From NCBI GenBank assembly GCA_019358895.1, contig JAHHIG010000004.1, forward strand, positions 62,001 to 126,000: DNA of 64,000 nucleotides. The letters are read 5' to 3'. This document shows positions 1 to 64,000 of the stretch, piece after piece. The position numbers were made by a program, and so were the translations under genes. Source of the DNA: Tildeniella nuda ZEHNDER 1965/U140. GTDB lineage: Bacteria; Cyanobacteriota; Cyanobacteriia; Leptolyngbyales; Leptolyngbyaceae. Within the stretch, counting starts at the first letter, position 1. Each line of letters starts with the position of its first letter. The notes beneath the pieces are model-generated. The model did no database searches, was not told the DNA's origin, and worked only from the letters and a program-made list of their open reading frames with translations.

Positions 1-692
1 TTAATCACCTCAAGCGCCAGCGCCTCCCGCCCGTTGAAACGAACTGCCGATGAACCCGCATCCAGCACAGCTTGCTCTGCCGTTTTTGGTGTTGGCGTTG
101 GTGGTGCAGCGGTCGCTCCAGCAGGTACACCCAGCAGATTGACTTTGAGGACACCGGGCACCTGAGCGATCGCGGGCATGATCCGCCCCTCTGCTACATC
201 GGTCAACTGAGACAGCGTTTGCTGCTTACTCTCTTGCTGCGTACTCTCAATGGCATAGCTGGCAACGGCGGATTCATTTAAGTTGACTGGCGTAACCGTA
301 TACTTGGCTCCAGTCGGCAATTTGAGTGGCTTGAGCGTTGCGTCAACGCGCTTGACCGACTGCTCTAAATTCGTGCCAACATCAAACGACAGGCTGACGA
401 TCGCCCGTCCTGGATAGGTTGAAGACCGCACACCATTCAAGCCTTCACGCTCAAGTTCCTGTAGCGCCTGTTCTAATGGTTTTGTAAGTTTAGTTTCCGT
501 CTCTTGAGCAGCAGAAAGTTGTGCTGACGCATTCACCACAACCACAGGAAACGTGATGTCTGGAAACAGCGCATACTTGAGTGAACTGAATGCCAGCAGC
601 CCCGCTACAGAGACAGTAATCCAGAAGCCCAAGGTGAGCCAGGGGTAGTCGATAGCAAGCCTGGAAAGGTTAAAACGCGATCGCAAAGACAT
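1..692 (-). CDS. RND-family efflux transporter, N-terminal part (cut by window edge)
   Basis: The first 230 codons of a large RND inner-membrane exporter of the AcrB/HAE1 type are present; the rest lies beyond position 1. The protein opens MSLRSRFNL, then has one hydrophobic helix (about residues 15-40), followed by a periplasmic porter-like segment containing TKPLEQALQELEREGLNGV and YPGRAIVSLSF, typical of the first loop after TM1. Such proteins use the proton gradient to export drugs, lipids or metals with a periplasmic adaptor and an outer-membrane channel; none of these partners is in view. The ATG at 692 is the first plausible start. The family is clear; substrate and full length cannot be judged. 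Confidence 0.8.
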   Translation of the reverse strand, partial: MSLRSRFNLSRLAIDYPWLTLGFWITVSVAGLLAFSSLKYALFPDITFPVVVVNASAQLSAAQETETKLTKPLEQALQELEREGLNGVRSSTYPGRAIVSLSFDVGTNLEQSVKRVDATLKPLKLPTGAKYTVTPVNLNESAVASYAIESTQQESKQQTLSQLTDVAEGRIMPAIAQVPGVLKVNLLGVPAGATAAPPTPTPKTAEQAVLDAGSSAVRFNGREALALEVI

Positions 693-1105
693 AGAAAAAG
701 TCGGGCTAAACAGTATGCATAGGCTATCAGTCATCCTATCGCTTTCGGCTTCGGACGGATGATATTGGCGATCGTCTGCGACTCTTAGAGCTTGCTCAAA
801 AATAACGGCACACTTTTGGATCAGCTATCAGCTATCAGCTTCTCGCTGACGGCTACAGACCATGCTGTTATTTCTGTACAACTCCTTACCTTACGCGATG
901 TGCAGCTAAATTCGCCCTCATCCCTACCCTTCTCCCCAGGGAGAAGGGCTTTCGGACGTTTCTGGTTCCTTCTCCTGCTGGGAGAGGGCTAGGGCGTAGC
1001 TTGCTTCCCGTAAGGGTGGGTAGTCTCAGCAAGATTTTCAGGTCATTGTTCAGTTGTACGGTTGAATCCATCTCGATTAATTGCGGCATGATTTAGCTCC
1101 TGCTC
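693..1105. other. Intergenic region with repeats, no gene seen
   Basis: This stretch upstream of the RND gene and downstream of the DUF4912 fusion gene holds three copies of the heptamer ATCAGCT (about 823-845) and one copy of the genome-wide palindromic repeat (914-995) preceded by GCGATGTGCAGC at 895-906. The short open frames here lack any recognisable protein. Confidence 0.6.
914..995. repeat. REPIN-like palindromic repeat, copy 1
   Basis: The left arm begins GCCCTCATCCC and carries CTTCTCCCC/GGGAGAAGG; the right arm ends GGGAGAGGGCTAGGGC, so the arms pair as a long hairpin. The same element recurs at 5763-5850 and several times inside the restriction-modification gene (7118-10501). GCGATGTGCAGC upstream (895-906) matches the end of the 5727-5868 copy. 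Confidence 0.8.
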
Positions 1106-3373
1106 CTAACTGCCAGGAACTCTCGTGTGTGGCGATCGTGCTAACTTCAGAAAGCGCCCATCCAGCGTGACGTAGCCCAGTTCCGCAACATAGTCGAGAT
1201 TGCTGACCGGGATGGGTACATGCTGCTCGCGCTCCCATTCGTTGCACAGAAACTGTTGAACACTGGAAGCTGAGACGGAGGCTGTGTCCGCTGCCTCATA
1301 CACCTGGAGGACTAGCTGCTGTCCACCCTGATGCTTCAGAGCATCTTTGTCAGCCTGGCTCACATTCCAATAAATATACGCATTTTGAGCATCGCGGGGC
1401 ACCAGAAAAACCTGGCTTTGGCTGATCGGTTGACTGTCCAGGGTGCGATCGCGCTCCATCCCATGTGCGGCTTCGCCAGAAAACACAGATGTAGCAGTGG
1501 CAGAATGAGTGGCTTCGAGGCTGGCTGTCCCAAAAGTTGCCAGAGTCACACTACCCGACTGAACCGTATCCCAATGGTTTACTGTGGCATTGCTGCTGTG
1601 GTCATCTGCAATCACAGTGCTATTGGAGCTGAGTGGAAAACTACTCCGATCGTCTGCCAGTACAGCACCACCTGCCAGCGCCGCGCCGCCAATCTTGATG
1701 GCATCATCAAACAGCATGGGTGGTTGTGCCTGGGTCGGAGCAGGTACGATCGTTTCAGCATCAGGCACGATCGCTTCTGGTAGCGGTTCACAGGCAGGCA
1801 CTCGTACAGGCTCCGATCGCGCGACCTGAAGCCAGCGACCATCGCTGGTAACGTAGCCCAATTCAGCCAGATAGTCCCGGTTGTCTGTCTGAATGGGGAG
1901 ATGTCGGTCTTGAGCCTGTGCCTCACAGTCAAACTCTTGCAGACTTACAGGCGGCTGATGTTGAATATCGACACCCGTCACATCGTAGAGCCGCAGCACC
2001 AGCTTCTGAGCACCCTGCTGCTGTAGCGCGACGGCAGCGTCAGCAGGGATTTCCCAGTAGGCATAGGCATTCGTGCAGTTTCGGGGTACTAAAATCAGAC
2101 GACTGTTGCCCGCCGATCGAGCCGCTTCAAGCAGTGGAGCAGCAACCGCTGGCACCGCTGGCGCGATCGCTCCCTCGGTCGTTACTGGCTCATAGGGAGG
2201 GAGCATCGTTTCTGCTGGCTCAATGTCTTCTGACTCAATGTCTTCTGACTCAAACTGTGCCTCACGGCTTTGTACTAGCCACCACAATCCTCCCAGCAGC
2301 GGTAGCCCCAGCCACCACCACCACGGCATTGCGTTATTGGCGGCTGTACTTGTATCGGTATTGCTGGGAGCAGGTGCTACCGTTTGCGGTGCTGGTAGAG
2401 AAACGGCTGGAGGGCTGGGTATCGTTACTTGAGGACGCGGGGACACATCGGCAGTAGTGACGATCGCCGCACTCGCTTCCTTACGCGCCGTTTCAATGGT
2501 CTTACGGCTGGCAGGAGCCGCAGCGAAGCCCAGGAATGCCTGAGCGGACGGGTTGGGCTGCGGTCCTTTATAAACGTAAATGAGTGGTTGAGAGAACGGA
2601 TATTTGGGATTGTTTGGTGAGACTTTGTTCATTGTAATGACCCGCACATCGCCTCGTCCCTGAAGCTGATCGGCGATCGCATACCCAATCCCACTCGTCT
2701 TAAGCGCTTCCACAACCTGACTGGTATTGTCTTGAGCTAGCTGTCTAGCTGTTTTTCCGGTGACAAAGGGTGCCTGCTTGAAGACAGCATAGTTACGAAA
2801 GGCTTGACGCGTGTCGCTATTATCAGGGCGATCGATGAACCGAATCGGTCCTGGCTCTCCACCCAACTGCGACCAGTCTTTCAGCTCACCGCGAAAAATT
2901 TTGGCGAATTGCTCAAAGGTTAGGTCGCCCTTAAACGGGTTTTCAGACCCCACAATGACCGCAATTTTATGCCGCGAGACGGGCACTGCAATCAGCCCCT
3001 GCGCTTTCTCCTGCTCGGTGAGCGATCGCCCGATCGCCGCCAGATCAGCATTACCATCCAGCAAATCTTTGATGGCGGGTCCGGTGCCCTGTGTATTGAG
3101 TTGGACTTCCGTCCCGACGAACTGTTGCTCAAAGCGCCGCTTCAGCACCTGGTTGATGGTTTCCATGCTGCTAGAACCACCAATGCGGATGGACGTACCA
3201 ACTGGAACATTCGTCGGCGGTGGAAAGGTGAGTGTGCCCAGCACTGGAGTCAGACTGGGACTAATCTGCAAGGACGCTGCCAACGGTTTGGCTGTGGCTA
3301 CCCCAGTAGCCGCCACTGCAAAGAGCACTGACAGGGAGGCGATCGAAGTCTTTTGTTTACGCAACCGCGTCAT
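1106..3373 (-). CDS. Phosphate-binding-like (PstS-type) protein fused to two DUF4912 domains
   Basis: A 755-residue membrane protein. Residues 1-30 are a signal peptide or anchor. Residues 55-300 resemble a PstS-like solute-binding domain (RIGGSSSMETINQVLKRRF, KIFRGELKDWSQLGG, GIGYAIADQ). A proline-rich linker and one transmembrane helix (about 349-368) follow, then two DUF4912 domains (about 420-530 and 650-750, each with a YAYWEIP/YIYWNVS motif and a YVAELGYVT core). The layout implies ligand capture outside and DUF4912 inside. No PstC/PstA/PstB permease genes are nearby, so a transporter role is not supported; a one-protein sensor is possible but unproven. A paralogue lies at 45869-48826. 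Divergent from the gene at 3429. Confidence 0.75.
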   Translation of the reverse strand: MTRLRKQKTSIASLSVLFAVAATGVATAKPLAASLQISPSLTPVLGTLTFPPPTNVPVGTSIRIGGSSSMETINQVLKRRFEQQFVGTEVQLNTQGTGPAIKDLLDGNADLAAIGRSLTEQEKAQGLIAVPVSRHKIAVIVGSENPFKGDLTFEQFAKIFRGELKDWSQLGGEPGPIRFIDRPDNSDTRQAFRNYAVFKQAPFVTGKTARQLAQDNTSQVVEALKTSGIGYAIADQLQGRGDVRVITMNKVSPNNPKYPFSQPLIYVYKGPQPNPSAQAFLGFAAAPASRKTIETARKEASAAIVTTADVSPRPQVTIPSPPAVSLPAPQTVAPAPSNTDTSTAANNAMPWWWWLGLPLLGGLWWLVQSREAQFESEDIESEDIEPAETMLPPYEPVTTEGAIAPAVPAVAAPLLEAARSAGNSRLILVPRNCTNAYAYWEIPADAAVALQQQGAQKLVLRLYDVTGVDIQHQPPVSLQEFDCEAQAQDRHLPIQTDNRDYLAELGYVTSDGRWLQVARSEPVRVPACEPLPEAIVPDAETIVPAPTQAQPPMLFDDAIKIGGAALAGGAVLADDRSSFPLSSNSTVIADDHSSNATVNHWDTVQSGSVTLATFGTASLEATHSATATSVFSGEAAHGMERDRTLDSQPISQSQVFLVPRDAQNAYIYWNVSQADKDALKHQGGQQLVLQVYEAADTASVSASSVQQFLCNEWEREQHVPIPVSNLDYVAELGYVTLDGRFLKLARSPHTRVPGS

Positions 3374-3428
3374 ATCAACAGTCCTGATATGTCAGTATTG
3401 ATCTCACAAATAGCATAACCAACGGTCG

Positions 3429-4106
3429 GTGATTCATATCATTCTTGTCCCACAGGGAGCAGAGTATCAGGCAGTGTGCCGGGGCATTGGACGTGCGACA
3501 ACGCCTGTAGTGGTGCCTATTCCAGTGGGAGCAGCACCGCTCGGTCGCTATCTGAAGACGTGGCAGCAGAGGGAAGCTCTTAGGGGTGGACAAACATTTT
3601 TGGTCATGGGGCTATGTGGTGGACTGACACCAAACCATACGATCGGAGATATCGTACTCTACCGAGAGTGCATCGATCGCGCCGAAGCGCACACTCGCTT
3701 ACCCTGTGATGCCGCACTGACTGAACGACTACAGTCAGCATTCGTGCAGGAAGCAACGCTGGTTAGAGCATTAACGAGCGATCGGCTCGTGTGGTCAGCC
3801 CAGGAAAAACACCAGCTTGCTCACCAGTACCATGCCGATGTCGTTGATATGGAAGGCTTTGCAGCGCTAAAGTCTCTAGCTCAAACGGGTGCTACGGTCG
3901 CCATGTTACGAGTCGTCAGCGACAACGCTCAGCACAATCTACCGCGCCTTACTAACGCGATCGACGCGCATGGCTCACTACAACCACTGCCGCTAGCTTG
4001 GGGGATGGTGAGGCAACCGATCGCGGCTGCCCGCTTGATTCGTGGGTCACTCAAGGGCTTAAAAACGCTGCAAGCCGTCACCAGACGTTTGGTCAACGAG
4101 GTCTAG
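3429..4106 (+). CDS. Nucleoside phosphorylase/nucleosidase-like protein
   Basis: A 225-residue protein of the purine-nucleoside phosphorylase/MTA-SAH nucleosidase superfamily, whose members break N-glycosidic bonds of nucleosides. Visible family marks are an early glycine-rich MGLCGGL and the conserved VVDMEGFA segment (about residues 140-147), where Met-Glu contacts the ribose, followed by LRVVSDNA. The start is GTG at 3429; no in-frame ATG lies close to the conserved N-terminus. Related cyanobacterial and hopanoid-associated 'phosphorylases' share this size. No substrate can be assigned. It reads away from the DUF4912 fusion gene, with 55 bp between the starts. Confidence 0.65.
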   Translation: MIHIILVPQGAEYQAVCRGIGRATTPVVVPIPVGAAPLGRYLKTWQQREALRGGQTFLVMGLCGGLTPNHTIGDIVLYRECIDRAEAHTRLPCDAALTERLQSAFVQEATLVRALTSDRLVWSAQEKHQLAHQYHADVVDMEGFAALKSLAQTGATVAMLRVVSDNAQHNLPRLTNAIDAHGSLQPLPLAWGMVRQPIAAARLIRGSLKGLKTLQAVTRRLVNEV

Positions 4107-4136
4107 ATGCTGACTGGCACGGGAACCTCAAAGCGT

Positions 4137-4565
4137 TCACGAGGGTAGAATGACACCATTAGAGGAATCAAACTCCCAAAACGGATTCCAGGCTACCTCC
4201 CAGAGATGTCCGTCTGGATCAGCAAAATAGCCGCTGTAGCCGCCCCAAAAGACATCTTGTGCTGGTTTCACAATGGTTTCGCCTAGCTGCTCAATTAGCT
4301 GCAAGACCGTATCAACTTCTTCTCGGCTCTTGGTGTTATATGAGAGCGTGATGCCTGAAAAACCTGTGCCTGTCGCATCAATCGTGGCATCTTCCGCGAG
4401 TTCCGTTCTTGGGTAGAGCGCCAAGACAACACCACCAAGTTGAAAAAATGTAATGTCGTCATTACTGTTACTTGCAGGTTTCCAGCCCAGCCCGTCGCGG
4501 TAGAACTGAAGCGATCGCTGCAAATCTTGCACGCCTAATGTTATAAGGCTCACTCGTTGCTGCAT
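4137..4565 (-). CDS. VOC-superfamily (glyoxalase/bleomycin-resistance-like) protein
   Basis: A 142-residue single vicinal-oxygen-chelate unit: it opens with VSLITLGVQDLQRSLQFYRD, the typical first strand-helix of the fold, and closes with GYFADPDGHLWEVAWNP, the usual C-terminal metal-ligand motif (Glu in WEV). VOC proteins are small metal-dependent enzymes or binding proteins (glyoxalases, dioxygenases, antibiotic sequestration). The exact reaction cannot be read from sequence. It is convergent with the phosphorylase-like gene (30 bp apart) and is followed upstream by a 21-bp-period repeat array. Confidence 0.8.
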   Translation of the reverse strand: MQQRVSLITLGVQDLQRSLQFYRDGLGWKPASNSNDDITFFQLGGVVLALYPRTELAEDATIDATGTGFSGITLSYNTKSREEVDTVLQLIEQLGETIVKPAQDVFWGGYSGYFADPDGHLWEVAWNPFWEFDSSNGVILPS

Positions 4566-4619
4566 ATACTTCTACCCAAATAAATACTTTTGTACTATAG
4601 CCGAATAGCGCCCGGTATC

Positions 4620-5020
4620 GTACAACGATTCAATCCCTGGTCGAGCGATCGCTGAACCTGGTCGAGCTAACTTTGCAGCTACTTGAGTGAGTGCCAGGTT
4701 GAGTGGAGTAACGTTTGAGCCTGATCGAGCCATATTTGAGCTGCGTCAGGCTATCGCTAAGCTAAGTCGAGTCATACTTTTGCTCAGTCAGGCTATCTCT
4801 GAACCAGGTTGAGCTATCTCTGAACCAGGTTGAGCTATCTCTGAACCTGGTTGAGCGATCTTCGCAGCCGCTTGAGTGAGCGCCCAGTTGAGTTGAGTGA
4901 TGGTTGAGCCTGATCGAGCCATGTTTGAGCTGCGTCAGGCTATCGCTCAGCTCAGTCGAGTGAACCTTTCGCTCAGTCAGGCTATCTCTGAAACTGATTG
5001 AGCCTGTTCAACGCTGAGTC
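4620..5020. repeat. 21-bp-period repeat array (A)
   Basis: About 400 bp of degenerate tandem units near GAGCTATCTCTGAACCAGGTT (21 bp). The best units are adjacent at about 4795-4858. Half-units TTGAGCCTGATCGAGCCAT and GCTCAGTCAGGCTATC recur at a larger spacing. The array occupies the gap between the VOC gene and the hypothetical gene at 5028. Related units with the same period make up array B at 11290-11640. Confidence 0.8.
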
Positions 5021-5027
5021 AGCCTGT

Positions 5028-5519
5028 TTACGGAGTGGTTTGAGCAGAGCTTGGCTCCGGTTTGACGTGTCTCTTGCCCATTGCCTTGAACCGTTCGCCA
5101 AGCTGGTCAGCAACGCTCTTGAGACCAGGTGCATGTTTGGCGGCTGTTTTCACATAGTCATACACCAGCAGACTGCTTGCCATTGATTCACTGCCCACTG
5201 CCATCAGGGTATCATCCACTTTTTCGGTTAATTGCTCCAGCAGGTTCAGCACCTCTGCTAGCGCGATCGTCAACTGATGATCGCGATTGAATTCGGCAAT
5301 GTTAAAGCTGGCAGGCACCACTTCAGCATTGTTTTGGGTCACACTCAAGCTGTTGTTGACGAAGGCTAAACTCTTGTCGCCCATCTTCACCCGCTTGCGA
5401 CGCTCATCGGGCGTGAGGCTAATTAAGAACGGCATATTGGCATGGAGCGAGGCGATCGCGGCTTTGATTTCCTGCAATGTTTCCGGTGAAATGGTAGCGC
5501 TAATGTTTTCGTAAGGCAT
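5028..5519 (-). CDS. Hypothetical protein, 163 aa
   Basis: I do not recognise a characterised family. The protein is soluble, with no signal or membrane segment. It starts MPYENISATISPETLQEI, has a predicted helical N-terminal half, a conserved-looking stretch LTPDERRKRVKMGDKS, and a charged, proline-containing tail. The ATG at 5519 is preceded by GGAGATC about ten bases upstream, a fair ribosome-binding site. Its stop lies at the edge of repeat array A. It has no operon partner: the VOC gene is downstream beyond the array and a palindromic element is upstream. Confidence 0.6.
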   Translation of the reverse strand: MPYENISATISPETLQEIKAAIASLHANMPFLISLTPDERRKRVKMGDKSLAFVNNSLSVTQNNAEVVPASFNIAEFNRDHQLTIALAEVLNLLEQLTEKVDDTLMAVGSESMASSLLVYDYVKTAAKHAPGLKSVADQLGERFKAMGKRHVKPEPSSAQTTP

Positions 5520-5726
5520 GAAAAGATCTCCAAAGAATAAATGCGGTGAGATGGTTTATGGTTGCGGCACTTACCGCCCACTCAACCTGTGCCTTTAGAA
5601 TTCCCGCTGACGAAAATTTAGAACATCGTTGCGCTAAGGTGCTGGATGCTTTGAACTCTCAGTTCTTTAAAAGAGATGTGGAGCACACCCTATTGCTGAT
5701 GTTGACTTGGAAATCGCTGATATTAC

Positions 5727-5868
5727 GCGATGTGCGACTTTCCTAAAATACCTGCCAAAACTGCCCTCACCCTAGCCCTCTCCCGATGGGAGAGGGAACC
5801 GGAACGGTCTGGAAGCCCTTCTCCCTGGGGAGAAGGGTGGGGATGAGGGCGAATTAGTTGCACATCGC
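5727..5868. repeat. REPIN/MITE-like element with inverted ends, copy 2
   Basis: A 142-bp element bounded by GCGATGTGCGAC (5727-5738) and its near-perfect inverse GTTGCACATCGC (5857-5868). Inside, the arms GCCCTCACCCTAGCCC... (from 5763) and ...GGTGGGGATGAGGGC (to 5850) pair as a long imperfect hairpin with two smaller hairpins in each arm. It ends nine bases short of the PIN gene's stop codon. No transposase is encoded, so it would be a non-autonomous element. Confidence 0.75.
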
Positions 5869-5876
5869 TGATATTA

Positions 5877-6332
5877 CTAAAGTTTGGTGAATACTGATCG
5901 CGGTTCAACAGCCGTCATTCCTTCAGGACTGTAACGGGCAAAATCAGCAGTATTGAAAGTCAAAATGTGTGAAATCTGATGCACTCGCATGACCGCAACA
6001 AGCCGCGCATCATGTACTTGAACACCTGAAACATTAAACTGTGATACCAACCGATACCATTCTGGATACACACCCGCGTCATCTGGTAGAACAGGGAATA
6101 GCTGTGTCAGGAGACGAAGGAATTGATCGGTATCCTGGGGTGTGCGCCCAAAACCGTTGCGCGTGATTGGACGAGTCGTGACATTCCAGAATTCGATACA
6201 GTTTTAGGTTGAGACTCTCAGATCTTGTGCATCAAATCTCAAGTGGTCAATTGCCTGATGAACGATCGCATGGGATGGGTCTGTGGGATCGATAAATCGG
6301 AGCAGAATATTGGTGTCGAGCAAATAGGTCAT
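5877..6332 (-). pseudogene. PIN-domain (VapC-like) toxin interrupted by an in-frame stop
   Basis: From the ATG at 6332 the frame reads MTYLLDTNILLRFIDPTDPS, a classic PIN-domain ribonuclease start with the first acidic residue in LLDTNI. A TAA at 6204-6206 (codon 43) interrupts it. After the stop the same frame continues without shift through NCIEFWNVTTRPITRNGFG and VQVHDARLVAVM, with the expected acidic HDAR and NTADF motifs, to TAG at 5877. One substitution (CAA to TAA) explains the break, so the toxin is probably inactive. The antitoxin gene lies 2 bp upstream. Restart at an internal ATG would lack the first catalytic Asp. Confidence 0.8.
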
Positions 6333-6334
6333 GG

Positions 6335-6604
6335 TCAGGGATGGTCGCCGTAAATGCCTTCTCGGCTGACCGCATAGTCAGATAGCGGGGCAGAGTCTGG
6401 AAGGCGAGTGGCGATAAACAGTTCGATCAGTTGTGTAGATAATTGATCAAAACGCTCTGTATCTAATGCTTGGGGTTGTAAGGAGTGGTTCATCGTGCGA
6501 TCGCGCAGTTGCTGCACAAATGCCTGTAACTCTGCCAGTGTGGCGTTGGGCAAGATCTGAATCGTGTCGATAATTTGCTGCCGTTGCGATGAGTTGCTGT
6601 CCAT
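6335..6604 (-). CDS. Putative antitoxin partner of the PIN toxin
   Basis: An 89-residue acidic protein. The helical N-terminus (RQQIIDTIQILPNATLAELQAFVQQL) resembles the short antitoxins found before PIN toxins in cyanobacteria, and the C-terminal half is likely a disordered toxin-binding tail. Its stop is 2 bp before the toxin's ATG, the usual antitoxin-first arrangement in which the pair is co-transcribed and the antitoxin represses the operon. The toxin carries a nonsense codon, so the antitoxin may now serve to neutralise a related toxin elsewhere or may be on its way out. No DNA-binding domain is obvious. Confidence 0.6.
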   Translation of the reverse strand: MDSNSSQRQQIIDTIQILPNATLAELQAFVQQLRDRTMNHSLQPQALDTERFDQLSTQLIELFIATRLPDSAPLSDYAVSREGIYGDHP

Positions 6605-6700
6605 AGGGCACTCCAGACAATAGCGATGTACTCAATTGTAGACAATGGCTCGATCGGGAGGGAGCCGCGATCGCTAAAAGGATTCTACAAATAATCCCGC

Positions 6701-9700
6701 TTAGCTTGCCTTCTGCAACTCTGCGAGATACCAACGATCGCTCCCCTCTTCGTCATGTCTGGCAATAATGCCCAACGCTTCCAGGCTTTCGAGACAGGCG
6801 AGAATAATTTGTTTCTGACGAGAGGCACCTTTAAACTGCGCCGCAATTTGCACCACTGTCCATTCGCCACCCTGAGTACGAAGTAAATCGCGCACCGCTG
6901 CCAGTTGGTCTTTGAAAACTTTGGGAAAGGGCTGCTGTTCTACAGGGGCAATAGTGCTTTCCACTTCGACTTCAGCCATCCCTTCGAGCACTTGCTGCGT
7001 CTGCACTTCACCAGGAGCCTGATAGTCTGGACGCAGCCAGCGAATGAACCCATTACGTTCTTCTTCGGCGCGTTCTGCATTTAATGCCACCAGTCGTTCA
7101 AGGATAATTTCATTAATGCCCTCATCCCCAACCCTTCTCCCTTGGGGAGAAGGGAGTCCGGAGTTCCCCTCGCCCACTGGGAGAGGGGCTAGGGGTGAGG
7201 GAGAAAGCAAATCTTCCCACCCATACGCCTCAAACACGGCTGCATCCAGCTCATCATGGATCTGCTTCAGCGTAGAGACCAGTGCCTTGTTGTTAAATGC
7301 CCGATCGCCATCAGTCAGCTCAACCCCAGCGCGGATCTTTTCCAGCAGGTTATACATGGCAGTGATGGTGACATCGGGATGCTGTGCCTGAATGCGCTTA
7401 CGGTGAGCATCGAGCCGATCGCCCAGGTCGCGGATTTTTTGTTTGAGTGCGGGTGTGGGGTCGGGGAAGGGAAAGGGATCGAAGCAAACAGTTTTGTTAT
7501 AGCGAGGTCTATCTTCTAGCCTTCCCCCTGCTGCAAGTGCCCAGGTGACATGAATTTTGCTGGAGAGAACTCCCAGGAAATAAGCGTCGTCGAGGGCGAT
7601 CGCAATCAGCATATTATCTGGAACAACGTCATGGTCTAAAAACACAAACACACGATGCTTTGCTGTTTCTACTGTGACAACGTATCGCTCAAGTGACTGT
7701 AAAGCTGGTCTTAAAGTGGCTCTTGCTTCACCATATATCCACCAGTTGTCACGAAGTGCCTTGCGATTATTGGTGTCTCGCTCAGGTTTAACTCGTTCAT
7801 AAATCCACTGATAAACAGTTGGGTATGACGTTTGTACCTGTGAGATCGACAATCCGAATAAATCGATCGTGTAAAGCCCTCTTGCTCGATCTGTAATATC
7901 TCTTCCATGAAGATAGGGCTTGATTACAGAGTGCAGCGAAGAATTAGCTGCATATCCCAACAGAGAAGCTTCCTGTGGCGTAACTAGAAACCCCGCTCCT
8001 GTCATTTTCATCCCAGGACATGACAGATTTAGATTGGCTTTTAGCTTTACTGAACTACTAACGTCGGCTCCAGCCTGAAGATCGCTAAAGATCTTAGTAA
8101 CTTGATGCAACCTTATATCAACTTGCTCTGCTGAATCTTCTGGTGTCTCTGCTTCAATTTCTCTCACAACTCTTCCAAGTTGTGCCACTCGGACAATATT
8201 CGATGTATCAGCTTGTCCTACTGTCATTGCAATTCTGACGGCTGCACCTTCATCTTCTACCCAGGGATGATCGGCAATGGCAAAGATCAAACGGATAGGG
8301 TCTTTTTGATTTTGATGGAACTCGATTACTTTGCGCTGACGAACCTGATGAATGCTGTTTGTTGTGATGAAGCCAAAGCGAGTAATGTGGTTTGCTCTGG
8401 CTAACTCTGCGGCTTTGTGCCACCAATACATGACGTAATCGACGGTATCGGGGACATCTTTATACACTTTGCGGAGGGTTTCAGCATAGCCATCGCCTAG
8501 TCGTTCACGAATCCAGGCATTGCCAATGAAGGGGGGATTGCTCACGATGTAGACTTGACCCTCATCCCCAACCCTTCTCCCTGATGGAGAAGGGAGTCCG
8601 GCGTTCCCCTCTCTTGTTGGGCGGTAGACTTGACCCTCATCCCCAACCCTTCTCCCTGATGGAGAAGGGAGCCGAGCCACATTCTTGTCCCCCTCGCCCT
8701 CCGGGAGAGGGGCTAGGGGTGAGGGCAAAGACTGCGCGATCGTCTCCAAAACTGCTTCTGTGTTACTCAACACCGCTTCATTCTGAAAGCGCAAAACCGT
8801 AAAGCCATTTGCCTGCATCCATTGGTCGCGATCGCTATCCTGTTGCTGTTGCTGTTGATGAATACCACCATCTAATTCAACGACAAGACGAGCCTCATGG
8901 CAGTAAAAGTCAGCAATAAACTGTCCCAGGTTATGCTGTCTACGGAACTTGGCATTATGAAGACGGCGATCGCGCAAACACTCCCACAGTAACTTCTCTA
9001 CAGGCGTTTGCTGCTGCCTCAACTCTTTTGCTCGTTGCAGTAATGCTTTGGGAATTTGTCTAGTACGCCCCGCCAGCATAGAAAGTCCCTCATCCCCAGC
9101 CCTTCTCCCGCTGGGATAAGGGAGCTTCCGGTTCCCCTCTCCCACCGGGAGAGGGGCTAGGGGTGAGGGCAATCCAGGCAACCACTCAGCGGGGCGCGGA
9201 TTGATATACCGATAAATCGGGATCTGATCACTCGAATCGGGCACCAGTTCTCCCGTCACGGGATGCTTCATCGTCCGTCCACCCCAGCGCGTTCTCAACT
9301 TCCCCGTCTTCGGGTCAACCTCCTCCTCCTTACCGTCATACGCCAGCACCGCATCGCGGCACTCAATGTTGTGGTATTCCCGCAGCACAGGCTCCACTGG
9401 GGGAATGTCGCCAAACCGTCGAAAGTGCCACTGCAAATAGCCAATCCAGATCACCAGATCGGCGATCGCAGCCGCCCGTGGGTTTAGCTCAATGCCCAAA
9501 AACTGCGACGGGTTCACCTGGTCAATATCCAGCCGTAGCTGTGCCTGTCCCGTCACATCTTCCAGTCGACGCAACACCTCTGATTCCAGTTGCTTCATCA
9601 AATCCAGCGTCACATACAAGAAATTGCCTGACCCACACGCCGGATCAAGAATTTTCACCGTGCGTAACTCCGCCAGAAAGCCTTCTAAGGCGGCAACGGC

Positions 9701-11125
9701 TTTCTTCTTCTGGGTGGTGGTTGGCTCTGTATCCACATCGCCCAAAATCTGCTTTACGTCCCCCTGCACCAGATCCCACTGTTCCCGCAATGGCTCCATC
9801 ACCACCGGACGCACTAGCCGTTCCACGTACGATCGGGGCGTATAGTGCGCTCCCAGTTTGCTGCGTTCCTTGGTGTCGAGTGCCCGCTCCAGCAACGTCC
9901 CAAAAATCGCAGGCTCCACGTCCTTCCATTCCCGCTTTGCTGCCGTCAGCAACACCGCAAGCTGATCCGCATTCAACTCAAACGCCGTTGCCTCAGCAAA
10001 CAAGCCCCCGTTAAACTTCAGCAACCTGCCATAAAAGCCAAACGCCGTGCCATCATTCATCGCCTGCCACAGCGCTTCCACCTCCGGCTGAAAGGTCTTG
10101 GGGTTAAGCAACCAGCGCGTCTCCAATGCCTCTGTAAACAAATGCTCTTTCAGCAGTCCCACATCTTCTGCAAACATCGTAAAGATGCAGCGCATGAGAA
10201 AGTGAGCCACTTCCTGCGGTCTGCCCTCGTCCCCTAGCTTTTTGCCCTCATCCCCAGCCCTTCTCCCTGAGGGAGAAGGGAGCCGATTCAGTTCCTCTTT
10301 TCCCTGGTAAGAAGGCACTAGGGGCTGATCCAGTTCCCCTTCTCCCTGGTAAGAAGGCACTAGGGGCTGATCCAGTTCCCCTTCTCCCTGGTAAGAAGGC
10401 ACTGGGGGCTGATCCAGTTCCTCTTTTCCCTGGTAAGAAGGCACTAGGGGCTGATCCAGTTCCCCTTCTCCCTGGGGAGAAGGGGCTAGGGGATGAGGGC
10501 TTCTTTCCAACCGCTTCGATAGCTCCGCCAGATCTGCCGCCACCTCTCGCGTCACCTTCGCCGCTATCTTTTCAGGGTTGCGCGCCTGTGGATCGGTAAA
10601 GATGTCCACCAACAGAGCAAAGATGGCTTCCTTACGCAGATCCGTCAGCGCGATATCTTGACGCGCTCCATAGCCGCCATAATCCCCGTTGAAGCCTGTC
10701 CAAAGCTCAAAGTGATCGCCAATATCGCAGGTCAATAAAAACGGTGGCTTGTTAGATACATTGCGCGTGTAGGCGATCGCCTGCACAAACGCGGCTTCCA
10801 TTGCCTTCAGGTAGGCATTCGTCCCACGTTTCGCTGTCCCCTTACCCGCTTGATCACTGCCCTGCTTTGCCTCAATCAGAAAGTGATCGGCTTTGTAGAA
10901 GTCAATATAGCCCGGTGTCTTCTTACCGCTGGGATGATAGATGGTGATGTGCTTGTCAAAACAGTACGGCACTGCTGCATCGCTGCCATTCACATTGGGG
11001 CGATCGACTCCCAGCGCATCACACAGTTCTCCAAAGAACATCTGATAGTTACCGCGTTCACTGCCGCTAGAGGTTTGCCAGCGGGTAATAAATTGCTCAA
11101 TGCGGGCGACATCGGTTGGAGTCAT
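6701..11125 (-). CDS. MmeI-like (type IIG/IIL) restriction-modification protein with in-frame repeat and DUF559 insertions
   Basis: A 1474-residue single-chain endonuclease/DNA adenine methyltransferase, far longer than the usual 900-1100. Nuclease residues D75-X9-E85-X-K87 match the MmeI pattern. Methyltransferase motif I (DPACGSG, from 494) and motif IV (NPPF, 863-866) are intact; a target-recognition region and C-terminal helical part follow. The extra length is four in-frame insertions: residues 209-303 (palindromic repeat plus 42-bp tandem units), 652-856 (repeats flanking a complete DUF559 nuclease domain, 691-799), and a repeat copy around 1309-1336. No stop interrupts the frame. No separate specificity subunit is needed in this family. 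Whether the enlarged enzyme is active is unknown. Confidence 0.8.
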   Translation of the reverse strand: MTPTDVARIEQFITRWQTSSGSERGNYQMFFGELCDALGVDRPNVNGSDAAVPYCFDKHITIYHPSGKKTPGYIDFYKADHFLIEAKQGSDQAGKGTAKRGTNAYLKAMEAAFVQAIAYTRNVSNKPPFLLTCDIGDHFELWTGFNGDYGGYGARQDIALTDLRKEAIFALLVDIFTDPQARNPEKIAAKVTREVAADLAELSKRLERSPHPLAPSPQGEGELDQPLVPSYQGKEELDQPPVPSYQGEGELDQPLVPSYQGEGELDQPLVPSYQGKEELNRLPSPSGRRAGDEGKKLGDEGRPQEVAHFLMRCIFTMFAEDVGLLKEHLFTEALETRWLLNPKTFQPEVEALWQAMNDGTAFGFYGRLLKFNGGLFAEATAFELNADQLAVLLTAAKREWKDVEPAIFGTLLERALDTKERSKLGAHYTPRSYVERLVRPVVMEPLREQWDLVQGDVKQILGDVDTEPTTTQKKKAVAALEGFLAELRTVKILDPACGSGNFLYVTLDLMKQLESEVLRRLEDVTGQAQLRLDIDQVNPSQFLGIELNPRAAAIADLVIWIGYLQWHFRRFGDIPPVEPVLREYHNIECRDAVLAYDGKEEEVDPKTGKLRTRWGGRTMKHPVTGELVPDSSDQIPIYRYINPRPAEWLPGLPSPLAPLPVGEGNRKLPYPSGRRAGDEGLSMLAGRTRQIPKALLQRAKELRQQQTPVEKLLWECLRDRRLHNAKFRRQHNLGQFIADFYCHEARLVVELDGGIHQQQQQQDSDRDQWMQANGFTVLRFQNEAVLSNTEAVLETIAQSLPSPLAPLPEGEGDKNVARLPSPSGRRVGDEGQVYRPTREGNAGLPSPSGRRVGDEGQVYIVSNPPFIGNAWIRERLGDGYAETLRKVYKDVPDTVDYVMYWWHKAAELARANHITRFGFITTNSIHQVRQRKVIEFHQNQKDPIRLIFAIADHPWVEDEGAAVRIAMTVGQADTSNIVRVAQLGRVVREIEAETPEDSAEQVDIRLHQVTKIFSDLQAGADVSSSVKLKANLNLSCPGMKMTGAGFLVTPQEASLLGYAANSSLHSVIKPYLHGRDITDRARGLYTIDLFGLSISQVQTSYPTVYQWIYERVKPERDTNNRKALRDNWWIYGEARATLRPALQSLERYVVTVETAKHRVFVFLDHDVVPDNMLIAIALDDAYFLGVLSSKIHVTWALAAGGRLEDRPRYNKTVCFDPFPFPDPTPALKQKIRDLGDRLDAHRKRIQAQHPDVTITAMYNLLEKIRAGVELTDGDRAFNNKALVSTLKQIHDELDAAVFEAYGWEDLLSPSPLAPLPVGEGNSGLPSPQGRRVGDEGINEIILERLVALNAERAEEERNGFIRWLRPDYQAPGEVQTQQVLEGMAEVEVESTIAPVEQQPFPKVFKDQLAAVRDLLRTQGGEWTVVQIAAQFKGASRQKQIILACLESLEALGIIARHDEEGSDRWYLAELQKAS
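7118..7201. repeat. Palindromic repeat inside the RM gene (site A)
   Basis: GCCCTCATCCCCAACCC at the left pairs with GGGGCTAGGGGTGAGGG at the right, with GGAGAAGGGAG and TCCCCTCGCCC between. It is read by the RM gene as LSPSPLAPLPVGEG...GRRVGDEG, between the helical EDLL and INEIILERLVALNAE segments. Confidence 0.85.
8549..8671. repeat. 48-bp direct duplication inside the RM gene (site B)
   Basis: The 48 bases at 8549-8596 recur exactly at 8624-8671, 75 bp (25 codons) away. Each copy encodes SPSGRRVGDEGQVY. The copy begins within the host codons for VY just before NPPF, so a piece of host sequence was copied with the repeat, like a target duplication. Confidence 0.85.
8634..8726. repeat. Palindromic repeat inside the RM gene (site C, right flank of the DUF559 cassette)
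   Basis: Starts CCCTCATCCCCAACCC and ends GAGGGGCTAGGGGTGAGGGC, so the ends can pair. Read by the RM gene as LPSPLAPLPEGEG...SPSGRRVGDEG. Confidence 0.85.
9087..9170. repeat. Palindromic repeat inside the RM gene (site D, left flank of the DUF559 cassette)
   Basis: Starts CCCTCATCCCCAGCCC and ends GGGGCTAGGGGTGAGGGC. Read as LPSPLAPLPVGEGNRKLPY followed by PSGRRAGDEG, directly before the DUF559 domain. Confidence 0.85.
10217..10501. repeat. Palindromic repeat expanded by 42-bp tandem units inside the RM gene (site E)
   Basis: Between the ends of a palindromic repeat lie four complete 42-bp units (10285-10326, 10327-10368, 10369-10410, 10411-10452) and a partial fifth. Each encodes the 14 residues ELDQPLVPSYQGEG with small changes. 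Because 42 is divisible by 3 the frame is kept whatever the copy number. The host protein resumes at RPQEVAHFLMRC. Confidence 0.9.
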
Positions 11126-11760
11126 GCAGGGCTTCCAGATTCGGGCAGTGAGGGGACGCGAGATTAAGCGTGGATGAGGCGATCGTCTACCACTTTATCC
11201 GTTCAGTATTCCCACTTATCTCTCCAACCTACAAACTCTGCTCCCGGACGGTCGAGGGTTTTGCCAGTCGATCGCTATGCAGGAGGCGATCGTGCTGAAT
11301 TGAGTGCATCATCTAGCCGAGCTATCCTGCAACCGGGTTGAGTCGTCTCTGCGATCGGACGAGCCAGCTCTGAACTGGGTTGAGTGGTTAAATTACCTGG
11401 ATGAGCAAGTGCAGCGCTCAGTCGAGTGAGCAAAAAGACTGCTCAAGCTGATGCTGAACCTGCTTAAGCAATCTCTGCACTGAGTCGAGTAGTCTTTGAG
11501 CCTGGTCGAGCGATCTTTGCACTGAGTCGAGTTGTCTTTGAGCCTGGTCGAGCCATCTTTGCACTGGGTCGAGTAGTCTTTGAGCCTAGTCGAGCTATCT
11601 CTGAACTGGGTCGAGTAGTTTTTGAACTGGCTCAAGCTACCCCAACAGTCTGAGCCGTGTGGCTCCAGCACTGCTTACCGCTGCGGATCACGCTCCAAGT
11701 ATGGATTCATTCCAGAGAAGGGCGATTGCATTATTCAACCTTGGCATCACCAGTGGACGC
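11126..11760. other. Intergenic region dominated by repeat array B
   Basis: About 635 bp between the RM gene and the TrpD-like gene. The first 160 bp show nothing clear; the rest is the 21-bp-period array. I see no real gene: the longest open frame encodes only monotonous seven-residue repeats. Confidence 0.7.
11290..11640. repeat. 21-bp-period repeat array (B)
   Basis: Tandem units close to TCGAGTAGTCTTTGAGCCTGG, alternating with TCGAGCCATCTTTGCACTGGG (both 21 bp), best between 11460 and 11630. On the minus strand an open frame reads a heptad STRLKDY/STQCKDG repeat. Units resemble those of array A. Confidence 0.85.
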
Positions 11761-12819
11761 TCAATGGGTTAGCTGAAGCGGAGCCGAAACTTGCTGAATG
11801 TCTTGTAGTTTTTGTAGGACTCGTCCTTCCATGAGCAGTTGTCTGGCTTCCTGTATGCCTGCCTCTAGCGAAGGGCGGCTACCACAGCGCCACAGATAGA
11901 AACCGCTGCTCCAAAGTGTAGACTGCATCAACTCGGAGGGTTGACCCTGTAGCACTGTTGTCATGGCTTCAATTAGACTGGGTGTTGCGTCCAGAGGGAC
12001 ATTCTTACCTTCAAAGCCATAGTCGCGCGGGTGCAAGTGCAGGCGCTCAAAACCGCTAGTCGGTGTACCGAAGCCGATGATGGCAGTGCGCTCTCTGGGT
12101 AGATCGCCGCTACCTTCCAGTCCTTTGACGCTGGTAAAGTGATTCACACCACGCTGCGCGATCGCCTCTTGAAACATGAGTTCTGTGGGTGGATGGACAA
12201 AGCCCGCTACCACATGAGCATCACCCTGATAAGGCGACCAGATAAGTTCCATCGTTGCCAGAGGTGGACGTTTACCGATCTGGTCACGATAGGGCACCAA
12301 CCCATGCGCCAGCGGAAAGTGGGACGGCAAGTAGAGAAACCCTAACCCGGTTGCTGCTAAGACATGTTGCACCTGTGTGAGCGATAGTTGACTCCAATCC
12401 ACACCCAAGCCCTGCCAAAAGTGGATCAGTGGTTCACCGTCTTTTGTGGGCATCCGATCGCCGCCATGCATGATGACAGGACAATTTGCCGCTGCCAGAA
12501 TGAGCGCGATCAGAGGACTGAGTGGAGCTGTGCGCGATCGCCCATCGTAGGGTGCTCCCATCACCGTCACTGGCTGAGCAGCGGCGATCGGTTGCAAGCG
12601 TGGACCCAGTGCTTCGTAAGCATCCAGCATCCCTGCCAGCTCAGTGCCAGTCGGTCGCCGAATCCGATGGGCAATCATGAAGGCACCAATTTGAGCCGGG
12701 GTTGCCTCTTGTAGCAACATCATTCGGGTGGCAGCAGCGGCATCTTCACGGGTCAAAGACTCGCTGGTGTGAGTGCCGCTACCGACTTTGCGAAGCAGTT
12801 CTCTAAAGGCATGACTCAT
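11761..12819 (-). CDS. Anthranilate phosphoribosyltransferase-like (TrpD family) protein
   Basis: A 352-residue member of the glycosyltransferase-3/TrpD fold. It has the helical N-terminal domain (LTREDAAAATRMMLLQEATPAQIGAF, RPTGTELAGMLDA) and a C-terminal half with VIMHGGDRMPTKDG and HFTSVKGLEGSGDLP. Canonical TrpD has KHGN and GTGGD motifs; here the first is MHGGD and the second is GAPYDG, so phosphoribosylanthranilate synthesis is doubtful and a regulatory or nucleic-acid-binding role, as in YbiB/TrpD2, is possible. It lies 88 bp downstream of the LysR gene on the same strand. In some cyanobacteria a gene named nirB sits with ntcB; I cannot confirm that this is it. Confidence 0.65.
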   Translation of the reverse strand: MSHAFRELLRKVGSGTHTSESLTREDAAAATRMMLLQEATPAQIGAFMIAHRIRRPTGTELAGMLDAYEALGPRLQPIAAAQPVTVMGAPYDGRSRTAPLSPLIALILAAANCPVIMHGGDRMPTKDGEPLIHFWQGLGVDWSQLSLTQVQHVLAATGLGFLYLPSHFPLAHGLVPYRDQIGKRPPLATMELIWSPYQGDAHVVAGFVHPPTELMFQEAIAQRGVNHFTSVKGLEGSGDLPRERTAIIGFGTPTSGFERLHLHPRDYGFEGKNVPLDATPSLIEAMTTVLQGQPSELMQSTLWSSGFYLWRCGSRPSLEAGIQEARQLLMEGRVLQKLQDIQQVSAPLQLTH

Positions 12820-12907
12820 AATCTTGGCTCAATGAAAGCGATGTAGCACCTCAATTCTGAGCAGAAGTTCAGAGACGCTAACGTCTGTGTGGTTCGCCAG
12901 AATGCCA

Positions 12908-13882
12908 TCATTTGACGCTGGCGATCGACAGCGGCAGCGCAATTTTGGGCGGTAACAAGTCTGACACGAGGTTGCAAAAGTGCTGAATTGGCGGAATTTG
13001 CAGTCGATCGCGCGTGGTTACCAGCACCACCTGACGGGTAAACGGTGGATCCGTGAGAGCATCAGCAATCATGCCATCGCTGTGAGCAACATTGGAACTC
13101 AGCGATCGTACTGCCAGCGTTGGATCAGCATACGCCTCCACCAGAGCCGTCTCTGGCAATAGCGCCACTAGTTCGCCTTGCCGGACTACGCCTCGAAAGG
13201 CATCGGGCGTGTTTAGTTCTAGCACGGCTCGTAACGTCGCTCCGCGTCGTTCAAACTGCTCCTGCACAATCCGCTGCATCCCGTAGCCATCTTTAAACAC
13301 AACCTGTGGATATTTCACCAAGTCGTCCCAACGCACCGCTTCGTGTGCCGCAAGGGGATGGTTTGCTGCAATCAGCACTTTAATCGGCTCATCGTACAGT
13401 ACCTGCACAACCATCTCTGGACTATTCATCAAAAAGCGATTGTGCATGACGATCGCCACATCCACTAACCCGTCTTTCAGCACCTTAAGGGAGCGATCGC
13501 TACCCAAGGCTGTCACACGCAGTTGCACATCAGGATAATCATGGCAAAACCGCTGTAATACGGGCGGCAGGTGATACGCGCAAATCGAGTGAATGGCTGC
13601 CACGCAGAGTTCCGGCTGCTTTCCCGCCAGCAAGTCGTCAAGGTCTTGAACCGCATTCAGCCACTCTTGACAAATCTTTTTAGCACGAGGCAAAAACCGA
13701 TCGCCCGCGATCGTCAGCTTCGCCTGCGTTGTGCGGTGAAACAGCGAGATTTTCAACGCTGCCTCTAGACTCTGAATCTGCCGACTGATTGCCGATTGGG
13801 TCACGCCACAGCGCTGCGCAGCTTGTTGAAAGCTCCCCGTGTCCGCCACTGCTAGAAACGCTTGCAACTGCTCTAAGCGCAT
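12908..13882 (-). CDS. ntcB: LysR-family transcriptional regulator, probable NtcB
   Basis: A 324-residue LysR regulator. The N-terminal winged helix-turn-helix (MRLEQLQAFLAVADTGSFQQ, then CGVTQSAISRQIQSLE) is followed by a substrate-binding domain (about 90-300) with DVAIVMHNRFL and NTPDAFRGVVRQGELVALLP. The overall sequence agrees with my memory of cyanobacterial NtcB, which activates nitrate-assimilation genes when nitrite is present. The promoter supports this: a full NtcA-type promoter lies just upstream, as expected for a nitrogen-controlled regulator. No nir/nrt/nar genes are in the window, so the name rests on sequence resemblance and the promoter. Confidence 0.6.
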   Translation of the reverse strand: MRLEQLQAFLAVADTGSFQQAAQRCGVTQSAISRQIQSLEAALKISLFHRTTQAKLTIAGDRFLPRAKKICQEWLNAVQDLDDLLAGKQPELCVAAIHSICAYHLPPVLQRFCHDYPDVQLRVTALGSDRSLKVLKDGLVDVAIVMHNRFLMNSPEMVVQVLYDEPIKVLIAANHPLAAHEAVRWDDLVKYPQVVFKDGYGMQRIVQEQFERRGATLRAVLELNTPDAFRGVVRQGELVALLPETALVEAYADPTLAVRSLSSNVAHSDGMIADALTDPPFTRQVVLVTTRDRLQIPPIQHFCNLVSDLLPPKIALPLSIASVK

Positions 13883-13924
13883 GAATTAAAAATGTAGTGA
13901 AGATCACAGCAAATACCTGAAGTG

Positions 13925-13966
13925 ACCTTAACGGATTTGCTCCATCAGTTCGGTAGAGATTGATAC
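13925..13966 (-). promoter_or_regulatory. NtcA-activated-type promoter of the LysR (ntcB) gene
   Basis: On the minus strand, GTATCAATCTCTAC (13966-13953) fits GTA-N8-TAC. Exactly 22 bases later comes TAAGGT (13930-13925), fitting TA-N3-T. This is the canonical spacing of NtcA-dependent promoters. The -10 box is about 43 bp before the ATG at 13882. Confidence 0.7.
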
Positions 13967-13982
13967 AGCTAGTACTTGCAAC

Positions 13983-14045
13983 AGGAGCTATCAGCTATCA
14001 GCTAGGAGCTAGGAGCTAGGAGCTAGGAGCTATCAGCTATCAGCT
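13983..14045. repeat. Heptanucleotide tandem repeat AGCTATC/AGCTAGG
   Basis: Eight or nine 7-bp units: AGCTATC x2, AGCTAGG x4, AGCTATC x2. The same heptamer occurs three times at about 823-845. Confidence 0.9.
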
Positions 14046-14111
14046 TTTTTTGACCGTCGATTAGTTAGCGCATTGAGTAGTGCCTAAAAGCCATCTGCCA
14101 TCAATTTATGT

Positions 14112-14370
<259 letters not shown>

Positions 14371-14385
14371 AACCAGCAAAGACTA

Positions 14386-14413
14386 AAAAAGCCCCGCAAG
14401 ACGCAGGGCTAAT
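14386..14413 (-). terminator. Rho-independent terminator of the COP23 gene
   Basis: On the minus strand AGCCCTGCGTCTTGCGGGGCT forms a GC-rich hairpin followed by TTTTTTAG, 36 bp after the stop codon. Confidence 0.8.
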
Positions 14414-14448
14414 CGTTCGTTAGAGTCTTTGAAAATTGGACGTTCAGC

Positions 14449-15276
14449 TTAACGGAAGTTGCCAGGGTTCAGCCGCCGAGGGCTTGGTACCTTGGATGCA
14501 CCACTTTGCAGCTTTTCACCAGTACCACCGTCCCGGCGATCGAGAAACGGACGCAGGTTGATGCCGTCTGAACTGCTGGCGGATGGGCTGGTGTTGGACA
14601 AACCACCGATCGCGCGTCCGATTTGATCCACAATGCTATTACCGCCGCCACCAACATAGGTATTCACACCCTGAGTTTGCTGCCCACTATCGGCAACGGT
14701 CAGGTTTTGAAAGACGCGATCGCGCGTCGATGCAGGATCTTGTCCATTTGGCACGGTCAGCACAATACGGCAACTAGAAACCTTCTCGGTCGTTACACAA
14801 ACAGTGTTATAGCCGTTCTCTACACTCGTCTTCATTTCCAATAGCCCATCCGGTCGATACGACTCCAGACGACGGCTAATCTCCGTGCAGCGACGATTGG
14901 GATCCCAACCGCCACCCATATTGCTGGGCACCGCCCAAGGGTAGGACTGTGAGGGTTGACTTTCGGGGTGATACATCACAGTGTATTGACCGCTTGCCAT
15001 CTCACACGTGAAACGGGCACCAGAAGCCGTTGTTGTCGTTGAGCCACTGCCAGGACTGGTCGTCGAACCGGGTCGCTGAGGTTCTGTGTTGACAATGACA
15101 TCACCAGAATCAGGTGCTGTACTTTGGGCAACCTGTAAAGCAGGCAGTGTGCGAGCGAAGGTCGGTGTGGCGATCGCGCCACTACTTCCTAAAAGCAAGG
15201 CAACACCCAAAGAGACTCCCAATCCGTTAAAAGACGACGCAGAACGACCCAAACCTCTTCCTATCGGTAACGACAT
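14449..15276 (-). CDS. COP23-domain protein, exported
   Basis: A 275-residue protein with an N-terminal signal or anchor (LGVSLGVALLLGSSGAIATP), a low-complexity Ser/Thr/Gly linker, and a COP23 (circadian oscillating polypeptide) domain: RFTCEMASGQYTVMYHPESQ, CTEISRRLESYRPDGLL and the cysteine pair in VCVTTEKVSSCRIVLTVP. COP23 was described in Synechococcus as a membrane-associated protein whose level cycles daily; its biochemical role is unknown. I start at the ATG at 15276 because GAGG lies nine bases upstream and the signal sequence begins there; an open frame extends 54 codons further but looks non-coding. A strong terminator follows. Confidence 0.75.
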   Translation of the reverse strand: MSLPIGRGLGRSASSFNGLGVSLGVALLLGSSGAIATPTFARTLPALQVAQSTAPDSGDVIVNTEPQRPGSTTSPGSGSTTTTASGARFTCEMASGQYTVMYHPESQPSQSYPWAVPSNMGGGWDPNRRCTEISRRLESYRPDGLLEMKTSVENGYNTVCVTTEKVSSCRIVLTVPNGQDPASTRDRVFQNLTVADSGQQTQGVNTYVGGGGNSIVDQIGRAIGGLSNTSPSASSSDGINLRPFLDRRDGGTGEKLQSGASKVPSPRRLNPGNFR

Positions 15277-15696
15277 AGCAAAAACCTCAAAAATACTGCG
15301 ATGACTGAAGCGACGATGACAAAATTGGTCGAACGTTTGCGAGTGACAGCCGAAGACCTCAGGGGCAAAAGAGACGTTTGGCAAAGGAAGTGAACGATCG
15401 GGTCTCATACGGTTGCCGCTGAAAAGTTCTCTCCTCACTGGTAGTGACCACTTTAGCTAACTCAAAGTTCCCAAAAACAGAACCGATCCAACGGATAAAG
15501 CCAGCGCTTTCACCTTTAGCACACCGGGCTGAAACGTCTGATACCAAGCTCACAGCATCATTCTATCGTTTGCTTTATAACTACATGCACAGATGTAGCC
15601 AAGTTTAAATTAGTGGAGCTAATTTCACAAAACTTTATTTTCAAACAGTAGGTATCGTATACTACGCGTTGGTGATTAGCAGGAGCAGAACCGTAA

Positions 15697-16698
15697 ATGT
15701 CGGAGGCAATGAAGCCCCTGACGGTGCCCAAGGAATTGCTAGGTCCTCCCGGCGATTTCAATCCAACGCTGCTGATGTTCCTTAGCTCAGTGGTGCTGGC
15801 GTTGGTCTCTACTCTGGGTTACTTTTGTTGGCATTGGTATCACTGGTGCAGCTTTCTACTCAATTTTGTAGCGCTGCACATGGTTGGTACTGTGATTCAC
15901 GATGCCTGTCATAACGTGGCACATCGCAATCGATCTCTCAACGCTGTTCTGGGTCATGCCAGTGCGTTGATGCTCTGTTTTTCGTTTCCGGTCTTTACGC
16001 GCGTTCACATGCAGCATCATGCCCATGTGAATGATCCCCACAATGATCCCGACCATGTCGTTTCTACGGCTGGTCCGTTGTGGATTATCAATGCTCGGTT
16101 TCTGTATCACGAGTTCTACTTTTTCCAACGCAAGCTATGGCGAAAGTATGAACTGTGGGAGTGGGGTGTTGCCCGTGTGATCCTTGGTGCGATCGTGTAC
16201 GCGTCATTCCGGTTCAGTTTTACCGATTACGTCTTCAATTACTGGTTTGTTCCACTTGCGCTTGTCGGTTTGGCGCTAGGGTTGTTTTTTGATTATTTAC
16301 CGCATCGCCCGTTTGATGAACGCGATCGCTGGAAGAATGCAAGAGTGTATCCCAACACGGTTTTGAATTGGCTCATCATGGGGCAGAACTACCATCTGGT
16401 GCATCACCTTTGGCCCTCTGTTCCCTGGTATAACTATCAACCTGCTTACTTCGCTACCAAGCCGTTGTTGGACGCTAAAGGGTCTCACCAATCATTGGGT
16501 ATACTCCAAACGCCAAAAGACTTTTTTGGCTTCCTTTACGATGTGGTGCTGGGCATTCGCTTCCATAAACGGCAGCCAATAGTCCCAAAGTTTTGTAAAG
16601 AGACATTGGTTGTACAACCCGTTTGCTCCGACGAGATAGCCGAAGTTGAAGCGGTTAAACCGTTGCTTGCAGGGCAGTCTACGCCGTCCTCAACGTGA
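15697..16698 (+). CDS. crtR: Beta-carotene hydroxylase (CrtR type)
   Basis: A 333-residue integral-membrane di-iron hydroxylase of the fatty-acid desaturase superfamily. In cyanobacteria CrtR hydroxylates the beta-ionone rings of beta-carotene (to zeaxanthin) or of myxol-type carotenoids. All three histidine clusters are present: HDACHNVAH, HMQHHAHVNDPHND and HLVHHLWP, with membrane helices at about 25-75 and 180-220. CrtR matches in length and in the FDYLPHRPF stretch; CrtW ketolases differ there. The ATG at 15697 has GGAGCAG upstream. No other carotenoid gene is adjacent; it is divergent from the COP23 gene across about 420 bp. Confidence 0.8.
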   Translation: MSEAMKPLTVPKELLGPPGDFNPTLLMFLSSVVLALVSTLGYFCWHWYHWCSFLLNFVALHMVGTVIHDACHNVAHRNRSLNAVLGHASALMLCFSFPVFTRVHMQHHAHVNDPHNDPDHVVSTAGPLWIINARFLYHEFYFFQRKLWRKYELWEWGVARVILGAIVYASFRFSFTDYVFNYWFVPLALVGLALGLFFDYLPHRPFDERDRWKNARVYPNTVLNWLIMGQNYHLVHHLWPSVPWYNYQPAYFATKPLLDAKGSHQSLGILQTPKDFFGFLYDVVLGIRFHKRQPIVPKFCKETLVVQPVCSDEIAEVEAVKPLLAGQSTPSST

Positions 16699-16851
16699 AA
16701 TGTCCGATCGCCACTGCAACCGTTTGGATTTGCGAGTGATTGCGATCGGGCGCTCAAAATCTATCCGGGTAGAGATACTCCCCTCAGTCATTCCTTCAAT
16801 AATGTATCCATAGCAAGAGCCGTAACTCTTAGTAAATTTGAGGGAAAAACT

Positions 16852-17232
16852 ATGGTCGGAAATCTTTTAACCCTGTTGGCTACAGCCCTTAGCCTGCTTG
16901 TTGTCGATCTCGCCGTTCCTGGAGTCGATATTGCTACCTTCCCTGCAGCTCTAATTGCAGCGGTGTCGATCGGGCTAGTTAACGCATTCGTCAAGCCCAT
17001 CCTGTCTATTTTGTCTTTACCGCTTAACTTCCTCACCCTGGGTCTCTTTTCTCTGGTGGTAAATGGCTTGTGCTTCTGGCTGGCATCTGTGCTGGTACCC
17101 GGCTTCAGAGTCGATGGTTTGTTAGCCTTCATTCTTGGTCCTGTAGTTCTGTCCCTGGCAAGCACGTTTTTGAACAAGTACTTTGCAGAGCGCAATGCAG
17201 ACGTGATTACTGAAGCTAAGCCTGAGGTTTAG
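16852..17232 (+). CDS. Phage-holin-family/YvlD-like small membrane protein
   Basis: A 126-residue protein with four hydrophobic segments (about 3-22, 25-48, 58-80, 87-115), matching the 'mycobacterial four-TM phage holin' superfamily, which includes YvlD. Characteristic pieces are GLVNAFVKPILSILSLPLN and LGLFSLVVNGLCFWLAS. The name holin is historical: these are chromosomal housekeeping-type membrane proteins with no shown lytic role, and no phage genes are nearby. The ATG at 16852 follows GAGGGAAAAACT, a good ribosome-binding site. Confidence 0.7.
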   Translation: MVGNLLTLLATALSLLVVDLAVPGVDIATFPAALIAAVSIGLVNAFVKPILSILSLPLNFLTLGLFSLVVNGLCFWLASVLVPGFRVDGLLAFILGPVVLSLASTFLNKYFAERNADVITEAKPEV

Positions 17233-17439
17233 GAGTCTTCGTCTGGAGGAACATTCGATGTGACATGTCTCCAGACGATGCGGTGAATACCCATCCAGAC
17301 AGGTGTTGATCGCTGGGCAGCACGTTGAACGTGGGGTGCTGTCAAACATCTAAATAACGAGTATGGATTTTGAAGTAACGCCGCGAGGGTGTCAACGGAC
17401 ACGTTTGCGGCGTTGCGATCGATCGAGGGACACCAAACT

Positions 17440-17850
17440 CTACAACGTCGATTTTGATATGAAAGCAGCTTGCGCGATCGTCCAATCGGGTCGCAAGCTC
17501 TTCGCGTGACGTAGATAGGGATGGTAAATCTCAAGGTCTGGATTAGGCGTGTTGAAATGAATGAGAAAGCGGATGCAGCGCTCCAGGCTTCCTTCGACGT
17601 GCATCTGTTGTACGTCTAGCAGCGGCACATTTGACCAATGCGGACGTTCACGGGCGATCGATGCTGGGAAGGTCGCATCCAAATCGCGCGTGGCAGAAAA
17701 CGTAGCGCTGACAATTTCGTTCGGATCTAATTGGTTGTAGGCTTCCAGTTCGTCTAGCAGTTCATGCACTGCTTCTCGAATCGCCTCAATGGAATTGTCT
17801 GAGACTGTTGTTGCCCCACGCACTGCTCGCACTTTCCAACCCACGCTCAA
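17440..17850 (-). CDS. aroH: Monofunctional chorismate mutase (AroH type)
   Basis: A 136-residue AroH-class chorismate mutase, which converts chorismate to prephenate on the way to phenylalanine and tyrosine. It starts WKVRAVRGATTVSDNS, the family's hallmark with the active-site Arg in VRGATT, continues NEIVSATFSATRDLDATFPA, and has the second catalytic Arg in LERCIRFLIHFN. Length and order match the Bacillus trimeric enzyme, unrelated to the helical PheA/TyrA mutase. The usual start is the Met at 17850 just before VGWKVRA. No aromatic-pathway genes adjoin it. Confidence 0.85.
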   Translation of the reverse strand: MSVGWKVRAVRGATTVSDNSIEAIREAVHELLDELEAYNQLDPNEIVSATFSATRDLDATFPASIARERPHWSNVPLLDVQQMHVEGSLERCIRFLIHFNTPNPDLEIYHPYLRHAKSLRPDWTIAQAAFISKSTL

Positions 17851-18015
17851 TCCTCCGCGCCTTTCAATGGTATCCAGAACATCGCTGCGCTCCCCTGGCT
17901 GTTAGGAAACGTCAGTCTCAATCATGGCTGATCTTAATCATGGCTGCAAATACTCAGCATGGCAGCTAGCATGTGAGTTTCCTTACCAAGACTTTGCGTT
18001 TCAGGTGAAGTGCTT

Positions 18016-18855
18016 TTAAGGGCGATAGAGCCAGAGCGGTAATCCGTTCGTCGCTAATTCAAACTCTAACCACTCAATGCCCGTTGTCAACCCCGGCAAC
18101 GTCGCAAGTTGTCCCAACTCGCTCGACTCTCTTGAAAAAAGCCGATTGAGCAAGGGCTTGCGTTCTTCTAGCGTGAAGCAACGGGTTTTTTCGGGGTCTA
18201 GCCCTGCTAACTCTGCTGCCCAACAGCGTGCGTCTTCTTCGGTACCCAGGCGATCAACCAAACCCAACGCCAACGCTTGCTGCCCTGTAAACACGCGTCC
18301 ATCGGCGAAGCTTCGCACGGTTTCAACCGCTAGCTTGCGCCCGTCGGCGATCGTTTGCACAAACTGCTGATAGCTCACATCAATCAGCTCTTGCAGGATG
18401 GTTTTTTCGGGTTCGGTGATTTCGCGATCGAACGCCAGAATATCCTTATAAGGACCCGACTTCACCACTTTGAACGAAACCCCCACTTTGTCCAGCAGTC
18501 GCTCTAGATTATTTCCCCGCAAAATCACCCCAATGCTGCCTGTAATTGTGCCAGGATTCGCCACAATATGCTCGGCACCCATACCGATGTAAACTCCGCC
18601 AGACGCTGAGATATTGCCAAAACTTGCCACAATTTTGGTCTTACGCTGCAAGCGCTTCAAGGCTTCGTAAATTTCCTGCGAATCGCCCACCGTACCGCCG
18701 GGGCTGTCAATCCGCAATAACAAGGCTGGAAAGCGACGTTCTTCAACCGTTTTGAGTGCTTCCAGGACACGTTTACGCGTTGCACCTGCGATCGCGCCAT
18801 TGATTTCAATTCGCGCAATTTGTTTCTGAAACCGAGGCTTAAAGGGCCAAATCAT
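18016..18855 (-). CDS. sppA: Signal peptide peptidase SppA (short form)
   Basis: A 279-residue S49-family serine protease of the single-domain (36K-type) class that digests cleaved signal peptides at the membrane; cyanobacterial relatives are linked to light acclimation and thylakoids. The nucleophile Ser is in NISASGGVYI (S85) and the general-base Lys in SGPYKDI (K137). IDSPGGTV (49-56) and TGSIGVI complete the fold. It lacks the long N-terminal domain of E. coli SppA. The start MIWPFKPRF is typical of cyanobacterial copies and shows only a weak hydrophobic N-terminus, so membrane association may be peripheral. Confidence 0.85.
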   Translation of the reverse strand: MIWPFKPRFQKQIARIEINGAIAGATRKRVLEALKTVEERRFPALLLRIDSPGGTVGDSQEIYEALKRLQRKTKIVASFGNISASGGVYIGMGAEHIVANPGTITGSIGVILRGNNLERLLDKVGVSFKVVKSGPYKDILAFDREITEPEKTILQELIDVSYQQFVQTIADGRKLAVETVRSFADGRVFTGQQALALGLVDRLGTEEDARCWAAELAGLDPEKTRCFTLEERKPLLNRLFSRESSELGQLATLPGLTTGIEWLEFELATNGLPLWLYRP

Positions 18856-19260
18856 AGTGAGTCAGGAGACGATGGGTCAACGTTAATGAACAGAGCAACC
18901 AGAGGAAAAGGCGCGATCGTCCTTATGAGCAGACGACAAAACTGCCTCAAGCAATTCCTGCCGGGTTGTTTCCAATGTGCTCAGACTCCAGTGTGCCTCA
19001 TTACCTCACGATTGAACTGAAGGTCAAGCGATCAACTAACGCAACGCCGATTGATGTTAGGGGTTGACTTGCAGCCATCAAACAGCCTCAAGCTCAGTGT
19101 TCAAAACAGCCACGATCGCAACTGACCAAGTAAAATACCAGTGAATTTACAGCGATCGTTCTCTAAGTTACTTAACATAAGTACAAGATTGGCTACAATA
19201 GCAAAGGTTGATTGAGTCAACTACGCGTTCATTCGTTGCCTGCAAAGCCACGCCTGTCTC
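18856..19260. other. Intergenic region, nothing recognised
   Basis: About 405 bp between the divergent sppA and transporter genes. It contains several GATCG-rich stretches and short frames without family resemblance. It presumably holds both promoters, but I see no clear operator. Confidence 0.5.
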
Positions 19261-20346
19261 ATGAATTCAAAGCTTACTCCAGCACCACAAGGTCTCTTCC
19301 CCGGTGGCATGGCTGCTCCACTGCTGCTCATTGCGCCGTTTTTCTTTTGGGGCACTGCTATGGTCGCCATGAAAGGTGTTATCCCCAACACAACGCCACT
19401 CTTCATGGCAGGTGTGCGGCTCGTACCTGCCGGGGTACTGGTGTTGGGTGCTGGCATGTTGATGGGCAGACCACAGCCTAAGGGCTGGACAGCATGGTTG
19501 TGGATTCTGCTGTTTGCCATTGTGGATGGCGCACTGTTTCAGGGCTTTTTGGCGGAAGGATTGGCGAGAACAGGCGCTGGCTTGGGATCGGTAATGATTG
19601 ACTCGCAGCCGCTAGCAGTCGCGTTGCTGGCATTGTGGCTATTTGGTGAGCGCATCGGGCTGTGGGGATGGCTGGGGTTGCTGCTCGGGGTCATTGGCAT
19701 CAGTCTGCTGGGCTTGCCGGAGGATTGGCTTATGGGCGTTTGGCAACAGCGATCGCTGCCCAACGGTCTACAGCTTGGAGCCAATCTCATGCATGATCTG
19801 TTTCAAAACGGACAGTGGCTGATGCTGTTAGCAGCTTTATCGATGGCGGTCGGCACGGTGCTGATGCGCTATGTCAGTCGTCACGCCGATCCCATCACCG
19901 CTACAGGTTGGCACATGATTTTGGGTGGACTCCCCCTCTTCGCCCTATCGTCAGGGTTTGAAGCTGATCAGTGGACGTATTTGGATTGGTCAAGTTGGTT
20001 GGCAATGGGTTATGCAACTGTGTTTGGTAGCGCGATCGCCTATGGGCTGTTCTTCTACTTTGCGTCCAGTGGTAGCCTGACAAGCCTCAGTTCATTGACC
20101 TTCCTCACACCCATTTTTGCGCTCTTATTTGGCAACCTGTTCTTGTCCGAACTGCTGAGTCCGTTGCAATGGTTTGGGGTCAGTCTCACATTGGTCAGCA
20201 TTTACTTTATTAATCAGCGCGATCGTCTGTCAGCCAGATTCAGCCGCGTTTCTACCGCTTCAATGGATGTGGCTGCGTTGTCTGAAACAGAAACCCTCCC
20301 CTTGGGAGAATTGGCAACAGTAACGATGCCAGCGGAACCAGAATGA
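19261..20346 (+). CDS. EamA/DMT-family transporter
   Basis: A 361-residue drug/metabolite-transporter superfamily member with ten predicted helices in two EamA halves. The first contains FFFWGTAMVAMKGVIPNTTP, the second GWHMILGGLPLFALSSG and SLSSLTFLTPIFALLFGNLF, the conserved end of EamA repeats. Such permeases export amino acids, nucleobases or other metabolites by exchange or proton coupling; the substrate is not predictable. The charged tail after residue 325 is cytoplasmic. Its stop overlaps the start of the glycosyltransferase (ATGA), so the two are translationally coupled. Confidence 0.8.
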   Translation: MNSKLTPAPQGLFPGGMAAPLLLIAPFFFWGTAMVAMKGVIPNTTPLFMAGVRLVPAGVLVLGAGMLMGRPQPKGWTAWLWILLFAIVDGALFQGFLAEGLARTGAGLGSVMIDSQPLAVALLALWLFGERIGLWGWLGLLLGVIGISLLGLPEDWLMGVWQQRSLPNGLQLGANLMHDLFQNGQWLMLLAALSMAVGTVLMRYVSRHADPITATGWHMILGGLPLFALSSGFEADQWTYLDWSSWLAMGYATVFGSAIAYGLFFYFASSGSLTSLSSLTFLTPIFALLFGNLFLSELLSPLQWFGVSLTLVSIYFINQRDRLSARFSRVSTASMDVAALSETETLPLGELATVTMPAEPE

Positions 20347-21431
20347 GCGCGACGGTGCGACCCTTACGGCTACTCTTGCTATCGACCTCTGTGGGAGCGC
20401 TGGGTTCGGGTTTGGGCGGTGGGGTTGAACTGACGTTGCACAACATTGCCAGGACGTTGAGCCTGCGGCAACATACAGTCAAAATCGTTGCGCCGCTTGG
20501 CTCGGTATACGCCGCTGCCCCTCTGGTAGAAATTGAGGGAGCCTTGCAAACGACTGCACAGAGTGCCGGACGGGATGCACCGATCGCCATGCCTGCCGAC
20601 GCTCTCTTAGCCAACATGTGGACGTATGCCCGTCAAGTGCAGGATCAGTATGATGTGCTCGTGAACTTTGCGTATGATTGGCTACCGTTTTACCTAACGC
20701 CCTTTTTCGATCGCCCGATCGCTCACTTAGTCAGTATGGGTTCGCTGACGGACGCGATGGATAAGGTGATTGGGCAGACGATCGCGCAGTTTCCAGAGAG
20801 CATTGGAGTCCACAGCCGAGCACAAGCAGACACCTTCACCTTTGGCGCACAATGCCGCGTACTGGGCAACGGGTTTGATTTGTCGCTTTATGAATTTTGC
20901 GCGCGACCAGAGCGTAGTCTTGCTTGGGTGGGTCGTCTTGCGCCCGAAAAAGGGTTAGAGGATGCCGTTGCTGCTGCTCAAGCGACTCAACTACCGCTCA
21001 AAATTTGGGGCATTATGCAGGATCCGTCCTACTGGCAGCAGATTCAGCAGCGTTACCCTACGGCACCGATGACCTATGAAGGGTTTCTGCCAACGGCTCA
21101 ACTCCAGACGGCATTGGGCAATTGTCAGGCTCTGATCATGACCCCACGTTGGGTTGAAGCGTTTGGAAACGTGGCGATCGAAGCACTCGCCTGCGGTGTA
21201 CCCGTCATTGCCTATCGGCGTGGTGGACCTGCGGAAATTGTGCAGCATGGCAAGACAGGTTGGCTCGTAGAACCAGACAATATTGCTGAACTGGTAGAGG
21301 CGATCGCTCATTTAGGCGAAATCGATCGTCATACCTGCCGACAACAGGCAGAAGCAGATTATTCTTTAGCCGCGATGGGCGATCGGCTCGAACAGTGGTT
21401 TGCAGCCATGCTGTCTCAATCGGGTTGCTGA
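20343..21431 (+). CDS. Glycosyltransferase, GT4-like (GT-B fold)
   Basis: A 362-residue GT-B glycosyltransferase. The N-terminal donor-acceptor domain starts LRLLLLSTSVGALGSGLGGG, a glycine-rich loop. The C-terminal domain has LAWVGRLAPEKGLEDAV and the EX7E-type motif EAFGNVAIEALACGVPVIA followed by GGPAEIVQHGKTGWLV, typical of family GT4 enzymes that transfer from nucleotide sugars with retention. The acceptor (lipid, polysaccharide or carotenoid) is unknown. It overlaps the EamA gene by 4 bp. Two small-RNA-like repeats follow downstream. Confidence 0.85.
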   Translation: MSATVRPLRLLLLSTSVGALGSGLGGGVELTLHNIARTLSLRQHTVKIVAPLGSVYAAAPLVEIEGALQTTAQSAGRDAPIAMPADALLANMWTYARQVQDQYDVLVNFAYDWLPFYLTPFFDRPIAHLVSMGSLTDAMDKVIGQTIAQFPESIGVHSRAQADTFTFGAQCRVLGNGFDLSLYEFCARPERSLAWVGRLAPEKGLEDAVAAAQATQLPLKIWGIMQDPSYWQQIQQRYPTAPMTYEGFLPTAQLQTALGNCQALIMTPRWVEAFGNVAIEALACGVPVIAYRRGGPAEIVQHGKTGWLVEPDNIAELVEAIAHLGEIDRHTCRQQAEADYSLAAMGDRLEQWFAAMLSQSGC

Positions 21432-21528
21432 TGCCAGTCAAACCCCTGATCAACCACTTGGTCGCCAGCCAAAGCACCCGTTTTAGCGCTAAAATGGGTG
21501 CTGCTATACAGGTTACTGAGTCGCACCA

Positions 21529-21544
21529 TGTGACTAAGATCACC
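21529..21544. promoter_or_regulatory. Crp-type site upstream of small RNA copy 1
   Basis: TGTGACTAAGATCACC fits the TGTGA-N6-TCACA consensus of Crp/SyCRP1 except for the last base. The corresponding position before copy 2, exactly 163 bp on, carries a perfect site. Confidence 0.65.
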
Positions 21545-21586
21545 AACAGGGATGATCTTGATCGCATCTGCTCAGGGGCGCTAAAG

Positions 21587-21675
21587 ACATACTTTAGGGG
21601 ACTCAACTTTAGCCGAGTCATCAACAGGGAACACACGACTGACCGACGGTCTCTTTCGAGCGCTGTCGGTTTTTT
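21587..21675 (+). ncRNA. Yfr2-like small RNA, copy 1
   Basis: An 89-bp segment repeated exactly at 21750-21838. It holds a small 5' hairpin (GACTC...GAGTC), a single-stranded-looking CATCAACAGGGAACACA, and a 3' hairpin ACCGAC...GTCGGT followed by six Ts, a terminator. This layout matches what I recall of the cyanobacterial Yfr2/cyano-1 RNAs, which are abundant and often multicopy. CATACT (21588-21593) could be a -10 box, placing the start near 21600. No open frame is convincing. Confidence 0.6.
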
Positions 21676-21691
21676 ATTGACCGAAACGCTA

Positions 21692-21707
21692 TGTGATAAA
21701 GATCACA
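21692..21707. promoter_or_regulatory. Perfect Crp-type site upstream of small RNA copy 2
   Basis: TGTGATAAAGATCACA contains exact TGTGA and TCACA arms six bases apart, the SyCRP1/Crp consensus. Its centre is about 63 bp before the likely RNA start, suitable for class I activation. Confidence 0.7.
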
Positions 21708-21749
21708 TCAAACGCTGATCTAGATCGCATCTGCCAAAAGGCTGAAGCA

Positions 21750-21838
21750 ACATACTTTAGGGGACTCAACTTTAGCCGAGTCATCAACAGGGAACACACG
21801 ACTGACCGACGGTCTCTTTCGAGCGCTGTCGGTTTTTT
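21750..21838 (+). ncRNA. Yfr2-like small RNA, copy 2
   Basis: Identical over 89 bp to 21587-21675, including the terminator hairpin and T run. The sequence between the copies has diverged except for the Crp-type site and GATCGCATCTG, so selection seems to hold the RNA and its control site. Confidence 0.6.
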
Positions 21839-21952
21839 GTTGAGAATTTTTTATGGACAGAACAAGGCACGGTTAGCGCTTCTAACCGTAGTCAGTAGTC
21901 TACAGCTTGTGGGCATTAGAGCAAGAGGTGTCTAACCCCCATTGCCTTCTCT

Positions 21953-22555
21953 TTAGCGCATCGCACTCATGGTCTCTTTCCAGGATAACTCTTTACAAAG
22001 AATATTCAACGCTCGTTGCTCGTCTCCCTCAAACAGGCGGCTATCGCTCAGTTCGGTCAAAACTTGCTGCGTGAGTTGAGCCGCAAACGTGCCGCCACAG
22101 CGTAACAGATGGCTATAGTAGCAAAACTGCGGCTGTCCATTTTGGTTGCGATGAAAGCGATGAATCTCCTCCTGCGTCATGGTCTCAACAGGCGTATTGA
22201 TTGGGACAACCACGCGAGGAATGCCATGTACACCGTAGGCTAGATCGTCTTGCGCTTCTAGAGTGCCGATTAAAACCGTCCACAGAAGCGTGCGGGTTTC
22301 ACTGATGAGGTCAGGCGCAAAGACCGGATCGGGTTCACTCGATAGGCGAGGACCCATATTGAGAAACATGGGATTGAACAACTGGGTATTGTAAACAAGC
22401 CCGACTGCCCAATGGCGATCGCCCCCATCTAACCGCACAAAGCAGCCAAACCCATAATCATCTGGCTTGGGTGAATTGATACGACTGCGCTCATCGTCGA
22501 GTTCCACAATGTAATCGCAGTGCGAATTAGATTTGACGACTTTGCCTAGACGCAT
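21953..22555 (-). CDS. Cyanobacterial HAS-barrel-like hypothetical protein
   Basis: A 200-residue protein starting MRLGKVVKSNSHCDYIVELD, which resembles the small beta-barrel (HAS-barrel) found at the N-terminus of HerA-type ATPases. The rest (GFGCFVRLDGGDRHWAVGLVYNTQLFNPMFLNMGPRLS, and a helical end) has no function I know. I start at 22555 because AAGGAG lies eight bases upstream and the barrel begins there; the open frame reaches further to 22603. Proteins of this kind in cyanobacteria are annotated only as HAS-barrel-containing. It is divergent from hemH. Confidence 0.55.
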   Translation of the reverse strand: MRLGKVVKSNSHCDYIVELDDERSRINSPKPDDYGFGCFVRLDGGDRHWAVGLVYNTQLFNPMFLNMGPRLSSEPDPVFAPDLISETRTLLWTVLIGTLEAQDDLAYGVHGIPRVVVPINTPVETMTQEEIHRFHRNQNGQPQFCYYSHLLRCGGTFAAQLTQQVLTELSDSRLFEGDEQRALNILCKELSWKETMSAMR

Positions 22556-22833
22556 AATGCATTCTCCTTCAGCGATCGATCGCAGCTTTCTTATCAAGGT
22601 CAACGCTTACTTTAACCGTAGAGACTTAGAGACAACCGTCTGCGCTCCTTGCGCCTCTGCGGTAGATTTTCGATGTTGCTTCATTCTCGTTCTTAAGCGT
22701 CGTCATGGGTAGTGTCCATTCAGGTGCAAGCCCAGACGTGAATTGTCCGCATCCACACGCGGCTGTCTTGTTAGAAACCGTATAGGTTAAACTCAAGGAC
22801 ACACCTGAACCCAAAGAGGGATGGATCATTAAC

Positions 22834-23997
22834 ATGAGGCGAGTCGGGGTTTTGTTGCTAAACCTGGGAGGACCAGACAAATTAGATGATGTCCGTCCCT
22901 TTTTGTATAACTTATTTGCTGATCCAGAAATCATCCGGCTACCGTCACCTTTATTACAAGCACCTTTAGCCTGGTTGATTTCCAGCCTCCGTGCAAAGAA
23001 ATCTCAGGAAAATTACCAGAAAATTGGCGGGGGTTCTCCGTTGCGCCGTATCACCGAGGCACAGGCACAGGCGTTACGTGTGCAGTTGCAGCAAGAGGGG
23101 CAGGCGGTCAATGTATATATTGGGATGCGCTATTGGCATCCCTTTACGGAAGAAGCAATCGCCCAGATTAAGCAAGACAACATTGAAGAGTTAGTCATTT
23201 TGCCGCTGTACCCACAGTTTTCGATTAGCACCAGTGGTTCCAGCTTCAGGTTACTTGAGCGAATGTGGGCTGCTGATCCAGAGTTACAAAAAATTAAGTA
23301 TACAGTCGTGCCTTCCTGGTACAGCCATCCTGGTTACTTGCAGGCAATGGCTAATCTGGTCGAACAAACCCTCGATCGAGTGCCCCATCCCAGCCAAGCT
23401 CACGTGTTCTTTAGCGCCCATGGTGTACCCGTCAGCTATATAGAAGAGGCGGGCGACCCTTACCAACAAGAGATTGAGGCATCGGTTGCCTTGATCATGC
23501 GCCAGATGAATCGTCCCAATCCCTTTACGCTGGCATATCAAAGCCGTGTCGGTCCAGTGGAATGGTTGAGACCTTATACCGACGAGGCGATCGCAGCCCT
23601 TGCCCACGAGGGGGTTAAAGAACTGGTGGTTGTGCCAATTAGTTTCGTTTCAGACCATATTGAAACTCTAGAAGAGATCGATATGGAATACCGGGAAGTG
23701 GCTGAGAACGCTGGCATTGAATTTTTTGCGCGGGTGCCTGCCCCCGATACCGATCCGACCTTTATCAAAGCGCTGGCAGATTTGGTTATACAGGCATTGC
23801 GCGATCGCCCGATCGCCTTCTCTGAAACGATCCGCCCACAGCCGAACCTCAAGCAGTATCCCCCAAGCCCCTGGGACTGGGGTTTGACTCCTTCCGCTGA
23901 AGTGTGGAATGGACGACTTGCCATGCTGGGGTTGCTGGCATTACTGCTAGAACTATGGCTGGGGCAGGGACCGTTACACGCTGTGGGTTTGATTTAA
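22834..23997 (+). CDS. hemH: Ferrochelatase with C-terminal chlorophyll-binding-like tail
   Basis: A 387-residue type-II ferrochelatase, which inserts iron into protoporphyrin IX to make heme. The core (1-320) starts [22 protein letters not shown] and has the catalytic His in [12 protein letters not shown] and the acidic [17 protein letters not shown] helix. A linker leads to a single CAB-like transmembrane segment (about 355-385: [20 protein letters not shown]) as in cyanobacteria and plastids, thought to anchor the enzyme and sense pigment. It is upstream of the small gene at 24113 and the phycocyanin operon; phycocyanobilin also derives from heme. Confidence 0.95.
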
Positions 23998-24112
23998 CGC
24001 CGCTTTAAGGGCTACAGGTTTGCATAACTGAGTAGAGTAGACGGTTGCTCAATCTCTTTACATAACAAAATTTGTCACACAATCGCTTCGGTTACACGAT
24101 GAGGAGAACCTG

Positions 24113-24319
24113 ATGGCTGACATACCAACTGGTGGTCAAATGCTCTGGAAGCTAGAAGGGGATGACCGAGTCTTATATTTACGGCACAACGATTCGGAGC
24201 CGTGGCGACCCTATGAGGAGTTTCCAGAGTACGTCTTGCCTGAGCCTGAAGGGTTTTCTAAAGGCATTGCCACGTTTCTAGCGCTGCTAAAAAAGGATTG
24301 GATCGCAACCAAATCTTAG
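24113..24319 (+). CDS. Small hypothetical protein, 68 aa
   Basis: A short acidic protein rich in aromatics and prolines (MLWKLEGDDRVLYLRHND, PEYVLPEPEGFSKG). I do not recognise a characterised family; the compact conserved look and the excellent ribosome-binding site (GAGGAGAACCTG just before the ATG) suggest it is real. It follows hemH by 115 bp on the same strand and could share its transcript. Confidence 0.6.
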   Translation: MADIPTGGQMLWKLEGDDRVLYLRHNDSEPWRPYEEFPEYVLPEPEGFSKGIATFLALLKKDWIATKS

Positions 24320-24960
24320 GCAAGGGCACGTTGCTCAGGTCAAAGTTGTAGCAACCTTGTCTGTGTGCCACTGCCTGTTGGCGATCGATCGAAGCGATTC
24401 CTTCAGTATTTAGAACACGCATTAGTCAATCAATTTGCTTGACCGTTGGACACTCCAGAGCAGAAGGCTCAGGTTTGTTACAAATCGTTACCTTTTTGGC
24501 TCAGGTTTTGCTTGCTAATCAGTCTACTTTGGGGTTGGTCAAGCCCTTCAACTCACCGATTGAAATCGGTTCTTTCGAGCTTGACGTTGCAATGTGCTAG
24601 TGCCAGTTTCTAACCAAGGAAACCGATGGCGGCGACTTCCAGCGCAAAATAAGCTGTCATAATTTGTAACAAATAACGATTCAACGACATAGTATAAACA
24701 AAGAAGTTGGAAAACTTGTCAACACATGTGGATGCGGATTGAGCAATCATTTAGATGAGTTAAACGCTCCGATTATGAGGAAATGTAAACTTTCCTGAGT
24801 TTCTTCACTCTTTCAGGTTGGGAAGCGCTCTATCGGTCTTTGACTCATCACCTGTTTTTGCCTGTCTCAAGCTGTGCAGTCAGGTTGATTGCCTAGTTCA
24901 CCCCACTGCGGTTGTGATCGAAGCCATACTTAAATTAGACACACTAGGAGCTTGAAGTTT
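24320..24960. other. Long region upstream of the first phycocyanin operon
   Basis: About 640 bp with no coding potential. Long 5' leaders are usual for cpc operons. It contains an AT-rich stretch near 24650-24720 where the promoter may lie. I find no L box (TTGCACA pair), no GTA-N8-TAC and no Crp-type site. TAGGAG just before the cpcB1 ATG is its ribosome-binding site. Confidence 0.55.
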
Positions 24961-25479
24961 ATGTTGGACGCATTTGCAAAAGTAGTCTCCCAAGCTGACG
25001 CACGGGGTGAGTATCTTAGTGATTCTCAATTGGATGCCCTGAGCGCTATGGTTGCAGATGGCAACAAGCGTACAGATGTTGTGAACCGGATCACCAGCAA
25101 CTCATCCACGATCGTTGCTAACGCAGCTCGCGCTCTGTTTGCAGAACAACCCCAGCTGATCGCACCTGGTGGCAATGCTTACACCAGCCGCCGCATGGCT
25201 GCTTGTTTGCGTGACATGGAAATTATTCTGCGCTATGTCACCTATGCAATCTATGCCGGTGATGCAAGCATTCTTGACGATCGCTGCCTCAATGGTTTGA
25301 GAGAAACCTACCTGGCTTTGGGTACCCCCGGTTCTTCTGTTGCCGCTGGTGTGCAGAAAATGAAGGATGCTGCACTCGCTATTGCGGGCGACCCCAACGG
25401 TGTTACCAAAGGCGATTGTGCAAGCCTGATGAGTGAAGTGGGTAGCTATTTTGACAAAGCTGCTGCGGCTGTTGGTTAA
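24961..25479 (+). CDS. cpcB1: C-phycocyanin beta subunit, first copy
   Basis: A 172-residue phycobiliprotein with the beta-phycocyanin marks: chromophore Cys82 in [17 protein letters not shown], the second chromophore Cys near 153 in [13 protein letters not shown], and the methylated Asn72 in APGGNAYT. It pairs with CpcA in (alpha-beta) hexamers of the phycobilisome rods. The start is the ATG at 24961 (MLDAFAKVV), preceded by TAGGAG. It heads cpcB1-cpcA1-cpcE-cpcF, which has no rod linkers. It differs from cpcB2 at several positions (for example AIYAGDASI against AAFVGDASV). Confidence 0.95.
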
Positions 25480-25574
25480 GCGATCGCTCACCTACTCAAT
25501 CACCTTTCGGTGACTCAGCCACTCGTCACCAGCTAGTTTGCAAAACAAGATTACTTTGGAGACAATCTGACCTC

Positions 25575-26063
25575 ATGAAGACCCCTCTAACCGAAGCAGT
25601 TGCTGCTGCTGATTCTCAAGGACGCTTCCTTAGCTCCACCGAAATTCAAGTTGCGTTTGGTCGTTTCCTCCAGGCGAAAGCAGGTTTGGAAGCAGCTAAA
25701 GCATTGAACTCAAAAGCGTCCAGTCTCGCTTCTGGTGCTGCTAACGCCGTGTACCAAAAGTTTCCTTACACCACCAGCATGGAAGGTCCTAGCTACGCTT
25801 CCAGTCAGGTTGGTAAAGACAAGTGCGTGCGTGACATCGGCTACTACCTCCGTATGGTCACCTACTGCCTCGTCGTGGGTGGTACAGGTCCGATGGATGA
25901 TTACCTGATTGGCGGTATCGCTGAGATCAACCGTACCTTTGAGTTGTCTCCTAGCTGGTACATTGAGGCACTCAAGCACATTAAAGCGAATCATGGTTTG
26001 AGCGGCGACCCTGCTGTGGAAGCTAATTCTTACCTCGACTACGCCATCAATGCTCTGAGCTAA
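25575..26063 (+). CDS. cpcA1: C-phycocyanin alpha subunit, first copy
   Basis: A 162-residue alpha-phycocyanin: [20 protein letters not shown] start and phycocyanobilin-binding Cys84 in [18 protein letters not shown], with the usual [20 protein letters not shown] ending. Attachment at Cys84 is carried out by the CpcE/CpcF lyase encoded just downstream. It lies 95 bp after cpcB1, normal cpcBA spacing. A strong hairpin follows its stop and probably limits read-through into cpcE. Confidence 0.95.
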
Positions 26064-26077
26064 TTGATGTGCTTTTG

Positions 26078-26137
26078 CCCGGAGGGATAAGCGATATCCA
26101 ACTGAGGTTGGGTCTTGTTGATCTCTCCGGGCATTGT
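26078..26137 (+). terminator. Hairpin between cpcA1 and cpcE (attenuator/partial terminator)
   Basis: TGCCCGGAGGGAT at the left pairs with GATCTCTCCGGGCA at the right around an internal loop, followed by TTGTTTTAAAT. Such hairpins in cpc operons make the cpcBA mRNA much more abundant than the lyase part. Confidence 0.7.
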
Positions 26138-26218
26138 TTTAAATAAAATTTTGAGATCACAATTCTTCTCTACAACCCCTTGAGATTGCCTTTTTAATTC
26201 ACACCTTTCTAATGCGCT

Positions 26219-27046
26219 ATGAGTGATGAAGCAGAGAGCCAGAACGGTGAATCGTTAACAGTTGAGCAGGCGATCGCTAATCTCCAATGTGAAGATCTGG
26301 GGCTGCGGATGTATGCTGCTTGGTGGCTGGGTCGCTTTCGGGTAGACAAGCCGCAGGCGATCGATGTGCTGATGCTCGCCCTGGATGATGAGGACGATCG
26401 CACCGAAGTCGGTGGTTACCCCTTGCGACGCAATGCAGCACGGGCGTTGGGAAAACTTGGCGATCGACGGGTTGTGCCCTCCTTACTGCGGGCATTGACA
26501 TGCTCTGATTTTTATGTGAGGGAAGCTGCTGCTCAGGCGCTGGAACTGTTAGGCGATCCGTCCTGTTTCCCAGACCTGATCGACTTGCTGAACGATCGCG
26601 TTCCTGGTACCCTTCCAGCGCCAGAGCCGCCTCAATTGGCTCAGCCTTTTGATGCCATCCTAGAAGCGCTAGGAACGTTGGGTGCAACCGAGGCAATCGC
26701 CTGCGTTACGCCATTTCTAGAGCACCCCGTTCCTCGGATTCAGTATGCAGCAGCACGGGCAATGTACCAGCTTACCTCAGAGCCAAAAGCTGCCAGCGGC
26801 TATGCTGATCGGCTTGTGAGTGCACTTGGTAACCGCGATTTGCAACTGCGTCGGACGGTTTTAGCAGATTTAGGAGCGATCGGCTATTTGCCTGCGGCAG
26901 AGCCGATCGCTCAGGCACTGGCAGAAAATAGCCTCAAGCTCATTGCTCTCAACGGTTTGCTAGAGAACCAATTGCAGCAGACTCCCTTACCCGCCCTATC
27001 GGACGGAGCCGTCATGGTGATGACGCTAATGGATGCGCTGCTTTAG
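26219..27046 (+). CDS. cpcE: Phycocyanin alpha-subunit phycocyanobilin lyase, CpcE subunit
   Basis: A 275-residue HEAT-repeat (armadillo-like) protein. CpcE with CpcF attaches phycocyanobilin to Cys84 of CpcA. The start LTVEQAIANLQCEDLGLRMYAAWWLGRFRV is the CpcE signature, and repeated motifs (RRNAARALGKLGDRRVVP, YVREAAAQALELLGDPS) form tandem helix pairs throughout. Length matches the family. Position directly after cpcB1A1 and before cpcF is the classical arrangement, as in the constitutive cpc1 operon of Fremyella/Calothrix. Confidence 0.9.
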   Translation: MSDEAESQNGESLTVEQAIANLQCEDLGLRMYAAWWLGRFRVDKPQAIDVLMLALDDEDDRTEVGGYPLRRNAARALGKLGDRRVVPSLLRALTCSDFYVREAAAQALELLGDPSCFPDLIDLLNDRVPGTLPAPEPPQLAQPFDAILEALGTLGATEAIACVTPFLEHPVPRIQYAAARAMYQLTSEPKAASGYADRLVSALGNRDLQLRRTVLADLGAIGYLPAAEPIAQALAENSLKLIALNGLLENQLQQTPLPALSDGAVMVMTLMDALL

Positions 27047-27207
27047 CCACGACAGCTTCAGCCCGAACCTGCTACCTCTGTAGTAAGTATTAAGTTTTTT
27101 ATCGCAAGCGCCTCATAGTAAGAAGTGAGGCAACGTGTCGGGTGAGAATGTAAGGACGCTGAAGCGCTTCTCAGGCGATCGATTCCCTTTCCTTTTACCT
27201 TCAGTCT

Positions 27208-28038
27208 ATGGCTGACCTTTCTACTCTCATCCGCGCTGTCGAAGAGGCAGACTCTGCCAGTTTATTGACAAAGGCGGTACAAAATTTGGCAGCAGCCGGT
27301 CTGCAAGCCTCTGTGCCTACACTAATAGCGGCTTTGAGCTATAACAATCCTGGTGCCGCCGTGGCAGCCGTGGACGGTCTCGTGACGATCGGGCAAGCTT
27401 CTGTACCTGCTTTGCTTGAGCAATTGGATCAGCACAACTACACCGCTCGATCGTGGACCATTCGTGCCTTAGCTGGGATTGGCGACCCTAGAGGTTTGGT
27501 AACACTTTTGGGAGGTGCAACCGCCGACTTTTCTCCTAGTGTCCGTCGTGCTGCTGCTCGTGGTTTGGGTGCGATGAAGTGGCAGTGGTTTCCGGCTGAC
27601 CTGCTGGAGATGGCTCAAGCAGAAGCATTGGAGGCGCTTCTATTCGTCGCGCAGCAAGATGAAGAGTGGGTCGTGCGCTATGCCGCCGTGGTTGGCTTGC
27701 AAGCGCTGGCTGGCGCACTGACTGTAACCTACCCGGAGTGGCGATCGCAAATTCAGGCTCAATTTGAGCAGATGGCGATCGATGACCAGAGTTGGGCAGT
27801 CCGCGCCCGCGTTTTAATGGCACAACAGCAGATTCAGGCAAGCACTCCCCTGCAACGACAACCGCTTGAGCCTCAAGCATCACCGCTGTCAGCAGTCGAT
27901 TGGCACATGATTTTAGAGAGTTTATACAAGCGGAAGGGGCAAGAACGGTTAGTGTTGTCCGAAGGCGATCCGCGCTCCTATCAGGCAATGGCAGTGGCAA
28001 TTGCTCAAGAAACTGGTATGCCTAGCCAACCGCTTTAA
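27208..28038 (+). CDS. cpcF: Phycocyanin alpha-subunit phycocyanobilin lyase, CpcF subunit
   Basis: A 276-residue HEAT-repeat protein, the partner of CpcE in the heterodimeric lyase. Repeats such as TARSWTIRALAGIGDPRGLV and SVRRAAARGLGAMKW mark it. It is longer than many CpcF proteins (about 210); the extra C-terminal part (after 215) contains VDWHMILESLYKRKGQERL and a YQAMAVAIAQE helix, probably native rather than a fusion. It lies 161 bp after cpcE. It ends the rightward operon and faces the leftward cpc2 operon. Confidence 0.85.
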   Translation: MADLSTLIRAVEEADSASLLTKAVQNLAAAGLQASVPTLIAALSYNNPGAAVAAVDGLVTIGQASVPALLEQLDQHNYTARSWTIRALAGIGDPRGLVTLLGGATADFSPSVRRAAARGLGAMKWQWFPADLLEMAQAEALEALLFVAQQDEEWVVRYAAVVGLQALAGALTVTYPEWRSQIQAQFEQMAIDDQSWAVRARVLMAQQQIQASTPLQRQPLEPQASPLSAVDWHMILESLYKRKGQERLVLSEGDPRSYQAMAVAIAQETGMPSQPL

Positions 28039-28144
28039 ACCAGTACTCCACCAGATACCGCTGTCCCAACCCATCTGACTATGGCTATAGTCCTTGAGGT
28101 CCATCGCTTCAGACTAATGCTCAAAAACAAATGCTTAAAAACAA

Positions 28145-28164
28145 AACAAGGGGCTTTAGCCCCT
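28145..28164 (-). terminator. Terminator between the two convergent cpc operons
   Basis: CAAGGGGCTTTAGCCCCTTG is a perfect hairpin. On the minus strand it is followed by TTTTGTTTTT, as expected for the end of the cpcB2...cpcD operon; the hairpin may also slow rightward transcripts. Confidence 0.8.
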
Positions 28165-28256
28165 TGTTGATTCAAACGATTGATGAATGTTGATTGGATT
28201 TCATTCAGAACCGAGCCACGTTTGAGCGGTCAAACCGTTGCAAAAGCCTGACTGGT

Positions 28257-28526
28257 TTAGCCCTTTCCGCTGCCCTTTGAACTAGGCTCTGGCTGTTCAG
28301 TAAGAGGAGAAATGCTCACAATTTTGCCGCCTAACCGCGTAATGCGGCGCATTTCTTCATTCATGCGGCTGTATGGTACTTGAACCAAGACATTACTGCT
28401 ATCGCGCAACGGGTAGCGGTTTTTATCCGTTTGTTCATTCTGGCGCAAGCCTTCGACTTCGTAGATAAAGACGCGGTTATCAGATGCAGAGCTAGAGGCT
28501 CTAGTTAGTGATGTTTGTCCCAACAT
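28257..28526 (-). CDS. cpcD: Phycobilisome rod-capping linker CpcD
   Basis: An 89-residue protein consisting of the CpcD domain: RVFIYEVEGLRQNEQTDKN, then SNVLVQVPYSRMNEEMRRI and RLGGKIVSI. CpcD is the small linker that ends phycocyanin rods at their distal tip and limits rod length. It is the last gene of the cpcB2 operon, 122 bp after the second rod linker, matching cpcD2 of other chromatically acclimating cyanobacteria. Confidence 0.92.
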   Translation of the reverse strand: MLGQTSLTRASSSASDNRVFIYEVEGLRQNEQTDKNRYPLRDSSNVLVQVPYSRMNEEMRRITRLGGKIVSISPLTEQPEPSSKGSGKG

Positions 28527-28648
28527 GACTGTGTTATCGCCTAAAGAGGTTTACAGGTTAGGGTTGAGCGATCGCAGAACCTTGTCCTAGTTAATCAGGC
28601 TATAGGATTGCCGCGATCGCTCGGTTAGCTGGAGCGTTGAGTTGAGAG

Positions 28649-29518
28649 CTACTGCGCAATATTGATACTTGCTACTTTGCCACCCATTTTGTTGATTTGC
28701 TGAAGCGTGCTGGATAGCTGCTCATACGGGACGATGAACTCCTGGTTGCTGCGACGGACTCGTGGGTAGCGAGGCAGGCTGACACCAGAGACTTCAATAC
28801 GATACAGCCGATCAGATGAATCAATCGAGGAGCGACCAAAGACCTTACTGGGTGTTGTTCCTTGCTTGGAGGGTCGATATGCCCAGCCTTCATTTACCCC
28901 GGATGGTCCAACGACTGCGGAGACGCTATTTTTACCTAGCTCACCCGCCAAGCGCGAGGTAGTCCCAGCAATTTGGGCACTATCGCTGTTAGCATATCCT
29001 CGATAGAGTTGAAACATCCGAGGAAATCCAGCCGTCTTCTGCCCCGTTTGCGTTGCAAAACCACGGTAGTACGGCACGATCGAATCGCCAAAGCTAGCAT
29101 CATATTCAACAGAATCGATGTAAGAATCAATATCTGCCTCAAAGCCCTCGTTTTGATAGCGATCCAGATGCTCAACAACTTCAGACTCATCGTAGGGCGC
29201 ACGTCCCAACAAATGCTTGAAGTTCAATTCAATCACCCTGGTTTGAAAATGTGGGTAAAGGAACTTGGTTTTGTACAGCTCCGATTTTGCAAGGGCACGG
29301 ACAAACTCGCGCACTGTAATTTGCCCATTGTTCAGCAGCGATTCCAAACCGATCTGCCGTTCTGATGCCATCAAATAATCGTTCCCCAAGACCTGGCGGT
29401 AAATTGCCCGAATGACAATTTTGCCCTCTTCGGGTGTCCAATTAGAGCGCAGTTCAAGCGGTTGTGCTTCGCTATATGCACTCGTTCCCAGTCGTGAAGC
29501 TGCCGTTGTAATCGCCAC
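28649..29518 (-). CDS. cpcC1: Phycobilisome rod linker (CpcC type), second of two
   Basis: A 289-residue rod linker: a Pfam PBS_linker_poly domain (about 18-150; [56 protein letters not shown]) and a C-terminal CpcD-like domain (about 235-287; [20 protein letters not shown]). It joins phycocyanin hexamers in the rod. It follows a paralogous linker, separated by a palindromic MITE-like element. The two linkers correspond to cpcH2/cpcI2 of Fremyella; which one is proximal in the rod cannot be told. Confidence 0.9.
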
Positions 29519-29561
29519 AGAGGAGTCTCCTGATAAGAATTGATGGTTGAACGATGAGTTA

Positions 29562-29680
29562 TAGCTGTCGCCATAAAAGTTAGGACATTGGGATTAAAGG
29601 GGCTGTGGGGGCGAAGCCCCCAGCAAGGGGTGGGGTTTCACCCCTGCACCCTGTCCTAACCCATGTGACTGTAACTATAG
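29562..29680. mobile_element. MITE-like palindromic element between the two rod-linker genes
   Basis: GTTAGGACA (29579-29587) and TGTCCTAAC (29652-29660) form a perfect outer stem. Inside are two hairpins: GCTGTGGGGGCGAAGCCCCCAGC region (29602-29624) and AGGGGTG...CACCCCT (29626-29645), making a three-way junction. Beyond the stem, TATAGCTGTCGCC and CTATAG-containing ends are imperfect inverted repeats. It begins about 40 bp upstream of cpcC1 and ends just past the stop of cpcC2. A partial match to its right end (CTGTCCCAACCCATCTGACT) lies at about 28055-28090. Confidence 0.65.
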
Positions 29681-29681
29681 A

Positions 29682-30500
29682 TCACGCAGGGGAGATGCTG
29701 ACCACTCGGCTTCCCCGCTGATTGAGGCGCTGAAGAGTGGGTGAGAGTTGGTCGTAGCTCACCAAATATTCCCCGACGCTGCGACGCACCTGGGTCGTCC
29801 GACTGCTGGCTGCCTGGGTGACGCGCACTCGATAAAGCTGCCCCCGATCGCCGCCTGTTGTACCCGATAGACCTTGCCCAAAGTGAGGTGTCCGCACTGG
29901 AGTAGCGGTATTATGAGCTAAATCCTGAGTCAGCCAAGCTGATTTGTTTTTACCTTGAGCACGATCGCTGTTGGCATACCCTTGATACAGCTGAAACATG
30001 CGGGTGAAGCCCACGGTTTTCTGTTGGCGCTGTGTCTCAAAACCTCGATAGAACGGCACGATCGAATCACCAAAATTCTCTTGATACTCCACTGAGTCCA
30101 GGTAAGAGTTGATTTCTGCTTCATACCCTTTCTCAACGTAGAGATTAACGTGTTCGGTAATCTCCGACTCATCATACGGTGCACGTCCCAGCAGATGCTT
30201 GTAGTTCAATTCAATAAAGCGCACCTGAGGTGTAGAGTAGAAAAACTTTTTCCGATAGAGTTCTGACTGCGCCAGTGCCCGAATAAATTCTCGCACTGTA
30301 ATATCACCCCGGCGTAACAGTGACTCAGCACTGGTCAATCGCTCAGACTGCATTAGATAATCGTTACCAAACACTTGTCGGTAAGACGTGGCAATCACCG
30401 CCTGCACATCCCCTTCCGACCAATTTGTTCGCAATTCTACCGGAGACGTGACTCCAAATGGCTCAAAGCCTAATTGTCTGGCAGCTATAGAACTTGTCAT
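29682..30500 (-). CDS. cpcC2: Phycobilisome rod linker (CpcC type), first of two
   Basis: A 272-residue rod linker paralogous to the next gene: linker domain about 15-145 ([58 protein letters not shown]) and a CpcD-like end ([31 protein letters not shown]). I start at 30500 ([16 protein letters not shown]), matching the family N-terminus, with AAGGA nine bases upstream; the open frame continues 14 codons further without support. It follows cpcA2 by 114 bp and belongs to the inducible-type phycocyanin operon. Confidence 0.9.
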
Positions 30501-30614
30501 GTCCGAAGTCCTTCGTATTAATAGGATTTTGATGAAAAACATGCCCAGAACTACAGATACTGCTCATGCTGTGAAGCACCCGCAGCAGACTGCCGTTCTG
30601 GGCAGAAGAGACTC

Positions 30615-31103
30615 TTAGCTCAGGGCGTTAATGGCGTAGTCAATATAGGAATTGGCTTCCACAGCAGGGTCACCGCTCAAACCATGATTGGCTTTGATGT
30701 GCTTGAGGGCTTCCACATACCAGCTAGGAGACAAATCAAACGTGCGGTTGATTTCAGCCAGACCACCGATCAAGTAGTCATCCATTGGACCTGTGCTGCC
30801 TGCAATCAAGCAGTAGGTGACCATGCGGAGGTAGTAACCGATGTCGCGCACGCACTTTGCTTTCCCACCAGGGGTCGAAGCATAGTTGTTTCCCTGCATT
30901 TGAGTGGTGTAGGGAAACTTCTGATAAACCGCATTAGCAGCACCATCTGCTAAGCTTTGCGCTTTAGAGCTTAGCCCTTTTGCAGCATCAAGACTTGCAG
31001 CAGCTTGGCGAAAGCGACCAAACGCAACTTGAATTTCGGTGGAACTGAGAAAGCGTCCTTGAGAATCTGCTGTAGCGACCGCTTCCGTTAAAGGAGTTTT
31101 CAT
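30615..31103 (-). CDS. cpcA2: C-phycocyanin alpha subunit, second copy
   Basis: A 162-residue alpha-phycocyanin, very similar to cpcA1, with chromophore Cys84 in [19 protein letters not shown]. Differences cluster at 33-53 ([19 protein letters not shown] against [19 protein letters not shown]) and 70-80 ([11 protein letters not shown]). The ATG at 31103 is used; the open frame extends two codons upstream to a TTG. It is co-transcribed with cpcB2 (88 bp upstream) and followed by rod linkers, so this set, unlike cpcB1A1, carries its own linkers. Confidence 0.95.
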
Positions 31104-31191
31104 GATCAATCGTCCTTGTAGGTGTGCAAAAGAATAAATAATCGTTGCTGGTGGAAGTAGACTTCTGCTAGAAGTCAGCGTGAAACTAACG

Positions 31192-31710
31192 TTAGCCTAC
31201 GGCTGCTGCTGCCCGATCGAAGTAGCTGCTCAGCTCAGACATCAAGGAGCTACAGTCGCCACGAGTGACACCATTAGGATCGTTAGCGATCGCCAATGCC
31301 GCTTCCTTCATTTTGTTGACACCAGCTGCAACGGAACCACCTGGCACACCTAGAGCCAAGTAGGTTTCCCGCAAGCCGTTCAAGCAGCGATCGTCCAACA
31401 CACTGGCATCGCCAACAAAGGCAGCGTAGGTCACATAGCGAAGAATGATTTCCATGTCGCGCAGGCAAGCAGCCATACGACGGTTGGTGTAAGCATTGCC
31501 ACCGGGTGCGATCAACTGGGGTTGTTCTGCAAACAGAGCGCGAGCTGCGTTAGCAACGATCGTGGACGAGTTGCTGGTAATCCGGTTGACCGCATCCATG
31601 CGCTTGGTACCATCCGACACCATTGCTTTCAATGCGTCAATCTGAGAATCACTGACGTAATCGCCGCGAGTGTCTGCCTGGGAAACCACTTTAGTAAAAG
31701 CGTCTAGCAT
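31192..31710 (-). CDS. cpcB2: C-phycocyanin beta subunit, second copy
   Basis: A 172-residue beta-phycocyanin with Cys82 ([17 protein letters not shown]), the Cys near 153 ([13 protein letters not shown]) and [23 protein letters not shown] precedes the ATG. It heads the operon cpcB2-cpcA2-two linkers-cpcD. An L box lies about 330 bp upstream (32039-32056) and the RcaC-like regulator gene is the next gene upstream, so this is most likely the red-light-induced phycocyanin of a type III chromatic acclimator. Confidence 0.95.
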
Positions 31711-31788
31711 TCCAAGTATCTCCTGATAGAGGACGAAATAAAGTGTTCAAAGCCTGTTTGCTTTGATATGAAGCCGTGAAGATTGACG

Positions 31789-31819
31789 ATGAAGTTTAAC
31801 CCTGTGGGCTAAACTTCAT
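31789..31819 (-). promoter_or_regulatory. Leader hairpin upstream of cpcB2
   Basis: ATGAAGTTTA (31789-31798) and TAAACTTCAT (31810-31819) are perfect inverse repeats around an 11-base loop. There is no following T run on the minus strand, so it is not a simple terminator; mRNA stabilisation or translation control are possible. Confidence 0.6.
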
Positions 31820-32038
31820 TTGGCAAAGAGATTACAAGAGCGAATCCTAAAACCACTAGCTCAGAGCAACGTCCAACACAGCCCAATCAATTCAATAAAT
31901 ATCTTTAGCAACTAGATTCCCAACGTTTACCATCTGAAGCAATTAAACGCTTTTTGATAAACCTGAGACCCCTAAACCCGTGGCTTGGCGAGCCGAAGGT
32001 TCATCTGCTTTTGAACAATTCGATTAAAGCAACCTAGT

Positions 32039-32056
32039 TGTGCAAAATTTGTGCAA
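32039..32056 (-). promoter_or_regulatory. L box (RcaC-binding direct repeat) upstream of cpcB2
   Basis: On the minus strand the sequence reads TTGCACAAATTTTGCACA, that is two exact TTGCACA heptamers four bases apart. This is the L box bound by RcaC upstream of the red-light-induced cpc2 operon in Fremyella diplosiphon. It points towards cpcB2 and lies 170 bp downstream of the RcaC-like gene's stop. Confidence 0.85.
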
Positions 32057-32225
32057 TTCTCAGAATAAGGAGGAAAGTGCAAACCATAAAACCCGAAGAA
32101 AGGGTGAAACATCTACCTAGAGAGGCATTCAAAGATCGAGCAAAAATGATTTCGCCTTAACTTGTCTTTACGTTTCGTTGGAGTTTGCAACATGGCGATC
32201 AGCGATCGCCTGTTTTTGATCGCGG

Positions 32226-33728
32226 TCAGGTTTGACACGCTCTCACTCGTTGAAGGCGATTGAGAATCCTATTGGCTAGATCAATTCCGACCACAGGCTT
32301 GCACAAATAGTCATCAGCACCGACGGTAAAGGCTTGATTTTGGGTGACTCGATCGCTCAACACACTCAAAAATAAGACCGGTAAACGCTGCCAGTGAGGA
32401 TCGCGTCGCAATGCCTGACAGAGTTCAAAGCCATTTGTCTCCGGCAGATTAACATCTAAAACCAGCACGTCAGGCACAACCGCTTGTAGCACTGTCCAGA
32501 ACTGGTGAGGATCTGCTAGAGTCGTGAGCTTAAAGTTCCAGGGACTGAGCAACTGTGGCAGCGATCGCAACCAATTTTGATCCTCATCAACAACCATGAC
32601 TTTCGTTTCTGCCTCCGCTTCACAGCGAATCAGCGGCACCTCTAGTGATTGAGCCGCCCCCGCAATTTGTCGGCTCTGAATGGATTCTGTGTATTGAATT
32701 TCCTGCCGAAGCTGCTGTACCAATGCTGCGATCGAAACAGCCTGATAGGATTGCCAACCGTCTTGACTACTGAACGCCTGTTCGAGTTGACGCGCTAACG
32801 CCATACCCTGGTGTAGCCCAAAAATGCCCAACGTGCCTGCTAGTTTATGCGCTGTGTGTCGAGCCTGTTCGCATAGCTGAGAATCGAGTGAATCTAGCTG
32901 TATCGCTGCGATCGCCGACGCAAAGACAGTCAATTGAACCAGAAGTTTCGGTTTGTCAGCAGCCCATGTTTCATTGAGAAACGTCAGATATTGAGCTTGC
33001 AGATCAGTGGCGCTGTGCGATCGAGGGGACGTATCTAAAAGGGAACGATCGCCCTCTGGGGCTTTCAGGTAATACCCGCGCCCATGTACCGTTGCAATAC
33101 AATCTGAGGGCGCACCCGCCAGCAAAAGTTTATGACGCACCCGCCGAATATGGGAACGTACCGTCGCCTCTGAGGGAAATTCATCTGATGACCAGAGCCG
33201 ACCGAGAATTTCGTCGGTGCTGAAAACATGCTGACTATCTTGCAACAGCAGCTCTAGTAGCTCATATTCCTTGGTGGTAAGCGTGAGGCGGCGATCGTTG
33301 TACGTCACTTCGCACGTGCTGGAGTTTAACAGTAGATCACCCCAGCTCAATAACGGCAGGGGATTACTGCGACTGCGCCGGAGTAACGCTCGAATTCGGG
33401 CACCCAACTCTGCGACATCAAATGGTTTCACCACACAGTCATCGGCACCCGCATCCAATCCACTGACTTTAGCTGTGCTAGTGTCCTTAGCCGTGAGCAG
33501 CAGAATAGGGGTAGTGCAGCCTTCTGCTCGAAAGCGTTTGCAGAGACTAATCCCATCTAACTTGGGCAACATCATATCGAGCACGATCAAGTCGTAGTCG
33601 AACGTTGAGCCATACGTCCAACCCGTTTCGCCATCTTTGACGGTATCGACTACGTAGTGATGATTGGCAAGGCTCTTGGCGATCATTTTGCTGAGGGACT
33701 CGTCATTATCAACCAGTAAGATTTTCAT
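32226..33728 (-). CDS. rcaC: RcaC-like response regulator (receiver, OmpR/PhoB wHTH, Hpt, receiver)
   Basis: A 500-residue multidomain regulator. Receiver 1 (1-120) has phospho-acceptor D51 in LIVLDMMLP and K101; an OmpR/PhoB winged helix (125-223) has the recognition helix SEATVRSHIRRVRHKLLLAG; an Hpt domain (about 245-345) has His294 in HTAHKLAGTLG; receiver 2 (375-497) has D425 (VLVLDVNLP) and K477. This domain order is that of RcaC, the DNA-binding regulator of chromatic acclimation, which acts at L boxes; one such box lies downstream in front of cpcB2. F. diplosiphon RcaC is longer (about 650 residues). Its ATG overlaps the stop of a decayed receiver fragment (ATGA). Confidence 0.75.
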   Translation of the reverse strand: MKILLVDNDESLSKMIAKSLANHHYVVDTVKDGETGWTYGSTFDYDLIVLDMMLPKLDGISLCKRFRAEGCTTPILLLTAKDTSTAKVSGLDAGADDCVVKPFDVAELGARIRALLRRSRSNPLPLLSWGDLLLNSSTCEVTYNDRRLTLTTKEYELLELLLQDSQHVFSTDEILGRLWSSDEFPSEATVRSHIRRVRHKLLLAGAPSDCIATVHGRGYYLKAPEGDRSLLDTSPRSHSATDLQAQYLTFLNETWAADKPKLLVQLTVFASAIAAIQLDSLDSQLCEQARHTAHKLAGTLGIFGLHQGMALARQLEQAFSSQDGWQSYQAVSIAALVQQLRQEIQYTESIQSRQIAGAAQSLEVPLIRCEAEAETKVMVVDEDQNWLRSLPQLLSPWNFKLTTLADPHQFWTVLQAVVPDVLVLDVNLPETNGFELCQALRRDPHWQRLPVLFLSVLSDRVTQNQAFTVGADDYLCKPVVGIDLANRILNRLQRVRACQT

Positions 33729-33898
33729 CGCTCCAATGACCAGTCCAAAATTTTGGCAACTTGCTCTGGCAAATCCAGTGAGTTGAACGGTTTTGTAATC
33801 GCACCACTTACACCGACGTGATTGAACTGGCGTTTTTCGGCAAAAAATCCCACTACATGACTTTTTTCATCAATTTTCCTCAATATGAGGAACGTCAG
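33725..33898 (-). pseudogene. C-terminal remnant of a receiver domain upstream of rcaC
   Basis: A 57-codon open stretch bounded upstream by a TGA reads VVGFFAEKRQFNHVGVSG then AITKPFNSLDLPEQVAKIL, the last strand-helix of a CheY-like receiver with its conserved Lys-Pro. The phospho-acceptor half is missing and there is no start codon with a ribosome-binding site. Its TGA overlaps the rcaC ATG by four bases, so it was once co-translated with rcaC. In Fremyella the single-receiver gene rcaF clusters with rcaC, so this may be what is left of it. Confidence 0.6.
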
Positions 33899-33940
33899 TC
33901 ACGCTGACCGCACGAGGACTATCATCCTTACAGTGTAATT

Positions 33941-34024
33941 TCATTTTCGTCGGCTTTCTAACGGCGATCGCCCTAGCCAATCACTGTATGCCTGATTGTT
34001 AAACCGATACTGTGAATCTAGCGG
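33941..34024 (-). pseudogene. PAS-domain-like remnant of a sensor gene
   Basis: One frame reads PLDSQYRFNNQAYSDWLGRS, close to the start of a PAS sensor domain as found in cyanobacterial histidine kinases, and then stops at TGA (33941). No kinase domain remains between this and the receiver remnant at 33898, so a large internal deletion is likely. Confidence 0.45.
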
Positions 34025-34374
34025 TGTTGCCTGGGTTTGGTGCTTGAAGGTTGGGGCGATCGACGAGAAGATGAACTAGGCATCCAACAAATTCCATCTT
34101 CAAAAAATCTCAGGCGGTGCTTCTTACCCTTTCCTCAAGTATAAAAGTTCTGTCTCAACCCCACCGTATCAACAAACGTTAATTGTGTTTAACAATGAGC
34201 CAGTTTTGTAAAGCCTCAAATCAAATGTTGCCTGGTCACCCGGTTTTGGCAGCATCGTTTTAGGGCTGCCAGGTATTTATAATGGAACATACAAAGGGTA
34301 CCCAGCTTGCACAAAATGATGGATGAGTTGCGGCACACCCAAACGGCTCAATGATTAGGAGTTGGCTTGCTTTG
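34025..34374. other. Non-coding stretch before the lyase gene
   Basis: About 350 bp without a recognisable gene, between the sensor remnant and the cpcS-like gene. One lone TTGCACA occurs at 34307-34313 without a second copy at the L-box spacing. The rest may hold the lyase promoter. Confidence 0.5.
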
Positions 34375-35004
34375 ATGAATGCAATGGAGTTTTTTGAACA
34401 GAGCACAGGGCAGTGGCGATCGCAGCGTACCACGCATCATCTTGCGTTCAAACGCGCTGAAATGGGTGAGTCTGAAATTCATATCGAAACGCTGGCAGTT
34501 GGCGATCCCAAAGTGCTTGAGATCTGCCAACTGCATGACGTTGACCCCAGTTTGGCGATCGGTGGCGCATTTGTTTCCTGGCATGGCTCAATGGGATGGG
34601 ATCGCAACGATGAAAACCATGAAGGGTCTACCGTCTTCGTCCTTGTTCCTGATGCGGATCAACCTCAACAGGGCAGGCTTTTGCGAGAGCGTGGCTACGC
34701 AGAAATCGTCCCTGTCATTGGGCAGTATCACATCGACGATGACAATGGTTTGGTGTTGACGACCGAGTACGAGTCGATGAGTTCCACCGAACGCTTCTGG
34801 TTTGCTAACTCTAGCCTGCGACTGCGGACTAGCACAGTGAAGCGGTTTGGCGGCTTTAGCACCGCTACTTTCTGTACTGAATTTCGCGTTGAAGCACCTG
34901 CAGACAACCTTAACGGCGATGACGCTGATCGCTCCAGCCAGCCTGGTGAACCGCTTCAAACCGATCGTGAAGCCACTAAAACCTTTTCCTTCTTTGGCTG
35001 GTAA
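34375..35004 (+). CDS. CpcS/CpeS-type phycobiliprotein lyase
   Basis: A 209-residue lipocalin-like lyase that attaches bilin to Cys82-type sites of phycobiliproteins. Family pieces are MEFFEQSTGQWRSQRTTHHL, SIAIGGA-like SLAIGGAFVSWHGSMGWD, GRLLRERGYAEIVPVIGQYH, and SSTERFWFANSSLRLRTSTV followed by KRFGGFSTATFCTE. The family is clear; whether it serves beta-phycocyanin/allophycocyanin (CpcS) or phycoerythrin (CpeS) is not, although only phycocyanin genes are here. I start at 34375 (MNAMEFF), matching relatives; an upstream ATG at 34351 is possible. The tail after residue 175 is acidic and variable. Confidence 0.85.
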   Translation: MNAMEFFEQSTGQWRSQRTTHHLAFKRAEMGESEIHIETLAVGDPKVLEICQLHDVDPSLAIGGAFVSWHGSMGWDRNDENHEGSTVFVLVPDADQPQQGRLLRERGYAEIVPVIGQYHIDDDNGLVLTTEYESMSSTERFWFANSSLRLRTSTVKRFGGFSTATFCTEFRVEAPADNLNGDDADRSSQPGEPLQTDREATKTFSFFGW

Positions 35005-35026
35005 CGTGTTGGCTGCAAACTTGCAC

Positions 35027-35593
35027 ATGACGACCAGTACCGATCCGCTTGTCAGAGGGTTGGACTACCTGTATGGCGCTCGGAGTCTGTCGCTAGAGCC
35101 AGATATGGTAGCTATAGTGCATGATCTGGAGCAGCGCATTCCCATCTGCACCTGGATTGGCGAGCACATTGAGGCAGTGAACAGCGCTTTGAATGAGTGT
35201 CTTCTAGAGTGCCATGCCTGTTTTCACCCCTGGGAGCAGCCTGAAATTCAAATTTTCGCTGCTCCCCTGGCTCAATCCTTTGGCTTGGATGGCTTGTGCA
35301 ACTTGCAAACTAAGCCCATTACCCTTTTGATTGATGTGGGACAATTGGCACCAGAAGACTGGTCATTGCTGGTGAGTCATGAGTATGCCCACGCCCATGC
35401 AGGTTCTCCTGGGCATCACGAAGCCTTTGCCCGATCGCTGACGCATCTATGTCTTGGCTTAGGCATCGCTCCTCCGCCTGATCATGTGGGCAATGCGGTT
35501 GACCTGCGATCGTATCCTCCTTACCGCTCAACCCAGGATCCGCTGGCATTCTGGCGTGGCGATGGAGGAGACTGGCAGTGCGTTAGGGCTTAG
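35027..35593 (+). CDS. Putative metalloprotease-like hypothetical protein
   Basis: A 188-residue protein with SHEYAHAHAGSPGHHEAF (about 122-139): HEYAH fits the zinc-binding HExxH pattern, with further histidines downstream. The rest (VHDLEQRIPICTWIGEHIEA, QIFAAPLAQSFGLDG) resembles conserved cyanobacterial proteins annotated as DUF2268-like or unknown; I cannot name the family. The frame stays open far upstream, overlapping the lyase gene in another frame, so I take the ATG at 35027; a GTG at 35006 directly after the lyase stop is an alternative. It lies 22 bp after the lyase gene and is likely co-transcribed. Confidence 0.6.
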   Translation: MTTSTDPLVRGLDYLYGARSLSLEPDMVAIVHDLEQRIPICTWIGEHIEAVNSALNECLLECHACFHPWEQPEIQIFAAPLAQSFGLDGLCNLQTKPITLLIDVGQLAPEDWSLLVSHEYAHAHAGSPGHHEAFARSLTHLCLGLGIAPPPDHVGNAVDLRSYPPYRSTQDPLAFWRGDGGDWQCVRA

Positions 35594-35611
35594 GCAGAGT
35601 CTGACAGAAAC

Positions 35612-35664
35612 GGGTTTCTCCATCAGTAGAGATTACTGAACATCCAGGTAATCTACAGAAACCC
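35612..35664. terminator. Long hairpin after the metalloprotease-like gene
   Basis: GGGTTTCT (35612-35619) pairs with AGAAACCC (35657-35664), and GTAGAGATTAC with GTAATCTAC inside. It may end the cpcS-like operon or be a dispersed palindrome; there is no clean T run. Confidence 0.5.
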
Positions 35665-35785
35665 GGTTGCTCTCAATGTAAGGTTTGCTAACTTTTATCA
35701 AACTAAATCGAATAATGGTTCCGTTGTCCCGTATGATTATGAGCATATTTGTAAGCTTTTGTAAGGAATAGGAGCTTTTGTAAGC

Positions 35786-36538
35786 GTGGCACTTCCTCTT
35801 CTAGAATATAATCCCTCAAGTCAAAATCAGCGGGTCGCTAGTTTTGAAGTTGCTGGTGATGAGCAACCCAGGGTTTTTTCCACCGACAATATACTCTCGC
35901 CGTCAGACCTGGATGTGCTGATTGAAGCAGCCTATCGTCAGATTTTCTTCCATGCGTTTGCTGCCGATCGAGAGCGTTTTCTGGAGTCCCAACTCCGCAG
36001 TGGTCAGATCACAGTACGCGACTTTATCCGTGGCTTGTTGCTGTCTGACACCTATAAGCGCAGCTTCTATGACCTCAACAGCAACTATCGGTTTGTTGAG
36101 CAGACCGTGCAGCGCGTACTGGGTCGTGACGTTTACAACGAGCGGGAAAAAATTGCCTGGTCGATCGTGGTGGCAACGAAAGGCTCCAAGGGCTTTGTCG
36201 ATGACTTGCTAGACAGCGAGGAATACCTGGAAGCCTTTGGTTACAGCATCGTGCCTTACCAGCGTCGTCGAGTTTTACCCGGTCGATCGGAAGGTGAACT
36301 GCCGTTTAACATCAAGTCTCCTCGCTACGACGAATACCATCGCGCCAAGCTTGGTTTCCCGCAGTTTGTGTGGCAAACGTCTGTTCGAGGTTACAAGGCT
36401 GCTGAGAAGAAGCCGACTGCGGGCAATCCCTCGCTGTTCCTGGATATGGCGCGATCGATTAATCCAAAAGTGAATGCACCGCAGCGTCTTTCAGCCACCA
36501 ACGTCGATTACGAAAAGCTGGTGCCTCGTCGTCGCTAA
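35786..36538 (+). CDS. cpcG: Phycobilisome rod-core linker CpcG
   Basis: A 250-residue CpcG, which attaches phycocyanin rods to the allophycocyanin core. It begins [17 protein letters not shown], the CpcG hallmark, and contains the linker domain (about 35-175: [60 protein letters not shown]) followed by a basic core-binding tail. The start is GTG at 35786 with an AGGAG-type site before it. It is a single gene here, closed by a strong terminator hairpin. I see no L box upstream. Confidence 0.93.
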
Positions 36539-36584
36539 GTTGGTGTCGATCAGTCTAATTCGTTCATCAGAACGCTAAAACAAT

Positions 36585-36633
36585 TGAAGCCTGGAAAGGA
36601 TGGTGGGTTTACGTCTCTTCTTTCCAGGCTTCA
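36585..36633 (+). terminator. Terminator hairpin after cpcG
   Basis: TGAAGCCTGGAAAG (36585-36598) is the exact inverse of CTTTCCAGGCTTCA (36620-36633), a 14-bp stem 46 bp after the cpcG stop. Confidence 0.8.
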
Positions 36634-36710
36634 AAGTTAAGGCTGTTGAAACGTTTGAGATGACAGTCAACCGCAGCCAGCAGTCGCCGACCCTACGCGA
36701 CTGATCGCTT

Positions 36711-37130
36711 TTAAGCAGATTCTTCATTCTCCGGGCGGAAGCCCAACTCCATCAGTGCTTTGCGGATTTTAGCTTTAGAAGGGCGCGTTTTAGGCGCAAC
36801 CAATCCGACTTCTCGGGCAACTTCAAACAGTTCTCGCATGATCAAATCGAGAGAGTCGTCGTTTAAATCTTCTGGAACTTTCTCAATCCGACCTTCGTAA
36901 GCCAGCGTGTAAAGCTCTAGATGATGCTTCCCAATCACTCTAGCCAGTTTTCTTAGGGTTTCTGGGGTTGGGCAGGTGCCTTTAAAGCAAGCGCCTCGAA
37001 GCCGAGGTTGAGGAATGCCAGACAACTCCGCCAGACGGTTCATGCTAATACCTTGCGCTTCCAGGTATTGAAGAATCAACCGCCCTAAAGGGGAGCAATC
37101 GTCGGGTTTTACTAACAACCTTGCTGGCAT
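36711..37130 (-). CDS. HTH (XRE-like) regulator
   Basis: A 139-residue protein with an N-terminal helix-turn-helix of the Cro/C1 type: LGRLILQYLEAQGISMNRLA, ELSGIPQPRLRGACFKGTCP and TPETLRKLARVIGKHHLELY (about 14-75). The C-terminal half (NDDSLDLIMRELFEVAREVG and a basic KAKIRKALMELGFRPENE helix) is not a known domain to me. It could be a stand-alone regulator or the start of a defence or mobile-element module, since the genes that follow are accessory. It is convergent with cpcG. Confidence 0.6.
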   Translation of the reverse strand: MPARLLVKPDDCSPLGRLILQYLEAQGISMNRLAELSGIPQPRLRGACFKGTCPTPETLRKLARVIGKHHLELYTLAYEGRIEKVPEDLNDDSLDLIMRELFEVAREVGLVAPKTRPSKAKIRKALMELGFRPENEESA

Positions 37131-37317
37131 AGGTGTGGTGTCAGGAGACTCTCAACTCTACAAAATCGCTGTAAAAGGTAATTACGTGTAGATGATACAG
37201 CGGTTTTTAGAGAATAGCCTACAGCCTGTAGGGTAAGCAATGCTCATCACCCCTGATCAGTTAGCGTTCCGGCTGTGAAAGGTAGTACAGAGAATCACGA
37301 TCGCCAGTTATCTAGCC

Positions 37318-37400
37318 TTAACCCATAACCAAGTGACTGAATGCGCTGATAGTGAGTTTGGTTGACAGTATATCTGTGTCTAAAAGCGTTCTAGCCAAAG
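37318..37400 (-). pseudogene. Truncated VapC-like PIN toxin remnant
   Basis: Just after the small gene at 37391, the minus strand reads LARTLLDTDILSTKLTISAF and stops at 37318. LLDTDILS is the usual start of VapC PIN ribonucleases; everything after the first strand has been lost. I read it as the remains of a toxin whose antitoxin survives. Confidence 0.5.
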
Positions 37401-37633
37401 TTTTGTTGGCGATCGTCTTCGCGATCGTGCCCAATCGACTGCATGACCTGTTCCAACAATTCCGGCTCGTCAGCAAACAGTCCTGTGATTTGGTCGCTGG
37501 CAATGATCGGCTGATGCTCTGACTTCCGACTCGTTGCGCTAATCTTCTCCAAAATCAAAGCTGCGATCGCATCCTGCTCTGATTCTGACAATTGAGAAAT
37601 GGCGGCGATCGCGGCTTGGAGACGGTTTGTCAT
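37391..37633 (-). CDS. Small antitoxin-like protein
   Basis: An 80-residue protein: LQAAIAAISQLSESEQDAIA then ALILEKISATSRKSEHQP. The leading helix pattern (sum of LSESEQDAIAALILEKI) is common in cyanobacterial antitoxins placed before PIN toxins. It stops against a truncated PIN remnant. Neither a DNA-binding motif nor catalytic residues are seen. A good alternative is an orphan antitoxin. Confidence 0.5.
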   Translation of the reverse strand: MTNRLQAAIAAISQLSESEQDAIAALILEKISATSRKSEHQPIIASDQITGLFADEPELLEQVMQSIGHDREDDRQQNFG

Positions 37634-37706
37634 GGCTAAGATCGAAAGGTCGCTACTCAGGCATTCTAGCTAAAGCAGTGACTTTATAAATTTTAACGAG
37701 CGTCCT

Positions 37707-37952
37707 TCACGCTGATAGAGCGCTTGATCGCACAGCAGGTCGATCGCTGTGAGTTGGCACCCGCAGCAAACTACCAGAGAGCGTCGCTACAGCAACGGTT
37801 TGACCGAGCATATCGAAAAACTCAATGCTATAACCTGGTTCAAGCCCTGCGACATCGTGGCGATCGATGATTGTACCAATATCGCCTGCCCGGAGGCTTT
37901 CTTCGGGTACATCGACTTGAAGTACGACATCTGTATAGAGTTGAAAATCCAT
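37707..37952 (-). CDS. DUF4926 protein
   Basis: An 81-residue protein matching DUF4926: LYTDVVLQVDVPEESLRAGD, IGTIID, GLEPGYSIEFFDMLGQTVAV. The domain is a small beta-rich unit of unknown function that is usually the second gene of a pair with DUF6883, as here (12 bp gap). Pairs of this kind look like toxin-antitoxin modules, but I know of no demonstration. Confidence 0.7.
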   Translation of the reverse strand: MDFQLYTDVVLQVDVPEESLRAGDIGTIIDRHDVAGLEPGYSIEFFDMLGQTVAVATLSGSLLRVPTHSDRPAVRSSALSA

Positions 37953-37964
37953 GCTGCCTCCGTT

Positions 37965-38297
37965 CTAGTCTGGAACTAGTGTAATCAAGCGAGGAAAGGT
38001 TTGTCCGTTGTCAACTTGCCAAACGGTTCTGACAAACAGAGACTCGTTTGTAGGGGTTTGCAAGGCGGCAAAGATTTGATACCGAGTACCGTAAGGCGTT
38101 TCGCGAACCGTCTCAATATCAGCCTCTACGTGATACAGGCGAATGTCAGCCTCTAGCCGTTGCCATGCGGTCGCACTGTAACCGAAGCGTACTAATAAAC
38201 GAGCTTTAGTTCCACCACGACGATGGTTGAGGTTAAGCAAGTAATCTGTCAGTTTTTCCGGTTCAATGACTGCAAACTCGCGATTTGGCAACTTCAC
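37965..38297 (-). CDS. DUF6883 protein
   Basis: A 110-residue protein matching DUF6883: LPNREFAVIEPEKLTDYLLN, LNHRRGGTKARLLVRFGYSA and a C-terminal NESLFVRTVWQVDNGQTFPR LITLVPD-type strand pair. The paired arrangement with DUF4926 directly downstream, compact size and scattered occurrence suggest a toxin-antitoxin role. The gene lies between a decayed vapBC and the bNACHT gene, an accessory setting. Confidence 0.7.
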   Translation of the reverse strand: MKLPNREFAVIEPEKLTDYLLNLNHRRGGTKARLLVRFGYSATAWQRLEADIRLYHVEADIETVRETPYGTRYQIFAALQTPTNESLFVRTVWQVDNGQTFPRLITLVPD

Positions 38298-38332
38298 AAA
38301 ATATCCCTTTCAAACACTTTTACCTGTTACCT

Positions 38333-40411
38333 TCACTCCCCCTCCCTCACCGTCAACATTCGTTCTTCAATCCCCGCCCACTTCTCCCGCGACACCCTCA
38401 CCGCTGCTTCCTTACACCGCACCATGAGTTCATTTGTATACAGGTAATTTGCTAGTGCTCTTAGTTCCTGTGCAGAAAAAGCAACCCATTCTTTCTGAAG
38501 ATGCAGGGCATCTAACCAAGCTTGATAAATATGACTGGTAAATTCTATGCGTATATGAGGTGGTTGAATATCACTTGGAGCCTTTGTCTGAAGTTCTTTT
38601 AATCTGGCAGTTAACACTGGAAAATCTACATCTTTGAAAATTTTGGCTTCTTCAAATCTAAAAGCAAGATCAAGCGCGAGATCAATGTGACGAGAGAGAT
38701 GAAACGCACGGGCTGGCGGACGAACGCCAAGTTTGAGGACGTTGCTTAGGTCAAAGTCTCTGGTAAGGCTGATAGCGTGTTTGTGAGCAAGCTCACTGGC
38801 AAGATTGAGGTCAAGGTCAGGGTCAAGATCAAGATAGAGAGATATAGCCGCTACTCTTTTGGCTGTAGGTTTGAAGTCTCCTTTTGATCCGGTGGTTGCT
38901 TTGTCTGCCCAGTTAATTAAAGCAATGAGATTCTCTGTGTTGATGAACATGTCTGCTTGGGCTTGCATCCGTTCCAAAAGATCATCGGCACGACCCATTA
39001 ACCCTGCAACGAGCAGAAACACTTCTCGCCAGCGTCCATCGGTGAGGTGGTCTGCCACTAATTTTTCGACCCGACGGTAATCTTCGTTGATGTATTTTGC
39101 CACCAGATACTCTTGCAGGGTTAGATGCGAGAAGGAGTAGATGTCTCTCGCTCGTTCGACCAAAACGCCCTGCTGCACTTCAATGGCGGTTAAAACCGCT
39201 TCGCCATCCAGATGCTTGGGGGCGTTGAGGTTGTCCATCAAGAAGTGGCGGATGTGAAAGATGGCGGACTTCTCCGAGAAGAAGAGTTCATCGCCAAGAA
39301 AGGTGGTGTGGGCAATGTCCGCCAGCAATAGCTGTTCCAATTCTGGGCTGAGTTCACGATAGATGGGGTCGCGCTTCAGGCGTTTCTCAGCTGACCACTT
39401 TTTCAGCAGCACGTCCAGGGCTTCGCCGTACAGTGCAGCGCGATTTTTGGGGAAGTCTTGCGATTCGTCGTAGACCACGCAAAGTAAAGTCAGCAGTAGC
39501 GGCGTTTGCGCTAGTTCTTTGGCAGCAGCAGACTCGGACTGTTTTAGTAAGTCCCAGCATTGGGTGGCAATTTCTGGCTCGGAACGAAACCAGTGGCGGA
39601 TGAATTCTTCAATTTGGGTATCGTCGAAAGCTGCCATTGCCAGATCTTTGAAGCGCTGGAAGCCGCCTTTGTAGGCAGCGATGCGGCAGGAGGCAATGAA
39701 ACGGTTGTTGCTGTAACGATCGACCAGATTACCAATCTCAGCAATGACGTAATCCACATTCTCTGTGGGCACTTCATCTAGCCCATCTAGCAGAATTAGA
39801 AGCTTGCCTTTCTCCAGTGCTGCATCAGTAAATTTCTTGGGTTCGGGGAAGCCACAGGTCTCAAATTCTTTGACAATGAGATCGACGATCGCGATCTCCT
39901 TCGAGTTAAAGTCCTGCAACTTCAAAAAGACAGGCACACACTCATGCTGAAGTGCGCCGTTTTTCCGCTTCAGCGCTTCCAGTCCCACTTTGCGGAGGAA
40001 CGTTGACTTGCCTACACCGGGACCACCCAACACCATGAGGTACTGATACTGATTGGCAACCGCAATGCCATCCTGACGAGCCGTACTTTTGAACTCAAAC
40101 CCACGTCCACTCTGGCGAAACAGATCTTGCAGCGTTTCAGCCGACTCAAAATAACGAACATCAGAGCGTTCTAAAAGCTGAACTGCTGTGTAAACCTTAT
40201 CCAACCTGACCGGAGCATCCATCCGCACGCAGACAATCTTCAGGTTGCCATGCCGTTTCTTATAGTTCTCGATGTACTGATGCGATGCCTTGAAAATAAG
40301 CTGCCTGATTGGCTCATCAATAGGTTTATTGCCCATCTCCCAGGCAGTTTTCAGCACCAGCCCTGCCAAACTTTTAGCGGCTTCGAGAAGGAGCGGCTCA
40401 AATCCAGTCAT
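38333..40411 (-). CDS. bNACHT-type NTPase (putative antiphage NLR-like protein)
   Basis: A 692-residue STAND/NACHT NTPase. The N-terminal helical region (1-110) has SLAGLVLKTAWEMGNKPIDE; the NACHT core has Walker A GGPGVGKST (129-137), Walker B LLILLDGLDEV (204-214), the RIAAYKG sensor Arg region and TPLLLTLLCVVYDESQDFP. It is followed by a winged-helix-like part (YSFSHLTLQEYLVAKYI) and a C-terminal helical domain ending in ALANYLYTNELMVRCKEAAV, which resembles the conserved NACHT C-terminal domain of bacterial antiphage bNACHT proteins. Related proteins oligomerise on sensing phage. No separate effector gene is adjacent. Confidence 0.75.
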   Translation of the reverse strand: MTGFEPLLLEAAKSLAGLVLKTAWEMGNKPIDEPIRQLIFKASHQYIENYKKRHGNLKIVCVRMDAPVRLDKVYTAVQLLERSDVRYFESAETLQDLFRQSGRGFEFKSTARQDGIAVANQYQYLMVLGGPGVGKSTFLRKVGLEALKRKNGALQHECVPVFLKLQDFNSKEIAIVDLIVKEFETCGFPEPKKFTDAALEKGKLLILLDGLDEVPTENVDYVIAEIGNLVDRYSNNRFIASCRIAAYKGGFQRFKDLAMAAFDDTQIEEFIRHWFRSEPEIATQCWDLLKQSESAAAKELAQTPLLLTLLCVVYDESQDFPKNRAALYGEALDVLLKKWSAEKRLKRDPIYRELSPELEQLLLADIAHTTFLGDELFFSEKSAIFHIRHFLMDNLNAPKHLDGEAVLTAIEVQQGVLVERARDIYSFSHLTLQEYLVAKYINEDYRRVEKLVADHLTDGRWREVFLLVAGLMGRADDLLERMQAQADMFINTENLIALINWADKATTGSKGDFKPTAKRVAAISLYLDLDPDLDLNLASELAHKHAISLTRDFDLSNVLKLGVRPPARAFHLSRHIDLALDLAFRFEEAKIFKDVDFPVLTARLKELQTKAPSDIQPPHIRIEFTSHIYQAWLDALHLQKEWVAFSAQELRALANYLYTNELMVRCKEAAVRVSREKWAGIEERMLTVREGE

Positions 40412-40474
40412 AAGCGGCTAACAGCAACGGTATGAAACCAGATTATCCGTTATTTTTTGGTAATGGGAGACGAT

Positions 40475-40930
40475 TCAAACACAATTTCTGCTTTCAAGTG
40501 GAACCCACCTTGTTTTGAGTGAAGGGATTTCTACTTTGAGTGCGATCGTTCCTGTTTTGAATGGCATCATTCTGGTCTCAGGTGCGATCGTTGCTGTTCC
40601 AGACAGCAAGTTTTCTGCTTGAAGTGCGATCGTTCCTGTTTCAAGTGCGATCGTTTCTGTTTTGAACAGCATCGTTTCTGTTTTAAGTGCGATCGTTCCT
40701 GTTCTAGACAGCAAGTTTTCTGCTTGAAGTGCGATCGTTCCTGTTTCAAGTGCGATCGTTCCAGGTCTAAACAACACTGGTCTTGCTTCAGTTTGCATCG
40801 CTCCGGGTCAGGACATTTTCGTGCAGCGTTCCGTTCGCATCGCGTTCCGCAGGAAAGGAAGCGTTTCTGTTTTAAACAGCAAGTGGCGAGGTTTAAGCTC
40901 GGTGTTCCAAGTTCCAGGCTGGAAGTAGCA
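40475..40930. repeat. 21-bp-period repeat array (C)
   Basis: Units near GATCGTTCCTGTTTCAAGTGC (21 bp) alternate with a variant containing ACAGCAAGTTTTCTGCTTGAA. A compound unit of about 105 bp is repeated (about 40600-40650 and 40705-40755). Open frames across it read TGTIALE/TETIALK heptads. Same period as arrays A and B but a different unit. Confidence 0.85.
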
Positions 40931-41093
40931 ATGCACTTTAGTCGTGGGTGGGGCAGGCGATCGATGGAATATTGGTCAGTCAGCCACATGCCAAGCTTTA
41001 AACTCGGTAGAGTCTCAGGTTGGAGAGACGAAGTTCAGATAAAAGGGTCTGTATCCGGTCTGACTCCTCTCTCCTCTCCCCTCTCCCCTCTCC
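40931..41093. other. Gap between repeat array and cphA2-like gene
   Basis: Contains CTCCTCTCCCCTCTCCCCTC near 41070, a pyrimidine-rich run just after the end of the synthetase gene. No gene seen. Confidence 0.45.
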
Positions 41094-43004
41094 TTACAAA
41101 ATCGTTGCAACTTCCTTCAAATACACCCGGCTAAACGGCTCGTTTTCACCGAGTTTGTATTGCTCAATTAAGCCATCCCGATGCACCGAAACGGTGTCTT
41201 TTTGTTTGACGACAACGGTGGAGTCGTCGAATACGTCACGGGTTAGCATCATTTCGGTCTCAGTTGGATCGTCCAACACAACCACGTTGCTGCCGTAGTA
41301 AAACATGCCGTCGCGATCGAGCACCTCTTCCCGATACTCGGCGATCAGTAGGTCAAGCCTGGGGTTACGCAACAGGTTTTGCACGTTGGTGTTGTAATCA
41401 GGATGCAGGCTTTTCTCAGAGCGGTTAACAAAAACGCCATCACGACAAACGGCACCAATGACCCAGTGCGGGTGCTGAAGCAGGATGTGATCGACGATTT
41501 CCTGCAGGTCTGAGACGGAGGTGCGATTGAAGCTAATGGTAGGAATGCGTGCCGCTTTGTCTGTGTCAAAGAACGTTTTCAAGATATGAGCGGGAACATC
41601 GACGCTTTCGCCCACAGCGGGCTTGAGATGCATGTTGATGCCCGGAGCCGCATTGATTTCAATAATGCCAAAGCTGCCGTCTTTCCACGAGGCTGCTAGA
41701 TCAGGGCAAACCACATCAATGCCGAGGCAGGTAAGACGGAAGTGCAGAGCGATGTCCTGCGCCAGAATGATGTTATCTGGGTGAATTTGGCGAGTCGCAT
41801 CAATGCTCAAGCCACCCGCTGAGAGGTTGGCAACTTTCCGCAGGTAAATGGTGCGATCGCGTTCCAGCACGCTCACCATTGCCAAGCCCTGTTCGTCCAG
41901 GTAGCGCTCCATCGCATCATCGCACTGGATTTTGCCTAGAGGTGAGGTTGGAGTGTCCACGCGGGCAGCGGTGCGGTTTTCGCGATCAATCAATTCACGA
42001 ATCGTTGCGTCTCCATCGCCTGTTACAGATGCAGGACGGCGCTCTGTTGCAGCGACAAATTTGCCGTTTACACACAGCAAGCGATAGTCCTTACCCGCAA
42101 TGCTTTGTTCAACAATGATGCGGGTGGATTGATCATCCGGGACGGCTTCAACGGCGCGATCGAACGCTAGCTCTAGATCATCCACGTTCTGAACATCAGC
42201 GGTCACGCCAATACCCTTGTGACCCACGACAGGCTTCACTGCGACAGGATACCCAATTTGCTTCGCAGCCATAATTGCTTCACCCACCGTATAGACAATG
42301 CTCCCTCTGGGAATCGGAAAGCCAAGCGTGTGGAGAAATTCCTTGCAGTCGTCTTTGCCCGTAGTGAAGTCTGAATCGATGTGGCTGTCGTGATCAAATG
42401 TGGTGGCAATGCCTCGTACCTGCTTTCTACCGTAGCCGTACTGCATCAACCGTTCGTCCCACAGGTAAAACGTGGGAATGTCGAGTTCGTAGGCAGTCTT
42501 GAGCAGTGCGTAAACGGTGGGACCGCCATAGACCGAATCACGGAAGAAGCCTTGCAAAACTTCGATCTGGTCTTCAATCCAAAAGCGTCGATCGCGGGTG
42601 ATTGCTTCAAACCAGTCCCAAACGCAGTAGACGATCGCTCGACTGGTGCGACCGTGTAGCGACTGCACTGCAACTTTGGCAAGCACTTCCCCAGGTTTGA
42701 CACTCCATTGCGTTAGATGCAAGTCCATTTCAAGTTTGCTGACTTCTGCAACGGTGCGGGCAAACAGATGAGCGTAGGATTCATGGGTTTCATCCAGCAG
42801 ATGCGGGTAGCGATCGCCGATGACTTCAAGATAAGCATCCAGCGGTAGAGGCGGGTTCTCCTGCACCAGCGCAAAATCAAACGCTGCCGCTGCTGTCGGC
42901 AGGTAGAAATTGGGACCGCCATAATGCCTGAGATTGAAAATATCAAACGCATCGGTTGTCCTGGCGTTTACACGCACCATATCAATGCTTTGATCTAAAA
43001 CCAT
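41094..43004 (-). CDS. cphA2: CphA2-type cyanophycin synthetase
   Basis: A 636-residue protein collinear with the first two thirds of cyanophycin synthetase: an N-terminal domain (1-215; RHYGGPNFYLPTAAAAFDFA) and an ATP-grasp domain (about 220-480; GYPVAVKPVVGHKGIGVTAD, IIVEQSIAGKDYRLLCVNGK, FGIIEINAAPGINMHL). The C-terminal third is short and lacks the Mur-ligase P-loop of CphA1 (about 870-900 residues). This is the description of CphA2, which joins beta-aspartyl-arginine dipeptides into cyanophycin. Cyanophycinase, which supplies that dipeptide, lies 1.2 kb away. The start ATG at 43004 fits relatives. Confidence 0.8.
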   Translation of the reverse strand: MVLDQSIDMVRVNARTTDAFDIFNLRHYGGPNFYLPTAAAAFDFALVQENPPLPLDAYLEVIGDRYPHLLDETHESYAHLFARTVAEVSKLEMDLHLTQWSVKPGEVLAKVAVQSLHGRTSRAIVYCVWDWFEAITRDRRFWIEDQIEVLQGFFRDSVYGGPTVYALLKTAYELDIPTFYLWDERLMQYGYGRKQVRGIATTFDHDSHIDSDFTTGKDDCKEFLHTLGFPIPRGSIVYTVGEAIMAAKQIGYPVAVKPVVGHKGIGVTADVQNVDDLELAFDRAVEAVPDDQSTRIIVEQSIAGKDYRLLCVNGKFVAATERRPASVTGDGDATIRELIDRENRTAARVDTPTSPLGKIQCDDAMERYLDEQGLAMVSVLERDRTIYLRKVANLSAGGLSIDATRQIHPDNIILAQDIALHFRLTCLGIDVVCPDLAASWKDGSFGIIEINAAPGINMHLKPAVGESVDVPAHILKTFFDTDKAARIPTISFNRTSVSDLQEIVDHILLQHPHWVIGAVCRDGVFVNRSEKSLHPDYNTNVQNLLRNPRLDLLIAEYREEVLDRDGMFYYGSNVVVLDDPTETEMMLTRDVFDDSTVVVKQKDTVSVHRDGLIEQYKLGENEPFSRVYLKEVATIL

Positions 43005-43197
43005 GACGAAGTACCATTTCTATGCATCGTTGAGCTTAGCTTTATGGCTTCAACACTTTCCTCTACCGGAGGTTACGACCTGCTGTACAAAGAGAGTAAG
43101 AGATGCCGTCTACCTAGAGACATATCACCTTTGGGGGGTGAAAAAAAGCGACATAGTGGCTACAAATGTGTTGCACTTGTGAAGAGGTCATCACCTT

Positions 43198-43440
43198 ATG
43201 AACAAGACATTTATGAGTAATCCTTTTACAAACGAGCCAACAATGGGCGAAGCAGTTGATCCCCTTAGAGCCGAAGTCCATGCTCTGGCGGAGGATGCCT
43301 TTCACCGTCACCTGATTTCTGGTCATGGTGATAGCGAATACCCCGACGAATATCAGATCGTGCATCAAGGCAAACCAAAGCATCTGTCGCTAAGCGGTGC
43401 CCGTGCCTTTCTAACTAAGTTGATACAGCGATCGACCTAA
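43198..43440 (+). CDS. Small hypothetical protein, 80 aa
   Basis: A short protein (NPFTNEPTMGEAVDPLRAEV, HALAEDAFHRHLISGHGDSE, QIVHQGKPKHLSLSGARAF). I do not recognise a named family, though the pattern looks conserved in cyanobacteria. No membrane segment. It is divergent from the cphA2-like gene, 193 bp apart, and could share a bidirectional control region. Confidence 0.5.
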   Translation: MNKTFMSNPFTNEPTMGEAVDPLRAEVHALAEDAFHRHLISGHGDSEYPDEYQIVHQGKPKHLSLSGARAFLTKLIQRST

Positions 43441-43626
43441 GATCGAGAGACAAATTTCTGACGCGATCGTCATATGCAGATCCTGCTGTTGGGAACCCTG
43501 CTTATGTTGTATCGGTCTCACTTCAGGCATGTCTCTTTGTTCGTAAAACCTCTGCACAGGGCGCTGATCTGCGATCGACGTACGGCAGTTGACGTGTACA
43601 AACTACGCACCAGAGGTAGGGCATTA

Positions 43627-44061
43627 ATGCTGAAAACATTTCGTCGGCTTGTACCGCTGCCAATCATCGCACTGACGTTGATTCCATGCGTGGAAGGTGT
43701 AAAGGCAGAAGAAGAACTGATTGATGGGCAGTGCCAACCGAATCCACCCGTCAATGTTGCGGCAAACTGTCGATCGGCTACGTTTATCGACCCAGCAGCG
43801 GTTGAGGTCTACAATGAGTCTCGACGGTTCTGGCTCAGAACCGATTACTACGGTAGAAGCTCCGACCAAAACCGAATCGTGCGCTCTATGCTGTATGAAA
43901 CGGTTGTTTGCACAGAACGAAAAATTGCGACGACAAAAGTAGTGAGTTACACACGCGGCGGTGCTTCGCAGAGTAAAACGCAGCCGCTAGAGTTTATCTT
44001 GCCCAAGCAACAAACGCGCACTCAGAGAAGCGCAATCCGGTTTGTTTGCGAACTTAACTAA
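43627..44061 (+). CDS. Exported hypothetical protein, 144 aa
   Basis: A signal peptide (RRLVPLPIIALTLIPCVEG, cleavage probably near VKAEE) precedes a small domain with four cysteines (QCQPN, NCRSA, VCTER, FVCEL) that may form two disulfides. I do not recognise the family. I start at 43627, where GAGGTAGGG precedes the ATG and the signal peptide begins; the frame is open 51 codons further upstream without coding features. It lies between the small gene and cyanophycinase on the same strand. Confidence 0.55.
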   Translation: MLKTFRRLVPLPIIALTLIPCVEGVKAEEELIDGQCQPNPPVNVAANCRSATFIDPAAVEVYNESRRFWLRTDYYGRSSDQNRIVRSMLYETVVCTERKIATTKVVSYTRGGASQSKTQPLEFILPKQQTRTQRSAIRFVCELN

Positions 44062-44166
44062 GCGTTGTAACGCGTTTCTGTATCAAAATCTACCGAACGG
44101 ATGTAACCAGCCTCTCGATCGCTATGCTCTACTAGAAGACTACTTTACAGAGAGTTGGAGACGGCT

Positions 44167-45048
44167 ATGGCAGTACAGGATGCTGAAGGGTCAGTTGTAG
44201 CGGCATTACCAGACGATACGGCAGAGGCACAGGAGAGTGTAGCGCTCCCCGAAACCCACGGACAATTGGTGATTATTGGTGGTGCAGAAGATAAAGAGGG
44301 TGATTGCACCATCTTGCGCGAATTCGTCCGTCGGGCAGGCGGTTTGCAAGCACACATTGTGGTGATGACCGTTGCAACAGGGCTACCCGGTGAAGTAGGC
44401 GAAACCTATTTGAATTTGTTTGAGCGACTGGGCGTTGAGTCTGTCAAGGTGGTTGATACGGCTAGACGAGAAGATGCCAGCGATCCTAGAGCACTAGAGT
44501 TAACTCAGGCAGCAACGGGTGTCTTTTTTACAGGTGGCAATCAAGCGCGTATTACCGAGTGTTTAAAAGATACGGAACTTGATGCCCTGCTGCACAAACG
44601 TTTTGCTGAGGGCATCGTCATTGCTGGCACCAGCGCTGGAGCTGCCATGATGCCCGACATGATGATTGTTGAAGGTGAATCGGAAACCAATCCTCGCATG
44701 GAAGTGGTGCGCATGGATCGCGGTATGGGTTTTCTGCCCGGTGTCGTCATTGATCAACATTTTGCCCAACGAGGTCGCTTAGGTCGCTTGCTATCTGCGA
44801 TCGCCCAACAGCCTGTGCATCTGGGCTTTGGCATTGACGAGAACACGGCAATTGCGATTAACGGCAAAGAGCTAGAAGTGATTGGCGAAGGCGCAATTAC
44901 TATCGTTGATGTGGCAAACATCACCCACAACAACGTTGATGAACTGCTGCGGGATGAACCTCTTGCGCTCTGCAATGCCACACTGCATATCCTGCCGCAT
45001 CGGTACAAGTTTGATTTGGAAAAGCGCATGCCGATCGACACAGAATAG
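44167..45048 (+). CDS. cphB: Cyanophycinase
   Basis: A 293-residue S51-family serine peptidase that cleaves cyanophycin to beta-aspartyl-arginine. After a variable 30-residue start, the fold begins GQLVIIGGAEDKEGDCTIL; the nucleophile Ser lies in AGTSAGAAMMP, with GFLPGVVIDQHFAQRGRLGR and GFGIDENTAIAINGKEL following, both family signatures. I start at 44167, with GGAG seven bases upstream; a TTG twelve bases earlier is possible. It sits near the CphA2-type synthetase but is read in the opposite direction, so the two genes form a divergent cyanophycin locus with two small genes between. Confidence 0.93.
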   Translation: MAVQDAEGSVVAALPDDTAEAQESVALPETHGQLVIIGGAEDKEGDCTILREFVRRAGGLQAHIVVMTVATGLPGEVGETYLNLFERLGVESVKVVDTARREDASDPRALELTQAATGVFFTGGNQARITECLKDTELDALLHKRFAEGIVIAGTSAGAAMMPDMMIVEGESETNPRMEVVRMDRGMGFLPGVVIDQHFAQRGRLGRLLSAIAQQPVHLGFGIDENTAIAINGKELEVIGEGAITIVDVANITHNNVDELLRDEPLALCNATLHILPHRYKFDLEKRMPIDTE

Positions 45049-45868
45049 CTTGTGGCACTGGGTAGCCTTCTTTCGTAAAGGATAGAGAAACAAGGCTCCC
45101 TCAATCACTAGCTCAATGAACCACATCAGTGCGTTGCCGTCTTGCAAGAGATGCCGGATTGCTCCAATGTGGCTGTTCAGGTTCCTGGCAACCACTGAGG
45201 TCTTTCTCACCAAGCACGATATTAGTTGTCTTGAGGTGTTGTTGCCGCATTCAAGGTTATCGGTCAAGTCGATCACTACCTTCAACTCAGAGCCGCAACC
45301 AGCTCCAACACAATGCTTGATCCTAATCTGCTCAACTCTCAGCAGTTTTCTAGTCTTGGTAATATCGTAACGGCTGGCTTGCAGCTCTCTTTCATACGGT
45401 TCAAGCCTTATTTACGTATGGCGATCGCTGCCCATTTTGGGTCACTACCACCTGCGTCGTCGCCGAGAAGGGTTTGATCTTCAGCTTCGCAATCCCGATC
45501 GTCCCTCAGAAAGTGTTTGAGTTGTGATGATGGCTGCATTAGAGGCATCGAGCACCATCGCTGCAACGCTACATGCCTGCAAAAACTCTGATCTAGTTAA
45601 CAATAGGCTTATTTGCTTGTTTAACCGTACTTGATAGCGGTTGAACAGGGAGTTTCACGCTTTGGAGGGGCATTTGTATAGACTTGTGTCTGGCACCTTT
45701 GACTAAAATTCGTTTCACTGGCGATCTTTACCTCAGACGCAGTGACTGTATAATTGGCTCGTCCTTCGCAAAAGTTAACCTCAGTCAGGGCTGTGTAAGC
45801 TGCTTTTACTCGTAGGCTGCTTTTATGCAGGGACTTTTTACAGAGTGTTCCAAAAGCTTTTACTACCA
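45049..45868. other. 820-bp intergenic region, nothing recognised
   Basis: Between cyanophycinase and the second DUF4912 fusion gene. Short open frames on both strands lack family resemblance, ribosome-binding sites or coding-like composition. No tRNA, repeat array or strong terminator was found. It may hold a small undetected gene or a long promoter region. Confidence 0.45.
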
Positions 45869-48826
45869 ATGCCGCAACGAACGTCGCCCTCCAAAGACAC
45901 TCCGCTCCTAGGTCTGGCAATGCTTTTAGCGTTGCTGACAGCATCGAAGCCTTTAGTCGCGTTGCTGACGCTTGACCCGGTGCTGGCACAAACGCCTACG
46001 CCATCCTTCTCACCGCCACCTGTTGTTCCTAACGGCTCCACGGTCAGGGTAGATGGTTCCAGCAGCATGGCAACCATTAATCAGGCGTTGAAAAAAGCGT
46101 ACGAAGAGAAGTATGCGGGCACCAGCGTCACTTTGGCAGAGGAAGGTAGCGATGCGGCATTGAAAGCACTGCTGGATGGAAAAGTTGACGTGGCAGCGAT
46201 CGGTCGCTCACTCACGGCAGAGGAGAAGCAGAAAGGACTGGTAGCAGCTCCGATCGCACGGCACAAGATTGCCATCATCGTGAGTCCCAATAACCCCTTC
46301 ACAGGAAACATCACGTTTGAGCAGTTTGCCAAGATTTTCCGAGGCGAAATCAAAAATTGGTCGGAGTTGGGTGGTGCTCCAGGTCTGATTCGGTTTGTCG
46401 ATCGTCCAACCTTCAGCGACACTCGCCAAGCATTCCGCCCCTACCCTGTGTTTCAGAAAGCGCCCTTTAAGGCAGGCGAGAACACCAGGCAAACCGCTAA
46501 AGACAGTACAGATGAGGTTATTCAGGCGCTAGGAACCGATGGCATTGGGTACGCGATCGCGGATCAGGTGCTCGATCGCCCAGACGTTCGCATCATTTCG
46601 ATGCACAAAACCTTGCCCGATGACCCGCGTTATCCATTCTCGCAACCGTTGGCATACGTGTATAAAGGCACTCCTAGTCCTGCTGTCCTCGCCTTTTTAG
46701 GCGTTGCTACAGCACCTGCCAGTAAGGGCATCATCGAAGCGGCACGAGAAACGGGTACAAAAGCGGCGGCGGATGCCAGCCCAATCCCTTCCAGTCCGTC
46801 GCCCATATCGCCTAGCCCAGAGACAAGCCCAACTGCGACACCAGATGTCGCTGCTGTGCCTCCTGGAACTACCGCTGAAACACGCGGCGGATTCCCCTGG
46901 TGGCTGTTGCTGTTGCCCTTGGCGGGTTTACTGCTCTGGTTTTGGCTGAAGGGTCGTCGTCCTGGAGCAGACCCCGTAGCGCCACCACCAGCACCGCCCG
47001 ATCGCCTTCCTACGCCCGCCCCACCGCCAGCACCAGATGTTGCAGCCACAGGCGCTGTCCCGACCAGCGCTACGATTGCAGCAGGCGCGGGAGTCGCTGG
47101 CGCTGGGCTGGCTGGTGCTGCCGCGATCGCCAGTCATAACGAGGCAACGGAGAGTGCCGCGATCGACGATGCTGCGATCGACTACACCTCGATCGAGCCG
47201 CCCATTGTACCTGCTGCCGATGTGTCTGCTCCCGCTGTTGGTTCACCAGGAGACAGTGGGCTTCCTGGCGCTGCCGTGCTGGCAGGCGGAGTGCTGGCGG
47301 CTGGCGCTGGCGCTGCTGCACTGGCTGGGCTGGCGGCTGGCGGTACGGCTGCCCGTAGCAAAATCACGCTAACTCCATATCCTGATCAGCAAGCCTATGC
47401 GGAATGGGATACGCCCGCCGACCATAAAGCTGAACTGCAACACCAGGGCGGACGTACGCTCAAGTTGCGGCTGTATGATGTGACTGGTCTGAATCTGGCT
47501 GAGCAACGCCCTCAGAGTTTTCAAGAATTTTCGGTTGCGGAAGATGCAGTGCAACATATGTCAGCGATTCGACCCGATCGCGATTACATTGCTGAAATAG
47601 GCTATGTGACGGAAGATCATTACTGGCTGTCACTGGCACGCTCTAATTCGATTCGCATTCCGTCACCGTCTGAAGGTGTGGCGGTAGTCGGTGGTACAGC
47701 CCTGGCAGCCGGAGCAGGATTGGCAGTATTGGGCACGCTGGATAACAAAGCCCAAACCGATGTCGAAGCGACCAAATATGATGTGGGGCAAACTGACCTC
47801 AGCAGCGAAGCACTGGCTTCAGTGGACGAGGGGCTACCTGATCTACCAGAGGGCTACGGTGAAAGCCGCATCGTTCTCATGCCCCGTGATCCGCAGTGGG
47901 GCTATACCTACTGGGATGCACCCCAGGAGCATAAAGAAGAGCTACGGCAGCAGGGTGGACAGCGCCTTGCTCTGCGGCTGTATGACGTGACGGATGTCGA
48001 TCTCGACCATGCCAGTGCTCACAGTTTGCAGCAGTTTGACTGTGACGAGTTGGCGCGCGACTGGTACGTACCCATTCCTGTGAGCGATCGCGATTACCTT
48101 GCCGAAATTGGCTACCTCACGGGTGATGGTCGTTGGCTGCTGCTGGCGCGATCGAACCCTGTTCGCATCCCACCAATCTACCCGTCTGACTGGTTTGAAG
48201 ACCAGTTCATCTCGGTCGCCTGGGATGACGATCTGCGCGGTGCGACCCTGCTAGATTTAGTCTCCCCTAAAACGCCTGCCGCTACTACAGCCGCCAGCCC
48301 TCTTTACGCGCAAATCTTTGGGCTGGCTCAATCCACCGAGGCACTCCGCCTCGCAGGTTCCCTCTTCGGCTCGATGCAGCATATCGCTGGTTCCATGCAA
48401 CAGATGCCACAGCAGTCTGTCAGCTCTTACGTTTTTCCATCCGGCGTGGGGGCATGGGCATTACCCGGTGTACCGACGGTTTCTGGCTTAACAATGTCAG
48501 GGGTTGGCATGTCAGGAATTGGGTTTGGAGCGTCTATGCCGCCGATCCGAGCGCGTAAATTCTGGCTGGTTGCCGATGCTGAACTCATCATTTATGGCGC
48601 GACAGAGCCTGATGCTACTGTGACGATCGACGGTCGTCCTATTCCACTCAATCCCGACGGCACCTTCCGCTTTCAGATGTCCTTCCAGGATGGTGTACTC
48701 AATTTTCCAATTATTGCTGTTGCTGCGGATGGCGAACAAACGCGCGCTATTCGCATGACGTTCAACCGTGAAACCCCTCACCGCCATACCAATGCAAAGG
48801 ACGAAGCAGTGGATGAATTGTTCTAA
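45869..48826 (+). CDS. Phosphate-binding-like protein fused to DUF4912 domains, second copy
   Basis: A 985-residue paralogue of the gene at 1106. Signal segment 10-45; PstS-like domain about 45-290 (RVDGSSSMATINQALKKAYE, KIFRGEIKNWSELGG, GIGYAIADQ); Pro/Ser linker; membrane helix about 335-355 (PWWLLLLPLAGLLLWFW); an Ala/Gly-rich region; two DUF4912 domains (about 500-600 and 665-770); and a C-terminal extension with MPPIRARKFWLVADAELIIY and DATVTIDGRPIPLNPDGTF, a part often found at the end of DUF4912 proteins and absent from the first copy. I prefer the ATG at 45869; a GTG at 45845 is possible. Function unknown. Confidence 0.75.
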   Translation: MPQRTSPSKDTPLLGLAMLLALLTASKPLVALLTLDPVLAQTPTPSFSPPPVVPNGSTVRVDGSSSMATINQALKKAYEEKYAGTSVTLAEEGSDAALKALLDGKVDVAAIGRSLTAEEKQKGLVAAPIARHKIAIIVSPNNPFTGNITFEQFAKIFRGEIKNWSELGGAPGLIRFVDRPTFSDTRQAFRPYPVFQKAPFKAGENTRQTAKDSTDEVIQALGTDGIGYAIADQVLDRPDVRIISMHKTLPDDPRYPFSQPLAYVYKGTPSPAVLAFLGVATAPASKGIIEAARETGTKAAADASPIPSSPSPISPSPETSPTATPDVAAVPPGTTAETRGGFPWWLLLLPLAGLLLWFWLKGRRPGADPVAPPPAPPDRLPTPAPPPAPDVAATGAVPTSATIAAGAGVAGAGLAGAAAIASHNEATESAAIDDAAIDYTSIEPPIVPAADVSAPAVGSPGDSGLPGAAVLAGGVLAAGAGAAALAGLAAGGTAARSKITLTPYPDQQAYAEWDTPADHKAELQHQGGRTLKLRLYDVTGLNLAEQRPQSFQEFSVAEDAVQHMSAIRPDRDYIAEIGYVTEDHYWLSLARSNSIRIPSPSEGVAVVGGTALAAGAGLAVLGTLDNKAQTDVEATKYDVGQTDLSSEALASVDEGLPDLPEGYGESRIVLMPRDPQWGYTYWDAPQEHKEELRQQGGQRLALRLYDVTDVDLDHASAHSLQQFDCDELARDWYVPIPVSDRDYLAEIGYLTGDGRWLLLARSNPVRIPPIYPSDWFEDQFISVAWDDDLRGATLLDLVSPKTPAATTAASPLYAQIFGLAQSTEALRLAGSLFGSMQHIAGSMQQMPQQSVSSYVFPSGVGAWALPGVPTVSGLTMSGVGMSGIGFGASMPPIRARKFWLVADAELIIYGATEPDATVTIDGRPIPLNPDGTFRFQMSFQDGVLNFPIIAVAADGEQTRAIRMTFNRETPHRHTNAKDEAVDELF

Positions 48827-48971
48827 ATTCTCTGGTTCAGCTTTAACAGCGTGAAAGAAACACTAGAAGCTTCCATCTATATGTTTTACTTGAACAGTCA
48901 GGCATTGGCGTTTGTGCTGGATCACTCTGTAGCCCTACGCGAACTAGCGCAAATTGATTTTGGAGAACACA

Positions 48972-49319
48972 ATGGCGAATGCAGTTGGGATGGTTGAAGT
49001 GCTGGGTCTCCCCCCTGCATTGTCAGTAGCCGATACGATGTGCAAGGCGGCTAACGTCACACTCGTAGGGACGGAAAAAGTCAGTGGTGCTCGTTATACG
49101 GTGATTGTTCGCGGTGATGTTTCTGAAGTCAATATGGCAGTAGAAGCGGGCGTGGAGGCAGCGAAGCGGATCATCGGAGACAAGCCGCTCTACCTTTCCT
49201 CTCACGTCATTGCCCGCCCCAGCGAAAACTTAGAGTATGTCCTAAAGTCGATGAGACCGAACGCAAAACTTGCGCAATATCTTGAGCGAGCCACCGATCG
49301 CCCACCGCTGGTCAGTTAA
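48972..49319 (+). CDS. Carboxysome shell hexamer protein, CcmK family
   Basis: A 115-residue single BMC-domain protein: AVGMVEVLGLPPALSVADTM, VRGDVSEVNMAVEAGVEAAK, HVIARPSENLEYVLKSM. Such proteins form hexameric tiles of the carboxysome shell. It differs from CcmK1/K2 (for example in the pore region, KVSGARYTV) and stands apart from any ccm operon, like the CcmK3-K6 paralogues that tune shell permeability. The ATG at 48972 is preceded by TTGGAGAACACA, a good ribosome-binding site. Which paralogue it is cannot be decided by eye. Confidence 0.85.
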   Translation: MANAVGMVEVLGLPPALSVADTMCKAANVTLVGTEKVSGARYTVIVRGDVSEVNMAVEAGVEAAKRIIGDKPLYLSSHVIARPSENLEYVLKSMRPNAKLAQYLERATDRPPLVS

Positions 49320-49410
49320 ACCACAGCTAACTCGACTAGATGCGGTTTGGACGCTCCCCTTGTGAGCGGTCAAGCGGTTTTGCTATAGGCGATCGGTGGC
49401 TTAACGAGTT

Positions 49411-50244
49411 CTATACTCCTTGCTGCTTAAACCATGCCTGGAGTTTCTTCCAGCCATCTTTTGCGTCAGCCTCCCGGTAAGACGGGCGGTAGTCCGCAAA
49501 GAAAGCATGAGACGCATCAGGATACACAACGATTTCAGACTTGCTGCTGCCAGACTTGAGGCGATCGCGCATTTGCTCCACCGTAGTCAGCGGAATGCCC
49601 GTATCTTTGCCACCATAAAGCCCTAGCACAGGCACTTTCAACGTCGAAGCAACATCAACCGGATACTTCGGCATCAGTGCATTTGCATCGCCGACTAACC
49701 GTCCATACCACGCGACACCCGCTTTAACATTGGGATTATGAGCCGCGTAGAGCCAGACGATGCGACCACCCCAGCAAAAGCCCGTCGTTGTTAGCTTTGC
49801 CGCATTTCCCTTTGAGTCACTCACTGCCCAGGCTACCGTTGCATCAAGATCAGACATTACCTGAGCATCCGGCACTTTAGCAACGATCGGGCGAATTTCA
49901 TCCACGCTGCTGAGCTTGAGAACATCGCCCTGCCGCGTAAAGAGCTGGGGCGCGATCGCCACGTAGCCCAGTTTGGCAAAGCGACGGCAAACATCCTCAA
50001 TATGCGCGTGTACACCAAAAATTTCGTGGAGCACCAGCACGATCGGAAAGTTAGTGCCTTTCGCTGGCATCGCTCGATAAGCGGGGATCGAAGGAACATC
50101 CTTGGTAGGGATTTTGACTGCACCTGCGATGATTCCTTCCGCACTGGTGTTGATTACGCTGGCAGCGATCGGCTGGACTGCAAGTGCAAAACCACCAGCA
50201 AAGGCAGCCGTAACCATAAATCGGCGACGTGTAAATTCTGGCAT
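49411..50244 (-). CDS. Dienelactone hydrolase family protein, Tat-exported
   Basis: A 277-residue alpha/beta-hydrolase. The N-terminus [20 protein letters not shown] is a twin-arginine signal. The catalytic set of dienelactone hydrolases is visible: nucleophile Cys in [13 protein letters not shown], Asp in [11 protein letters not shown], His in [15 protein letters not shown], plus the oxyanion region [19 protein letters not shown]. The natural substrate in cyanobacteria is unknown; relatives hydrolyse lactones or esters. A monocistronic gene, convergent with ccmK. Confidence 0.85.
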
Positions 50245-50525
50245 GACGTTGATTGTTAGCGTTAGAAGTCCAGCTTCGATCTTAAGCCGTTAAAAATTTG
50301 CTCCAACGCGCAATAATGCCTTTCACCGTTGCAATAGTGTCCCTCAGCCAGATTCGATCATAACGTTATACAACGCTTTGAACAGAAGGCGAGGCTCTAG
50401 GCAGAGATAATTGTAAGAGCTTGACGCGATCGCTGTGCGTTCTGCATCCTGGTTAGATTAGCCTCGCTGGATGCTGACCGCTATCCGTTTGTAGAGAGCT
50501 TTAATTTACCTAACAGGGCGATAAA

Positions 50526-51869
50526 TTGAATCAACCGATTGAACCAAAGAGTATGGAAAAAACTGAAGAAGCGTCCTTGAAACGAGTGTTTGGCTTACCG
50601 ACACTCGTCATTTACGGCGTTGGTGATATTCTCGGCGCTGGCATTTATGCAGTGGTGGGCAAAATTGCCGGACTGGCGGGCACTCTCGTCTGGGCTTCGT
50701 TTCTGGTAGCGATGTCAGTCGCGGCACTGACTGCCTTAAGCTATGCCGAACTCGGTAGCCGCTTTCCGCTGAGTGGAGGCGTTGCCTGCTTTGTGCATCG
50801 AGCCTTTCGCACCGATTGGCTCTCCGTTATCGTCGGTTGGCTCATGTTTTGCACCTGTATTGTTTCAATGGCGACCCTTTCCAAAGCGTTTGCAGGCTAT
50901 TTGACCACCTTCGCTCCCGTTTTTCCAGCCTGGTTGGTTGTTCTGGCGCTTTTCTGCGGTCTTGCCTTCATTAATTTTCGAGGAATGCAGGAATCGTCAA
51001 GCCTCAATATTTTTTGTACGACGCTTGAGGTTTCAGGTCTCCTGGTTGTGATTTTGGTATCAGTCCTCTTTATCAGTGGTGGCGGCACTGCTGGCAATGT
51101 GGCTGTGACGGCTCCTGTAGTGAGTGGTCAAACCTTGGGCTGGGTTGCCATTCTTCAAGGTGCCGCACTTGCCTTCTACGCTTTTATTGGGTTTGAAGAC
51201 ATCGTCAATGTTGCGGAAGAAGTCAATAATCCTGAGCGCAATGTGCCCAGAGCTATTTTGCTGGCACTCGGTATTGCTGGAGTGATTTATGTTCTCGTTT
51301 CCTGGCTTGCCACTCAAGTCGTGACTCCTGCGGAACTGTCTGCTTCTGGTGCACCACTGCTGGATGTGGTGCGTCGGGCACAGCCAAATTTTCCAGGCGT
51401 GGTATTTACCTTCATTGCGCTGTTTGCGGTGCTCAATACGGCGCTGCTGAACTTTATTACTGCCTCGCGGCTGCTTTTTGGGATGTCACGTGATGGGTTG
51501 CTGCCTGCCTGGTTTAGCAAACTACATGCAACACGCGCCACGCCCTACCGCACGATCGTCGTCATTTTGCCGATCGCCATCTTTCTGGCGCTATCAGGTA
51601 CACTCCAATTTCTGGCAGGCACCACCGCAACGCTCATTCTCGCCATGTTCTGTTTAGTGAATTTGTCGCTGCTCATCATTAAACGTCGAGAAGGCAACGC
51701 TGATGGGTTTCGAGTGCCTGCGATCGTTCCCATATTGGCGCTGGTTTCCAACCTTGTGCTGATTGCCTTCGCGTCTAAGGAAAGCCACCTTTTAGCCGCC
51801 GCCTTCACAGGTCTGGGCTTCCTCCTCGTCCTGGTACGAAAAGCCTTGATGAAACCGAGTGCCGCCTAG
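50526..51869 (+). CDS. APC-superfamily amino-acid permease
   Basis: A 447-residue transporter with about twelve helices. The first helix has VIYGVGDILGAGIYAVVG, the glycine-rich motif of APC permeases (GAGIY) that binds the amino-acid backbone. LPAWFSKLHATRATPYRTIV is the conserved loop between TM8 and TM9. It presumably imports or exchanges an amino acid; the substrate is not clear. The frame begins with TTG at 50526 (AGGG seven bases upstream); an ATG at 50553 is an alternative start. Monocistronic. Confidence 0.8.
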   Translation: MNQPIEPKSMEKTEEASLKRVFGLPTLVIYGVGDILGAGIYAVVGKIAGLAGTLVWASFLVAMSVAALTALSYAELGSRFPLSGGVACFVHRAFRTDWLSVIVGWLMFCTCIVSMATLSKAFAGYLTTFAPVFPAWLVVLALFCGLAFINFRGMQESSSLNIFCTTLEVSGLLVVILVSVLFISGGGTAGNVAVTAPVVSGQTLGWVAILQGAALAFYAFIGFEDIVNVAEEVNNPERNVPRAILLALGIAGVIYVLVSWLATQVVTPAELSASGAPLLDVVRRAQPNFPGVVFTFIALFAVLNTALLNFITASRLLFGMSRDGLLPAWFSKLHATRATPYRTIVVILPIAIFLALSGTLQFLAGTTATLILAMFCLVNLSLLIIKRREGNADGFRVPAIVPILALVSNLVLIAFASKESHLLAAAFTGLGFLLVLVRKALMKPSAA

Positions 51870-51980
51870 TGCCAGTTGCCTCAGAGACTAAGACTTCTGT
51901 AGTACTTGATCAAAGTACTGATGCCTGACAAAGGGGCAGGATTTACAATAAAGTTGTACTAGTGTGAAGCAGTTCTCAGG

Positions 51981-52556
51981 ATGCTTATGTCAATCCAGTT
52001 TCGGTTTCATCCAGAGAAAGCTGTTGAAGCCGCAGCGGTCTTCCTCAAGCTGCATGGTAAGCCTATGAAGTATTTAGGTTTACTGAAGATGCTTTATATT
52101 GCTGATCGTTTTGCGTTGGAACGTATGGAGCAGCCCATTACTGGTGATCATTACGTGTCAATGGATTACGGTCCTGTCCTTAGCGGCGTTTATGACCTGA
52201 TTAAGGGAAAGCCTGTAGATGATGCTTTACCGCTCTGGTCTAAGTTTGTTTCTCCTCGCAGTGAAAACCAAGTTTTCTTATTGGATGATCCAGGAAACGA
52301 AGATCTTTGTGAAGAGGAAGAGGAAATTATTCAGCAGGTTTATCGATCGTTCGGGCATCTTGATCCTTTTGATGTAGCTGAGTGGACTCACGACCTTCCG
52401 GAGTGGAAAAACCCGCATGGTTCTACAATTCCGATTCTAGTAGAAGACATTCTCAAAAATGTGGGCAAGAGTGGCAGGGAAATCGAGGAGATTCAGCAGG
52501 AAGCCATTCGAGAAGCTTACTTAGATGGAGTCTTGAATGTCCAGCATCACCATTAA
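51981..52556 (+). CDS. Panacea-domain (DUF4065/SocA-like) antitoxin
   Basis: A 191-residue protein with the Panacea domain: AAAVFLKLHGKPMKYLGLLK then MLYIADRFALERMEQPIT, and DHYVSMDYGPVLSGVYDLIK (about 15-75), followed by a helical part and a His-rich end. Panacea proteins are hyper-promiscuous antitoxins that pair with many unrelated toxins. The next gene starts inside this one (20-bp overlap), the typical arrangement for a coupled toxin-antitoxin operon. Confidence 0.75.
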   Translation: MLMSIQFRFHPEKAVEAAAVFLKLHGKPMKYLGLLKMLYIADRFALERMEQPITGDHYVSMDYGPVLSGVYDLIKGKPVDDALPLWSKFVSPRSENQVFLLDDPGNEDLCEEEEEIIQQVYRSFGHLDPFDVAEWTHDLPEWKNPHGSTIPILVEDILKNVGKSGREIEEIQQEAIREAYLDGVLNVQHHH

Positions 52557-52929
52557 TTTGGGCGATGCCTTCTTGTTGGATACGCCTCCCAACAGCGAGC
52601 ATCTTTACATTGCCATTGCACAAATGTCTGAAGATGACTATCTGTTTGTCAATGTCACTAGCCGCAGACCTAATTCTGAATCTGCCTGTGTTCTTCTCCC
52701 TTGTTCAGACGTACCAGGCTTTATAGTCCGTGAGTCGGTAATCGCTTATCAGTTTGCCCGTCAGATGAATGCGATTGAACTGGCTGGGTTGATTACTGCT
52801 GGTAGTCCTATTCCCAAAGGAGTTTGCTCGGCTACTGTTTTGGCACAAATTCAGCAAGGTGGTTTAAATTCTAAGCGGTTGAGGAATCGTTACAAAGCTG
52901 CTCTTAAGACCTTTTTGGGAATACCATAA
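52537..52929 (+). CDS. Putative toxin partner of the Panacea antitoxin
   Basis: A 130-residue protein, mostly beta in its first half (SSITINLGDAFLLDTPPNSE, LYIAIAQMSEDDYLFVNVTS) with a helical, basic C-terminus (GGLNSKRLRNRYKAALKTFL). It is not one of the toxin families I know. Its role is inferred only from position: it overlaps the Panacea gene by 20 bp and no other gene belongs to the operon. A toxin-antitoxin pair is the simplest reading. Confidence 0.55.
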   Translation: MSSITINLGDAFLLDTPPNSEHLYIAIAQMSEDDYLFVNVTSRRPNSESACVLLPCSDVPGFIVRESVIAYQFARQMNAIELAGLITAGSPIPKGVCSATVLAQIQQGGLNSKRLRNRYKAALKTFLGIP

Positions 52930-52989
52930 GCTGACTGCCGTCAGTAGTCTTACAAAAGTCGATAGCATTTAATTCTCGCTCCTAAGGCT

Positions 52990-54459
52990 TTAGCGACAGC
53001 AATTGTCACAGTGCCCACAACGTAAGCTGGTTGCCTCTGCTTCAAACCCAAACGCTTTCAGCAAGCATTGCCAGCGACAGTCTCGCGTTTTGAGGTAGTC
53101 GGTCATCTGCTTGGCAGCATGAGCGTTGGTTTGTCCAGAAGAATGAGCCTTTCCAGGCTTCATCACGTAGTGGAAGGGATCAGACCATTCGAGCTGTCCG
53201 GTGCTGTTGAGAAGAGAGAGGGCGATCGCGCCATCCTTAAATTCTCGACTGACGCTGGTGACGTTCCCTTGAGATGGCAATTTGTGGCTGAGTGCTTGAG
53301 CCGATCGCTGCTGCTTTGCTGCCTGTTGGATAAAAAACTGTCGACGCTGTTTGTCATCTGGGTCAAGAAAACCCGTTGTTTCGCTAATGAGCGTCAAGGC
53401 AGTAGCAGGTTTGCCATCCCGTCCCGATCGCCCGACTTCCTGCACGTATTCTGATAGCAACAACGGCGAGTGAAAATGCACTACCCAGCGGACATTTGGC
53501 TTGTCGATGCCCATACCAAACGCACAGGTGCAGATGACAAACTGCGTTGAACCGCCCAACCAGGCTTTTTCCATCTGTCGTCGCTCATCGGGACTTAAGC
53601 CCGCGTGATAGGCTGCTGTCTGAAAACCTTGCTGCGAAAGCCATTCTGCTAATAATTCACTGTCTCGACGGGTGCGAACATAGACCAAGCCCGCCTGTCC
53701 TGGTCTTGCTTGAATGAACTTCAGCAGTTGCTGCCGCCGCTGTCTCGGTGTCCAAACTACCTGCACATTGAGGTGCAAATTGGCGCGATAGGGATTGAGC
53801 CGAAAAACCTCTGGCTGCTGGAGTTGCAGCACTCGCTGGATCGTTTGCTGCGCGTCGGGATTGGCAGTTGCAGTGAAGGCAGCGATCGCCATCTTCGTCC
53901 CTTCTGGCTTAGACTTCAGCAATGCCGATCGCACCATACCTAACCGATAATACGCTGGACGAAACGTATCGCCCCATTGCACCAGGCAATGCGCCTCATC
54001 CAAAACCAGCCCGTTAATCTTTAGCTCTGGCTGACATAACCGCTCCCACACAGGCTCACTCAGCAGCGTTTCAGGCGAAAGATAGAGCAACCGCAAGCTT
54101 TGATTCTCTAGTGCCCACAGCGTTTGTCGGCGCTGCTGCTTTGACACTTCACTGTGCAGCAGGGCGGCTGGCAGACGGCGCTGACGCAATTCCTGCACCT
54201 GATTTTCCATTAGCGCCACTAAGGGCGAAACGACGATCGTCAACCCGGTTTGCATCAACGCTGGTAGCTGAAAGCAAATGGATTTGCCCCCACCTGTCGG
54301 CATAATGATCAGCGCATCCCGTTGCTCTAACAAGCACTGGACGATCTCTCCCTGCGGCGATCGAAAATCTGCATAGCCCCAGATTTGTTGTAACTTAGCG
54401 CGAATGGTTTCACGCACCAACACAGCCTGATGATTCATGCTAGATTTCCCCGATGGCAA
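52990..54459 (-). CDS. recQ: RecQ-family ATP-dependent DNA helicase
   Basis: A 489-residue superfamily-2 helicase that unwinds DNA 3'-5' in recombination and repair. Motifs: 0 FRSPQGEIVQCLLEQRDAL, I MPTGGGKSICFQLPAL, II DEAHCLVQWGDTFRPAY, III FTATANPDAQQ, V/VI AFGMGIDKPNVRWVVHFHSP and QEVGRSGRDGKPA. A short zinc-binding end (CRWQCLLKAFG, CGHCDNC) closes the protein; the winged-helix and HRDC domains of long RecQ are absent, so it is a short-form RecQ. An in-frame ATG at 54438 is the other possible start. Confidence 0.85.
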   Translation of the reverse strand: MPSGKSSMNHQAVLVRETIRAKLQQIWGYADFRSPQGEIVQCLLEQRDALIIMPTGGGKSICFQLPALMQTGLTIVVSPLVALMENQVQELRQRRLPAALLHSEVSKQQRRQTLWALENQSLRLLYLSPETLLSEPVWERLCQPELKINGLVLDEAHCLVQWGDTFRPAYYRLGMVRSALLKSKPEGTKMAIAAFTATANPDAQQTIQRVLQLQQPEVFRLNPYRANLHLNVQVVWTPRQRRQQLLKFIQARPGQAGLVYVRTRRDSELLAEWLSQQGFQTAAYHAGLSPDERRQMEKAWLGGSTQFVICTCAFGMGIDKPNVRWVVHFHSPLLLSEYVQEVGRSGRDGKPATALTLISETTGFLDPDDKQRRQFFIQQAAKQQRSAQALSHKLPSQGNVTSVSREFKDGAIALSLLNSTGQLEWSDPFHYVMKPGKAHSSGQTNAHAAKQMTDYLKTRDCRWQCLLKAFGFEAEATSLRCGHCDNCCR

Positions 54460-54688
54460 AGCGCTGTCGATCGCATTGCCTCAGCATTCCCATCTTTGCA
54501 ACGCGAATTGAACCATTTTCTCTAAAACGATCGTTAGACGTTTGGCGCTCTATTCCAGCAGCACAAACGGCATCAAATCATTAGAGTCTCTATGTCAAGC
54601 AATTTCAAGGCTGACAACGAGCGTTAGATATGCCCAGTGACAGCTCATCTGACCGCAGCCATAATAGAGGGGCTGAGGCAGAACCGCA

Positions 54689-55369
54689 ATGAGGGCGTGC
54701 CAGATGAGTTTGACGGCGCAACAGCTAGAGGCAATGATGCCAGATGCCAGCCAGCTTTTAAGCAATGAGCCAGAGATGGAGAGTTCACTACATTACGCCC
54801 AACTGGCGCTTCTGGTTGCCTGTTTAGAGTTCTTATGGCGGGAACGGAATGACTTTTTCATTGGGGCAAATCTCACGGTTTACTTTAGTCGGCAACAACT
54901 GCGAAACCGAGACTTTCGGGGACCCGACTTCTTCCTGGTCAAACAAACGCAGAAGCAGCCGCGTAACGCCTGGGTTGTGTGGGAAGAAGACGGTAAATAT
55001 CCCAACCTGATCATTGAGCTGCTCTCTGTTTCAACGGCGGACACCGATCGCTCCCTCAAAAAAGCGCTGTATCAAGATCGGTTTCGTACGCCAGAATATT
55101 TTTGGTTTTCACCCGAAACATTGGAATTTGCTGGCTTCCGATTAGCGGGACATGACTATCAGCCCCTTTCACCCAACACAAACGGCTGGCTTTGGAGCGA
55201 GGAACTAGACCTTTATCTGGGCATTGATGCAGAACAACTGCGTTACTTTACGGCTGAGGGTAGTTTGGTGCCAACGCCAGAAGAAGCCGCTTTACAGGCA
55301 GACCAACGAGCGGAACGCTTGGCTGATCAATTACGATCGTTGGGTGTAGAGCCAGATCAAATGCACTGA
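54689..55369 (+). CDS. Uma2-family (DUF820) putative endonuclease
   Basis: A 226-residue protein of the Uma2 family, predicted restriction-endonuclease-like fold, hugely expanded in cyanobacteria. Core pieces: RNRDFRGPDFFLVKQTQKQP, WVVWEEDGKYPNLIIELLS and FRTPEYFWFSPETLEFAGFR. The usual catalytic pattern (Pro-Asp...Glu) is present in GPDFFLV and LIIELLS, with the spacing of the family. The C-terminal EAALQADQRAERLADQLRSL is the usual coiled-coil end. Real substrates are unknown. The ATG at 54689 has GAGG about ten bases upstream. Confidence 0.8.
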   Translation: MRACQMSLTAQQLEAMMPDASQLLSNEPEMESSLHYAQLALLVACLEFLWRERNDFFIGANLTVYFSRQQLRNRDFRGPDFFLVKQTQKQPRNAWVVWEEDGKYPNLIIELLSVSTADTDRSLKKALYQDRFRTPEYFWFSPETLEFAGFRLAGHDYQPLSPNTNGWLWSEELDLYLGIDAEQLRYFTAEGSLVPTPEEAALQADQRAERLADQLRSLGVEPDQMH

Positions 55370-55606
55370 AACAGTGGTGCATCGGTTACACCATTAGCCA
55401 GATCTACAGCGCCATGCGCGATCGCCGAACGCCTACACTCCGTTGCCCAAAACAGCTCCAAAGACACTGAAAAATGCCTTTTCACAAATAGAACACTTGT
55501 TCTAAATAGTGTTATGAATAGGAAGAATACGATCGTTTCGCTCACACGATCGTTGAGAGGCTACACTAAACACGGACTTTTCTCCCCTAAGCGGCTTAGT
55601 TAAGCT

Positions 55607-58600
55607 GTGTACATTAAGCGTCTAGAACTTTCCAACTTTAAATCCTTTGGTGGCACAACGCCGATTCCGTTGCTGCCCGGTTTTACGGTGGTGTCTGGAC
55701 CCAACGGTTCTGGGAAATCGAATTTACTGGACGCGCTGCTGTTTTGCCTCGGTCTGGCAGGCTCGAAAGGGATGCGGGCAGAGCGACTTCCCGATCTGGT
55801 GAACCATACGCAAAGCACTCGCGGTCGCGCTACGGTCGAAGCAAGCGTCACCGTCACCTTTGATCTATCCGATGAGCCGGAGTTATTGGAAGACGCGATC
55901 GAACGACAGGTTAACAGCGACGGCTCCATGCGCCAGGAAGATTCATCTAACGAACCTCATAACGGCAATGGTCACATAGAAAACGGGCACTTACAGAATG
56001 GCAATGGAACGCGACCCATCCGTACAGAATGGAGCGTTACCCGCAAGCTGCGCGTCACCCAGCAAGGCACCTACACCTCCAACTATTACATCAACGGCGA
56101 ACCCTGCACCCTGACGGAACTTCACGAAGAGTTGAACCGTTTGCGCGTCTACCCCGAAGGCTACAACGTCGTCCTGCAAGGGGACGTAACTCGCATTATC
56201 TCCATGAATGCCCGCGAACGCCGCGAGATCATTGATGAACTGGCAGGTGTGGCAACGTTCGATCGCAAGATCAACCAGGCAAAAGAAAAGCTGGATGCCG
56301 TCAAAGACCACGAAGACCGTTACCACATCGTTGAAAAAGAACTGATCGACCAGCGCGATCGGCTTGCCCAAGATCGCATCAAAGCCGAAAAATACAAAAA
56401 GCTGCGGCACGAACTGCAAACCAAAGAGCAGTGGGAAATCGTCATCCGCTATCAGCAGTCCTTTCAGAGTGCTCAGCGACTACGAGAACAGCTTGAAGGG
56501 GGCGATCGTGAACACGCCGATATCACGACCCAACTTGAAACTCTGACAACTGCAATCCAACAAGCAACAGGTGAACTGGAGCAACTGAATGCCCGTGTCC
56601 GTGCGTTAGGCGAAGACGAGCAGTTGGCACTCCAGTCCACGCTGGCAACCCGCGAGGCAGAACTCCGTCAACTCCAGCGACAAGAGCACGATTTACAGGC
56701 AGCCAGTCGAGACGTAGCCGCAAAACTCGCGCAAACCCAACGAGAGCTTCAGGAACACGTGCAGGCGATCGACACCCTCGCCCAGCAGCAAACCGCAGAA
56801 GCGCAACTCATTGCTGCTCGACAGCAAGAGCGAGATCAGGCAAAACAAACCCTGGAGCAAAGCCGTGAAGCCGCCAATGCGTCAGCCGCCAGTGCCGAAG
56901 CTTGGGTGCAGGAGCAAACGGCTTTGCATCATGCGATCGAAACGCTAGTCGATACCCTGGAACCGCAACGTACCGAGCAGGCACAGCTACAGGAGCGCAC
57001 CCGCCAGCTAGAGCGCCAGCTTCAGGAGCAAACGCAAGCACTAGAAACGACACAGCAACGGTTAACCGATCGCCAAACGCAAAAAGCGGACGTTGAAACA
57101 CGGTTATTAGCAACTCAAGAGCAGATCCAGGCGATCGCTCAAAGCCTTGCTGCTGCCGAACAAGAACTCCAGATTCAGCAAGAAACCCAGACGCGACTCC
57201 TGCACGAACAGCGCGAAAAGCAGCGACGACTCGATAAACTCGAAGCTCAAACGCAGGCAATTCAGGAAGCGCAGGGCACCCACGCGACTCAAGTCATTCT
57301 GCAAATGGGTTTGACAGGCGTTTGCGGACTGGTCGCTCAGTTGGGACGAGTTGATCCCCGCTTCCAACTGGCGCTCGAAACGGCAGCAGGTGCACGGTTA
57401 GGGAATCTGGTTGTCGAACATGACGCGATCGCCGCTGCTGGCATCGAAATCCTGAAACAAAAACGAGCTGGACGCGCTACATTTTTACCGCTGAATAAGC
57501 TTCAGTCTGGACGAACTCCTTCTGGTAACGGTGTGCGATCGCTCTCTGGTTGTGTTGACTACGCTATTAATTTAGTGGACTTTGACGATCGCTACCGCAA
57601 TGTATTCGCTCACGTTTTCGGCACCACCGTTGTGTTTGAAACCCTCAGCGCTGCCCGTCGTCACATGGGTCAGCACCGTATTGTGACCCTGGATGGCGAA
57701 CTGCTTGAAACCAGCGGTGCCATGACAGGCGGCAGCAGCAGTCAGCGGCAGTCCATTCACTTTGGCACGGTCGAAGCAACCGAGTCGGCGGAAGTGGTGT
57801 CACTGCGCGATCGCCTGCACGAAATCGATCGCATCCTCGATCGCTGCGACCACGCCATGCAGCGGGCAACCCAGCTCACCAAAGAACGGACTCAGGCATT
57901 GGCAGAAGCCCGACAGCAACACCGCGAGGCACAGCTTCAAACCGAACAATTGGATGCCGACCGTCAAAATCTCACTGCTACGCTTGCCCAGATCCAAACG
58001 CAGTTGGCTCAAAACACGCAGGAAATGGCGATCGCCCAGACGCGCCTGCAAACCCTCGAAGCCGAGCTTCCCGCTCAAGATCGTCAGCTACAAACGCTAC
58101 GGCAGACATTGGCAGACCTGGAACAATCTCAAACTCACAGCGAATGGCAGCACATTCAAACCGCCCTTCGCGCTCAAGAAACTGAACTCTCCCAGCGAGA
58201 ACTGGCAGTGCGATCGCTCGAACAACGGCTGCAAGATTTAGATAATCAACGTCAGCGATCGCAAGAAAAAATTCAGCAGGGGCAGGAACGTTTAGAGGAC
58301 TATCGGACGCAGCAAACAACGCAAATGCAGCAGCAGTCAGCGGTCAGCGGTCAGCAGTCAGCCTTGCAGGCACAAATTGGCGAAACGCAGGCGGCACTGG
58401 CGGAATTGGAAAAACGGTTGGGGCTGGAGAAGCAAACCCGCGATCGTGCCGAGCGTCAGTTGCGTGAACAGCAAACGAAGCAGCAGGAATTGACCTGGCA
58501 GCAGCAGAAACTTCAGGAAACGCAGCAGGCACGTCGAGACGAATTGACGGCTCTCCAGGTGCAGCTAGAAGCACAACAGCCCGACTTGCCCGATCCCTTG

Positions 58601-59290
58601 CCCAAAATTCCCGATACGGCAACCCGCGACTTGGTAGAGCTACAGCACGAACTGCGATCGCTCCAGAAGCGCCTTCAGGCAATGGAACCCGTGAATATGC
58701 TGGCGCTGGAAGAGTACGATCGCACCCAGGCACGACTTGAAGAACTCACCGACAAACTCCATACTCTGCAAGAAGAGCGTACCGAACTCCTCCTCCGCAT
58801 TGAGAACTTTACCACGCTTCGCCAACGTGCTTTCAAGGAAGCCTTTGATGTAGTCAACCTAAACTTCCAGTCTATTTTTGCCACGCTTTCGGATGGTGAC
58901 GGGCACCTACAGCTAGAAGACTCGCAAGACCCATTTAACGGAGGATTGAATCTCGTGGCTCATCCCAAAGGTAAGCCCGTTCAGCGTCTCGCCTCGATGT
59001 CTGGTGGTGAAAAATCGCTCACGGCACTCAGCTTCATCTTTGCCTTGCAGCGCTACCGTCCCTCGCCCTTTTACGCCTTTGACGAAGTGGATATGTTTTT
59101 GGATGGGGCAAACGTAGAGCGATTAGCTAGAATGATCAAACAGCAGGCGCAGGAAGCACAGTTTCTTGTGGTCAGCCTACGACGACCCATGATTGAATCT
59201 GCCGATCGCACGATCGGGGTCACTCAGGCACGTGGGGCATACACGCAAGTTCTGGGTATTAACCTACTGCCTCAAAGCGCCTCCGTCTAA
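55607..59290 (+). CDS. smc: Chromosome segregation protein SMC
   Basis: A 1227-residue SMC ATPase. The N-terminal head has Walker A VSGPNGSGKSNLLDALLFCL; long coiled coils (about 170-500 and 690-1000) flank a hinge (about 520-680: GLVAQLGRVDPRFQLALETA, GRATFLPLN, GAMTGGSS); the C-terminal head has MSGGEKSLTALSFIFALQRY, DEVDMFLDGANVERL and a D-loop. SMC organises and separates chromosomes with ScpA/ScpB, not seen here. The start is GTG at 55607 (MYIKRLELSNFKSFGG). At residues 911-919 the second coiled coil contains QSAVSGQQSAL, encoded by copies of the heptamer TCAGCGG (58337-58362), an apparent repeat insertion. Confidence 0.95.
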   Translation: MYIKRLELSNFKSFGGTTPIPLLPGFTVVSGPNGSGKSNLLDALLFCLGLAGSKGMRAERLPDLVNHTQSTRGRATVEASVTVTFDLSDEPELLEDAIERQVNSDGSMRQEDSSNEPHNGNGHIENGHLQNGNGTRPIRTEWSVTRKLRVTQQGTYTSNYYINGEPCTLTELHEELNRLRVYPEGYNVVLQGDVTRIISMNARERREIIDELAGVATFDRKINQAKEKLDAVKDHEDRYHIVEKELIDQRDRLAQDRIKAEKYKKLRHELQTKEQWEIVIRYQQSFQSAQRLREQLEGGDREHADITTQLETLTTAIQQATGELEQLNARVRALGEDEQLALQSTLATREAELRQLQRQEHDLQAASRDVAAKLAQTQRELQEHVQAIDTLAQQQTAEAQLIAARQQERDQAKQTLEQSREAANASAASAEAWVQEQTALHHAIETLVDTLEPQRTEQAQLQERTRQLERQLQEQTQALETTQQRLTDRQTQKADVETRLLATQEQIQAIAQSLAAAEQELQIQQETQTRLLHEQREKQRRLDKLEAQTQAIQEAQGTHATQVILQMGLTGVCGLVAQLGRVDPRFQLALETAAGARLGNLVVEHDAIAAAGIEILKQKRAGRATFLPLNKLQSGRTPSGNGVRSLSGCVDYAINLVDFDDRYRNVFAHVFGTTVVFETLSAARRHMGQHRIVTLDGELLETSGAMTGGSSSQRQSIHFGTVEATESAEVVSLRDRLHEIDRILDRCDHAMQRATQLTKERTQALAEARQQHREAQLQTEQLDADRQNLTATLAQIQTQLAQNTQEMAIAQTRLQTLEAELPAQDRQLQTLRQTLADLEQSQTHSEWQHIQTALRAQETELSQRELAVRSLEQRLQDLDNQRQRSQEKIQQGQERLEDYRTQQTTQMQQQSAVSGQQSALQAQIGETQAALAELEKRLGLEKQTRDRAERQLREQQTKQQELTWQQQKLQETQQARRDELTALQVQLEAQQPDLPDPLPKIPDTATRDLVELQHELRSLQKRLQAMEPVNMLALEEYDRTQARLEELTDKLHTLQEERTELLLRIENFTTLRQRAFKEAFDVVNLNFQSIFATLSDGDGHLQLEDSQDPFNGGLNLVAHPKGKPVQRLASMSGGEKSLTALSFIFALQRYRPSPFYAFDEVDMFLDGANVERLARMIKQQAQEAQFLVVSLRRPMIESADRTIGVTQARGAYTQVLGINLLPQSASV
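58337..58362 (+). repeat. Heptanucleotide repeat inside smc
   Basis: TCAGCGG-TCAGCGG-TCAGCAG-TCAGC lies in the second coiled-coil arm and is the reverse complement of the CTGACCG-type unit of the array at 14112-14370 (unit GCTGACC). Three units are 21 bp, that is seven codons, so the frame and the coiled-coil heptad are kept. Confidence 0.7.
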
Positions 59291-59378
59291 GTTAACTGCT
59301 GTATGATTTCACCGCTATATGATTTGATAGTGATCATGCTTCGATGATCGGGATTTGACAAACAGGATTCGACCCATA

Positions 59379-60347
59379 ATGGCATTTGAAGAGATCCGCC
59401 AACGCTCAGACCTTCTTGGCACACAGGTTATCACCCGCGACACTGGCAAAAAGCTGGGTGTTGTCAGTCAACTTTGGGTCGATATCGACCAGCAAGAAGT
59501 GGTTGCCCTCAGCCTGCGTCCAAATATCCTGTACGGTACACCCCAGCCTATGCTCTTAAGCAGCATTCGGCAGATTGGGGATGTCATTCTGGTGGATAAC
59601 GACGATGTGATTGAGGATATTGATGTCGAGTCGTACAGCAGCCTGATTAATTGCGAAGTCGTCACCGAAACAGGCGAACTGTTGGGTAAGGTGCGCGGCT
59701 TTAAGTTTGATATCGACAACGGCAAGGTGACATCATTGATTCTGGCATCGATCGGTCTCCCCCTCATTCCCGATCAGATTGTCAGCACCTATGAATTATC
59801 CGTAGACGAAGTTGTAAGCAGCGGACCCGATCGCCTCATCGTGTTTGAGGGATCAGAGGAACGCCTGGATCAACTGTCTGTCGGTGTGCTGGAACGACTT
59901 GGCATTGGTAGCCCTTCCTGGGAGCGCGACGAGGAAGACAGCTATGTTGCGCCTGTTCGTGCTGACAATCAGCTTGGCACTGGGCTACGTACCCCGATCG
60001 CCACTCCTGTACGCCAAAAAGAACCCGTCATTCAAGAAAACTGGGACGATGACAACTGGAACGACGCGCCACCTCGCCAGTTGCGTCAACAGCAGCGTCG
60101 ATCGATGCCTCTTGATTATGACGAGGACGAGAAAGACAATTGGGATGAGGCAACGCTGCCTACCCGCGATCGCTACGCTCAGCGTCCAGCGCCCCAACAG
60201 CCTTATCCTGACGTTGAATACGAAGACGAAGATCTGGACGGGGATGCGTGGGAAGATGAAACGCAAAAGCCTTTGCCCTACCAGCCGCCTCGCATCAATA
60301 TTCCTGAGAAAACAAAAGCCCCAGAATACGAAGAAGAGGGCTATTAA
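59379..60347 (+). CDS. PRC-barrel domain protein
   Basis: A 322-residue protein with two PRC-barrel units (about 12-75, DTGKKLGVVSQLWVDIDQQE, and 90-160, ETGELLGKVRGFKFDIDNGK) and a long acidic, disordered-looking C-terminal half rich in Asp, Glu and Arg (YDEDEKDNWDEATLPTRDR). PRC barrels are small beta-barrels named for the photosynthetic reaction centre H subunit and RimM; this two-barrel form is common in cyanobacteria and its role is unknown. The ATG at 59379 matches relatives (MAFEEIRQRSDLLGTQV); eight more codons are open upstream. It follows smc by 88 bp. Confidence 0.75.
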   Translation: MAFEEIRQRSDLLGTQVITRDTGKKLGVVSQLWVDIDQQEVVALSLRPNILYGTPQPMLLSSIRQIGDVILVDNDDVIEDIDVESYSSLINCEVVTETGELLGKVRGFKFDIDNGKVTSLILASIGLPLIPDQIVSTYELSVDEVVSSGPDRLIVFEGSEERLDQLSVGVLERLGIGSPSWERDEEDSYVAPVRADNQLGTGLRTPIATPVRQKEPVIQENWDDDNWNDAPPRQLRQQQRRSMPLDYDEDEKDNWDEATLPTRDRYAQRPAPQQPYPDVEYEDEDLDGDAWEDETQKPLPYQPPRINIPEKTKAPEYEEEGY

Positions 60348-60500
60348 GGTTTGCCAGGTATTGGTTTTGGGGTTTTAGCCTGATAACGCCTCGGTTTTTT
60401 CAAGAAGTTAAGCCGCTGGCAGTGATAGGCGGTTCTCCTCACTTGGGCGATCGTGCGTGAGCGACTACAATGAGGGGACTAAAATATAACGTTTTGTAAC

Positions 60501-61166
60501 GTGAATCCCACAAACTTACAGCAAATTTCCGTCCAGCTAGGAAGCCAGAGCATGAAGGATCGCATGTTGGGGCTGGTATCTCTGCGCGAAGTCTCCGCTG
60601 AAGAAGCGGTGCCGCTGATCAAGAAAGTGCTCAACGATGAGAGCATTCAGGTGCGATCGATGGCAGTTTTCGCCTTGGGCTTGAAGCAAACCGATGAGTG
60701 CTACCCACTGTTGCTCGATATTCTCACCAATGAGCCAGACTATGGCATTCGAGCGGACGCAGCCGGAGCGTTGGGCTATCTGGAAGATCCAAGAGCGCTG
60801 GAGCCGTTAGTCCGAGCTTTTTACGAAGATACCGATTGGCTGGTGCGATTCAGCGCGGCAGTGTCGCTTGGCAACCTGAAAGATCCTCGTGCGTATGATG
60901 CGTTGATTCAAGCGCTCGACAGCAAAGAGGTGGTGCTGCATCAGGCGGCGATCGCAGCATTGGGCGAAATCAAGGCGATCGATGCCGTTGATCACATCTT
61001 GCGGTTTGCTCAAGCGGAGGACTGGCTGGTGCGGCAACGTCTCGCCGAAGCGCTAGGCAACTTGCCAAGCCCCAAGAGCATCTCGGCGCTGAAATATCTG
61101 GAAAAAGATAACCATCCCCAAGTCGCTGAAGCGGCGAGAATTGCCTTACAGAAGCTAGCAGCATAG
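60501..61166 (+). CDS. nblB: HEAT-repeat protein, probable NblB (phycobilisome degradation)
   Basis: A 221-residue HEAT-repeat protein: VRSMAVFALGLKQTDECYPL, IRADAAGALGYLEDPRALEP, YEDTDWLVRFSAAVSLGNLK, LVRQRLAEALGNLPSPKSIS. The size and the DTDWLVRFSAAVSLGNLKD stretch agree with my memory of NblB, a CpcE-related protein needed for phycobilisome breakdown, where it is thought to remove bilins. Some cyanobacteria have two nblB genes. The start is GTG at 60501. There is no nblA in the window. It is well separated from the cpc island. Confidence 0.65.
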   Translation: MNPTNLQQISVQLGSQSMKDRMLGLVSLREVSAEEAVPLIKKVLNDESIQVRSMAVFALGLKQTDECYPLLLDILTNEPDYGIRADAAGALGYLEDPRALEPLVRAFYEDTDWLVRFSAAVSLGNLKDPRAYDALIQALDSKEVVLHQAAIAALGEIKAIDAVDHILRFAQAEDWLVRQRLAEALGNLPSPKSISALKYLEKDNHPQVAEAARIALQKLAA

Positions 61167-61176
61167 CCTACCATCA

Positions 61177-61209
61177 AGATCCCCGACTTCTTCAAGAAGT
61201 CGGGGATCT
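61177..61209. repeat. Dispersed palindrome AGATCCCCGACTTC...GAAGTCGGGGATCT
   Basis: A perfect 14-bp stem with a five-base loop, 10 bp after the nblB-like stop. No T run follows on either strand, and the same palindrome is, as far as I remember, common between genes in other cyanobacteria; it may still act as a bidirectional stop. Confidence 0.7.
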
Positions 61210-61224
61210 AAAGCTTTAAGGTGC

Positions 61225-62247
61225 TTAAGTTAACCAGGCAACGATCGCACCCCTACTGGCATCCAAGCCCTTATAAACCAGCGAATCTGGTGGCATAGAG
61301 TGAAGTGCAGACACCAGACTGGCTTTCAATTTGGGATGCTGCTTGATGGCGTGACAATCTCTAAAGTAGGTGCGAATCGTGAACAGGGCAGCATCACAGT
61401 CGGGCAAGCCCCAAACAACTTGGCGTTCCATTCTGAGATAGAGTTGCGGATTTTTTGGATCAAACGCTCTGCCCTGCCAGGTATCGATCGCCACACCAGC
61501 AGGCGGCACGGGATGATGGTTTAAGCGTGTGTCGGTGCTGAGTCCCCAGGCAAAGCGCACCGAGGGCTTGCGGGTGATCATCGTGTGAACGATCGCGTTT
61601 CCTCTTTGATTCATCGCTGCCATGCCTGCAACGGGTGCATGAACTGTCGCAAAGTTTTGACCGATTTTTGACTCGGCTGACCAGTGGTTGGGGTAGCAAA
61701 GATGAATCGCGCTGATCCAGTGACGATCGCCCGATCGACTAACAACGGTGACATCTTCTTGCAGTTGCGCGGCTAAGGCATCCAGCGCAGAGCTATAGGA
61801 CGGTACAATAGGGTTCGCTGCTTCCACCTGCTGTAGCTGGTACGCAGCATTAAGGTACAGCGTTTCTCCGGTAAGCTGGCTATGAAACGTCAAGATGCCA
61901 TTTGCCTGTAATTTCAGTTGAAAGTGCTGCGGCTGTTCCTGTACGAGACGCTGGGTGATGAAGTGAGCGATCGCGCCTGCCACAGCATCCGTGTAGTCGT
62001 GGGTCTGATAATACTTGCTTAACCGCTCTGCCCGCGCCAGCCGCTTCATCTGGCGATAATGCACAAAGTTGCTGTCAAATTGAAACACCTGTCGATCGGC
62101 GTTACCATTGCCAAAGTCAGTACCCAACGGCACTAATCCCGGTTTCACATCATAACGTCCATGCGCTAGAGGAAAGTAGTACGCTGAATCGTGACACACC
62201 TCAACGGTTGGTGCTTCTTGCAGGTGTCGATCGGTAGAAAAAGCCAT
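61225..62247 (-). CDS. Heme-dependent oxidative N-demethylase family protein (DUF3445)
   Basis: A 340-residue DUF3445 protein. Typical pieces are KPGLVPLGTDFGNGNADRQV, ALAAQLQEDVTVVSRSGDRH followed by WISAIHLCYPNHWSAESKIG, VHAPVAGMAAMNQRGN and TIRTYFRDCHAIKQHP. A characterised relative is a heme- and flavin-supported dimethylamine N-demethylase from Pseudomonas; whether cyanobacterial copies do this is not known. I start at the ATG at 62247, with AGGAGG six bases before it. It is divergent from rarA with 17 bp between the starts, so the promoters must overlap the genes. Confidence 0.75.
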   Translation of the reverse strand: MAFSTDRHLQEAPTVEVCHDSAYYFPLAHGRYDVKPGLVPLGTDFGNGNADRQVFQFDSNFVHYRQMKRLARAERLSKYYQTHDYTDAVAGAIAHFITQRLVQEQPQHFQLKLQANGILTFHSQLTGETLYLNAAYQLQQVEAANPIVPSYSSALDALAAQLQEDVTVVSRSGDRHWISAIHLCYPNHWSAESKIGQNFATVHAPVAGMAAMNQRGNAIVHTMITRKPSVRFAWGLSTDTRLNHHPVPPAGVAIDTWQGRAFDPKNPQLYLRMERQVVWGLPDCDAALFTIRTYFRDCHAIKQHPKLKASLVSALHSMPPDSLVYKGLDASRGAIVAWLT

Positions 62248-62264
62248 AGCCACCCTCCTGTTTT

Positions 62265-64000
62265 ATGGATCTTTTTCAGCAGCATCGCTTAGACGTGACG
62301 GAGGCGGAAGCACCGCTGGCAGCACGGTTGCGTCCCCGCACGTTGGATGAGTTTGTGGGGCAGGATGCGATCGTCGGACCAGGGCGACTGCTGCGACGGG
62401 CAATCCAGGCAGACCAACTCTCCTCACTTATCTTCTACGGACCACCAGGAACGGGAAAAACGACGCTGGCAAGGATTATTGCTAACACCACCCAGGCACA
62501 TTTTATTGCGATTAACGCGGTGCTGTCTGGCGTGAAGGAGATTCGAGAGGCGATCGCGGCGGCTCAAGACAAACGTGGCATGTACGGACAGCGGACGATT
62601 CTCTTCGTAGACGAAGTGCATCGGTTTAACAAAGCACAGCAGGACGCACTGCTGCCCTGGGTGGAAAACGGCACCGTGATTCTCATTGGCGCGACGACTG
62701 AGAATCCCTATTTTGAGGTGAACAAAGCGCTAGTCAGTCGATCGCGCTTGTTCCAACTCAAGCCACTGGACGAACAGGATCTACGGAATGTCGTGCAACA
62801 GGCATTGCAGGACGACGATCGCGGCTACGGCAAGCTCAACGTGCAGTTGGATCAGGACGCGATCGATCATCTAGTGAATGTCGCCAACGGTGATGCCCGT
62901 GCGCTGTTGAATGCTCTGGAACTGGCAGTCGAAACCACACCACCGGATGACGCAGGCAGCATTCACATCACGCTGTCGGTTGCAGAAGAGTCCATTCAGC
63001 GTCGTGCCGTCCTGTATGACAAAGAAGGGGATGCTCACTTTGATACCATCAGCGCGTTTATCAAAAGTGTGCGCGGCTCTGACCCTGATGCAGCGCTTTA
63101 CTGGCTGGCACGCATGGTTTACGCAGGCGAAGATCCACGCTTTATCTTTCGTCGGCTGCTGATTTTGGCGGGTGAGGATATCGGGATGGCAGACCCCGAC
63201 GCGATCGCGATCGTTCATGCCTGTGCCGAAACGTTCGATCGCATCGGTCTACCCGAAGGTCGCTATCCCCTCGCTCATGCCACCCTTTACCTGGCAACGG
63301 CTCCCAAATCCAACAGCGTCATGGGCTTTTTCGATGCGCTGGCTGCTGTGGAGCAAGAACGCGAAGGCGATGTTCCCAATCCCTTAAAAGACTCCAACCG
63401 GGACAAGAAAGGGTTTGGACATGGCGCGGGCTACCTCTATCCCCACGCCTACCGTGATCATTGGGTGGCACAGCAGTATTTGCCCAGTAGCCTGCAAGGT
63501 CAGGTGTTTTACCAACCGTCCGCTCAGGGCTTTGAGGCAGCGATTCAAACTCAGGTCGCACGACAGCGCGAAGCACAACTGGCAGCACTGGTAGACGATG
63601 GTGCATTCTCTGACGCGCTGACTTTTAGCCCTGTGGATTCGGCACAAGAGCGCTGGCTGCAACGCACAGTAGGGCAGGCAGGCGATCGACTGGGAGCCGT
63701 GCGCGATCGCCTCTTTGCCCTCGCGTCTCCACAGCGGCATCATGTCGTGCTGGATCTCAACGCTGGCAGTGGCTTGCTCACCTGGGAAGCGATCCGACAG
63801 GTGCCCGAAGGTAGTGTGGTTGCCTGTGTTCGTACCCCAAAGGATGCCGACGCATTGACCCAGCAAGCCGCTGCTTTACCAGAACTCACGCGCCCGATCG
63901 TGCTGCAAGCCTCCCTTACGGAGTTGCCGATTGTTCTAAACGCACAGGCAACTGATCTACGGTTTGATCGCATTGTGGGACGCAACGCGTTGATGCGAGA
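62265..64000 (+). CDS. rarA: Replication-associated recombination protein RarA (MgsA), cyanobacterial fused form, cut by window end
   Basis: At least 578 residues of an AAA+ ATPase related to clamp loaders, acting at stalled forks. Visible: [20 protein letters not shown], Walker [19 protein letters not shown], Walker [16 protein letters not shown], sensor 1 [13 protein letters not shown], and the MgsA C-terminal tetramer domain ([54 protein letters not shown]). After about residue 440, where ordinary RarA ends, the frame goes on into a methyltransferase-like region with a motif I resemblance ([19 protein letters not shown]). The end lies beyond the window. Such extended RarA proteins occur in cyanobacteria. 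Confidence 0.9.

Follow-up and report, generated by a model that had tools for sequence, protein, structure and literature searches.

An open reading frame (ORF) for an MmeI-like type IIG restriction-modification protein of the cyanobacterium Tildeniella nuda ZEHNDER 1965/U140 carries, in frame, a DUF559 nuclease domain enclosed by REPIN-like palindromic repeats. Comparative evidence makes it likely that this block is a copy of a mobile unit that joins a DUF559 nuclease with an EDxHD/Vsr-like homing-endonuclease fold to its own REPIN-like palindromes. The comparison reveals (i) in-frame presence and absence, (ii) pairing of nuclease clade with repeat type, (iii) dispersed solo repeats and (iv) a homing-endonuclease fold. 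The same pairing of enzyme and repeat recurs across many bacteria and in one archaeon, suggesting that mobile DNA units of this kind are widespread. Below, 'the window' is the whole stretch of DNA that was analysed, i.e. 64,000 nucleotides of contig JAHHIG010000004.1.

Host gene and in-frame insert

The host ORF (window positions 6701–11125, minus strand) was delimited from the ORF list, Pfam and homologues and encodes 1474 amino acids. Pfam recognises MmeI_N, MmeI_hel, MmeI_Mtase and MmeI_TRD in the protein; with the N-terminal, helical, methylase and TRD domains all present, the host belongs to the MmeI-like type IIG enzymes. The DUF559 domain (PF04480; 8726–9043, minus strand; profile match, Pfam and alignment) occupies residues 695–800 (E 4.4e-38), and the methylase motifs DPACGSG (residue 494) and NPPF (residue 863) enclose the insert. 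Read along the gene, the insert consists of a REPIN-like repeat on the 5' side (9087–9169), the nuclease domain, a REPIN-like repeat on the 3' side (8634–8725) and a further partial head-hairpin unit with linker (8559–8633, repeat family D6), which begins 75 bp before the neighbouring copy. Both complete repeats, identified by repeat search and pattern count, have the order head-hairpin, linker, hairpin-head.

On the minus strand, positions 9172–8558 form a stop-free block with palindromes at both ends, which the first-pass annotation had described as an insertion of 615 bp and exactly 205 codons. The in-frame insertion holds, but the size needs correction: judged by the junction in 16 homologues that have no insert, the net gain is 206 codons (618 bp, approximately 9172–8555, minus strand). 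The ends are fixed only to within a few bases because the adjoining residues (LPG and QV) are not conserved.

An AlphaFold model of the methylase with its insert has a pTM of 0.49, so that only the DUF559 core and the low-confidence linkers of the model were used. The pLDDT exceeds 90 in most of the core and stays below 50 for most of the repeat-encoded linkers, and the strand ahead of NPPF is preserved. As modelled, the linkers that carry the insert are probably disordered. The earlier placement of a second nuclease 'in the catalytic core' was therefore imprecise, since the insert lies just ahead of the NPPF-bearing strand, on low-confidence linkers. Pfam finds no splicing domain in the window protein, the ends of the insert being palindromes, and a consensus search within 8500–9250 gave no promoter for a separate nuclease transcript.

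Empty sites and presence or absence within a genus

A search for the window methylase in 145 genomes of the class returned 18 genomes, the own one included, at E 1e-100 or better. The junction is visible in 16 of the 17 others and the insert is absent in all 16; the remaining genome (G009, L177) has a C-terminal match only and was not counted. The spacing between the W and Y that border the site is 4 residues in the 16 homologues (e.g. WPEADYIVSNPPF) versus 210 in the window. The alignment with MmeI-like homologues that the first-pass annotation had proposed thus yields 16 genes without the block, i.e. empty sites. One homologue of the window methylase (G082:C89, L179) is accompanied by three REPIN-like pairs, located within the gene or next to it, and lacks DUF559 at the site that is occupied in the window.

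Presence and absence also differ between two genomes of one genus: G052 carries the cassette and a second repeat ∼250 bp upstream, and G068 has neither; a third genome of this genus gave no match at the same search level. On the upstream side the two genes share 91% DNA identity (1258 bp), on the downstream side 81% (1204 bp). Read from the alignment, the host stretch minus the insert measures 15 residues in both, which fits codon-precise insertion. Five of the 25 T1 repeats of the G052 genome (repeat types are introduced below) sit in the cassette-bearing host gene. No target-site duplication is visible in this pair, in which the bases adjoining the insert differ, and no single target sequence was found for cassette insertion. 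In a search for strain-level empty sites on plasmids, an insertion sequence (IS) element within the Sinorhizobium query took most of the matches. An Azospirillum gene region was present in all seven records that cover the bulk of the query; on other replicons of that genus, nothing but short stretches adjoining the nuclease recurs.

The DUF559 nuclease

Residues E16, D45, E56, D58 and H62 (numbered along the domain in the first row) are invariant in all 45 aligned domains, in-frame ones included; the alignment covers 45 of 48 loci, three being left out. EDxHD stands for the active-site motif of the homing endonucleases of that name. The DUF559 profile matches structure 3hrl (E 2.6e-30) and, at E 2.1e-5, structure 3r3p (I-Bth0305I), which is a mobile-intron protein; Foldseek relates the predicted domain to 3r3p (E 7.6e-4). 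The predicted domain has a pLDDT of 88.9, and its best fold matches are 3hrl and the catalytic domain of I-Bth0305I, with Vsr lower. By alignment, profile and Foldseek, DUF559 shares both the fold and the active-site residues that mark EDxHD homing endonucleases.

Among the matches listed, the closest named nuclease to the window domain is that of Drouetiella hepatica (75%). The own genome contains two full-length DUF559 matches, i.e. that of the window and one on contig C30 (L043), which lies in frame within an Eco57I-kind methylase of 1715 aa and is flanked by the same repeat family as the window insert. A third match (C11) is weak and partial, and falls in a 269-aa ORF of different make-up.

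Repeats in the window and in the own genome

The repeats have a C-rich head followed by a hairpin that pairs a pyrimidine arm with a purine arm, the commonest heads being CCTCACCCC variants. In the window, the pattern CCCTCAYCCCN{2,7}CCCYTCTCCC has 11 occurrences (mean of 100 shuffles, 0.00), of which 9 fall within the host ORF. Together with the Pfam match, this bears out the earlier statement that a complete DUF559 lies between repeats found elsewhere in the window.

Copies without a nuclease occur both within and outside the host gene. A solo REPIN-like repeat found by repeat search (7119–7201) is in frame near the C-terminus of the host ORF, and an in-frame array near its N-terminus (10236–10499, families D3 and D8) consists of two heads enclosing 42-bp tandem hairpin units. 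These units (10278–10496) derive from the hairpin, and their in-frame translation is a series of LDQPLVPSYQGEGE-like peptides; at L043, DUF559 is likewise preceded by a tandem run of similar kind (GGQEG...). Two further solo copies of the same repeat family, which form inverted pair I3, lie at 909–994 and at 5770–5855, the latter outside the listed ORFs of at least 80 aa.

Dispersed solo repeats are likewise present in the own genome (6.08 Mb in 38 contigs), which holds 123 copies of repeat type T1. The window ORF contains 9 copies and the second methylase ORF (L043) 10, i.e. 19 in ∼9.6 kb; among the places listed, at least 19 of the 123 copies thus fall in the two DUF559-bearing methylase ORFs. 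For the first 30 other T1 places listed (29 readable; L201, at a contig edge, was left out), one is in frame inside a gene (L191) and 28 have no frame that extends 80 residues on both sides. The GCGATCGC words in the genome are a mark of cyanobacteria; on this ground, and on that of the Drouetiella match, the class-level relatives of the own genome are presumably cyanobacteria as well.

The window has other repetitive features. A tandem array of 7- and 14-bp units (GCTGACC-like) spans 14063–14424, and related short-period repeats lie at 4636–5003 and 11313–11637; a small ORF that has STQ/RLKD repeats overlaps the latter. Long inverted copies at 24961–26063 and 30615–31710 (519 and 491 nt, 76–78% complementarity) are probably two related genes in opposite orientation.

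Association of DUF559 with palindromic repeats

We compared the surroundings of DUF559 with several controls. Exact inverted repeats of at least 16 nt between 300-bp flanks occur at 21 of 73 DUF559 loci from many phyla (7 of 80 loci with a flank below 150 bp left out) versus none of 1518 control positions. At a threshold of 14 nt, the counts are 18 of 48 loci versus 1 of 1041 controls in the related-genome set, and 40 of 120 loci (8 of 128 left out) versus 2 of 381 small control ORFs (Fisher p 3e-25), the 40 being divided into 11 of 43 long-frame loci and 29 of 77 others. Hairpins on both sides were found at 95 of 128 DUF559 loci versus 160 of 1373 control positions.

The repeats fall into types that were defined after inspection of the data. 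Within the same 58 genomes, T1, T2 or T3 lies within 260 bp on at least one side of 40 of 47 DUF559 loci (1 of 48 left out), versus 0 of 28 GIY-YIG and 2 of 29 RAYT-type Y1_Tnp loci. The controls were the top-scoring loci among the matches listed, with roughly one per genome at most; many GIY-YIG domains lie in UvrC-length frames, and 4 of 33 Y1_Tnp and 2 of 30 GIY-YIG loci with a cut flank were left out by length. The same type stands on both sides of 29 of the 47 DUF559 loci and of no control locus. A stricter look at these 47 found an inverted repeat of at least 14 nt in 18 and none of the three types in 7. DUF559 is therefore flanked by palindromes far above chance, in line with the first-pass annotation; neither homologues with the domain at this place and no repeats, nor a lack of association between DUF559 and the repeats, came to light.

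A fixed outward orientation of the heads was considered and rejected. C/G-type hairpins stand on either side of the nuclease at 82 of 128 loci; in 17 of these both outermost heads point outward only, in 12 both point inward only, and the rest are mixed or headless.

Repeat type goes with nuclease clade, even within single genomes, with exceptions. In a tree of 54 DUF559 domains from related and named cyanobacterial genomes (2 domains below 95 aa are missing from the 56 related-genome rows), the repeat label changes 11 times versus a shuffled mean of 22.6, and none of 200 shuffles was as low; genome relatedness is only partly controlled in this comparison. All 10 rows of clade D (support 100) carry T2, and three of the genomes represented in this clade (G017, G019 and G043) also hold nucleases of other clades beside T1 or T4. 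The exceptions on the tree are T2 at L066, outside clade D, and T1 at L058, inside the T3 clade; a further 8 of the 54 rows have no recognised type (5) or the minor type T4 (3). Copy numbers follow the same pattern: the 28 genomes that hold a non-D DUF559 have a median of 26 T1 copies and the 30 that hold none a median of 2.5 (p 1.5e-5), and T2 copies go with the presence of clade D in genomes (p 1.3e-4).

One alternative is that another enzyme moves the palindromes, and that DUF559 was captured passively between two copies by recombination. It draws on the abundance of repeats without a nuclease (the 123 T1 copies against two full-length DUF559 domains in the own genome) and on genomes that have repeats and no strong DUF559 match, i.e. 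G013, G036, G031 and G004 with 134, 65, 37 and 25 T1 copies, which may hold either orphan repeat populations or a missed nuclease. T2 repeats similarly occur without a clade D nuclease in G057 (83), G010 (38) and G056 (15). Passive capture nevertheless seems unlikely to us, since repeat type follows DUF559 clade, also within one genome, and since the obvious other enzyme, the RAYT, rarely adjoins the repeats: none of the four Y1_Tnp genes of the own genome has a T1 arm or head in its locus with 1.5-kb flanks, and the wider Y1_Tnp control gave only the two cases above. GIY-YIG, an unrelated small nuclease family, likewise had none of the three types nearby at its 28 control loci.

DUF559 could also be a Vsr-like nuclease that processes or repairs palindromes and is kept by the cell beside hairpins, a functional association with no mobility. 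The frequent hairpins on both sides of DUF559 and the Vsr-type fold lower in the fold list would suit such a role, but patchy presence, in-frame insertion in unrelated genes and presence and absence within a genus look like a selfish element and not like housekeeping, and we regard this reading as quite improbable.

Distribution and host genes

At E 0.001, DUF559 is present in 47 of 58 related genomes, the own one included. The related-genome set comprises 48 loci, of which 47 reach E 1e-20 or better and one, in G001, is a degenerate copy; 18 of the 48, the window included, lie in frames longer than 330 aa. According to Pfam, 16 of these 18 hosts have restriction-modification or DNA-methylase domains, a count in which L039 rests on a match below the cut-off, and L041 and L042 on DUF1156, which we take to be a methylase-associated domain; no such domain was found by Pfam in L045 and L048. 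Separately annotated DUF559 genes also occur a few hundred base pairs upstream of DNA-methylase genes (PglX-like, DUF1156) on a plasmid of Synechocystis sp. B12 (L226) and on pAQ6 (L227).

A wider scan took one genome each of 84,980 species, and the best 80 further loci among the matches listed were used. Of these, 27 lie in frames of at least 400 aa, with restriction-modification hosts in 18 (HsdR 5, HsdM 8, type IIG or ISP 5), although the scan ranks by likeness to the window domain, so that hosts of the window kind are over-represented. Seven others are ValS, UvrA, riboflavin synthase, PyrD, an epimerase, a Mur ligase and a RecF/SMC-like protein (DUF559 being terminal, not internal, in the PyrD and RecF-like frames), and two frames contain DUF559 only. 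Restriction-modification genes are over-represented as hosts in our sample, perhaps, as a guess, through being mobile between genomes and tolerant of insertions. Domain fusion under selection, with DUF559 as a second nuclease of restriction-modification enzymes, would accord with the 16 of 18 and 18 of 27 hosts but is very improbable given the other hosts, the differing positions in methylases and the homologues without DUF559.

Insert positions vary among methylase hosts. Six HsdM inserts from distant lineages share a common loop, the site being compared at loop level and not at the exact nucleotide, and fall into one DUF559 clade with 3 of 5 HsdR inserts (support 87; 2 of 128 domains, below 95 aa, left out of the tree). 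For 15 HsdM pairs, host identity is 41–83% and nuclease identity 51–68%, with no clear correlation by eye; in this small set, the lack of correlation fits repeated insertion or turnover.

Comparison with known systems

In RAYTs, enzyme type goes with repeat type, which is a defining mark of that system, and DUF559 shows the same mark with the exceptions named above. Other likenesses to REP/RAYT are a small enzyme gene beside its own palindromes, many solo repeats, a head with a hairpin and inverted pairs (PMC3733652, available part). By contrast, the enzyme is DUF559 here and an HUH tyrosine transposase there (Pfam finds no Y1_Tnp in the host protein), and the head is CCCTCAYCCC or a relative here and GTAG there. 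By analogy, the DUF559 unit may work like REP/RAYT while lacking two of its defining marks, the HUH enzyme and the GTAG head, and like a homing endonuclease that has neither intron nor intein. At L070, a clade D DUF559 has a partial RAYT-type transposase (G017:C17:122626–122859) ∼600 bp upstream.

Rickettsia palindromic elements are read in frame, and we know of no enzyme that travels with them or with intragenic REPs. The repeats studied here resemble both in having palindromes inside genes, as described in the available part of PMC3733652. That part deals with GTAG and CGTC palindromes, with RAYTs and with intragenic REPs, reports CGTC repeats without a dedicated transposase and makes no mention of DUF. 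A rough search found CGTC-type motifs beside DUF559 at 1 of 128 loci. DUF559 with palindromes was found described in none of the titles and abstract openings searched; most subscription literature lies outside that search, and an earlier description is possible.

Inteins are an established homing vehicle. Nuclease-bearing inteins resemble the window insert in that a nuclease is inserted in frame into a protein gene, and at L047 (G057) a DNA methylase carries an intein-like insert that contains DUF559 itself, the splicing-domain match there being below the Pfam cut-off; L074 (G030) is alike by sequence. L047 has no palindromes around this DUF559, and L074 has one T1 arm on one side. The window insert differs in having no splicing domain, and its predicted product keeps the insert. 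EDxHD homing endonucleases such as I-Bth0305I are related to DUF559 in sequence and fold, and the available part of PMC9403480 assigns a DUF559 gene to this family; the window DUF559 differs in being surrounded by palindromes in place of an intron or intein.

Proposed mobility and implications

The idea of a small nuclease that travels with its palindromes in the manner of RAYT/REP pairs, raised by the first-pass annotation, gains support from the association, the clade-specific repeats, the control families, the presence and absence within a genus and the homing fold. For such a mobile unit we propose that (i) DUF559 would cut or nick DNA at or near a palindrome or at the target; (ii) repair or single-strand exchange would fill the break with a copy of the cassette or of the palindromes only; and (iii) no splicing would remove the cassette from coding DNA. 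Solo repeats could then be non-autonomous partners of the DUF559 unit because palindromes alone would also be copied into breaks, and the cassette may persist in coding DNA because the repeats are stop-free in some frames and encode flexible linkers. On a bolder reading, to which we are somewhat inclined, these units constitute a new class of mobile element that reaches across many bacterial phyla and into at least one archaeon. DUF559 and the palindromes specific to its clade would move by themselves as a pair, give rise to REPIN-like solo offspring and colonise coding genes, above all those of restriction-modification, in frame and without splicing.

If this is true, an enzyme would be assigned to a large group of C-rich palindromic repeats, and a second nuclease family would be added to the REP/RAYT principle. 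It would also account for the odd 'DUF559 plus low-complexity' stretches in restriction-modification proteins. The intein-like inserts at L047 and L074 offer a natural comparison case for homing, and setting palindrome-borne against intein-borne DUF559 would allow the steps between homing and repeat-driven mobility to be compared.
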